Source: Saprospiraceae bacterium
GTDB lineage: Bacteria > Bacteroidota > Bacteroidia > Chitinophagales > Saprospiraceae
Length of the DNA: 35,846 bases
Assembly: GCA_020630735.1 (NCBI GenBank)
Contig: JAHDIP010000039.1
Coordinates: 1 to 35,846, forward strand
Direction of reading: 5' to 3'
Shown here: piece by piece, positions 1 to 35,846 of the stretch
How positions within the stretch are numbered: position 1 is the stretch's first letter
Layout: each line of letters starts with the position of its first letter
Program-made: the position numbers and the translations under genes
The notes under the pieces: generated by a model
What the model saw: the letters and a program-made list of their open reading frames with translations, nothing else
The model's database searches: none
What the model was told of the DNA's origin: nothing

Positions 1-1247
1 ACCATCTTTTCCCATTTTTCTTTGTCGTCATCTATAGATACACTAGTGAAAACGATGTTGTCAGTAGATGCATATTTGTCTTGGAGTTTTTCTAAATGTG
101 GTATCTCTTTTCGGCATGGTCCGCACCAAGTTGCCCAAACATCTACGTATACATTTTTACCTTTTAGATCACTTAGCGCTATTTCTTTGCCTTCGATATT
201 TTTGTATTTAAAGTCGGGAGCATCTTTTCCAACAGTTATCGCTGTCCAATTTTCAAAGTTTTCGTTTAATGTTTTTTTCTGTTCTTCATTCGTACTCTTA
301 GCATTAAAGTCAGCTACTAAATCTTTCATCTCAGCAGCACCATTATATTTAATATGGTCGTTAAGCGTAACAAAGTTTAAGTGTTGCTGAACTTCAGAAC
401 TTTTAAACTGAGTAGGAATAACAGCTAATTTTTCTTTTAGTCTAATCATTGTTTTTTCCTTATCTGTAGCATTATTATACGTATCATTTTTCTTTAAATT
501 GTCTTCAGCCAAATGACTACTATACATCCCAATGAAAGATTTGTATTTTTTATTTTCTAAAGCTTTCGGTGCATCAATATCAATCTTATTCAAAAAATCA
601 TAGTAGTCATCACCAAGTGTTGCCTCTTTCTCTGCATAGTGTTTATGATAAGCAGGATATTGCAAACGTTTAGCAGCCCATTCATAAATCAAATCGATGT
701 AAGCATTATTAGCAAAGTCGGCATTGATAACTTGATTATCTTGAATGATTGCATTATAATTATCGCCTAGTTTTTTATAAACTACATCTAATTCATCCGA
801 AAACTCTTTAGCTTCCAATTTATAAATTTCTTCGTCATTTAAGCCTAATTCATCAGATATATTGTATTTGCCAATGATGTAGTTGTTTTCCTCAGCACCA
901 GTACCTGAAAAAGCGAGCGATTGATCAAACTGAGTAGCATCTAGTTTCATCATCAAATCATCGTTGGGCTCTAAAAAAAGGTAAGCATATTCAGCACCAT
1001 GTTTAAAACGATAGTTGCCTGCTTCATCTAGATTGACAACAATCTCAAATTTGCCATCTTCTACTTTTCCTTCATATTTGTCTTCACCATTGCTCAACGA
1101 AACGATAGAAGATGATGGATTCATTATTTCACCTCTTAAGGTCATTGTCTTTTGCTCGCTAGTGGCGGAGGCTTCTTTTTCTGTAGTTTTTTCCTGTTGG
1201 CAAGCTATGAAGAATACTAGGACGAATAAAATTGATAACTTTTGCAT
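1..1247 (-). CDS. TlpA-like thioredoxin-family lipoprotein, C-terminus cut by window edge
   Basis: I read this from the reverse strand; the frame is open from an ATG at 1247 to the window edge, about 415 residues. It begins with a lipoprotein signal peptide (MQKLSILFVLVFFIAC, lipidated Cys16). Residues about 35-130 look like the beta-rich DUF4369-type domain that often precedes TlpA domains in Bacteroidota; the middle is helical. A thioredoxin fold starts near residue 340 and carries WATWCGPC with Cys375 and Cys378 as the redox pair. Proteins of this kind sit in the periplasm facing the membrane and reduce or isomerise disulfides, for example in cytochrome c maturation or stress response. The last part of the thioredoxin fold lies outside the window. 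It is divergent from the pdhB-like gene, with 200 bp between them. The family is clear; the substrate is unknown. Confidence 0.88.
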   Translation of the reverse strand, partial: MQKLSILFVLVFFIACQQEKTTEKEASATSEQKTMTLRGEIMNPSSSIVSLSNGEDKYEGKVEDGKFEIVVNLDEAGNYRFKHGAEYAYLFLEPNDDLMMKLDATQFDQSLAFSGTGAEENNYIIGKYNISDELGLNDEEIYKLEAKEFSDELDVVYKKLGDNYNAIIQDNQVINADFANNAYIDLIYEWAAKRLQYPAYHKHYAEKEATLGDDYYDFLNKIDIDAPKALENKKYKSFIGMYSSHLAEDNLKKNDTYNNATDKEKTMIRLKEKLAVIPTQFKSSEVQQHLNFVTLNDHIKYNGAAEMKDLVADFNAKSTNEEQKKTLNENFENWTAITVGKDAPDFKYKNIEGKEIALSDLKGKNVYVDVWATWCGPCRKEIPHLEKLQDKYASTDNIVFTSVSIDDDKEKWEKM

Positions 1248-1383
1248 AAGATTGTTTTTAATTGGTATGGAATAGATAGACCTCAAAATAGGAAAAAAAT
1301 TACTGTTATATATGATGTTTTTTGTTAAAATAAGGACAAAATCTTTTAGCATAAAAGCTATTTTTAGAATAAACTTCTTTCTT

Positions 1384-1415
1384 TTTGAAGAAACGCCATT
1401 AAAATTATAAATTTG
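1384..1415 (+). promoter_or_regulatory. Bacteroidota-type promoter of the E1-beta gene
   Basis: TTTG at 1384-1387 and TAAATTTG at 1408-1415 are separated by 20 bases, which fits the Bacteroidota primary sigma consensus (TTTG, about 19-20 bases, TAnnTTTG). Transcription would start near 1422. That excludes the in-frame GTG at 1415 as a start codon and supports the ATG at 1448. Confidence 0.7.
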
Positions 1416-1447
1416 TGCATCACAAAAATATATCAAAACATAACCAT

Positions 1448-2431
1448 ATGTCAAGAGTTATTGCTTTAAGAGATGCTATTAGAGAAGGAATGATTGAAGA
1501 AATGAGAAGAGATGAATCTGTCTTTTTGATGGGTGAAGAAGTAGCAGAATACAACGGAGCCTACAAAGTAAGTAAAGGTATGCTCGATGAATTTGGAGAA
1601 AAACGTGTTATCGATACGCCAATTTCTGAATTAGGTTTTGCCGGTATTGGAGTAGGGGCAGCGATGAATGGACTACGACCTATTGTCGAATTTATGACTT
1701 GGAATTTTGCGGTTTTAGCCTTCGACCAAATTGTAAACAATGCTGCCAAAACACTTTCTCAGTCTGCTGGTCAGTTTTCGTGCCCAATCGTTTTTAGAGG
1801 ACCTTCTGGTGCGGCAGGACAATTAGCGCAACAACATTCGCAAACCTTTGAAAGTTGGTTGGCTAACTGCCCAGGTCTAAAAGTGATTTCTTGTATTAAC
1901 CCATACGATGCAAAGGGATTGATCAAATCAGCCATTCGAGATAATGACCCGATTTGTATGATGGAATCGGAGTTGTTATATGGTCATAAAGGTGAAGTGC
2001 CTGAAGGTGAATATTTAGTACCGATCGGAAAAGCTGCTATACGGCGTGAAGGAACAGATGTGACCTTAGTCTCTTTCAATAAAATGATGTTGGAAGTAGA
2101 AAAGGCCGCAGAAGAATTGGCTAAAGAAGGCATTTCTGCTGAAGTAATTGACCTGCGTACCATTCGTCCAATGGATTATCAAACTATAGTAGAATCGGTC
2201 AAGAAAACAAACCGCCTTATTGTGGTTGATGAATCTTGGCCATTTGCAGGTATCTCTGCTGAAGTTACTTATGAGGTTCAAAAATATGCTTTTGATTATT
2301 TAGATGCACCTGTTATTCGGGTAAATGCTGCAGATACAAGTTTACCTTATGCAGCGGTTTATGTAGATGCTTATTTGCCGAATCCAAAGAAAATTATTGA
2401 TGCTGTAAAGCAAGTCATGTATGTAAAATAG
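1448..2431 (+). CDS. pdhB: pyruvate dehydrogenase E1 component subunit beta
   Basis: The 327-residue product is the beta subunit of the thiamine-diphosphate-dependent E1 enzyme, which with the alpha subunit decarboxylates pyruvate and passes the acetyl group to E2 lipoamide. The N-terminus (SRVIALRDAIREGM, then FLMGEEVAEYNGAYKVSKG) and the C-terminal transketolase-like domain (VIDLRTIRPMD, VVDESWPFAG) are typical, and the length matches the family. The frame is open upstream to 1415, but the promoter -7 box overlaps that region and the ATG at 1448 gives the canonical start. No alpha subunit or E2 gene is adjacent, as is common in Bacteroidota, where pdhB often stands alone. A strong terminator follows. 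A branched-chain 2-oxo acid E1 beta is the alternative, but the EVAEYNGAYKV segment favours PdhB. Confidence 0.95.
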   Translation: MSRVIALRDAIREGMIEEMRRDESVFLMGEEVAEYNGAYKVSKGMLDEFGEKRVIDTPISELGFAGIGVGAAMNGLRPIVEFMTWNFAVLAFDQIVNNAAKTLSQSAGQFSCPIVFRGPSGAAGQLAQQHSQTFESWLANCPGLKVISCINPYDAKGLIKSAIRDNDPICMMESELLYGHKGEVPEGEYLVPIGKAAIRREGTDVTLVSFNKMMLEVEKAAEELAKEGISAEVIDLRTIRPMDYQTIVESVKKTNRLIVVDESWPFAGISAEVTYEVQKYAFDYLDAPVIRVNAADTSLPYAAVYVDAYLPNPKKIIDAVKQVMYVK

Positions 2432-2449
2432 CATTTTAGAAAATAGAAC

Positions 2450-2488
2450 AAAAAAGGAGCGATTTTGATGAAAGTTGCTCCTTTTTTT
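2450..2488 (+). terminator. intrinsic terminator after the E1-beta gene
   Basis: AAAAAAGGAGC at 2450-2460 pairs with GCTCCTTTTTTT at 2477-2488 across a 16-base loop. The A-run and T-run give a bidirectional shape, and it lies just after the E1-beta stop codon. Confidence 0.8.
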
Positions 2489-2510
2489 GTAGAAAAACTA
2501 TGTTTGAAGA

Positions 2511-3008
2511 ATGGAGCCAATAGATTATTTTCCAGCTGGCAAAAAGGATGAAATTTCTACCAAAGGCTTTTTGTTCATTGGGATAATTGCTACTGTGCTA
2601 GGAATTTACTTCCACCTAATGTACGGCAATTCTGCATTAGATATTCAGTTGCATGATACTTATATAGTAACGTCATTTGATCAGATATTTTACAATATTG
2701 CTATGTATGCGTTCTCTTGTTTCGGAATTTATCAAATTTTCACGAAAATATTCAAGGTGCATTTGTCAAAGATATCAGGTCAGATTCATCTTGGTATATA
2801 TCTTTGTTTTTTGGTGGTTTTAGCTGTATTCATTTATCATGTATACATGACAAGACATGCCATGTTGATCGATAACATCAATGCCTATACTGCAAACCAA
2901 TCTGTTTATTACTTAATCCTTCCTTTCTTGGTCATATTGTTTGTAATCCTGCAATTGTTTTTTATTTTCAACCTTATTTTTGGAATGTATAAAAAAATGA
3001 TTCGATAA
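2511..3008 (+). CDS. COX1-like four-helix membrane protein lacking heme-ligand histidines
   Basis: This 165-residue integral membrane protein has four predicted helices, at about 19-39, 54-76, 94-113 and 132-158. Its first half follows the helix IX/X region of cytochrome c oxidase subunit [15 protein letters not shown] matches the family pattern S-LDI-LHDTYYVVAHFHYV, and the later QIHLGIY and NAYTAN stretches fall where KIHF and DAYTMW occur before helices XI and XII. The HFH heme a3/heme a ligands are absent; the sequence there reads TSFDQIF. It therefore looks like a stand-alone, non-catalytic C-terminal third of COX1. Its stop overlaps the next start by one base, so it is translationally coupled to the macro-domain gene. 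The role is unknown; an assembly, structural or relic protein is possible. The homology call rests on my recall of the family pattern, not on a search. Confidence 0.6.
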
Positions 3009-3544
3009 TGGGACATATGACCTTAGTACAAGGAGACCTCACAAAAATGGAAGTGGATGCAATTGTAAATGCTGCCAATAATTCGTTGCTTGGTGGTGGT
3101 GGTGTAGACGGAGCAATTCACCGAGCAGGTGGACCAGCCATTCTAGCAGAATGTCGAGAAATAAGAGCACGACAAGGAGGCTGCCCAACTGGCGAAGCTG
3201 TAGTAACTACTGCTGGAAATATGCCTAGTCGTTTTGTTATTCATACAGTAGGTCCTGTTTGGTCAGGACACGACAAAGAAGCCAAAGATGACTTGCTTAG
3301 AAATTGCTATAAAAATAGTTTGAAGCATGCAGCAAAAATTAATTTAGAAACAATAGCTTTTCCCAATATCAGTACAGGTATTTACCATTTTCCGAAAGAA
3401 CGAGCAGCCGATATAGCCATACAAGCTGTAAAAGAAATGCTTGAAGAATATAAAGTGATAAAAGAAGTCATTTTTGTTTGTTTCGACAATGAAAACTATG
3501 ATTTATATCAAGAAAAATTAGCTAACTTATCAAAAGAAGTATAA
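3008..3544 (+). CDS. macro-domain protein, probable O-acetyl-ADP-ribose deacetylase
   Basis: The 178-residue protein is a single macro domain of the YmdB/MacroD type. The ADP-ribose-binding motifs are plain: [16 protein letters not shown] near the N-terminus, the glycine-rich [14 protein letters not shown] loop, the TVGPVW segment, and the second phosphate-binding loop [12 protein letters not shown]. Such enzymes hydrolyse O-acetyl-ADP-ribose or remove mono-ADP-ribose from proteins in the cytoplasm. The start overlaps the previous stop by one base; MTLVQGDL at 3017 is an alternative start. Only 12 bases separate it from coaD, so the three genes probably form one operon. The substrate cannot be decided from sequence. 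Confidence 0.9.
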
Positions 3545-3556
3545 AAATAAGTACTC

Positions 3557-4021
3557 ATGAAAATAGCAGTTTTCCCTGGTTCATTCGATCCAATTACAAA
3601 AGGTCATGTAGATTTAGTAAAAAGAGCCTTGCCGCTTTTTGATAAAATCATTGTAGCGATTGGGATCAACTCCCAAAAGAAATATCTCTTTTCATTAGAG
3701 CAGCGTATCGAATGGATCGAAAAGGTATTCGAAAAAGAAGCCTCTGTTGAAGTAGGACACTTTGAAGGCTTGACAGCACACTATTGTAACCAAGTAGATG
3801 CAAAGTATTTATTAAGAGGACTAAGAAATGCATCCGATTTTGACTATGAAAAGACCATTTCGCAATTAAATAATATTGTCGGAGAAGGAATCGAAACGAT
3901 GTTTTTAATCTCAGTTCCTGAACTATCACATATTAGTTCTACTATTGTCAGAGAAATAATAAAAGGAAAAGGAGATGCCTCACCATTTATTCCAGAAGAA
4001 ATAGAAATAGACACTATTTAA
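3557..4021 (+). CDS. coaD: pantetheine-phosphate adenylyltransferase (CoaD)
   Basis: CoaD transfers AMP from ATP to 4'-phosphopantetheine, giving dephospho-CoA, the fourth step of CoA biosynthesis. The 154-residue length is usual. The nucleotidyltransferase signature is at the start (FPGSFDPITKGH, with the T/H-x-G-H motif ending at His17), the arginine motif LLRGLRNASDFDYE follows in the middle, and the ISSTIVRE motif near residue 128 is the C-terminal ATP-binding sequence. It is the last gene of the COX1-like/macro/coaD cluster. Cytoplasmic hexamer by family knowledge. Confidence 0.97.
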   Translation: MKIAVFPGSFDPITKGHVDLVKRALPLFDKIIVAIGINSQKKYLFSLEQRIEWIEKVFEKEASVEVGHFEGLTAHYCNQVDAKYLLRGLRNASDFDYEKTISQLNNIVGEGIETMFLISVPELSHISSTIVREIIKGKGDASPFIPEEIEIDTI

Positions 4022-4081
4022 TCTAAAAGTCTATCCATCAAAATCCTAGCTATTAAATAAGGATATTACGGCAAATTAAGC

Positions 4082-4089
4082 TACATTTG
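4082..4089 (+). promoter_or_regulatory. -7 promoter box upstream of the P5C dehydrogenase gene
   Basis: TACATTTG matches the Bacteroidota TAnnTTTG -7 element and is followed by CAC, as in other strong examples here. No clear TTG box lies about 20 bases upstream. It would give an mRNA leader of about 90 bases. Confidence 0.5.
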
Positions 4090-4180
4090 CACGAATAAAA
4101 TTGATGAACTAAAAACCTAATGGCTTGTTTTAACTAATGGAATCATTTTTCAAAAAGTTAAAAGCCTTAAATCGTTTAAT

Positions 4181-5812
4181 ATGTCGAACGCAATTTATGA
4201 TTTACCAATAGCTATCAATGAACCTGTATTGAGTTATGCTCCTGGTTCACCTGAACGTACTTTAGTCAAAAAAGTACTAGCTGAAATGAAAGCTAAAAAG
4301 ATTGATATCCCAATGACTATTGGAGGGAAAAAAGTAAAGACAAAGGAAAAAATATCCATTCATCCTCCGCATGAAATCAAACATACTTTAGGTCATTATT
4401 TTAAAGGTGGCTCTACACATGTAAAGCAAGCGATAGATGCCGCTAAAAAAGCTAAACCAGCTTGGGAAGCTATGCCTTGGAATCAGCGTGCAGCCATTTT
4501 CTTAAAAGCTGCTGATTTATTGTCTGGGCCATATCGTGCAAAAATGAATGCAGCAACGATGTTGGGACAATCTAAAAATATATACCAAGCAGAAATCGAT
4601 GCAGTTGCAGAATTGTGCGACTTCTTCCGTTTCAATGCACAATACATGACTCAGATTTATGCCGAGCAACCTGAAAGTCCTGCAGGTGTTTGGAATCAAT
4701 TAGAGCATCGTCCTTTAGAGGGGTTTGTTTTTGCGATCACGCCATTCAACTTTACCTCTATTGCTGCTAACCTTCCAGCGGCTCCAGCTATGTTAGGTAA
4801 TACAATAGTTTGGAAACCAGCCGAAACTCAAATTTACTCGGCTGCAGTGATTATGGAAATCTTCGAAGAAGCTGGCCTTCCAGATGGTGTTGTCAATTTA
4901 ATTTTTACAGATGGACCTGTAGCAGGAGACATTATTTTCTCTCATCCTGATTTTGCAGGCTTGCACTTTACTGGTAGTACAGGTGTTTTCAATTCATTAT
5001 GGCAGACAATTGGTCACAACATTTCTAAGTATAAATCTTATCCAAGAATAGTAGGCGAGACGGGAGGAAAAGATTTTGTTATTGCGCATTCTTCTGCCAA
5101 TGCAAAACAAGTAGCAACTGCTTTAGTGCGTGGAGCTTTTGAGTTTCAAGGTCAAAAATGTTCTGCAGCTTCTAGGGCTTATATTCCTAAAGGATTGTGG
5201 AAAGATGTTAAGAAATATATCATTGAAGATGTTAATTCAATGACGGTTGGAAATCCTGAAGATTTTTCTCATTTTATAAATGCTGTGATTGATGAACGTG
5301 CTTTTGATAAAATAACAAATTTTATTGCTGGTGCTAAAAAATCAAAAAATGCAGAAATAATTGTTGGTGGTTCATACAGTAAAAAAGAAGGTTATTTTAT
5401 TGATCCAACAGTAATTGTTACAACTGACCCGAAGTACAAAACGATGGAAGAAGAAATCTTCGGTCCAGTATTGACGATATATGTTTACGAGTCTAAAGAT
5501 TATGAAAAAACATTAGACTTAGTAGATAGTACATCTCCTTATGCTTTGACAGGAGCTGTTTTTGCAAAAGACAGAGCGGCGATAGTTACTGCCAAAAATA
5601 AATTGAAAAATGCTGCGGGTAATTTTTACATTAATGATAAACCTACAGGTGCTGTGGTAGGGCAACAACCTTTTGGTGGTGCTCGTGCTTCAGGTACAAA
5701 CGATAAAGCGGGTTCTATTTTAAACTTGTTGCGTTGGATTTCGCCACGAACAATTAAAGAAAATTTAGTGCCGCCTAGCGATTATCGTTATCCATTTTTA
5801 GACGAAGCTTAA
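4181..5812 (+). CDS. pruA: 1-pyrroline-5-carboxylate dehydrogenase (L-glutamate gamma-semialdehyde dehydrogenase)
   Basis: This 543-residue aldehyde dehydrogenase oxidises glutamate semialdehyde to glutamate with NAD, the second step of proline degradation. The long N-terminal segment before the ALDH fold (NEPVLSYAPGSPERTL) and the length resemble the monofunctional ALDH4A1-type enzyme rather than the bacterial bifunctional PutA. Catalytic residues are present: Glu293 in GETGGKDF and the nucleophile Cys327 in GQKCSAASRAY. ITPFNFTSIA and FTGST are the NAD-binding parts, and GQQPFGGARASGTNDKAG is the family C-terminal motif. No proline dehydrogenase gene is adjacent in this window. It has its own promoter and a terminator behind it. 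Confidence 0.95.
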   Translation: MSNAIYDLPIAINEPVLSYAPGSPERTLVKKVLAEMKAKKIDIPMTIGGKKVKTKEKISIHPPHEIKHTLGHYFKGGSTHVKQAIDAAKKAKPAWEAMPWNQRAAIFLKAADLLSGPYRAKMNAATMLGQSKNIYQAEIDAVAELCDFFRFNAQYMTQIYAEQPESPAGVWNQLEHRPLEGFVFAITPFNFTSIAANLPAAPAMLGNTIVWKPAETQIYSAAVIMEIFEEAGLPDGVVNLIFTDGPVAGDIIFSHPDFAGLHFTGSTGVFNSLWQTIGHNISKYKSYPRIVGETGGKDFVIAHSSANAKQVATALVRGAFEFQGQKCSAASRAYIPKGLWKDVKKYIIEDVNSMTVGNPEDFSHFINAVIDERAFDKITNFIAGAKKSKNAEIIVGGSYSKKEGYFIDPTVIVTTDPKYKTMEEEIFGPVLTIYVYESKDYEKTLDLVDSTSPYALTGAVFAKDRAAIVTAKNKLKNAAGNFYINDKPTGAVVGQQPFGGARASGTNDKAGSILNLLRWISPRTIKENLVPPSDYRYPFLDEA

Positions 5813-5840
5813 AATATAGTTTAACATTTGAAATAATTTG

Positions 5841-5879
5841 AAAAACTGGTTAGGAATTGATCTTCTTATCCAGTTTTTT
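5841..5879 (+). terminator. intrinsic terminator after the P5C dehydrogenase gene
   Basis: AAAAACTGG at 5841-5849 pairs with CCAGTTTTTT at 5870-5879, with a 20-base loop that may pair further. It sits 29 bases after the stop and ends in a T-run. Confidence 0.7.
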
Positions 5880-5899
5880 GTTTACTAAAAAAGATAAAA

Positions 5900-7498
5900 A
5901 TGCCTGCTTCCTACAAAAAAGAACATCCTCAAGAACAATATGACTGGATCATTATTGGTTCTGGATTGAGTGGTATTAGTTTAGCTGCCATACTTTCTAA
6001 AGAGGGTAAAAAATGCTTAGTCTTAGAACGTCACTATACCGCAGGTGGATATACACATGTATTCAAACGTAGAGACTATGAGTGGGATGTAGGTATACAC
6101 TATGTAGGTGAGGTACATCGAAAAGAAAAAATGCTTGCCCGTTTGTTTCGTTATATTACAGATGGACAGCTAGAGTGGGAAGAAATGGACGAAGTATATG
6201 ACCAAATTATTTTCGGAAAAGAACGGTTCAACTATGTAAAAGGGACAGAAAATTTTAAAGAACATCTTAAAACGTATTTTCCCGATCCAGAAGACCAAGC
6301 AGCTATTGATAAGTATGTAGCGATGATACGTGCAGCTTCTCATGCTTCAAAAGATTTATTTTCTAAAAGGGCTTTACCACCGTTAGCTAATCGCTTATTT
6401 GGTAATTTTATAAGTCGAAAAGCTAATAGCTATAGTCGTAAAACTACTAGAGAAGTGCTCGAAACCATTACTAAAAATGAGAAACTCATTGGAGTACTTA
6501 CGGGGCAATATGGCGATTATGGTATGCCTCCAGCGCAAAGTAGTTTTATTATGCATGCCCTTTTAGCGAAGCATTATTTGGGAGGTGGTAGTTTTCCTAT
6601 TGGTGGTTCTGCTCGTATTTTTGAAACCGTTGAACCTGTAATCGAAAAAAGTGGAGGAAAGGTTTTTACAAATGCTTCTGTAGAAAAAATTATAGTAAAA
6701 AACGGAAAAGCAGTCGGTGTGAAAATGTCGGATGGAAAGGAAATATTAGCGCCCAAAGTAGCTAGTAGTATTGGTGTACATAATACCTATTTAGGCTTGC
6801 TAAAAGATGAACCCAAAATAGATAAATTTAAGCAACAACTAGAAGGTACTGAAGCTTCTTCAGCTCATCTTTGTTTGTATGTAGGAATGAAATACACGGC
6901 TAAAGAATTAAATATTAATAAAACGAATCTTTGGATTTATCCAGATAATTTTAATCATGATGAAAACATGGCTAATTATCTTGCTGATCCTGATAATGCT
7001 GAGTTTCCCTTGGTGTATATCTCTTTCCCTTCTGTGAAAGATCCTGATTGGGAAAATCGTTATCCAGGTAAAAGTACACTAGAAATTATTACATTGGGCG
7101 ATTATGGTACCTTCAAGAAATGGGAAGACAGTCGTTGGAAAAAGCGAGGAGAAGACTATGATGCTTACAAAGAAAAAATTTCACAACGGTTACTACAAGT
7201 ACTTTTCAAATATCTACCACAATTAGAAGGTAAAATAGATTACTATGAGTTATCAACTCCTTTATCTACAAAGCATTTTGTTAACTACCAAAAAGGAGAA
7301 ATTTATGGATTAGTTCATACTCCTGAACGTTTTGAACAGTCGATGCTCAATGTCCATACACCAATCAAAAATTTATATTTAACTGGGCAGGACATCGTTA
7401 CCTGTGGTATAGGCGGCGCCCTGAGTGCGTCGATGATTACGGCAATGGGGGCTACAAAGAAAAATATTATGAAGAAAATTATCGAAGCAACTAACTAA
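5900..7498 (+). CDS. RetSat/CrtI-like FAD-dependent oxidoreductase
   Basis: The 532-residue flavoprotein belongs to the phytoene desaturase / all-trans-retinol 13,14-reductase group. The dinucleotide-binding motif GSGLSG lies at residues 20-25, with Glu43 in VLERHYTAGG binding the FAD ribose, followed by the group-typical segment YEWDVGIHYVGE. The C-terminal FAD motif is NLYLTGQDIVTCGIGGALS. Members saturate, desaturate or isomerise long polyene chains at the membrane surface. The GIHYVG segment points to the RetSat-like branch more than to classical CrtI, but the substrate is open. No crtB or other carotenoid gene is near. It follows the P5C dehydrogenase terminator and appears to be a single-gene unit. 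Confidence 0.85.
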   Translation: MPASYKKEHPQEQYDWIIIGSGLSGISLAAILSKEGKKCLVLERHYTAGGYTHVFKRRDYEWDVGIHYVGEVHRKEKMLARLFRYITDGQLEWEEMDEVYDQIIFGKERFNYVKGTENFKEHLKTYFPDPEDQAAIDKYVAMIRAASHASKDLFSKRALPPLANRLFGNFISRKANSYSRKTTREVLETITKNEKLIGVLTGQYGDYGMPPAQSSFIMHALLAKHYLGGGSFPIGGSARIFETVEPVIEKSGGKVFTNASVEKIIVKNGKAVGVKMSDGKEILAPKVASSIGVHNTYLGLLKDEPKIDKFKQQLEGTEASSAHLCLYVGMKYTAKELNINKTNLWIYPDNFNHDENMANYLADPDNAEFPLVYISFPSVKDPDWENRYPGKSTLEIITLGDYGTFKKWEDSRWKKRGEDYDAYKEKISQRLLQVLFKYLPQLEGKIDYYELSTPLSTKHFVNYQKGEIYGLVHTPERFEQSMLNVHTPIKNLYLTGQDIVTCGIGGALSASMITAMGATKKNIMKKIIEATN

Positions 7499-7544
7499 TT
7501 ATCTTAAAATAACGTTAATTTATATTAAAGATAGTTTAATGTCG

Positions 7545-7558
7545 TTGCATTCATGCAA
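7545..7558. promoter_or_regulatory. small inverted repeat upstream of TonB receptor gene
   Basis: TTGCAT and ATGCAA are perfect inverted 6-mers with a 2-base spacer, in the 165-bp gap before the TonB receptor gene. It could be an operator half-site pair or part of the previous gene's 3' end. Short palindromes of this size can arise by chance. Confidence 0.25.
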
Positions 7559-7663
7559 TCTTACGACTAAATACTATATTTTTCGCTTTTCTAATAGGGG
7601 GCTTGTCGTTGTAATGCGTCCTATTTATAAAACTATTTATGCTAACCAAAAAATAAAAAGTTG

Positions 7664-10081
7664 ATGAAAAGAATTCACTCCTTATTCCTAATTATTTTAT
7701 CACTCATACTTTCTACTTCAGTATTTGCTCAAAAACACACAATAAGTGGCTACATTGAAGATGCAAGTAATGGAGAAAAGTTAATTGCTGTAAATATTTT
7801 CGACAGTAATAGTGCATTAGGCGCAGTCTCCAACACCTATGGATTTTATAGTCTTACCTTAGAACAAGATTCTGTACTATTGGGTATTTCTTATGTGGGT
7901 TATCAAACTCAGTTTTACAAACTATATCTTGATAAAGATGTCAGTCTGAATTTTAAGCTTTCTTCTGATGTAGAATTAGAGACGGTTGAAGTCGTGAGTG
8001 ACCGAGTAGAAAAAATAGAGGAACGTACTCAGATGAGTACCGTCTCTGTACCAATCGAACAAATCAAAAAGATTCCAGCTCTACTTGGTGAAGTCGATGT
8101 TTTGAAAGCACTACAATTATTACCTGGTGTTCAGTCTGGTGGAGAAGGGCAAAGCGGTCTTTATGTTCGAGGTGGTAGCCCCGACCAAAACCTCATCCTT
8201 TTAGATGGAGTACCAGTATACAACGCATCTCACTTGTTTGGTTTCTTTTCCGTTTTTAATGCCGATGCCATTAAAGATGTTACCTTGACTAAAGGTGGAT
8301 TTCCTGCTCGATATGGAGGTCGTTTATCTTCCGTTATCGAAATCAATATGAAAGAGGGAAATACCAACGAGTTTCATGGTACAGGTTCTATTGGTTTAAT
8401 TTCTTCAAAGCTAACGCTAGAAGGTCCAATCATTAAAGATAAAACATCCTTTCTTATTTCTGGACGTCGAACGTATATAGATTTGTTGGCACGACCTATT
8501 ATTAAAAATGCTTTTGAAGAAGGTGGTAGTTCTGGAAATGCTGGCTATTATTTTTATGATGTCAATGGTAAAATTAACCATAAATTTTCAGATAAAGATC
8601 GCTTGTACTTCAGTGTGTATACTGGTCGAGATAAATTCTATTTCAGTGAACGCTTTCAACAGTTTGATTATGATTCTGAAAGTGAAGTAGGATTAGGTTG
8701 GGGAAATTTGACATCTGCTTTACGCTATAATCACCTATGGTCTAATAAGTTATTCAGTAATCTTACCTTAACTTACAGTCGTTATAATTTTGATACAGAA
8801 CTTGCCGATAGAACGACTTATTCAAATAATGGTGTATCAACAAAAGATAATTTTGAAATAGGTTATTTATCTGGGATTGACGATATAGCAGCTAAAATTG
8901 ATTTTGACTATGTACCTAATCCAAATCATTATATCCGCTTTGGAACAAATATAATTCATCATAATTTTGATCCAGGAGCTTTTAAAATAAAAATCGAATC
9001 AACAGGAGTAGATGATTTTTTACTAGATACCTTATTTGGGCAGTCCAAAGTTGATGCACAGGAATTTGCATTTTATGTAGAAGATGATATGCGTATCGGT
9101 TCTAAACTGAAAGTAAATGCAGGTGTACACTTTTCAGGTTTCAATGTTAAAAGTAAAGTGTATACCTCTGTTCAACCTCGATTAAGTGTTCGTTATTTAT
9201 TACCAAATGATATTGCTTTAAAAGGATCTTACGCTTCGATGCGTCAGTATATTCAATTATTGACGAATGAAAGTATTGGATTGCCAACTGATCTTTGGGT
9301 ACCAACTACAGAGACCGTACTTCCTCAAGACTCTTGGCAAGTGGCTCTCGGTGTTGCTAAAACATTTGATAAAAAATATGAGTTTAGTGTAGAAGGCTAT
9401 TACAAGCAAATGAAAAATATAATTTCATACAAAGAAGGAGCAAGTTTATTTAATCTGGATGATTGGCAATCGAAAGTTACTCAAGGTGATGGAGAGTCGT
9501 ATGGTGCTGAGTTTTTAGTACAAAAGAAAAAAGGTCGTCTAACAGGTTGGGTAGGCTATACTTTATCTTGGTCTTGGCGACAGTTCGATGATTTGAATTT
9601 TGGTAATCGTTATTCGTTCAAGTACGATAGACGACATGATCTTTCAGTCGTAGCATCGTATGAGTTAAGTGATCGTATTCAATTTTCTGCTACTTGGGTA
9701 TATGGTACAGGAAATGCTGTGACTTTAGCCAACTCTGTATACAATGGTTTTTATCCTGTGTCTGAATTTTCCAATGATTTTACAGGCTGGTATCCTAATG
9801 ATTTTAATGCGGAGTATTATCAAGATCGTAATAATTTTAGAATGCGTTCGTATCATCGTTTTGACGTTGGAGTAGATTTTATCAAACAGAAAAAACGGTT
9901 TAAACGTACTTGGTCAGTCGGGGCATACAATCTCTACAATCGCAAAAATCCATTCTTTTTGTATACAGATCGAGAAGTGACTTTTGATAATAATGGAAAT
10001 TTAATTTCGTCAAAGAAAGTTTTAAAACAAGCGAGTTTATTTCCTATTATCCCATCAGTAGCTTACAAATTTGAATTTTAA
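7664..10081 (+). CDS. TonB-dependent receptor with carboxypeptidase-like N-terminal domain
   Basis: The 805-residue outer-membrane receptor starts with a signal peptide (to about FAQ23), then a carboxypeptidase-regulatory-like beta-sandwich (about 24-110, HTISGYIEDASNGEKL). A plug domain follows at about 125-225 (VDVLKALQLLPGVQSGGEG, LYVRGGSPDQNLILLDGVPV, GGFPARYGGRLSSVIEI), then a 22-strand-type barrel to a C-terminal aromatic residue (SVAYKFEF). It imports a ligand using TonB energy. The ATG at 7664 is chosen over the TTG at 7661. Eleven bases downstream lies a DUF4249 lipoprotein gene, a pairing that repeats across Bacteroidota and resembles SusC/SusD. A paralogue with the same plan is encoded at 22499-24802. 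The ligand is unknown; nearby genes give no hint. Confidence 0.93.
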   Translation: MKRIHSLFLIILSLILSTSVFAQKHTISGYIEDASNGEKLIAVNIFDSNSALGAVSNTYGFYSLTLEQDSVLLGISYVGYQTQFYKLYLDKDVSLNFKLSSDVELETVEVVSDRVEKIEERTQMSTVSVPIEQIKKIPALLGEVDVLKALQLLPGVQSGGEGQSGLYVRGGSPDQNLILLDGVPVYNASHLFGFFSVFNADAIKDVTLTKGGFPARYGGRLSSVIEINMKEGNTNEFHGTGSIGLISSKLTLEGPIIKDKTSFLISGRRTYIDLLARPIIKNAFEEGGSSGNAGYYFYDVNGKINHKFSDKDRLYFSVYTGRDKFYFSERFQQFDYDSESEVGLGWGNLTSALRYNHLWSNKLFSNLTLTYSRYNFDTELADRTTYSNNGVSTKDNFEIGYLSGIDDIAAKIDFDYVPNPNHYIRFGTNIIHHNFDPGAFKIKIESTGVDDFLLDTLFGQSKVDAQEFAFYVEDDMRIGSKLKVNAGVHFSGFNVKSKVYTSVQPRLSVRYLLPNDIALKGSYASMRQYIQLLTNESIGLPTDLWVPTTETVLPQDSWQVALGVAKTFDKKYEFSVEGYYKQMKNIISYKEGASLFNLDDWQSKVTQGDGESYGAEFLVQKKKGRLTGWVGYTLSWSWRQFDDLNFGNRYSFKYDRRHDLSVVASYELSDRIQFSATWVYGTGNAVTLANSVYNGFYPVSEFSNDFTGWYPNDFNAEYYQDRNNFRMRSYHRFDVGVDFIKQKKRFKRTWSVGAYNLYNRKNPFFLYTDREVTFDNNGNLISSKKVLKQASLFPIIPSVAYKFEF

Positions 10082-10092
10082 AAAAAAAGAAC

Positions 10093-10983
10093 ATGAATAC
10101 TAAAAATATATTTTTTTATATCGCAATTTTATTGGTGGCTAGCTCTTGCGAAGATGCATTTACCACTACTTTAAAAGTAGATCCGCCACCTCATACCACT
10201 CAATTAGTTGGACATTGTTATATTGATAATGAAGCAGATATTATTGCCGCTTCTGTTACTAAAAGTTTTGGATTATTGGAAGATATTTCAGAACAAGAAG
10301 ATTTGATCAATGATGCTACAGTTGAAATTTATGAAAGTGGTACTTTAAAATATACTTTGGATGCTATTGATCCTAATGATATATTTGGCAATGTAAATTT
10401 TGGTATAGAGTTGAATGAGCCTTTCAGTCGAACAGATAATGAATATGAATTAAGAATTAGCCATCCTGATTATGAAACCATTTCTGCTAAACAAACTATG
10501 CCACTCATTGTTCCTGTAACTTCTGTAAAAAAATCAGGTCGTTTTGTAAATGAAGATATTGATGAAGGCTTTGGTGTTGACATTAAGTTTAATGACCCAG
10601 GTGGTGTTGAAAATTATTATGAGGTTCAACTTATTTTTGTTGATACCAGTTCAAGTCAAGATTATACCTATCCTATTTATATCTCAAGTAGTGATCTCAA
10701 CGTTTCTATGGGAATTGATTATAACACCTTACTCATTAGTGATAATACCTTTGATGGTCGGTCTTATACGCTAACCATTGGAACATACAGTGAGTACGAT
10801 AATATGTTTGTCGTTTGGCGTTCTATCTCAAAAGAGATGTACCTATACTCAAGATCAGTTGGGCAACAAAATCAAATAGAAGGCGATCCATTTGCAGAAC
10901 CAGTCAGTATTTTTAGTAATATGGAAAATGGACTTGGCTTATTTGGAATGCGAATTGAAGATCGTTATCCTGTCGAAGAATAA
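10093..10983 (+). CDS. DUF4249 domain lipoprotein, partner of the TonB receptor
   Basis: The 296-residue lipoprotein has a signal peptide ending at the lipobox VASSC (Cys19) followed by EDAF, then a beta-rich body. The segment VDPPPHTTQLVGHCYIDNE and the later NDATVEIYESG fit the DUF4249 family, which nearly always follows a TonB-dependent receptor gene. It is thought to sit on the outer membrane and act with the receptor, in the manner of SusD, though DUF4249 has no proven ligand. The gene is only 11 bases behind the receptor gene, so the two are co-transcribed. Repeat copy A and a long bidirectional hairpin follow the stop. Confidence 0.85.
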   Translation: MNTKNIFFYIAILLVASSCEDAFTTTLKVDPPPHTTQLVGHCYIDNEADIIAASVTKSFGLLEDISEQEDLINDATVEIYESGTLKYTLDAIDPNDIFGNVNFGIELNEPFSRTDNEYELRISHPDYETISAKQTMPLIVPVTSVKKSGRFVNEDIDEGFGVDIKFNDPGGVENYYEVQLIFVDTSSSQDYTYPIYISSSDLNVSMGIDYNTLLISDNTFDGRSYTLTIGTYSEYDNMFVVWRSISKEMYLYSRSVGQQNQIEGDPFAEPVSIFSNMENGLGLFGMRIEDRYPVEE

Positions 10984-10988
10984 TTGTC

Positions 10989-11092
10989 TATACCTACTGG
11001 TATTCGGTTTTCGGATTATCATGGGTAGCTAAGGTTTAATTTTCAGTAGTTTTAATCGTTTGGCAATCCGAAAACTTTTTGATTTCTATTTA
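10989..11092 (+). repeat. interspersed ~105-bp repeat, copy A
   Basis: This is one of four copies of the same intergenic element (others at 12841, 28595 and 34968). It begins TATACCTACTGGTATTCGG and ends near GATTTCTATTTATA. Inside, GTTTTCGGATT (11007-11017) and AATCCGAAAAC (11065-11075) form a perfect 11-bp inverted repeat, the best long-range stem of the four copies. It starts 5 bases after the DUF4249 stop codon. Confidence 0.85.
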
Positions 11093-11103
11093 TAAAGGTA
11101 ATG

Positions 11104-11144
11104 AATAAAGGAGGGTTTTTCGTAAAGAAAAACCCTCCTTTATT
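11104..11144. terminator. bidirectional terminator between convergent genes
   Basis: A perfect 18-bp stem (11104-11121 with 11127-11144) closes a GTAAA loop; the arms start AATAAAGGAGGG and end CCCTCCTTTATT. It lies between the convergent DUF4249 and NUDIX genes and can serve both strands. Confidence 0.85.
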
Positions 11145-11169
11145 TACATATATTTTGGAAGAACAAGAA

Positions 11170-11718
11170 TTATAGCAAGCCTCTATCGATCATTAGCTGT
11201 ACTTTAAAAATAGAGGTAAGTGCTAGAGCATCTGTAATTTTTCCTTCCATTGCCATTTCTACTACTTCACTAAACGGTAATTTTTTGATGACTAATTCTT
11301 CTGTCTCTTCAGGCATCGCTTCACCAAACGTTAAGTCTTGTGCGACATAAGAAAGACCATATTCATCTGTTACAGAATTGGAAGTATGAAGGTCTAAAAT
11401 TTTTGTCCATTTTTTAGCACGAATTCCAGTTTCCTCGATGAGTTCACGTTTTGCTGAGTCGAGTAGGGGAACATCTTTTGCTCCGCCGCCTTCAGGAATT
11501 TCCCAGCTATATTCATCTAAGGTATATCGGTATTGCCCAACGATCCAAGTATTATAATCATCGTCTAGTGGTACAATTCCAATCGCTATATTTTTGAAAT
11601 GCACCACACCATAAATACCTTCTCCACCCGAAGGGTTTAAGACCTCCCGATGCGTAACACGTATCCAAGGATTGTCATACACTTCATTAATACTTATCGT
11701 CTTCCACGGATTTTCCAT
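11170..11718 (-). CDS. NUDIX hydrolase, ADP-ribose pyrophosphatase-like
   Basis: The 182-residue protein carries a NUDIX box at residues 77-99: Gly77, then Val83 where the family usually has Glu, then REL-x-EE-x-GI with Arg91, Glu92, Glu95, Glu96 and Gly98. The metal-binding glutamates are intact, so it should be active; the first Glu is variable in the family. The segment WIVGQYRYTLDEYSWEIPEGG upstream of the box is typical of ADP-ribose pyrophosphatases, which split ADP-ribose to AMP and ribose 5-phosphate. It begins 22 bases after the methyltransferase gene and is probably its operon partner. The substrate is inferred from family resemblance only. Confidence 0.88.
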   Translation of the reverse strand: MENPWKTISINEVYDNPWIRVTHREVLNPSGGEGIYGVVHFKNIAIGIVPLDDDYNTWIVGQYRYTLDEYSWEIPEGGGAKDVPLLDSAKRELIEETGIRAKKWTKILDLHTSNSVTDEYGLSYVAQDLTFGEAMPEETEELVIKKLPFSEVVEMAMEGKITDALALTSIFKVQLMIDRGLL

Positions 11719-11740
11719 TTCTATTAGTTTCTAAAAATAG

Positions 11741-12643
11741 TTAGTGTTTAATTGTCATTCGGATTGGAGTGGTCATAGCTATAGGCATATGTTTGATTAA
11801 ATTAAGCAAACGAGTAGCTTTCAAAAATTTATAGATAGGAATAAAATAAGGCTGACGTTTAGCAAATTCCTCATCTGTATCCAATCGTCTAAGGGTTTTA
11901 TAAAGTGTATCTTTTTCAAAGTCAATATTCAGATCACAGCTTCTACATATTTTGCGTAAGCTAGAAGTGGTTATAAAATTCAAACCATTCCAAAGATCAT
12001 CATTTTTTAACGAAGGTTTGAAAAATGTAGTTGCATGTGGGAAAAAAGGAAACAAAGGCATTTTATAATGTGGCTCGTATGGAACAAAATAATTGACCGT
12101 ATTATGTACCATTAGACCATTAGGAGCCAATACCTTTTTGAGTGCACTAAAGGTCGGCTCCAAATTAATGATATGTTCTAGTACATTATTCGAAAAGATG
12201 ATCTTGAATTGTTTGTTAATTTGCTCTGCTTGTTCGCCCAAGAGAGGATACCAATTTGTATCATCAATATTTAAAGCTGTAAATAATTCTTTGCCTACCA
12301 GAAAATAATTATCATAACCCGAGTCAGAAGGCTCAATAGCATAAGCATTATATCCTTCCGTTTTTAAAAAACAGTAAGTCAAACCAATGCCACCTCCAAC
12401 TTCAAGAATAGCATCATCTTTTGAAAAATCAAGATCGGAAATTAAAGAAACAGTAAGGGCTGCTTCCTCAACATAATGATATAGTATTTTTTCGAAAGCC
12501 TCTCGTTCTTCCATTTTATCATAGATGTCAGTGTGGAGCAATTCTCTGAAATCTAGTATCTTTTTTCTGAAAAGCTCTATTTGATAAAGCATCTCAAATT
12601 TATCAGTATAAAAATCTATTATAGAAGTGGAAAAACGAGCCAT
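11741..12643 (-). CDS. class I SAM-dependent methyltransferase
   Basis: The 300-residue protein has an alpha-helical N-terminal part (residues 1-75), then a Rossmann-type methyltransferase core. Motif I is ILEVGGGIG (79-87), Glu104 in AIEPS is the acidic residue that should hold the SAM ribose, and SNNVLEHI (151-158) is motif IV. The C-terminal 110 residues, rich in Phe, Tyr and Pro, probably form the acceptor side. The substrate is unknown; similar enzymes act on sugars, lipids or small metabolites. It is divergent from the RiPP-type operon, with 528 bp between them, and is followed by the NUDIX gene. Tailoring of the RiPP is conceivable but not supported by gene order. Confidence 0.85.
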   Translation of the reverse strand: MARFSTSIIDFYTDKFEMLYQIELFRKKILDFRELLHTDIYDKMEEREAFEKILYHYVEEAALTVSLISDLDFSKDDAILEVGGGIGLTYCFLKTEGYNAYAIEPSDSGYDNYFLVGKELFTALNIDDTNWYPLLGEQAEQINKQFKIIFSNNVLEHIINLEPTFSALKKVLAPNGLMVHNTVNYFVPYEPHYKMPLFPFFPHATTFFKPSLKNDDLWNGLNFITTSSLRKICRSCDLNIDFEKDTLYKTLRRLDTDEEFAKRQPYFIPIYKFLKATRLLNLIKHMPIAMTTPIRMTIKH

Positions 12644-12769
12644 AAGTAAGCTAATTATTGTTTAAGCCTGCAAATTACTAGCTTCATGTTAGTATTACAA
12701 CTATATCTTATATAATTGTCATTATTTTCAAAAATATTAAAGAATAAGCCAAAAAATAGAATTATTTTA

Positions 12770-12777
12770 TATATTTG
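12770..12777 (+). promoter_or_regulatory. -7 promoter box upstream of the RiPP-type operon
   Basis: TATATTTG followed by CAC is a full match to TAnnTTTG; no TTG box is visible at the expected distance upstream. The start point would be near 12784, giving either a near-leaderless 29-codon ORF or an operon leader of about 390 bases that contains repeat copy B. Confidence 0.55.
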
Positions 12778-12787
12778 CACACTTCCT

Positions 12788-12877
12788 ATGAATGTACTTA
12801 AAACGAAAAAAATTAGTCAAAAAGACAATAACTATGAGGATATACCTACCGGTATTCGGTTTAAGGATCATCGTTAG
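12788..12877 (+). CDS. 29-codon ORF running into repeat B; possible peptide precursor or leader peptide
   Basis: An ATG about 10 bases after a full -7 box opens a 29-residue ORF. The first 18 codons (MNVLKTKKISQKDNNYED) are unique sequence, rich in Lys, like the start of many leader peptides. The remaining codons (IPTGIRFKDHR) come from the 5' end of repeat copy B. There is no Gly-Gly cleavage site for a C39 peptidase and no Cys; Ser10, Thr6 and Thr21 are the only Ser/Thr. It could be a precursor truncated by the repeat, a regulatory leader peptide, or chance. It is reported because it is the only promoter-associated small ORF next to the exporter operon. Confidence 0.2.
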   Translation: MNVLKTKKISQKDNNYEDIPTGIRFKDHR

Positions 12878-12945
12878 TAACTATCGTTTGATTTTCAGGT
12901 ACTTTGAACGTTTGACAATCCGAAAACTACTTTGGTTTCAGTATA
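12841..12945 (+). repeat. interspersed ~105-bp repeat, copy B
   Basis: It runs from TATACCTACCGGTATTCGG to TTTGGTTTCAGTATA, 105 bp. ACCG and CGGT around the GTATT loop make a perfect 4-bp hairpin at the left end. The long-range stem seen in copy A is imperfect here (GTTTAAGGAT against ATCCGAAAAC). It lies in the likely 5' leader of the exporter operon. Confidence 0.85.
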
Positions 12946-13171
12946 ACATACGTTTCTATTGACCAATCACCCATTTAGTAAGGCCTTACGGTTTGACTTT
13001 AGAAGAAAAAGAAATGCCATTAAATACATATTAAAAAATATTGGCATATTTTTTGATCATTAAGTCTTGGTATTCCTAATATCATAGGAAAGCTATGTCT
13101 ACGATGTACTAAACTACTACCCATTTTTTCGATCTCATTTAAAACTACACAAAAGGATTAAGTAATAAAAT

Positions 13172-15364
13172 ATGTCCAAAAGTTTTCCTATTTACAAACA
13201 ATTGGATGAAATGGACTGCGGGGCCTCCTGTCTTCGTATGATTGCCGATCATTATGGGCGCTATTATTCTCTTGAATATTTGCGGGAAATAACCTATGTA
13301 GGTAGAGAAGGTGTTTCGATGCTAGGACTGAGCGATGGAGCTGAAGCTATAGGTTTGCGTACATTGGCAGTAAGAACAACTTATGAACGACTGGTTAAAG
13401 ATTTTCCCTTACCTTGTATTGCATATTGGAAGCAATCCCATTTTTTAGTCGTATACAAGATTACAGATAAACATGTTTGGATTGCAGATCCTGCCGCTGG
13501 AAAGTTTAAATTGACCAAAGAAGAATTTCTATCGTCGTGGGTTGTTGGAAAAAATGATAAAGAAGACGAAATAGGCTATTTACTTTTAGTAGAAACTACG
13601 CCGAGTTTTTTTGAACAAGCAGGAGAAGTAGTCAATAAAAAAGGTTTTTCTTATTTATTTTCCTACATCAAAAAGTATCCTAAATTATTGTTCCAATTAT
13701 TTTTAGGTTTGTTTGTCGGTAGTATTTTACAAATTCTCTTTCCACTCCTTACGCAAGCAATTGTAGATATCGGAATAACAAACCAGGATATTAATTTTAT
13801 CTACCTAATTTTAATCGCTCAGTTAATTTTATTTATTAGCCAAACATTTATTGAGATTTTTCGGTCGTGGATATTTTTACATATCGGTATTCGAGTCAAT
13901 ATTAATTTGATTTCTGATTTTTTACTAAAAATTATGAAATTACCTATCCGCTATTTTAATACTAGAGTAACGGGAGATATCCTACAGCGTATAGCGGATA
14001 ATCAGCGAATTGAAGAATTTTTAACTTCGGCGACATTGCCTACCTTGTTTTCTGTATTTAACTTTTTTGTATTTAGCGGTATTCTAGCTTACTATAGTTA
14101 TTTGATGTTTTTGATTTTTGTTACTGCAACTTTTTTTTACATTCTTTGGATAATCTTTTTCTTAAAAAAGAGAAAAGAAATTGACTACCGTCGCTTTGAT
14201 CAATTATCAGAAAACCAAACAACTTTGATGCAGCTAGTAAATGGTATGCAGGAAATTAAAATTCATAATGCAGAAAAACAAAAACGTTGGGTTTGGGAAC
14301 GTATTCAAGCGAGAATGTACAAGGTGAGTATGCAGTATTTACAAATAGACCAATGGCAACGTTCGGGAGCGTCTTTTATAAATGAAACCAAAAATATTTT
14401 AATCTCCTTCATTGCTGCTAAAGGAGTTATTGATGGTACGATGACCTTGGGAATGATGGTTGCAGTACAATATATCATTGGTCAAATGAATGGACCAATC
14501 GAAAAATTAGTGCTCTTTTTTAGGACAGCTCAAGATGCAAAAATTAGCCTTGAGCGTATGAACGAAATTCACTTGAGAGAGGATGAAGAAGATCCTTCGA
14601 CGAAAATAAAAGAACTTCCAGAAAATGGAGACTTGAAATTATCAAATGTTTCTTTTCAATACAGCGGTCCCAATTCACCTATCATTTTGAATAATATAAA
14701 TGTAGTTATTCCTAAAGGAAAAACTACAGCTATCGTTGGACACAGCGGTAGCGGTAAAACGACTCTTCTAAAATTGCTGCTAAATTTTTACGCACCAACC
14801 GCAGGAACTATCGAAGTCGGAGATATTAATTTGAATGATTTGCAGTATCGAGCTTGGCGAAAAAAATGTGGCGTCGTCATGCAAGAAGGATTTATTTTTT
14901 CTGATACGATTGCCAATAATATTGCCTTAGGAGCAGAGGAAATTGATAAAGACAAACTGGTAAAGGCCGTAAAAATTGCAAATGCTCAAAATTTTATTGA
15001 CTCTTTACCTTTAGGGTATAATACAAAAATTGGTGATGAAGGAATTGATTTGTCGCAAGGACAAAAGCAACGTTTGCTGATAGCAAGGGCTGTTTATAAA
15101 AATCCTGATTATATCTTTTTTGATGAAGCAACGAATGCTTTGGATGCTTATAATGAAATGATCATTCTCGACAATCTAGAAGAGGTTCTAGATCAAAAAA
15201 CGGTTGTCATTGTCGCTCACCGTTTGAGTACTGTCAGTATTGCCGACAATATTATTGTGCTAGAACAAGGAGAAGTTATTGAACAAGGAACACATGAAGA
15301 ATTAATTGAACTGAAAGGATTTTATTATTATTTAGTTAAAAATCAATTAGAGTTAGGTCGCTAA
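13172..15364 (+). CDS. C39-peptidase ABC exporter (PCAT-type)
   Basis: The 730-residue protein cleaves leader peptides and exports the product. An N-terminal C39 cysteine peptidase (about 1-130) has all key residues: Gln10, Cys16 in DCGASC, His90 in SHFLVVY and Asp106 in ADP. Six membrane helices follow (about 168-430), then an ATPase with Walker A GHSGSGKTT (523-531), signature LSQGQ (627-631), Walker B IFFDE and a downstream His switch (VIVAHRLS). Intact C39 residues mean it should process a substrate with a Gly-Gly-type leader. The next gene starts directly after the stop, so it is in one operon with the HlyD-like and LanB-like genes. The system looks like a bacteriocin/RiPP secretion unit. 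Confidence 0.95.
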   Translation: MSKSFPIYKQLDEMDCGASCLRMIADHYGRYYSLEYLREITYVGREGVSMLGLSDGAEAIGLRTLAVRTTYERLVKDFPLPCIAYWKQSHFLVVYKITDKHVWIADPAAGKFKLTKEEFLSSWVVGKNDKEDEIGYLLLVETTPSFFEQAGEVVNKKGFSYLFSYIKKYPKLLFQLFLGLFVGSILQILFPLLTQAIVDIGITNQDINFIYLILIAQLILFISQTFIEIFRSWIFLHIGIRVNINLISDFLLKIMKLPIRYFNTRVTGDILQRIADNQRIEEFLTSATLPTLFSVFNFFVFSGILAYYSYLMFLIFVTATFFYILWIIFFLKKRKEIDYRRFDQLSENQTTLMQLVNGMQEIKIHNAEKQKRWVWERIQARMYKVSMQYLQIDQWQRSGASFINETKNILISFIAAKGVIDGTMTLGMMVAVQYIIGQMNGPIEKLVLFFRTAQDAKISLERMNEIHLREDEEDPSTKIKELPENGDLKLSNVSFQYSGPNSPIILNNINVVIPKGKTTAIVGHSGSGKTTLLKLLLNFYAPTAGTIEVGDINLNDLQYRAWRKKCGVVMQEGFIFSDTIANNIALGAEEIDKDKLVKAVKIANAQNFIDSLPLGYNTKIGDEGIDLSQGQKQRLLIARAVYKNPDYIFFDEATNALDAYNEMIILDNLEEVLDQKTVVIVAHRLSTVSIADNIIVLEQGEVIEQGTHEELIELKGFYYYLVKNQLELGR

Positions 15365-16666
15365 ATGGCAGAAGAAGATTATATAGAACTTCGTAGCGAA
15401 GATGTACAAGAAATAATGGGAAGACCTCCAAGCTGGATCGTGCGATGGGGGACAGTCCTTATATTTTTTATTTTATGCATTCTTATTTATTTGAGTTATA
15501 TCATCAAATATCCAGATAAAATTTCTGAATCGATTACCATCACTACTTCTGTACCTCCTATAAAGGTAGTGTCTCATCTTGATGGCTATATAGAAGATGT
15601 GCTGGTAAAAGAAAATCAGATCGTTGTTCAAGATGAAGTATTATTGATTGTCAAAAATGATGCTGAGTACGAAGAAATGATGCTTTTAAGCAGTTTAGTT
15701 GATTCGTTGATATTGCAAGAAGAAGTACAAAGTGCATATAGTTATATTAAATTTCCGAGAGGACTAATACTTGGCGATGTTCAATCTTCTTATGAACGTT
15801 TTCTAAAAGACTTAGAAGAATATAATTTTAATCGAAATGATAAATATGGTGAGGCTAAGAGTGAAGATATTCGAAATAAAATAATTAGTAAGCAGGAAGA
15901 AATTATCTGGGAAGAAAAACGCTTAGAAAAAGCTAAAGAAACATTAGGCTTTGCTAAAAAGAATTTTCAAACGCAGCGTAAAGCCTACGAGGACAAAAAA
16001 ATTACTTTAGCAGGTCTTCAACAGTCTAAGTTAGCCGAAAATAATGCTGCACAAGCTGTGCTGAATATAGAAGTAAGCATAAAGAAAATTCTTGCGGATA
16101 TAAAAACACTCAATCGCCAAATTCCTTTAGTTACTGGTGGTATAGTTAAGAGTAATACCGAAAAATTTAATAATGTTAAAGGAAGACTTAATACCTTAAA
16201 GGCTACTATCTTAGATTGGAAAAAACGAAACCTCATCCGCTCTCCTTCTGATGGAAAAGTACAGTTTTTTACAAATGGAGAACCCGACAAAATTTTACTA
16301 AAACCAGGTACTGAAATCATGGCGATTGTGCCTCATTTAGATAAGCAGAAAGTAGGGAAAATGGCACTCACTTTCGATGATTTTGGTAAAGTCTTAGAGG
16401 GGCAACGAGTCATAATCAAGTTTGCTGCATACCCACATCAAGACTTTGGTGTAGTAGAAGGAAAGATAGCGCATAAAGCGAGTTTGCCTCAAGGAAATAA
16501 GTATATGGTTGAAATCGAATTACCTAATGGCCTTCTCTCTAGTCACGGAAAAGAGCTAACCTTCGAACAGCAAATGAATGGTATTGCTGAAATCATCACA
16601 GAAGAACATCGTTTCATCACCAGAATTTTTGATAAATTTACATCATTCTTTAATGATGATGAGTAG
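15365..16666 (+). CDS. HlyD-family periplasmic adaptor of the exporter
   Basis: The 433-residue protein has a short cytoplasmic start, one membrane helix (about 28-47), a lipoyl-like half (VVSHLDGYIEDVLVKENQIV), a long coiled-coil hairpin (about 150-290), the second lipoyl half (RNLIRSPSDGKVQFF) and a beta-barrel end. This is the layout of membrane fusion proteins that link a C39 ABC exporter to an outer-membrane channel. The start codon follows the exporter stop with no gap. No TolC-like gene is in the window, so the channel must be encoded elsewhere. The gap to the LanB-like gene is 5 bases, so all three proteins are co-expressed. Confidence 0.92.
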   Translation: MAEEDYIELRSEDVQEIMGRPPSWIVRWGTVLIFFILCILIYLSYIIKYPDKISESITITTSVPPIKVVSHLDGYIEDVLVKENQIVVQDEVLLIVKNDAEYEEMMLLSSLVDSLILQEEVQSAYSYIKFPRGLILGDVQSSYERFLKDLEEYNFNRNDKYGEAKSEDIRNKIISKQEEIIWEEKRLEKAKETLGFAKKNFQTQRKAYEDKKITLAGLQQSKLAENNAAQAVLNIEVSIKKILADIKTLNRQIPLVTGGIVKSNTEKFNNVKGRLNTLKATILDWKKRNLIRSPSDGKVQFFTNGEPDKILLKPGTEIMAIVPHLDKQKVGKMALTFDDFGKVLEGQRVIIKFAAYPHQDFGVVEGKIAHKASLPQGNKYMVEIELPNGLLSSHGKELTFEQQMNGIAEIITEEHRFITRIFDKFTSFFNDDE

Positions 16667-16671
16667 TACTT

Positions 16672-19242
16672 ATGTCAAACCAACCTGATCCTTCCGAAAT
16701 TTTTTCGATAATTCTGATTCGCTCAGGCGGCTTGTTATTTTACTCAGTTAAAGATTTCTTTACAGTAAAAAACGAAAATTACAATCAACTTTTAGAGCAA
16801 TTTTACGAATTGCTTAAGGAAAAAGAAATCCTATTATTAGCACTCTCAAAAGATGGAGTAGGGGAGCGAAAAGCATTTCAGCAGTATTGCAAAAAACTCT
16901 TCAATAATATCCAATATGATAAAAAGAGGATACTACCGAAAAAGGAATACGAAACGACATCTCAAGCAGAAGTAGACCTCGTTCTTGCCATCAAACAAAC
17001 AATAAAAAAGTACCAAGACAACCAAGCTACTTTTCAAATACAACAATCTATTTTTAAAGCTGCCTTTGAAGCAGAACTTAGTCGAATGCGATCTATTTTA
17101 AAAGCTTTTTCTAAAGAAGAAGTCTTACGCAAAGGATTGATACTTTCTTCTCATTCTTTCATGCAACGCTTGGAAAATTATAAGGCAAAAGCCGCATCAT
17201 CTTTTACAAAAAAAGAGCTACAAACAGAACGCACCTTAGTAGAATATCTAAGTCGAATTACAACGAAGACTTCTCCCTTTAGTACATTTACTAGTTTATC
17301 TGTTTTGGACTTTGAAAGAGAAAAAAATCAAAACCTTGTCAGTAAATCATCTGTACAATTGAATAGTCACATTCTTGCTTATTTTCAAGCCTGTTTATTA
17401 TTGCATCCGCCGTTTTTCAGACAACTTAAACTGCGTATTAATCCGACATTATCTTTTACTGAAACAACATTTTCTTTCTTAAAAAATCAAAAAAATATAG
17501 AGTCCATATCTAGTATAGAAAAAGATGCAGTACTGGAATTGATTGCAACTGAATTTCAGGAGGGAAAGATTGCTTTTTCAACGTTAATGTCTACTTTACT
17601 AGAAGTCATAGATGCTGATGAAGCAAGCTTAGAAGTTTATCTATTAAATCTTATTCAAGAAGGTTTTTTAGAATGGGATTGGGACTTTTCGATAATGGAC
17701 GATTGGCTTGAAGAGTTGATCGCTTTAACATTAAAAATAAAAGAGGATACAATACTAAAATCATTTACTACCATTTTATTAGCCTTACAAAAAGACATCA
17801 AAGCTTTCACTATTGCAAATGCAAGCACAAGAAAACAAATATTACTAAAGTCTTACATGGCATTGCAGAAATGCTCTAAGTTATTTCCTAGCACGCTAGC
17901 TTTTAAGATAAGTATTGAAAATATTTTTTATGAAGATGTACGAGATGATTATTCTATTGAATTCCCAAAAAAGAATATTGAATCAATAATGCGTTCTTTT
18001 TCTTCTTTTTTACAAGCTACTCATTCTATTCAATATAGTGTGTTGAAAATGGAATTGCTTGCTTTTTATAAGGCAAACTACAAAGACAAAAAAGTAAACC
18101 TTCTTGAATTCTATGAGCAGTTTTATAAAAATAAATCCAATATAACTTTACCTAAAAATAACGACTATGTTGCAATCTTAGAAAAATGGAAGGTGGCTTT
18201 ACAAGAAAATTATCAGCTCAATAAAAAACATTGTTTAAACTTGTCTTCTGATGTACTTCAAAAAATAGCTGCTGAAATTACCTCCGATAAAAAAGAAAAA
18301 AAAACGAGCAATTCTTTTGCTGCTTTTCTTCAAGTTTATTCAGCTAATAATTCTTTAAAAGCGACTCTAAATGCTTCGGCTCCTGGCTTTGGCAAAATGA
18401 TGGGACGTTTTATCTCGTTGTTTCCTGAAGTAGAATTACAGGAACGCATTTTGGAAAGAAATAAAACTTTACAACCTGAAAATGAAATTTGGGTGGAGAA
18501 TATTGATGCTTCTTTTGCGAATGCTAATATTCATCCTCCTTTGTTAGAAACAGAAATAGATACATCGAATGGTCAACACCGATTAAAAGAATCTAATCGG
18601 ATATCATTAAATGATTTAGTTGTAAGTTTTGATAAAGAAGAGAAAGCTTTAATTTTAATAGACAAAAAAACGAAAAAAAGGATACGTGTTTTTGATTTTG
18701 GGTTTGAATTGCGAAGCTACCGTTCTCCTATGTATCAGATGCTTTCTTGTTTTGCAAGTCCTCGAATTGTACATCAGCCTTTTTTGAAAATTGTAAATCA
18801 GGTATTTGATCAAAAAAGGTCAAATGGAATAATTGTAAGACCTAGAATAGAATTGGATGGGCATTTGATTCTACAACGTAAAACGTGGTTTATACCTAAA
18901 GATAAATTACCAATACCCTTTGCAAAAGAAGAAAAAGCTGCTTATTTTTTTAGATTGCTAAAATGGCAAAAAGAAAAAGGCTTGCCACAAGTTGTATATA
19001 TAAAAATGCCAAAAGAGCATTCCTCTCTATCTCAACATACAAATTATAAACAAGAAGCTTTCAAACCTCAATATATCGACTTTGAGCATCCACTGTTGAT
19101 ACAATTGTTTGCAAAGATTGCTCGTAAAGCAAAAAAGTATTTAATGATCGAAGAAGCATTGCCAACACCATCTCAGTATATAGGCGGTCGAGTTTCAGAG
19201 TTAGTAGTGCAGGTTTGTGTTTCTAAAGAATTAAGTACCTAA
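16672..19242 (+). CDS. stand-alone LanB N-terminal (lantibiotic dehydratase) protein, possible peptide aminoacyl-tRNA ligase
   Basis: The 856-residue protein resembles the glutamylation part of class I lantibiotic dehydratases (Lant_dehydr_N). Key marks are EYLSRITTKTSPFSTF at 191-206, matching the family R-xxx-R-x-T-P-F pattern with Lys199 at the second Arg position, and a C-terminal end (FEHPLLIQLF, then VSELVVQVCV) that coincides with the end of that domain. The ~300-residue elimination domain (SpaB_C) is missing, and no gene for it or for a LanC cyclase is near. Full LanB enzymes transfer Glu from Glu-tRNA to Ser/Thr; short relatives without the elimination domain include peptide aminoacyl-tRNA ligases, which add an amino acid to a scaffold peptide. 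Which reaction this enzyme performs cannot be told from sequence. It is third in the operon after the exporter and adaptor. Confidence 0.8.
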   Translation: MSNQPDPSEIFSIILIRSGGLLFYSVKDFFTVKNENYNQLLEQFYELLKEKEILLLALSKDGVGERKAFQQYCKKLFNNIQYDKKRILPKKEYETTSQAEVDLVLAIKQTIKKYQDNQATFQIQQSIFKAAFEAELSRMRSILKAFSKEEVLRKGLILSSHSFMQRLENYKAKAASSFTKKELQTERTLVEYLSRITTKTSPFSTFTSLSVLDFEREKNQNLVSKSSVQLNSHILAYFQACLLLHPPFFRQLKLRINPTLSFTETTFSFLKNQKNIESISSIEKDAVLELIATEFQEGKIAFSTLMSTLLEVIDADEASLEVYLLNLIQEGFLEWDWDFSIMDDWLEELIALTLKIKEDTILKSFTTILLALQKDIKAFTIANASTRKQILLKSYMALQKCSKLFPSTLAFKISIENIFYEDVRDDYSIEFPKKNIESIMRSFSSFLQATHSIQYSVLKMELLAFYKANYKDKKVNLLEFYEQFYKNKSNITLPKNNDYVAILEKWKVALQENYQLNKKHCLNLSSDVLQKIAAEITSDKKEKKTSNSFAAFLQVYSANNSLKATLNASAPGFGKMMGRFISLFPEVELQERILERNKTLQPENEIWVENIDASFANANIHPPLLETEIDTSNGQHRLKESNRISLNDLVVSFDKEEKALILIDKKTKKRIRVFDFGFELRSYRSPMYQMLSCFASPRIVHQPFLKIVNQVFDQKRSNGIIVRPRIELDGHLILQRKTWFIPKDKLPIPFAKEEKAAYFFRLLKWQKEKGLPQVVYIKMPKEHSSLSQHTNYKQEAFKPQYIDFEHPLLIQLFAKIARKAKKYLMIEEALPTPSQYIGGRVSELVVQVCVSKELST

Positions 19243-19258
19243 TCCTAATGTTAAATAA

Positions 19259-19285
19259 TCGTCATTCTTGACGAGGTTGTTTTTT
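19259..19285 (+). terminator. probable terminator of the RiPP-type operon
   Basis: TCGTCA and TGACGA form a 6-bp stem with a TTCT loop, followed within five bases by a T-run at 19280-19285. It lies 16 bases after the LanB-like stop codon, between convergent genes. Confidence 0.5.
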
Positions 19286-19326
19286 CGCTAGGCGAGGCAT
19301 TTTTTGAAGTCGTAGTCGTAGCCAAA

Positions 19327-20406
19327 TTATGTTTTTATTTTTTCTAAAGCTACGCTCATTCGCAAACTTATGCTTTGAAAGTTGTTTTTTTCGGTAGGAA
19401 AAGAGGGATGAATATTATTATAAAAATATTGAGGTAGATAGCAATAATCAAAGTAAAAATTCATAGATCGTTGTTTGTTCATAAATTCATTAACTGGAAG
19501 TTTAAAGCCTAGGCCATATGTAAAGCCTCTTCGATGTGGCAAGCTATCATCACTTGGGAAATTTACATTCCAATACACAAATCCTAGGCGTAACGATAGA
19601 TAATCTAGAATCGTTAATTCATTTCCTAGACTAAATTTAAAAAAAGCATATTCCTCATACTCATCTTTCATTTCAGAAAGGTCGTTCGTTATTTCTACAG
19701 TCGAAAGTATTCTAAACAACCTATACTTGTCAAAAATTACTTGATTAGAAAAAAGGTGCAAGCTACTTCCTAATGTGAAATTGACAGCTGAAGTTTCACT
19801 TAGTAAAAAGTGGTTGGCTATAGATCGTTGCCAATTGGCCTTAAAGACAGTAGTAAAAAAGTTTCGTTCATTGTTTAGGAAAAATTTGCCTGAAAAACCA
19901 ATGTGATTATCTAACCCTAATGGCTGATATCCAGATGGAAATGACTCAAAAAATCCAAAAACAAGATTTCTTGAATAGAGATATGAAGAACCTAAACCTA
20001 AAAAAGTATGTTTACTAAGCTTAACACCAAGAGCTAGTGTTGCAGATTCTTGATAAGGAATTTCTTTGATGTTATTATTATAATCATTTCTGAAATACCG
20101 ATAAGCCAATCCAATTCTGAACCATTTATTGACTTTGGTTCCTAAAGCAATAAAAGCTAAATTGGAAAATGGATCACTACCAAAAGGACTTGAGTTACAA
20201 ATACTTAATTGCAAGTCCTCAAAATAGGCTGTTGTTAATGGATTGAAGATAATTGAATTAATATCACCTTCTAAACCAGTATGAGATCGACCTAGAGCTT
20301 CAGCCCTTGGGTTGTGTTGATATCGATAGTTAATTGAATTGGCAAATTGACTATAAGAAATAGAGGCATTTATCAAAAAGAATAAAAGAATACTAATACG
20401 TTTCAT
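19327..20406 (-). CDS. outer-membrane beta-barrel protein, paralogue 1
   Basis: The 359-residue protein has a signal peptide (MKRISILLFFLINASISYSQ) and then a pattern of alternating beta strands ending in an aromatic-rich segment, consistent with an outer-membrane barrel. The start MKRIS at 20406 is preferred over an ATG 54 bases upstream because it begins a clean signal peptide. The N-terminal motif PRAEALGRSHTGLEGDINSI recalls the RA-x-MG-x-A-hTGL pattern of PorV/FadL-like proteins. It is a close paralogue of the next gene, so the pair arose by tandem duplication. Function is unknown; it converges on the RiPP-type operon and is not part of it. Confidence 0.75.
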   Translation of the reverse strand: MKRISILLFFLINASISYSQFANSINYRYQHNPRAEALGRSHTGLEGDINSIIFNPLTTAYFEDLQLSICNSSPFGSDPFSNLAFIALGTKVNKWFRIGLAYRYFRNDYNNNIKEIPYQESATLALGVKLSKHTFLGLGSSYLYSRNLVFGFFESFPSGYQPLGLDNHIGFSGKFFLNNERNFFTTVFKANWQRSIANHFLLSETSAVNFTLGSSLHLFSNQVIFDKYRLFRILSTVEITNDLSEMKDEYEEYAFFKFSLGNELTILDYLSLRLGFVYWNVNFPSDDSLPHRRGFTYGLGFKLPVNEFMNKQRSMNFYFDYCYLPQYFYNNIHPSFPTEKNNFQSISLRMSVALEKIKT

Positions 20407-20567
20407 GTGGCTAATTTTTTTGTTGTAAGAATAGACTAAAAAAAGGATCAATTTAATCATCCCTCTATGTGCTTGCCTGTTGGCAAACTGTTTTTTAGAC
20501 TACTTGAGTAAGGACTTTTCATAGTTTACATTTCAAAGCTCTCTTTTAAAACAACTTCAGGGAGAAA

Positions 20568-21698
20568 TTATTTTATCAAATCTATATTTTGATCATTTTT
20601 AGATTTATTCTTTTCCAAATGTTTAAGCCCTACACTCATTCTTATACTTATGCTCTGGAAATTATGTTCCACACGATCGGGAGAATTAATTCTAATATTA
20701 TTATAATAATGCTGAGGCAAATAACAATAATCTAGATAAAAATGTAAGGGGCGCTTTTGGTTAAGAAATGGATGAATAGGTATTTTGAATCCTAGGCCAT
20801 ACGTAAAGCCCGATCTTTTTGGGTTTACTTGGTCATTGTTAGGAAATTGAACATTCCAAAAAACATAACCAAGCCTTAACGAGAGAAAATCAAGGAACGT
20901 TAATTCATTTCCAACACTAGCTCTGAAAAACAATGTTCTTTTCCTTCGGTATAATACACCTGACATATTTCTATAAAGCTCCAAACTAGAAATCAATTTG
21001 AAAAGCCTGTATTTGTTAAGAACCATTTTTTGGGGCATTAGATGGAAACTAGTCCCTAAAGTAATTGGAACAGACTTCGGTATTTTGGCACTTTGGTTTT
21101 CAAAATAATAATTGTAGCTAGCTCTAAAAGTGGCTGTCATAAAATGACGATTATTTTTTAAGTAATGTTTACTTGATACCCCAAAATGATTTTCTAAATT
21201 TTTTTCAAAAATTCCAAAATCAATATTCCCAAAAAAGTTATCAATAATCGATCTAGAATAGATGAAGTTTGAGCTTAGACCTATGGCAAAATTCTTGCTT
21301 GGTTTAAAACCAAGAGACAGTGTTGTTGATTCTCTTAAGGGGATATATTCTATCTCATCTTGGTTATAATATTTGCGTAATTGAAAATGATAGGCTAGAC
21401 CAATTTTGAACCAATTATTTACATTTGTTCCTAAAGAAATAAAATTTAACCTTGAATCAGTTGAAAAAGCATCTGGTGACGATGTGTAGATACTCCATTG
21501 CAAATCATCGAGATAAGCTACTGTTAATGGATTGTATAAAATAGAGTTGATGTCTCCTTCAAGCCCTGTATGTAACCTTCCCATGGCTTCAGCTCTTGGG
21601 GGCTGTTGGTGCGTAGAAAAATAGGCGTTATAGGTTTGAGAATGGATCAATGTATCACATACCAAAAAAATAATGAAGGCAAAGGTGATTTTTTTCAT
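20568..21698 (-). CDS. outer-membrane beta-barrel protein, paralogue 2
   Basis: The 376-residue protein has a signal peptide (to about HSQ21) and the same plan as its neighbour: PRAEAMGRLHTGLEGDINSI at the N-terminus, NNWFKIGLAYHF, SLRLGYVFWNVQFPN, and a C-terminal DYCYLPQ-x-YYNNI motif followed by FQSISIRMSVGL. These strings recur in paralogue 1 with few changes, so both should fold and probably act alike. Paralogue 2 carries a short Lys/Asn/Asp tail absent from paralogue 1. A 23-bp inverted repeat lies between its start and the FMN reductase gene upstream. No function can be assigned beyond a surface location. Confidence 0.75.
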   Translation of the reverse strand: MKKITFAFIIFLVCDTLIHSQTYNAYFSTHQQPPRAEAMGRLHTGLEGDINSILYNPLTVAYLDDLQWSIYTSSPDAFSTDSRLNFISLGTNVNNWFKIGLAYHFQLRKYYNQDEIEYIPLRESTTLSLGFKPSKNFAIGLSSNFIYSRSIIDNFFGNIDFGIFEKNLENHFGVSSKHYLKNNRHFMTATFRASYNYYFENQSAKIPKSVPITLGTSFHLMPQKMVLNKYRLFKLISSLELYRNMSGVLYRRKRTLFFRASVGNELTFLDFLSLRLGYVFWNVQFPNNDQVNPKRSGFTYGLGFKIPIHPFLNQKRPLHFYLDYCYLPQHYYNNIRINSPDRVEHNFQSISIRMSVGLKHLEKNKSKNDQNIDLIK

Positions 21699-21744
21699 AG
21701 CTAACTTTTTGAGTATTAGGACAAAAATTTCTATTCAAAATGTG

Positions 21745-21806
21745 ATTGTTTTGTTGCTACACCATTAGTCCTTAATAAACATTTAATGGTGTAGCAACAA
21801 AACAAT
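21745..21806. terminator. 23-bp perfect inverted repeat, probable terminator
   Basis: Arms 21745-21767 and 21784-21806 are perfectly complementary over 23 bp, with a 16-base loop. It begins 8 bases after the FMN reductase stop (minus strand), so termination is the likely job. The minus-strand side lacks a continuous T-run, and the perfect long arms are unusual for a terminator; a small mobile or structured element is possible. Confidence 0.6.
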
Positions 21807-21814
21807 TATTTACA

Positions 21815-22339
21815 TTATAATTTTTCTTCGAATAACTGTATAGCTTGTAATAGTTTTTGTTGCTCTTCTTCATCGAGAACACCATCTTTCATTTTGTCAT
21901 GAAAGCCACCTAAACTAAAAGAACTCACAATGTTGGCTCCTTGGTAAGGCAATTGTTTTTCGAGTAATTGAAGATTAGAACTACCTCCTCTGCCTCCTGG
22001 TGAAGTACTCATTAGCAAAACAGGTTTATCTGCAAAAACTTTTTTCTCAATCCTAGAAAGCCAGTCAATCAAGTTTTTAAATACTGCAGGAGTAGATCCA
22101 TTATGCTCTGGCGAAGAAATGATAAAAGCGTCTGCTGCTTGTATTTTGTTTTTAAAAGCTTCTAAGTTACTAGGAAATCCTTCTTTTTCCAAATCTAAAG
22201 AAAAAATAGGTAACGGATAATTGCGAATATCTTCAACTTCTACTGTTCCATTGCTTACTAACTTTGCTGTATAATTTATGAGTTGCTGATTAATAGAAGT
22301 AGAGCTATTGCTACCCGAAAAGGCTAAAATCTTTTTCAT
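21815..22339 (-). CDS. NAD(P)H-dependent FMN reductase-type flavoprotein
   Basis: The 174-residue flavodoxin-like protein belongs to the FMN reductase/azoreductase family. The N-terminal phosphate-binding loop is ILAFSGSNSSTSIN; the second loop SSPEHNGSTPAVFKNLIDWLSR (only its start SSPEHNG is the core motif) and MSTSPGGRGG contact the flavin. Such enzymes use NAD(P)H to reduce FMN, quinones or azo compounds in the cytoplasm. The start MKKILAFSG at 22339 is chosen because the sandwich fold begins there; an ATG 39 bases upstream would add a tail without family support. It is probably a single-gene unit ended by the 23-bp inverted repeat. Confidence 0.9.
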   Translation of the reverse strand: MKKILAFSGSNSSTSINQQLINYTAKLVSNGTVEVEDIRNYPLPIFSLDLEKEGFPSNLEAFKNKIQAADAFIISSPEHNGSTPAVFKNLIDWLSRIEKKVFADKPVLLMSTSPGGRGGSSNLQLLEKQLPYQGANIVSSFSLGGFHDKMKDGVLDEEEQQKLLQAIQLFEEKL

Positions 22340-22381
22340 GTGTATTTTTTTTAAATAAAGGTAAAATAGAATCTCCAAAGA

Positions 22382-22421
22382 TTAAAAAGTCATTACTTTG
22401 AGCGTTTAAAAGACTTTTTAA
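22382..22421 (-). terminator. possible terminator after the second TonB receptor gene
   Basis: TTAAAAAGTC (22382-22391) and GACTTTTTAA (22412-22421) are perfect inverted 10-mers with a 20-base loop, 78 bases after the receptor stop on the minus strand. The AT-rich stem is weak. Confidence 0.4.
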
Positions 22422-22498
22422 ACTATGGACTTTTATGTATTTATTGTTGATTAAAGTTTTCCGTAAATTGAAATGCTCATTAAACTGTTTTATATCTT

Positions 22499-24802
22499 TT
22501 AGAACTTAAAGTTAAAGGTAACTGAGGGAATAATCGGGAAAAGGGATACTTGTTTCGCTTGAAAACCTGTAGGATTTCCTTCAATATCTTCTTTGGTTTC
22601 TAAATATATAAAATATGGGTTTCGACGATTGTAGGCATTATAGGCGCTAAAACTCAAATCGGCTTCACCCCATTTTGGAAAAAAACGACAGACAGCACCA
22701 ATATCCATCCGATGATAAGGTGGCAAACGATAGCTATTGCGATCGCCATAAATAGGAATAATAAGTTGTGGATCAGAACCAGGAATGTTTTGGATTGAAA
22801 ATCGACCATATGGAAGGGTAGTAACCGAGCCAGTACTATAGACCCAAGTTCCTGTAATACTCCAACGCTTGTTTAATTCCCATATCGCTACGACAGATAA
22901 ATCATGCCGTGAGTCATATCGAGGATGAAAATTTTCACCATCTAAAATATCTTCAAATTGGCGCCATGCCCAAGAGAGTGTATAGCCTATCCAGCCTGTA
23001 AATTTTCCAGATTTTTTTTCGATATAAATTTCATTACCATAGCTCCATCCTTTACCAAAAACAAATTCCTCATCCAAATTATCATTGACAAAGAGTTGTG
23101 CATTATCTCTAAAATCAATTTGGTTTTGACTCCACTTATAATACAATTCGTTCGTCACTAAATATTGGTTTGCAATAGAGAATGAAATACCCGCTGCAAC
23201 TTGATTCGAACGTTGAGGTTTAACCGTTGCATTTGATGGATACCAAATGTCAGTAGGTAAAGATGCTGCAGAGTTGGTAACCAAATGAATGTATTGCCCC
23301 ATATAGGTATAGCTTGTTTTCAGCGAAATCTTTTTGTTGATACTGTACTTTAGAGCAAAACGGGGTTCGAGTAAACTATAAAATTCTTCATTATAAAAAC
23401 CAGAAAGTCGAAGACCTGTATTGATTTTAAATTGTTCATTAATTTCGATATCATCAGATAAATAAATGCCCATTGCACTACCTGTAAAATTTTGTCCTTT
23501 CTCAAAATTAAACGTATTATCGTCATCGGCTGCTTGAAAACGACCAACTTCGAATTGGTGTAAAGTATAGTTGGCACCGAAACTAATACTATGTCGATTA
23601 TTGGGAGTGTACAAAAAATCTGTTTTTGCAGTATAGTCTCGAATACCAGAACTGAGTTCGAAACTAATGAAGTCTCCGAAGCGATTTTTGATTTGGTAAT
23701 TATAATCTGAAAAGGTTAGAGTCGTATTAGCAAATAGTTGAGGACTAAAAACTCTATTCCATCGTAATGCTAAAGCTGTATTTCCCCAATTAAAATTGAC
23801 GTCAAGTGAGTTGCCAGAAAAACCAAAAAAATCTCTACCATAATAAGAACTAAAAAAGAGCTTGTCTTTTTCCGAAAGATCATAGCTCACCTTCGCATTA
23901 AAATCATAAAAGTAATAATCAGGAATCGGGTTATATTCAGGATCATTTTCTTTCGATTTATTAATCCGTCTAGTAATCAAATCAGCATAGGTACGTCGAC
24001 CAGAAATCATATAAGAGCTTTTATCTTTTACAATAGGACCTTCCAAGCTTAAGCGAGAAGCGATCAAGCCAACACCTCCAGTGCCCGAAAACTTTTTTCG
24101 ATTACCATCATTTAGTTTTACATCTATAACCGAAGATAAGCGACCTCCATATTTAGACGGAAAACCACCTTTATACAGTTTTACATCTTTTACAGCATCT
24201 GAATTAAACGTACTAAAGAATCCAAAGAGATGGCTAGGATTGTAAATAGTTGCTTCGTCCAAAATAAATAAATTTTGATCTGGACTACCTCCTCGCACTA
24301 CGATGCCAGAAGTACCCTCTCCACCTGTTTTTATACCTGGTTTTAGTTGTAAGGTTTTTATGATATCTACTTCTCCAAAAAGTGCTGGTAGCAGTTTGGC
24401 TTCTTTCATGCTAATTTTGTCTACGCTCATTTGCGTAGTATTGATTTGCTCTTGATAAGAATCAGCACTTACAACTACTTCTTCCAATAGTTCGCCAGAG
24501 CGAAGATCTATATTTAGTGTAAAATTTTGGCTGAGTAACAGTCTTTTTTCAATACTGCGATATCCAATAAACGAAAAGGCAATAGTGACACTATCTTTGG
24601 GCAAATTGATACTATAAAATCCATAATCGTTGGAAGCCGTTCCGAATTGTAATTCAGGGCAATAGATAGTAGCACCTATTAAACTTTCTCCAGTATCTGC
24701 ATCTTTTACATAGCCACTAAGCGTGACCTTAGATTGTTTGTTTTGAGCATTTAGTAACTGACCAAATAATATACTAAAGAGAAGGAGTAAATAAAATTTC
24801 AT
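22499..24802 (-). CDS. second TonB-dependent receptor with carboxypeptidase-like domain
   Basis: The 767-residue receptor has a signal peptide (to about NAQ20), a carboxypeptidase-like domain (about 25-110, VTLSGYVKDADTGESLIGA), a plug (about 120-225, VDIIKTLQLKPGIKTGGEG, VVRGGSPDQNLFILDEATI) and a barrel ending SVTFNFKF. It closely follows the receptor at 7664-10081, including YTLSWAWRQFED near the C-terminus (YTLSWSWRQFDD there) and AAxLPTDIWYPS (ESIGLPTDLWVP there). Unlike that gene it has no DUF4249 partner: the next gene on its strand is an FMN reductase. It has its own -7 box 18 bases upstream of the start. The ligand is unknown. Confidence 0.92.
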   Translation of the reverse strand: MKFYLLLLFSILFGQLLNAQNKQSKVTLSGYVKDADTGESLIGATIYCPELQFGTASNDYGFYSINLPKDSVTIAFSFIGYRSIEKRLLLSQNFTLNIDLRSGELLEEVVVSADSYQEQINTTQMSVDKISMKEAKLLPALFGEVDIIKTLQLKPGIKTGGEGTSGIVVRGGSPDQNLFILDEATIYNPSHLFGFFSTFNSDAVKDVKLYKGGFPSKYGGRLSSVIDVKLNDGNRKKFSGTGGVGLIASRLSLEGPIVKDKSSYMISGRRTYADLITRRINKSKENDPEYNPIPDYYFYDFNAKVSYDLSEKDKLFFSSYYGRDFFGFSGNSLDVNFNWGNTALALRWNRVFSPQLFANTTLTFSDYNYQIKNRFGDFISFELSSGIRDYTAKTDFLYTPNNRHSISFGANYTLHQFEVGRFQAADDDNTFNFEKGQNFTGSAMGIYLSDDIEINEQFKINTGLRLSGFYNEEFYSLLEPRFALKYSINKKISLKTSYTYMGQYIHLVTNSAASLPTDIWYPSNATVKPQRSNQVAAGISFSIANQYLVTNELYYKWSQNQIDFRDNAQLFVNDNLDEEFVFGKGWSYGNEIYIEKKSGKFTGWIGYTLSWAWRQFEDILDGENFHPRYDSRHDLSVVAIWELNKRWSITGTWVYSTGSVTTLPYGRFSIQNIPGSDPQLIIPIYGDRNSYRLPPYHRMDIGAVCRFFPKWGEADLSFSAYNAYNRRNPYFIYLETKEDIEGNPTGFQAKQVSLFPIIPSVTFNFKF

Positions 24803-24820
24803 GGATATTCATTTAGGATG

Positions 24821-24828
24821 CAAATGTA
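24821..24828 (-). promoter_or_regulatory. -7 promoter box of the second TonB receptor gene
   Basis: On the minus strand this reads TACATTTG followed by CATC, a full match to TAnnTTTG, 18 bases before the start codon. The mRNA leader would be very short. No clear -33 box is seen. Confidence 0.5.
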
Positions 24829-24935
24829 AAGAACCTAATCGTTTTTGATATAAATAGAAAGAAAAATTTAGTAATAATTGTCCCTTCTTGTGCAAAACAA
24901 AGTCATAAAAGTATCAATATTTGGATAGCAACGTA

Positions 24936-24943
24936 TACATTTG
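24936..24943 (+). promoter_or_regulatory. -7 promoter box of the thioesterase operon
   Basis: TACATTTG matches TAnnTTTG and lies 38 bases before the thioesterase ATG. It faces away from the TonB receptor promoter in the same 179-bp gap. Confidence 0.5.
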
Positions 24944-24981
24944 TAGTCTAAACAAATTGATCTTTTGAAAATTAACAATAA

Positions 24982-25500
24982 ATGAGAGAAAAGAAAGTTG
25001 TAGAATCGAAAACGACCATGACAGAAATGATTATGCCTAATGATACAAATCCTCTAGGAAATCTTATGGGAGGAAATTTGTTGAGGTGGATGGACATCGT
25101 AGGCGGTGTATGTGCTGGAAAACACTGTGAAGCGCATGTAGTAACAGCTTCAGTAGATCATGTATCTTTTCAGAATCCAATACATCTGGGAGATGTTATT
25201 ACTTTAGAGGCAACTGTTACGAGGGCATTTAATACCTCCTTAGAAGTTTTTGTAGAGGTTTTTGCAGCAAATGTCAAAGGCGGTAATAACCGTAGGTGTA
25301 ATGATGCTTATTTTACCTTTGTGGCGGTACACGATGATACTAGAAAACCTATAAAAGTACCAAAGTTATTGGCTTTAACGAGAGAAGAAGAAAAATTGTA
25401 CGAAAGCGCATTAAGACGCCGAGAATTACGTTTAATACTTAGCGGTCGCCTTAAACCGGCTGAAGCTACAGAAATTAAAACTTATTTTGCAGAACAATAA
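24982..25500 (+). CDS. acyl-CoA thioesterase, hotdog fold
   Basis: The 172-residue protein is a single hotdog domain of the YciA/ACOT7 type. The catalytic-region motif is PNDTNPLGNLMGGNLLRWMD, where Asn and Asp residues position the water, and HVVTASVDHVSFQNPIHLGD forms the central helix-strand part. These enzymes hydrolyse fatty acyl-CoA to free acid and CoA in the cytoplasm. The C-terminal 35 residues are charged and helical. It has its own promoter box, and its stop is 3 bases before the M50 protease gene, so the two are an operon. Chain-length preference is not readable from sequence. Confidence 0.93.
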   Translation: MREKKVVESKTTMTEMIMPNDTNPLGNLMGGNLLRWMDIVGGVCAGKHCEAHVVTASVDHVSFQNPIHLGDVITLEATVTRAFNTSLEVFVEVFAANVKGGNNRRCNDAYFTFVAVHDDTRKPIKVPKLLALTREEEKLYESALRRRELRLILSGRLKPAEATEIKTYFAEQ

Positions 25501-25503
25501 TCT

Positions 25504-26199
25504 ATGAAAAATACAACACTTACTCGAATCTTAGCCGTACTCATCGTATACGTAACGCTACGCTTTTTCGGTGGCTCTTTCGGTGAAAAAGTACTTTATC
25601 CCATTAATTTGCTTGTTACATTTTTACACGAGTTTGGGCATGCGCTTGGGGCGTTAATTACAGGCGGTAAAGTTTTGGATCTTCAAATCAACATGAATGG
25701 TAGTGGATTTACAAGAACACAAGGAGGCTCTATGGCTATTATTTTGATGGGAGGTTATATTGGTTCGGCTATTTTAGGAAACATATTGTTTTATATTGGT
25801 GCTCGCTTACCTCGCTTTTCCAGTATTACTTTAAATGTGTTGGCTTTTGCGATGATGTTTTCGGGTATCATGTGGTTCAACTCTCTTTTTACAACTGGCT
25901 TTCTCATCTTATTTGGATTAGCTTTATTCTTTATAGCCAATAAAACCGCTTTCGATCAAGAAGTTTTGATGTTTTTAGGTTTGGCTACGATCATCTATAT
26001 CATCCAAGATTTTAATGTTGGACCTACATCCGATTTAGAACGTTATGCAGAACTTTTTGTCATTGTTCCTACTTCTTGGTGGATGTACATTTGGTTAGTG
26101 ATTGTTCTTCTTTTATTTGTTTTTAATATTCGATTGATTTTTAAAGGAATTGCTACAAAAGAAGTGCAGTCCTACGATTCAACACCTTTAGATCAATAA
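25504..26199 (+). CDS. M50-family membrane metallopeptidase-like protein
   Basis: The 231-residue membrane protein has about six hydrophobic segments. The zinc motif HEFGH (His42, Glu43, His46) sits at the end of the first or second helix (LLVTFLHEFGHALGALITGG), as in the M50B-like family. The following GSGFTRTQGGSMAIILMGGYIGSA resembles the conserved glycine-rich turn near the active site. M50 proteases cut substrates within the membrane, but many short relatives have no known substrate. It lies 3 bases after the thioesterase stop. The zinc site is clear; the third ligand, expected as an Asp in a later helix, was not identified with confidence. Confidence 0.8.
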   Translation: MKNTTLTRILAVLIVYVTLRFFGGSFGEKVLYPINLLVTFLHEFGHALGALITGGKVLDLQINMNGSGFTRTQGGSMAIILMGGYIGSAILGNILFYIGARLPRFSSITLNVLAFAMMFSGIMWFNSLFTTGFLILFGLALFFIANKTAFDQEVLMFLGLATIIYIIQDFNVGPTSDLERYAELFVIVPTSWWMYIWLVIVLLLFVFNIRLIFKGIATKEVQSYDSTPLDQ

Positions 26200-26248
26200 G
26201 GGAAGCTGCGGACTTTTTTTTTGTTGAATAGAGTAATAGATATATTAG

Positions 26249-26923
26249 ATGCAAGAACCTTTTAATGAAGCGAATGAGTTTGCTGTCTATTTTGAGATTC
26301 AAACTCAAATGAGAGAAAAAGTAATAAAAGTAGATCAATTAGATGCTCCAATTAAGTTTGTTGCTGGAGTAGATGTTGCTTATGACGAAGCAGCAAATAA
26401 AATGATCGGTGCTGCCGTAGTATTAGATTCCGAAACACTAGAAGTCGTTGATCAAGCAATTCATGAAATGGATATTACTTTTCCATATGTGCCAGGTTTA
26501 TTTTCATTCAGAGAAATACCTGCATTAAAAGAAGCTATTCAACAATTAACAACAAAACCTTCGTTGATTATTTGTGATGGACATGGCATTGCGCATCCTA
26601 AAAATGTTGGAATGGCAACGCACCTTGGTATCGAATTAGATATTCCTACTATTGGCTGTGGCAAAACTAAATTAGTAGGAGATTACGATCGCTCCACGTT
26701 AGATGAAAATCGAGGTGCAATTCAAGAATTGGTTTGGAATGATGAAGTTGTAGGTGTAGCTCTCCGAACACAAGAAAAGATTAAACCTGTCTTTGTCTCT
26801 ATCGGACACCGTATTAGTCTTCCAACAGCTATGCACTGGGTTTTAAAAATGTGTCCTGCTTACCGTTTACCTGAAACAACAAGACAAGCTGATCAATTGG
26901 TCAATAAGATGATGAAAAACTAA
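26249..26923 (+). CDS. nfi: endonuclease V (deoxyinosine 3'-endonuclease)
   Basis: Endonuclease V cuts the second phosphodiester bond 3' to a deaminated base such as deoxyinosine. The 224-residue length fits, and the metal ligands are in the family positions: Asp42 in GVDVAY, Glu89 in SFREIPAL and Asp110 in ICDGHGIAHP. The PYVPGLFSFRE wedge motif that recognises the lesion is present. The C-terminal VSIGHRISLPTA fits the family. It lies 49 bases after the M50 gene, in the same direction, and could be read from the same promoter. Its stop is 33 bases from the convergent CHU_C gene. Confidence 0.95.
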   Translation: MQEPFNEANEFAVYFEIQTQMREKVIKVDQLDAPIKFVAGVDVAYDEAANKMIGAAVVLDSETLEVVDQAIHEMDITFPYVPGLFSFREIPALKEAIQQLTTKPSLIICDGHGIAHPKNVGMATHLGIELDIPTIGCGKTKLVGDYDRSTLDENRGAIQELVWNDEVVGVALRTQEKIKPVFVSIGHRISLPTAMHWVLKMCPAYRLPETTRQADQLVNKMMKN

Positions 26924-26956
26924 TTTAATAGGAATTACACAAAATCCATTTTGGTT

Positions 26957-28570
26957 TCAATAAATCAAGGTAACATCACCAGAAAAAAAGGAACTACTTT
27001 GATCTTTGAAATGTACAATAGCGGAGTAAATATAAACTCCTTCAGGCATTCGTTTCCCTTTGAATTTTCCATTCCAACCATATTGGCTATCATTAGGTAA
27101 AAAGTTAGTCGCTTCAAAAAGTTGATTGCCCCAGCGATCAAAGATAATTAACTGCTCAATATTAATAACATCTCCACCATCCTGCATCATAAAAAGATCA
27201 TTGATCTTATCGCCATTAGGTGAAAAAATGTTTGGGATAAAAATTTCTTGGCAATCTTCATAAGCTACTTCGATTTGATCAAAAGCCAAACCACAAGGAT
27301 TCGATACTTGAATGGTATAGAAACCTGATTCATTAATCGTAAAAATAGAATCGGTACTACCATCTTGCCACAAATAATCAGCATAAGGAAATTGAACATC
27401 AAAAAATAAACTAGCATCTAAACAAAGTGTTGTATCATTCCCAATATCTACTTGAGGTAATGGGATGAATTCAACATCAATTTGGTCAGTAGCTAAACAA
27501 CTATCTTTGGTAATGGTTACTGCATAATAACCACTATTTGTGATGTCGATAGAAGGCATATGCTCTCCAGAAGACCATTGATAATCTACATCAGGAGTGG
27601 TAATATCTAATGTCAAGAGTTGACCTCCACATAGTGTAGTGTCATTTCCCAACTCAAAAGAAACAGGATCATCAACGACTTCTACTAAAATATCATCGTA
27701 AAATACCTGATCACAATTATCCGTAATTTTTACTGTATATAAAGTAGTCACTTCTGGAGTAGCGATTGGATTTGCAATGGTAGAATCATTGAGTGTATTT
27801 CCTGGTGACCACTCATAAGTAAATCCTTTTTTAGCATTTAGCTGATAGCTCCCTCCTATACATAATGGTATATCTTCCAAAGCATCTAGAAAAGTAGTGA
27901 ATTGAAAACAAACTACATGACGATTATTTAGCCCTCCTGTAGCAGAAGTTAAACCCCAATAGACATTTGGATCACCTCCAAAAATATCGTTTATAATATC
28001 GCCCGTATAAGAAAGTCGTTCCTCACAATCGAAATATACGTTCAAAAATTGTGTAGGAGCGTCCCAAGAAACTCGAAGGGTATGATACTCGCAATCTTCA
28101 ATATTAGGCGAAAAAAGATCGGCTTGTATTGGTCCAGCAAGATTTGTAGAACTCGCATGATCGACACTGCCATTTGTAATAATAGCGATATGGTCATAGA
28201 CAGGATCGCTGATATGAAAATTTTGATAAGTATCCATCTCAATACCTAATGCAATAGGAATAGAGGTAAAACCAATTCCGCCTCCAGGTCCGCCGAGTGT
28301 TGTGCTTATAGGTTGTAAGGCGAATACAATTCCATCAGCCCCATCAACATCTTTGCAACCAAAACTAAGATCCAAAATAACATCAAAAGAATTTTCTAAA
28401 TTAATCTTCTCTGCCCAAATCGATCCAGCTTTACCATTCACCTCAGGTGTCAGCAAATAGCAACTTTCATCTAGGGGAGTTGCTTCGCCATTTAAAATAA
28501 ATTGAGCATTAGTATTCGTGATACTAAAGATAAAGAACAAAAACAATGTTGAAATCCAGTTACCTCGCAT
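26957..28570 (-). CDS. secreted lectin-domain protein with PKD-like repeats and type IX (CHU_C) sorting domain
   Basis: The 537-residue protein has a signal peptide (to about NAQ23), an L-type lectin-like domain (about 24-228; AEKINLENSFDVILDLSFG, DGADGIVFALQ, LGIEMDTYQN), then three PKD/Ig-like domains (about 233-300, 304-368, 373-437). The last two begin with near-identical FELGNDTTLC and VDIGNDTTLC strings. A gliding-motility-associated C-terminal domain follows (443-537; IFIPNIFSPNGDKINDLF, IFDRWGNQLFEA). That tail directs secretion through the type IX system and attachment to the surface (type B). The protein probably binds glycans outside the cell as an adhesin; the ligand is unknown. 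Repeat copy C lies in sense orientation 24 bases upstream of the start. Confidence 0.92.
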   Translation of the reverse strand: MRGNWISTLFLFFIFSITNTNAQFILNGEATPLDESCYLLTPEVNGKAGSIWAEKINLENSFDVILDLSFGCKDVDGADGIVFALQPISTTLGGPGGGIGFTSIPIALGIEMDTYQNFHISDPVYDHIAIITNGSVDHASSTNLAGPIQADLFSPNIEDCEYHTLRVSWDAPTQFLNVYFDCEERLSYTGDIINDIFGGDPNVYWGLTSATGGLNNRHVVCFQFTTFLDALEDIPLCIGGSYQLNAKKGFTYEWSPGNTLNDSTIANPIATPEVTTLYTVKITDNCDQVFYDDILVEVVDDPVSFELGNDTTLCGGQLLTLDITTPDVDYQWSSGEHMPSIDITNSGYYAVTITKDSCLATDQIDVEFIPLPQVDIGNDTTLCLDASLFFDVQFPYADYLWQDGSTDSIFTINESGFYTIQVSNPCGLAFDQIEVAYEDCQEIFIPNIFSPNGDKINDLFMMQDGGDVINIEQLIIFDRWGNQLFEATNFLPNDSQYGWNGKFKGKRMPEGVYIYSAIVHFKDQSSSFFSGDVTLIY

Positions 28571-28594
28571 AGTCTATGATCTAAAGATTAGATG

Positions 28595-28699
28595 TATACA
28601 GAAACCGAAGTGGTTTTTGGATGGCCAAACAACTAAAGCTACAGAAGATCAACCGATAGCTACTAATGAGAACCCTAAAACCGAATACCGATAGGTATA
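28595..28699 (-). repeat. interspersed ~105-bp repeat, copy C
   Basis: On the minus strand it runs from TATACCTATCGGTATTCGG to TTCGGTTTCTGTATA, 105 bp. The left hairpin has a compensating wobble (ATCG with CGGT), the right hairpin is AAACC/GGTTT around a 5-base loop, and the long-range stem pairs GGTTTTAGGGT with ATCCAAAAACC. It is the only copy on the minus strand and sits directly before the CHU_C gene. Confidence 0.85.
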
Positions 28700-28753
28700 T
28701 TTCTTTAAAAAATAAAAAAATACTTACCTTGCGACTCTGTAAAATTAACTAAA

Positions 28754-29821
28754 ATGTTGAAATATATCATTAGAAGGCTGGCTTATGGAGTGTTGGTGTT
28801 GATAGCAGTAGTTGTGATTATTTCATCTATCATCTTTTTAGCTCCTGTAGACCCTGCACAGCTTACTTTTGGTCAACGTACGGATGTAGAAGCGATTGAG
28901 TCAAAGCAAAAGGAATTGGGTTTAGATCAGCCTTTATATATACAGCTAGGGATGTATTTGCAAGATATTTCACCTATCGCAGTTATTGAAGACACCAAAG
29001 CTAATCAATTAAAGTACAGTTATTTAAAGCTTATACCTTTAGGCAGTTCTGCGTTAGTTGCAAAAGCTCCATATCTGCGAGAGTCATTCCAATCAGGAAG
29101 GAGAGTCACTGAAATTCTAAAAGAAGCAATACCGCTTACCGCAATTTTAGCTTTTACGGCTATTCTTATTGCTACAATTATTGGTATCAGCCTAGGTGTC
29201 ATTGCATCACTTAAGCAAAATTCTTTTTTCGATAATATTGCTGTAGTCGTTTCTGTAATGGGTTATTCCCTTCCTAGTTATGTAACAGCAATGATATTAG
29301 CCTTGGTTTTTGGTTTCTTTTTAAATGCTTATACAGGATTAAATATTCAAGGTTCAATAAGAGAATTAAGTACTGATTTTGATACTTATGGAGAGCCCGT
29401 ATTTGTATGGAAAAACTTAATCCTTCCTGCCATTGCTCTGGGTATTCGACCTATTGCAATAATCACCCAGCTTACTCGAAGTGCGATGTTAGATGTACTA
29501 AACCAAGACTATATTAGAACGGCTAAGGCGAAAGGATTATCCTATTATACGGTCGTTATAAAACATGCTTTACGCAATGCACTCAATCCAGTAGCAACTG
29601 CAATTTCTGGTTGGTTTGCAGCATTATTGGCTGGTGCATTTTTTGTCGAGAACGTTTTTAATTTTAAAGGACTTGGAGAAGTAACAGTTACTGCTTTATT
29701 GACTTTTGATATTCCCCTTGTATTAGGTTGTGTGTTATTTACTGCTTGTGTTTTTGTTGTCATTAATATTTTGGCAGATGTCTTATATGCAATGCTTGAT
29801 CCTAGGGTTTCTTATAGTTGA
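28754..29821 (+). CDS. ABC transporter permease, DppB/OppB family
   Basis: The 355-residue membrane protein is a binding-protein-dependent permease of the dipeptide/oligopeptide class. It starts with MLKYIIRRLAYGVLVLIAVVV, the standard first helix, and has the cytoplasmic coupling loop DYIRTAKAKGLSYYTVVIKH followed by ALRNALNPV, then further helices ending MLDPRVSYS, the usual DppB C-terminus. It moves substrates across the inner membrane together with a DppC-type permease, ATPases and a binding protein. None of those are in the window, so it is an orphan whose partners lie elsewhere. The insert at about 50-110 between helix 1 and the core is normal for the family. Confidence 0.92.
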   Translation: MLKYIIRRLAYGVLVLIAVVVIISSIIFLAPVDPAQLTFGQRTDVEAIESKQKELGLDQPLYIQLGMYLQDISPIAVIEDTKANQLKYSYLKLIPLGSSALVAKAPYLRESFQSGRRVTEILKEAIPLTAILAFTAILIATIIGISLGVIASLKQNSFFDNIAVVVSVMGYSLPSYVTAMILALVFGFFLNAYTGLNIQGSIRELSTDFDTYGEPVFVWKNLILPAIALGIRPIAIITQLTRSAMLDVLNQDYIRTAKAKGLSYYTVVIKHALRNALNPVATAISGWFAALLAGAFFVENVFNFKGLGEVTVTALLTFDIPLVLGCVLFTACVFVVINILADVLYAMLDPRVSYS

Positions 29822-29858
29822 TAGAAAGGTACTTCACTTATGGTTAAAAAAATAAAGT

Positions 29859-30566
29859 ATGAATACGCCAATCGCTTTTTTACATCATTCTCAACGATTC
29901 ATAATTTTACTGGTGTCCTGCTTGCTTATATTTACTTCTTCCTGCAAAAAAGAGGAAGTTATAATTGAAGAAGAAGAAGAAACGAATAACATTGATGTTG
30001 GGGAATATAGTCTTTTACCAGAAAGTCTTGAATTGTTACCTTATTTGGGGAAAGAGCGAATAGTGTTTATAGATTCATTAGGCAATACGACTAATTTTCA
30101 AATTACAGAATTTGATTTATTTTCGTCTTCTTCAACTTATATAAAGTATGATATTTTTGAACTTGGTGATACTGTTGAGTATGACTATCGTGCAGAAATC
30201 AAACGATTTAGTCTAACGAACGATTCGTTGTCTATGACGTTTAATATGTCATTGTCATCTAAGCCTTATTATAATGATCCTGAAAGTCAAGCAGTAGCTG
30301 ATGTACTAACTATTTTTTGCACTACTTTAAATGATCCATTTTCGGGTTTTAGTGTTTTTTACGACTTAACGAATCAAAGAACTTATCCATCGCCTTTCAC
30401 CAATATATCTATTGATGAACTAGAACTATTTGGAAGAACGTTTCAGGATGTTATTGTCACTGATTATACAGAACCTAAATCTTTAATCCAATTCAATTAT
30501 GAATTCGGTATTATTTCCTTTACTGATCACGAGGGAAAAACTTGGCGCTTTGAGGCTTTAAACTAA
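29859..30566 (+). CDS. lipoprotein of unknown function
   Basis: The 235-residue protein has a lipoprotein signal (LIFTSSC, Cys29) preceded by a 12-residue polar start, then a tract of Glu residues (EEVIIEEEEETNN) and a beta-rich body ending WRFEALN. I do not recognise a family. The acidic stretch after the lipidated Cys may act as a surface-export signal, since charged residues just after the Cys direct lipoproteins to the surface in Bacteroidota. It lies 37 bases after the permease gene and 87 bases before the M23 peptidase gene, on the same strand, so it may belong with either. Confidence 0.7.
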   Translation: MNTPIAFLHHSQRFIILLVSCLLIFTSSCKKEEVIIEEEEETNNIDVGEYSLLPESLELLPYLGKERIVFIDSLGNTTNFQITEFDLFSSSSTYIKYDIFELGDTVEYDYRAEIKRFSLTNDSLSMTFNMSLSSKPYYNDPESQAVADVLTIFCTTLNDPFSGFSVFYDLTNQRTYPSPFTNISIDELELFGRTFQDVIVTDYTEPKSLIQFNYEFGIISFTDHEGKTWRFEALN

Positions 30567-30653
30567 ATTTAGTTTTTAATATTCTGAAAACGAATTGCTA
30601 TTCGGGTAGCCAAATAATTAGAGGGACTGACTTTACCTGTAAAAAAATAATTG

Positions 30654-32582
30654 ATGAAGAAGATTGCCCACATTCTACTTTTTTTGTTTTGTTCTATTTA
30701 TTGTTTTGCACAATCAGTAATGACTACTGCTGTAGGTGGTGAGTATGTGTATGAAAACAGTGAACCCTGTTTATCAGTAGCCGAACATAGCGCTATAGCC
30801 ACTCGTCTGTATGAGAATGCTGCACGACTTAGGGCAGAAGGAGTTTTGCCAGATGTAGATGATCGAAGATTATTGCTAACGACATTTGACTGGCCGCTTC
30901 GTCAAAAATCAGCTTTGGGATATAATAGTTATTATGGAATATCTAATTTTGTAGATCAAAATCCTAATACTGGACTTCTGGATTATAATTGTGATGATCG
31001 TACTTATGATGGTCATAATGGAATTGACATTAGCACTTGGCCCTTCCCTTGGTATATTTATGATAATGATTTAGTTGAAATAATTGCAGGAGCAGCTGGA
31101 GTTATTATTGGTAAAGATGATGGACAGGATGATGACCATTGTTCCTGTAGTGGTACTTGGAATGCTGTTTATATTCAGCATGCAGATGGTTCGATTGCGT
31201 GGTATGGACATTTGAAGAACAACTCCTTGACGAATAAAGCTGTAGGAGCGTCAGTAGTAGCTGGCGAATATTTAGGAGTCTTGGCTAGTTCTGGTTGTTC
31301 GACTGGACCACATCTACATTTTGAAGTTTATGAATCTACTCCTTATATCGATGCGAATTTAATTGACCCTTTTTCGGGAGCTTGCAATTCTAATAATACT
31401 CAATCTTGGTGGGCAGATCAAAAAGCAAACAGAGAGCCAACGATTAATGCAGTATTGACCCATAGTGCTCCACCTTTGCATGGTTGCCCTGGAGTAGACG
31501 AAGTACCAAACTTTGATAATTCATTTACGCCTGATGATGAGATTTTTACTGCTTTTTATTTTCATGATCAAATAGCAGGCTCTACTTGTGATTTTCGATT
31601 GATAGAACCTGATAATACTGTTTATTCTACTTGGGATATGGTATTTGATGATACGTATTCGTTTTCTTGGTGGTATTGGTCTTGGTATTTACCTACAAAT
31701 GGTTCTTTTGGAACCTGGAAATTAGAGGCAAGTTATCAGGGGGAAACGGTGACACATTATTTTAACTATAGTTCTGGTTTTTGTGAGCCACCAACTAATC
31801 CAATGGCTACTGTAATTAGCGGAAATGTTGTAAAAATAGAGTGGACAAGTGCTATAGATGCAGAACGATATCGAGTTCGTTATCGACCTGTAGGTGGTAC
31901 TTGGACTGAACGATTAACTGCAGGAATGGAGACTTTTCGTTTTCTAAATGAACTAACAGTAAATACTACTTATGAATGCCAATTGAAAACGAATTGTACA
32001 GCAAGTAATTCTGTCTGGTCAAGTTCATTTAGTTTTACAACTACAAATGATGTTTGTAATTTTCCAATTACTACAAGTGTAAGTAATATTTCGGCTACTT
32101 CAGCCTCACCATATTGGGGAAGCTACCCTGATGATGAGAAGTATAAGATAAAGTATAAAAACAACAATGGAGGCTCAGCAACCACTGTAACTGTAAATGC
32201 AACTCAGTATCAGATTAATAATTTAAGTTCAAATACAAGCTATAATTACAGATTAAAAACGAAGTGTCCTAATGGCTGGACAAATTGGTCAGGTAAAAAT
32301 TATTTTACAACTACAAATAGCATAAATGAAGAACCCTATTTGACTCGAAAATCAGACGCATCTGGTATTTTACTTTATCCTAATCCAGCTACCAATGTTT
32401 TAAATATAGAATCATCAATAGCCTTTTCATCCATTCAAATTTGTGATATACATGGTAGAATAGTAAGTCTTTCAGAAAAATCAAGTAAGGCAATTGATCT
32501 TTCTTCTTTATCCAGCGGAGTTTATTGGATTCGATTGCTCTCCGATGACGGTGATATTATCAAGCGCTTTATCAAGCAATAA
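30654..32582 (+). CDS. secreted M23 metallopeptidase with two fibronectin III domains and type IX (type A) sorting tail
   Basis: The 642-residue protein has a signal peptide (to FAQ20), an M23/LytM peptidase (about 100-240), a beta-rich linker, two fibronectin type III domains (about 378-465 and 468-555) and a type A sorting tail (about 572-642; LLYPNPATNVLNIES, GVYWIRLLSDDG, KRFIKQ). Zinc ligands are all present: His121 and Asp125 in HNGID, and His222 in GPHLHFE, with His220 and His186 (YGHL) as catalytic helpers. M23 enzymes cut peptidoglycan cross-bridges or glycine-rich proteins. With the type IX tail it should be outside the cell, so the targets may be other bacteria or matrix proteins. 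The ATG at 30654 is preferred to the TTG at 30651. Confidence 0.93.
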   Translation: MKKIAHILLFLFCSIYCFAQSVMTTAVGGEYVYENSEPCLSVAEHSAIATRLYENAARLRAEGVLPDVDDRRLLLTTFDWPLRQKSALGYNSYYGISNFVDQNPNTGLLDYNCDDRTYDGHNGIDISTWPFPWYIYDNDLVEIIAGAAGVIIGKDDGQDDDHCSCSGTWNAVYIQHADGSIAWYGHLKNNSLTNKAVGASVVAGEYLGVLASSGCSTGPHLHFEVYESTPYIDANLIDPFSGACNSNNTQSWWADQKANREPTINAVLTHSAPPLHGCPGVDEVPNFDNSFTPDDEIFTAFYFHDQIAGSTCDFRLIEPDNTVYSTWDMVFDDTYSFSWWYWSWYLPTNGSFGTWKLEASYQGETVTHYFNYSSGFCEPPTNPMATVISGNVVKIEWTSAIDAERYRVRYRPVGGTWTERLTAGMETFRFLNELTVNTTYECQLKTNCTASNSVWSSSFSFTTTNDVCNFPITTSVSNISATSASPYWGSYPDDEKYKIKYKNNNGGSATTVTVNATQYQINNLSSNTSYNYRLKTKCPNGWTNWSGKNYFTTTNSINEEPYLTRKSDASGILLYPNPATNVLNIESSIAFSSIQICDIHGRIVSLSEKSSKAIDLSSLSSGVYWIRLLSDDGDIIKRFIKQ

Positions 32583-32606
32583 GAAAAGTATATTATTGAC
32601 AACAAC

Positions 32607-32638
32607 AAAAAAGGCGATGCACGAGCATCGCCTTTTTT
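32607..32638. terminator. strong bidirectional terminator
   Basis: AAAAAAGGCGATGC (32607-32620) pairs perfectly with GCATCGCCTTTTTT (32625-32638) across an ACGA loop. It lies between the convergent M23 peptidase and ffh genes and can end both. Confidence 0.92.
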
Positions 32639-32657
32639 GATATTTGTACAAGTCGCA

Positions 32658-33995
32658 TTATTTTCTTCCTCCCATCATTCCTCCAGCCATATTACCCATT
32701 CCTTTACCTTTCGAGATTTTGTGCATCATCTTACGCATCTGGTCAAATTGTTTGATAAAAGCATTAATCTCATGAATAGAATGTCCACAACCTTTTGCGA
32801 TTCTACGCTTACGGCTCATGTTTAAGACTTCAGGGTTTTCACGTTCATGTTTTGTCATAGAGAAGATAATACATTCTACTTTAGAGAAAGCCTTATCATC
32901 AATTTCTAAGTTTTTCGTCATTTTAGCCATACCAGGAATCATGTTGATCAAACTCTTGATATCACCCATTTTCTTAATTTGATTTAGCTGACCGAGAAAA
33001 TCATTGAAATCAAATTTATTTTTACGAATCTTTTTCTCTAATCGTTTTGCTTCTTTTTCGTCAAACTGCTCTTGAGCACGTTCTACGAAAGAAACAATAT
33101 CACCCATTCCCAAAATTCGCTGCGCCATACGGTCTGGATAGAAGACATCAATGGTGTCCATCTTTTCGCCCGTACTCACAAATTTTATCGGCTTACCAAC
33201 GGTATATTTGATCGAAAGGGCAGCACCACCTCGAGTATCACCATCAAGTTTCGTTAAAACAACACCATCAAAGTTAATTCGTTCGTTAAAGGCCTTGGCA
33301 GTGTTTACTGCATCTTGACCAGTCATCGAATCTACAATAAAAAGGGTTTCTGAAGGTAGAATCCCGTTTTTAATGTTTTCAATCTCGTTCATCATTTCCT
33401 CATCGACAGCAAGACGCCCAGCTGTATCGACAATAACTACATCATATCGATTCTCCTTTGCATGAGCAACGGCATTTTGAGCAATAGAAACAGGATTTTT
33501 ATTCTCTTCTTCCTTATAGATAGGAACTTTGATCTGCTCAGAAAGTACGGTCAATTGATTAATAGCGGCAGGACGATAGACATCACAAGCAACTAAAAGA
33601 GGCTTTTTCTTACGTTTTGTTTTAAGAAAATTAGCAAGTTTAGCCGAGAAAGTTGTTTTACCAGAACCTTGAAGACCAGAAATCAAAATAACGCCTGGAT
33701 CACCATTGACGTTGATTCCTTCTTTTGCTCCTCCCATAAGTTCAATCAATTCGTCTTGAACGATCTTGATCATCAACTCACCAGGTTTTACTGCATTTAG
33801 AACATTTTTGGTTCCAAGTGCCTCTTCTTTTATCTTATCGGTGAATTCTTTAGCAATCTTATAGTTAACGTCAGCAGCTACCAAAGCACGGCGGATTTCC
33901 TTAATTGACTGAGCAATATTGATTTCCGTCAACTTTCCATCACCTTTAAGGTTTTTAAAGGCACCTTCTAAACGTTCATTTAAGCTTTCAAACAT
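32658..33995 (-). CDS. ffh: signal recognition particle protein Ffh
   Basis: Ffh is the GTPase protein of the signal recognition particle; with 4.5S RNA it carries ribosomes making membrane proteins to FtsY. The 445-residue length is normal. The N domain (1-90) is followed by the G domain with P-loop GLQGSGKT (107-114), DTAGRL as G3 and TKLDGD as G4, then the Met-rich M domain from about 300 (SRKRRIAKGCGHSIHEIN binds the RNA; tail MGNMAGGMMGG). The start ATG at 33995 has a -7 box 30 bases upstream. It is an ordinary core gene, single copy in this window. Confidence 0.98.
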   Translation of the reverse strand: MFESLNERLEGAFKNLKGDGKLTEINIAQSIKEIRRALVAADVNYKIAKEFTDKIKEEALGTKNVLNAVKPGELMIKIVQDELIELMGGAKEGINVNGDPGVILISGLQGSGKTTFSAKLANFLKTKRKKKPLLVACDVYRPAAINQLTVLSEQIKVPIYKEEENKNPVSIAQNAVAHAKENRYDVVIVDTAGRLAVDEEMMNEIENIKNGILPSETLFIVDSMTGQDAVNTAKAFNERINFDGVVLTKLDGDTRGGAALSIKYTVGKPIKFVSTGEKMDTIDVFYPDRMAQRILGMGDIVSFVERAQEQFDEKEAKRLEKKIRKNKFDFNDFLGQLNQIKKMGDIKSLINMIPGMAKMTKNLEIDDKAFSKVECIIFSMTKHERENPEVLNMSRKRRIAKGCGHSIHEINAFIKQFDQMRKMMHKISKGKGMGNMAGGMMGGRK

Positions 33996-34024
33996 ATCTT
34001 AATTAGTTAATTTTCAGAATGGTG

Positions 34025-34032
34025 CAAATATA
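34025..34032 (-). promoter_or_regulatory. -7 promoter box of ffh
   Basis: On the minus strand this reads TATATTTG followed by CACC, a full match to TAnnTTTG, 29 bases before the ATG. No convincing -33 box is seen. Confidence 0.55.
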
Positions 34033-34118
34033 GTGATTTTAGTAGAATGATGTTACACAGACTACAAATAACTTCAACAAAAATTATTCTAAATATTAAT
34101 GTTAAGCAAAGCTTTTAG

Positions 34119-34508
34119 CTAAAATATCTTTTTCTTCTTTTTACCTGCTAAATATAACAAGTATGGCTTATTCTCTTCATCTAGCTCATGTTCTTTTACA
34201 GTAATCTCATTTCGATAAATTTCCTTAAAGATATTTTCGAAGAATGTGACCTTCTTAAGACTCGAAGATTTGTAAATAAAAAAGAAATGATTAAAACCTT
34301 CTTTTGAATATTCAAAAGCTATTTTCGGAACAGATTTAATGCCAATTATTCCGAATGAGCATTTTTTGTATTTGTTGAGAAGTTGGCGCAATTTTAATCT
34401 CATTTTTTCTTTAGTCTCTGCATCAGGAGACCCCTTGACAATGTAGTCCTTTTTGTCAATTTCCATTTTCCTAAAATTTTCAATATGCGATAGCGATAAA
34501 TTAAACAT
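34119..34508 (-). CDS. hypothetical Lys-rich protein
   Basis: The frame codes for 129 residues; a second ATG at 34466, preceded by AGGAAA, would give 115 (MEIDKKDYIVKGSPDAETKE) and may be the real start. I do not recognise a family. The sequence has one helix-forming stretch (about 30-50 of the long form), then probable strands (IAFEYSKEGFNHFFFIYKS), no signal peptide and no membrane helix, and ends in a run of five Lys followed by IF. Composition is normal for this genome. It lies 123 bases upstream of the ffh start on the same strand and next to the gene-poor region. Confidence 0.5.
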   Translation of the reverse strand: MFNLSLSHIENFRKMEIDKKDYIVKGSPDAETKEKMRLKLRQLLNKYKKCSFGIIGIKSVPKIAFEYSKEGFNHFFFIYKSSSLKKVTFFENIFKEIYRNEITVKEHELDEENKPYLLYLAGKKKKKIF

Positions 34509-34967
34509 GCTTACTCAATACACAGCAAACTAATGAAGCTTCAATTATGGTGAACTCTTCTATGACTAAGACGTCGTAATTTTTATCAACGACCCAAGAT
34601 GGACGATCTCAAAAGATACATTGTCTTTGTCTGAATAGCCTCGACCAAAAAGAACTAATTTAATTTAGAATGTACTTAGTAACGACTAAAGAATAACTCC
34701 ATCATTTCACCGATAATCTTTTATCGTAAGCTTGCGTTAAAAAGCCTCGTCGATGCCCTGCATCGTCTACGTTTTTTGCCTTGGCTTTCGACAAAATCTC
34801 TATCTCCAAATGGCAGACTTATTTTTTATTCGTTACTTAGAAGCATTTTTTTATAAACCCTTAAATATGTAATAACTAAATACTGCACCAAGATACAAAA
34901 AAGTCTGTAGCCGCAATGCTGTATTGTTGATTTTTTAGATTTTTTTTAAAGGGTAAGGACCATATTC

Positions 34968-35059
34968 TAAACCTACCAGTATTCGGTCGTTTTGCTACTG
35001 TTCAATATTCAGTAGCTTTAAACGATAGGTAATCTGAAAACCATTTTGGTTCCAGTATA
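34968..35059 (+). repeat. interspersed repeat, copy D (internal deletion)
   Basis: It runs from TAAACCTACCAGTATTCGG to TTTTGGTTCCAGTATA, 92 bp. It matches copies A-C at both ends but lacks about 12 bases after the left hairpin, which removes one arm of the long-range stem. The right hairpin (AACCA with TGGTT) is kept. Confidence 0.75.
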
Positions 35060-35453
35060 TACTGAACATGGAAATTCTAATCAACATTCCAACATAGTAA
35101 GTCGATGATGAAAAGAATTTACTATTGTATTGGGTATGGAGAGTAAATACTTGAGTTAATTCAATTTGAAGATGCTTAAAAGTAATTTGTTCATTGCTAA
35201 ATCTATCGTTACTAACAACAGACTTCAAATACGTAACATGTTCTAAACAATTTCATTGTAAAAATACATCGAAAATTGTTTTTCAAGCTTACTTTAAATT
35301 ATAAATATACGTTTTGTTTGTTAGCTTCCAAAGTCATTTTTTTTTATAGAATAGGGGAGTGAAAAAAAAATATTTTTGTATAGGCATTGATAAAGCTAAT
35401 TGAACTACTATAACTCTGAATTATACATTTCTGGAATCATTACGATTATATAA

Positions 35454-35489
35454 ATGAGGCGATACCGAACTAGTTCGGTATCGCCTCAT
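35454..35489. terminator. 36-bp perfect palindrome, probable terminator of the right-edge gene
   Basis: The 16-base arms (ATGAGGCGATACCGAA and its complement) flank CTAG, so all 36 bases are a perfect palindrome. It lies 25 bases after the stop of the right-edge minus-strand gene. On that strand the following bases are TTTATATAATCG, a poor T-run. Confidence 0.6.
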
Positions 35490-35514
35490 AACGATCAAAG
35501 AATTAAGTCGATTG

Positions 35515-35846
35515 CTAACTCAAATATTTACTTCTGACTACTCCCTTAGAATTAGCCCACTTTTTTAATCCATAAATAATAGTTTTATCTTCATTTTTTT
35601 GTTTAACTATTTCTTTATGGCGATTCGTTAGTTTATTCAGACTTCTTTGCACTTTATTTTCAGTATCTTTTTTAGATATTTTCCATTTCATAATATCCAC
35701 TTTTCTCCAAGCCAGTTGTATGAAATCATCATAACCAAGTACTCTGTCATTAACTCTTAAACAATCAAGAACAAATTTATCCCAGTCTGAAAGTAAGCCT
35801 GGAGGTTTTTTAGCAGTTGGTGTATGCACCTTTATTTGTACACTAG
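35515..35846 (-). CDS. C-terminal part of an unknown protein, possible winged-helix domain
   Basis: The frame remains open to the window edge (SVQIK upstream of the GTG at 35829), so this is most likely the 3' end of a longer gene rather than a 104-residue protein starting at GTG. The visible part has a Pro-rich joint (TPTAKKPPGLLSD), then helices and a basic segment (WDKFVLDCLRVNDRVLGYDD, NKVQRSLNKLTNRHKEIVKQ) and two probable strands (KTIIYGLKKW). The order helix-helix-basic helix-strand hairpin suggests a winged-helix DNA-binding fold. I do not recognise a family. A perfect palindrome follows the stop codon. Confidence 0.55.
   Translation of the reverse strand, partial: SVQIKVHTPTAKKPPGLLSDWDKFVLDCLRVNDRVLGYDDFIQLAWRKVDIMKWKISKKDTENKVQRSLNKLTNRHKEIVKQKNEDKTIIYGLKKWANSKGVVRSKYLS

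What the first reader, a model, noticed from the sequence alone, without database searches (positions are those of the whole stretch)
13172..19242. RiPP-type operon with C39 exporter, adaptor and a LanB enzyme lacking its elimination domain
The sequence shows three abutting genes: a C39 ABC exporter with intact Cys/His/Asp, an HlyD-family adaptor, and an 856-residue LanB N-terminal protein that stops where that domain normally ends. No SpaB_C elimination gene, LanC cyclase or obvious precursor is nearby. Family knowledge: LanB relatives of this truncated form include peptide aminoacyl-tRNA ligases that add an amino acid to a carrier peptide. Inference: this may be a secreted-peptide system using aminoacyl-tRNA chemistry rather than a lanthipeptide pathway, with its substrate encoded elsewhere or nearly lost.
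Basis: partly seen in the sequence, partly recalled or inferred. Interest (0 to 1): 0.8.

Follow-up and report, generated by a model that had tools for sequence, protein, structure and literature searches.

The report
Scattered peptide-dehydration pathway in Saprospiraceae
The window holds the exporter and one half of a two-part enzyme that probably dehydrates a threonine in small secreted peptides; the other half and the peptides themselves are encoded elsewhere on the chromosome, an unusual scattered version of a pathway that is normally one compact gene cluster.

Summary
The three genes are real: a C39 exporter, an HlyD adaptor and a LanB glutamylation-domain protein without elimination domain. 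The PEARL reading is not supported. The enzyme's nearest solved relative is TbtB, the glutamylation half of a split dehydratase, by sequence and predicted fold, and it lacks the two residues reported as PEARL-specific. The "missing" elimination protein exists: a stand-alone SpaB_C gene beside dnaK on another contig. In 298 genomes of the order, all 14 with a short LanB-N also have a stand-alone SpaB_C and a pinensin-type leader peptide. In the Saprospiraceae carriers these parts are unlinked; on one 3.67-Mb contig they lie 89 kb and 1.5 Mb apart. Two precursor kinds were found: type A (46 assembled; 45 beside one conserved gene; 43 Cys-free cores; all with a Trp/Phe-Thr motif) and type B, a 39-residue peptide ending Gly-Gly-Tyr-Thr-Trp-Val-Gly. 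Eight of the 11 Saprospiraceae genomes surveyed with both halves have no LanC. Best reading: a pinensin-related split dehydratase whose genes are scattered, without LanC, making linear dehydrobutyrine peptides. Co-occurrence, positions and residues are shown here; chemistry, cleavage site and export are inferred.

The parts
13172..15364 (+). C39 peptidase-ABC exporter (730 aa), Cys16/His90/Asp106 present; proposed to cut at the double glycine and export the peptides
   Evidence: Pfam; the triad assignment is recalled family knowledge; export of these peptides is inferred
15365..16666 (+). HlyD-family periplasmic adaptor (433 aa)
   Evidence: PF13437 7.4e-7; TIGR01843 99.9 bits, below its cut-off of 208.65
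16672..19242 (+). LanB glutamylation-domain protein (856 aa), the N half of a split dehydratase (LanB_B type)
   Evidence: PF04738 134 bits; TbtB 6ec7 3.6e-20 by sequence; model pLDDT 83.7, TbtB 1.4e-33 by Foldseek and Z 31.6 by VIA
17245..17280 (+). Glutamylation/tRNA motif Y192-x2-R195-x3-K199-T-S-P (counterparts of NisB Y80, R83, R87 by motif spacing)
   Evidence: R195, K199, P202 invariant and Y192 at least 90% in A2, 24 sequences; NisB Y80/R83/R87 mutants from PMC4341554, passages; TbtB also has the Lys (alignment)
17422..17688 (+). Leader-binding RRE-like subdomain, residues about 251-339
   Evidence: VIA rows over this range: 3dee (Z 10.6), TigE (8.3), MccB (7.6), TbiB1 with leader (7.2), PbtF RRE (6.4); the RRE entries themselves are below Z 8, so suggestive only
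18325..18327 (+). Phe552, at the place of the PEARL-specific Asp542 of TglB
   Evidence: alignment; residue criterion from PMC11117183
18877..18879 (+). Arg736, counterpart of TbtB Arg743 (adenine contact)
   Evidence: invariant in A1 and A2
19198..19206 (+). Glu843-x-Val845: Glu kept, the PEARL Arg803 position is Val
   Evidence: alignment; Glu843 invariant

Best explanation
The operon encodes an exporter (C39-ABC plus HlyD) and the Glu-tRNA-dependent glutamylation half of a split, pinensin-related LanB dehydratase. Its partner, the glutamate-elimination protein (SpaB_C), is encoded alone beside dnaK (C418:4786-5817), and its substrates are two unlinked leader peptides: type A (C28:1605-1793) and type B (39 aa, on C371, ending GG-YTWVG). 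Proposed steps: the RRE-like part of LanB-N binds the pinensin-type leader; the conserved Thr that follows an aromatic residue ([WF]T in type A, YT in type B) is glutamylated; SpaB_C removes glutamate to leave dehydrobutyrine; there is no LanC step, because most cores have no Cys to cyclise; the C39 domain cuts at the double glycine and the ABC/HlyD pair exports a short linear dehydropeptide. Shown here: the parts, their co-occurrence, their unlinked but conserved positions, the residues, the fold. Inferred: the chemistry, the modified Thr, the cut site and the export.
For: (1) Sequence and fold: the two nearest solved chains are split glutamylation proteins, TbtB (3.6e-20) and GodF (5.4e-8); Foldseek TbtB 1.4e-33, VIA Z 31.6. 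(2) PEARL-specific Asp/Arg absent; shared Arg736 and Glu843 kept. (3) Co-occurrence in 298 genomes of the order: 14 have a short LanB-N, 17 a stand-alone SpaB_C, and all 14 are among the 17; all 14 have a pinensin-type leader at E<=0.0035 (a threshold set after seeing the list; 13 are over the curated cut-off), none of the other 284; Fisher 1.9e-21 and 2.7e-24 (genomes are related, so these overstate). (4) Relatives of the protein usually lie in one cluster: 40 of 47 loci hold SpaB_C, 35 LanC, 32 C39; of 37 with at least 2.5 kb on both sides 33 hold SpaB_C, and 3 of the 4 without are Saprospiraceae. (5) SpaB_C of this genome keeps the counterparts of NisB R784, R786, R826 and H961; H961 is essential in NisB (PMC4341554, passages). 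(6) Type A: 45 of 46 have the same ~510-aa gene in the stretch read, 43 of 46 are Cys-free after the double glycine, 46 of 46 have [WF]T. (7) Type B: DNA for GGYTWVG-stop in 4 of 298 genomes, all four with the pair, 0 in the reversed-pattern control, with synonymous third-base differences. (8) LanC absent in 8 of 11 surveyed Saprospiraceae genomes that have both halves.
Against: No biochemical data. The type A leader of this genome scores 22.6 bits (24.6 with neighbours; cut-off 24), that of G134 20.6 (below), and this genome's type A core has one Cys. In G204 and G212 the pair and precursor are kept but SpaB_C lacks the R826 counterpart. The type B double glycine lacks the hydrophobic residues usual before such sites (recalled), and one variant (G377...TDYTWVGKN) has no double glycine, so the cut site is uncertain. 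No C39 exporter lies beside LanB-N in G294 or in any of the seven g26 genomes, in the stretches read; G254 has an ABC/HlyD pair without C39 domain there. This genome has four C39 proteins, so which one exports what is open. The survey is phylogenetically clumped (g26 gives 7 of the 14), and six of the 47 loci appear to be genomes of that same survey. For the extra genomes the presence of LanB-N/SpaB_C was not tested. The PEARL residue test has a single, uncharacterised PEARL-like comparator.
Confidence: 0.7

Rival explanations
1. PEARL: the protein ligates an amino acid from aminoacyl-tRNA to the C-terminus of a carrier peptide; type B, with its near-invariant C-terminus, would be the carrier.
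For: Only the glutamylation-like domain is present; type B has a constant C-terminus and a variable leader, as carrier peptides might.
Against: Asp542 and Arg803 of TglB are Phe552 and Val845 here and not Asp/Arg in the 11 relatives aligned. A stand-alone SpaB_C co-occurs in 14 of 14 genomes, with elimination residues kept in this genome. Most relatives lie beside SpaB_C and LanC. No pearlin-type modifying genes were recognised by eye in the window; none was searched for.
Confidence: 0.06
2. Ordinary lanthipeptide: the LanC of the C363 locus acts in trans and the product is a thioether-bridged peptide.
For: This genome, G134 and G294 have LanC genes; this genome's type A core has one Cys.
Against: LanC on C363 sits with its own fused LanB and two Cys-containing GG-leader peptides; 43 of 46 type A cores and the type B cores read have no Cys; 8 of 11 Saprospiraceae genomes with both halves have no LanC.
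Confidence: 0.08
3. Glutamylation or elimination works differently: LanB-N leaves a stable glutamyl ester, or SpaB_C does another reaction (TbtD-like), so the product is not a simple dehydropeptide.
For: By single-sequence search the best solved match of SpaB_C is TbtD (2.2e-6), just above NisB (2.7e-5).
Against: TbtD equivalog model 63.9 bits against a cut-off of 325; a [4+2] reaction needs two dehydroalanines, which YTWVG cannot give (inference); NisB elimination residues kept.
Confidence: 0.1
4. Decaying remnant of a pinensin cluster without present function.
For: Genes scattered, LanC lost; SpaB_C of G268 and G222, which lack a LanB-N match, has lost catalytic residues.
Against: Frames are open; residues kept in this genome and most carriers; YTWVG unchanged while leader letters and third bases vary. 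G286/G272 precursors differ at 4 of 204 bases (2 synonymous codons, 1 amino-acid change) against 20 of the 400 bases upstream; this last point is weak, as part of that upstream is coding.
Confidence: 0.05

Closest known systems
Pinensin-type class I lanthipeptide clusters of Bacteroidota (NF038180 leader; split LanB)
   Same: Leader family (precursor beside the G257 relative: 48.3 bits), split LanB, C39 exporter and HlyD, relatives of the same LanB-N protein
   Different: Here the genes are at unlinked places, LanC is not part of it, and cores are Cys-free or nearly so
TbtB/TbtC-type split dehydratases of thiopeptides; GodF of goadsporin
   Same: Fold and residues of the glutamylation protein, separate elimination protein
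   Different: No YcaO/TOMM genes or pyridine synthase seen beside it; C39 exporter; double-glycine leader
PEARLs (TglB, AmmB, BhaB)
   Same: Size and missing elimination domain
   Different: Lacks Asp542/Arg803; elimination partner present elsewhere in the genome
Prochlorosins (ProcM with dispersed ProcA genes; recalled, only an abstract start seen in the listing)
   Same: Substrates encoded away from the enzyme
   Different: Class II enzyme with many substrates and thioether rings; here the two halves of the dehydratase are themselves split apart, and one or two substrates were found per genome

Membership tests
Split LanB (LanB_B) glutamylation protein | Lant_dehydr_N without fused Lant_dehydr_C | tested here: met
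Split LanB (LanB_B) glutamylation protein | Arg743 and Glu851 of TbtB kept; Asp542/Arg803 of TglB replaced by non-PEARL residues | tested here: met
   with criterion; Phe and Val rather than the Tyr and Leu named in the paper; the Phe783 counterpart is Tyr776
Split LanB (LanB_B) glutamylation protein | Separate elimination protein encoded in the genome | tested here: met
   C418 SpaB_C, PF14028 136 bits
Split LanB (LanB_B) glutamylation protein | Glu-tRNA-dependent Ser/Thr glutamylation | not testable with these tools
   needs assay
PEARL | ATP-binding Asp542 and Arg803 (TglB numbering) | tested here: not met
   Phe552, Val845
PEARL | ATP- and aminoacyl-tRNA-dependent C-terminal extension | not testable with these tools
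   needs assay
Class I lanthipeptide pathway | LanC with the dehydratase | tested here: not met
   no LanC on this contig; the genome's only LanC match sits with the fused LanB; none in 8 of 11 Saprospiraceae genomes with both halves
Class I lanthipeptide pathway | Cys in the core | tested here: inconclusive
   43 of 46 type A cores lack Cys, but this genome's type A has one; its type B has none
Pinensin-type precursor | NF038180 leader | tested here: met
   C371 25.9 bits; C28 24.6 with neighbours; cut-off 24; marginal for both, supported by conserved position
C39 double-glycine exporter | C39 domain with Cys/His/Asp and ABC | tested here: met
   and direct reading

The most novel reading that the evidence does not exclude
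A RiPP pathway kept as scattered genes in conserved chromosomal places across Saprospiraceae makes LanC-free linear dehydropeptides, among them a secreted pentapeptide Tyr-Dhb-Trp-Val-Gly, nearly constant across several genera, that may act as a signal rather than an antibiotic.
Probability: 0.4. Interest if true: 0.85.

Novelty: new variant of a known kind. Interest (0 to 1): 0.74.

Why it matters
A large genome-mining study of lanthipeptides started from LanC and looked at its neighbours (PMC7268733, passages read); a LanC-free, unclustered system cannot be seen that way. The finding gives candidate substrates and both enzyme halves, so it can be tested in one co-expression experiment. A near-constant five-residue core suggests a fixed receptor or function, unlike the variable cores usual in antimicrobial peptides (the contrast is general knowledge).

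Tried and rejected
PEARL: rejected on residues and partner. Precursor inside the window: ORFs of 50 aa or more between 9 and 25 kb were read; two short ones upstream of the exporter (12716-12962) overlap an interspersed repeat and show no double-glycine leader. Shared promoter motif: a Bacteroidota-type -7/-33 consensus (recalled) was scanned upstream of units in five genomes; only scattered hits, no common pattern. Plasmid collection: 13 records, none covering 80% of the query; five were read as comparators. The C39ABC hit beside type B in G423 is a partial frame of an ABC transporter in which only the ATPase end is seen, so it was not used. A first automatic collection of precursors picked wrong frames for some rows and was replaced.

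Rows dropped before counts: of 60 Saprospiraceae genomes with a leader match at E<=0.05, 46 gave a type A peptide (44 tallied plus G433 and G603, read in the same output); G310 (Cys-rich tandem precursors) and G563 (two Cys, near a contig end) were set aside; G377 and G423 gave type B only; 10 with weak matches (G220, G250, G369, G373, G381, G476, G492, G509, G529, G554) were not read. Type B was read in 10 genomes: 8 with GGYTWVG (G000, G134, G238, G294, G333, G359, G423, G433) and variants G335 (GGFTWIS) and G377 (DYTWVGKN); 7 of the 10 have the PLP-enzyme (PALP) gene in the stretch read. Two LanB-N fragments (L236, L246) were left out of the tree. The tree is a quick one with long branches, and its outgroup was not one side of any branch: it joins the window with L200, L201, L245 (SH-aLRT 95) but does not tell whether the scattered state is derived or old.

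In the alignment the E-F-R of the NRPS-linked comparator stands four columns off the Glu column; I placed it by eye from the preceding motif.

Literature: no paper on such a system was seen in the listings; 'Saprospir' plus 'lanthipeptide' gave one paper (listing only). The pinensin paper (Mohr 2015) was not looked up and is known here only through citations in others.

Full report
OBSERVATION. The three genes are as described: C39-ABC exporter 13172-15364, HlyD adaptor 15365-16666, and an 856-residue LanB N-terminal protein 16672-19242. Pfam gives Peptidase_C39, ABC_membrane, ABC_tran; HlyD_3; and Lant_dehydr_N for the third, with no Lant_dehydr_C.

THE MISSING HALF. The assembly (6.6 Mb, 434 contigs) has two Lant_dehydr_C genes: one fused in a 1062-aa LanB on C363, and one alone (343 aa) on C418:4786-5817, next to a DnaK gene (HSP70 866.7 bits). 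The C363 locus is a separate class I lanthipeptide system with LanC and two Cys-containing peptides with KGG leaders. The lone SpaB_C matches TIGR03891 (89.8 bits over a cut-off of 48.45; TbtD-type pyridine synthase 63.9 against 325) and has the counterparts of NisB R784/R786, R826 and H961. H961 is essential in NisB, while R784A is nearly normal (PMC4341554, passages); the role of R786 and R826 is recalled.

CO-OCCURRENCE. In 298 genomes of the order, 14 match the window LanB-N at E<=0.001 and each has a short LanB-N (in G280 broken over two contig ends); 17 have a stand-alone SpaB_C, including all 14 (in G010 it is cut by contig ends). The three extra are G268, G190 and G222. In the alignment, SpaB_C of G268 has lost the R786 and R826 counterparts, and that of G222 the R786, R826 and H961 counterparts; G190 was not aligned. 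In G257, G168 and G010 the two halves are neighbours with exporter genes, and in G257 and G168 LanC and a leader peptide lie there too. In the Saprospiraceae carriers the halves are unlinked. G272 shows it on one 3.67-Mb contig: LanB-N at 1.516 Mb, SpaB_C at 1.426 Mb, leader peptide at 3.046 Mb, C39 protein at 1.108 Mb. SpaB_C lies beside a DnaK gene in G000, G238, G294 and G134, not in the five g26 stretches checked the same way.

RELATIVES. A scan of named genomes gave 47 loci, mostly Bacteroidota (Chitinophaga, Fulvivirga, Chryseobacterium, Adhaeribacter). Models built here find SpaB_C in 40 of 47, LanC in 35, C39 in 32, HlyD in 27, and a leader by a simple pattern in 17; among 37 loci with at least 2.5 kb on both sides, SpaB_C in 33. 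The four without are L201, L231 and L245 (Saprospiraceae) and L205. So the family's usual home is a compact pinensin-type cluster. The tree joins the window with L200, L201, L245; its deep part is unresolved.

NOT A PEARL. [quoted passage not shown] In the alignment the window has Phe552 and Val845 at the two PEARL places, and Arg736, Tyr776 and Glu843 at the shared ones; a thiomuracin-type split LanB shows Tyr and Leu. An NRPS-linked LanB-like protein has Asp in the first column and an E-F-R at the end, which the program set four columns off. That protein is the only PEARL-like comparator, uncharacterised and at low identity. By sequence the nearest solved chain is TbtB. The predicted model (pLDDT 83.7, pTM 0.82) matches TbtB best (Foldseek 1.4e-33; VIA Z 31.6, rmsd 5.0, 741 aligned), with an RRE-like subdomain at about 251-339.

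SUBSTRATES. The precursor of the clustered relative G257 matches NF038180, the pinensin leader (48.3 bits). The same model finds a leader peptide in all 14 genomes with a short LanB-N (E<=0.0035; 13 over the cut-off) and in none of the other 284 at that threshold; six of those have weak matches at E 0.008-0.044, none over the cut-off. Type A peptides lie convergent with a ~510-aa gene that has only weak TPR matches; a RecX gene is also in the stretch for 25 of 46. A survey of 398 Saprospiraceae genomes gave 60 with matches at E<=0.05, 47 over the cut-off. Of 46 type A peptides assembled, 45 have the ~510-aa gene in the stretch read, 43 have no Cys after the double glycine, and 46 have [WF]T; for the 44 tallied, 10.3 with [WF]T were expected from composition. 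Type B is 39 residues ending GGYTWVG. Its exact coding pattern occurs in 4 of 298 genomes, all four with the enzyme pair, and never in reversed form. G134 keeps YTWVG although its leader is strongly changed. Further genomes give four more GGYTWVG and two variants, GGFTWIS and DYTWVGKN. In G000, G238, G294 and G134 type B sits beside a gene of one PLP-enzyme kind (PALP).

NO CYCLASE. Eleven Saprospiraceae genomes with both halves were searched for LanC: 3 have it (G000, G134, G294) and 8 have none (G238 and seven g26). The three with SpaB_C alone (G268, G190, G222) have none either. Together with Cys-poor cores this points to linear dehydropeptides rather than thioether rings.

MECHANISM. Shown: parts, places, co-occurrence, residues, fold. 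Inferred: leader binding by the RRE-like part, Glu-tRNA-dependent glutamylation of the Thr after an aromatic residue, elimination to dehydrobutyrine by SpaB_C, C39 cleavage at the double glycine, export through ABC/HlyD. Weak points: cut site of type B; no C39 exporter beside LanB-N in G294 or in the seven g26 genomes, where G254 has an ABC/HlyD pair without C39; R826 counterpart lost in G204 and G212; clumped sampling.

NOVELTY. Each part belongs to a known family. What seems new, as far as the listings show, is the arrangement: a conserved, scattered, LanC-free split-LanB system with mostly Cys-free cores. Earlier mining by LanC and its neighbourhood (PMC7268733) could not have seen it. I therefore call it a new variant of a known kind.

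Noticed in passing
window 10987-11084, 12841-12945, 28595-28699 (-), 34992-35063; also C363, C371, C418: A ~100-bp interspersed intergenic repeat; window copies match those on other contigs at 69-84% identity. Not characterised further.
   Followed up: no
L252:4223-4432 (-) (G222): A KGG peptide about 1.2 kb from the type A neighbour gene in a genome without a LanB-N match and with a residue-poor SpaB_C; at the W-T place it reads W-D (..NWDDVEIREEG..). Possibly a precursor that lost its modification site.
   Followed up: partly
G000 C363 (L281:1114-6263): A separate class I lanthipeptide locus: fused LanB, LanC and two peptides with KGG leaders and Cys in the core.
   Followed up: partly
L115:6415-10795 (G134 C38): A second split LanB, scoring like canonical LanBs (PF04738 482 bits), with LanC adjacent, in a genome that also has the scattered system.
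   Followed up: no
window 19327-20460 and 20568-21698 (-): Two similar 377/376-aa proteins in tandem after the operon; the first has no Pfam match at E<=1, the second was not scanned.
   Followed up: no
L118:5385-6282 (G294 C68): Two Cys-rich GG-leader lanthipeptide precursors near a fused LanB in G294.
   Followed up: no
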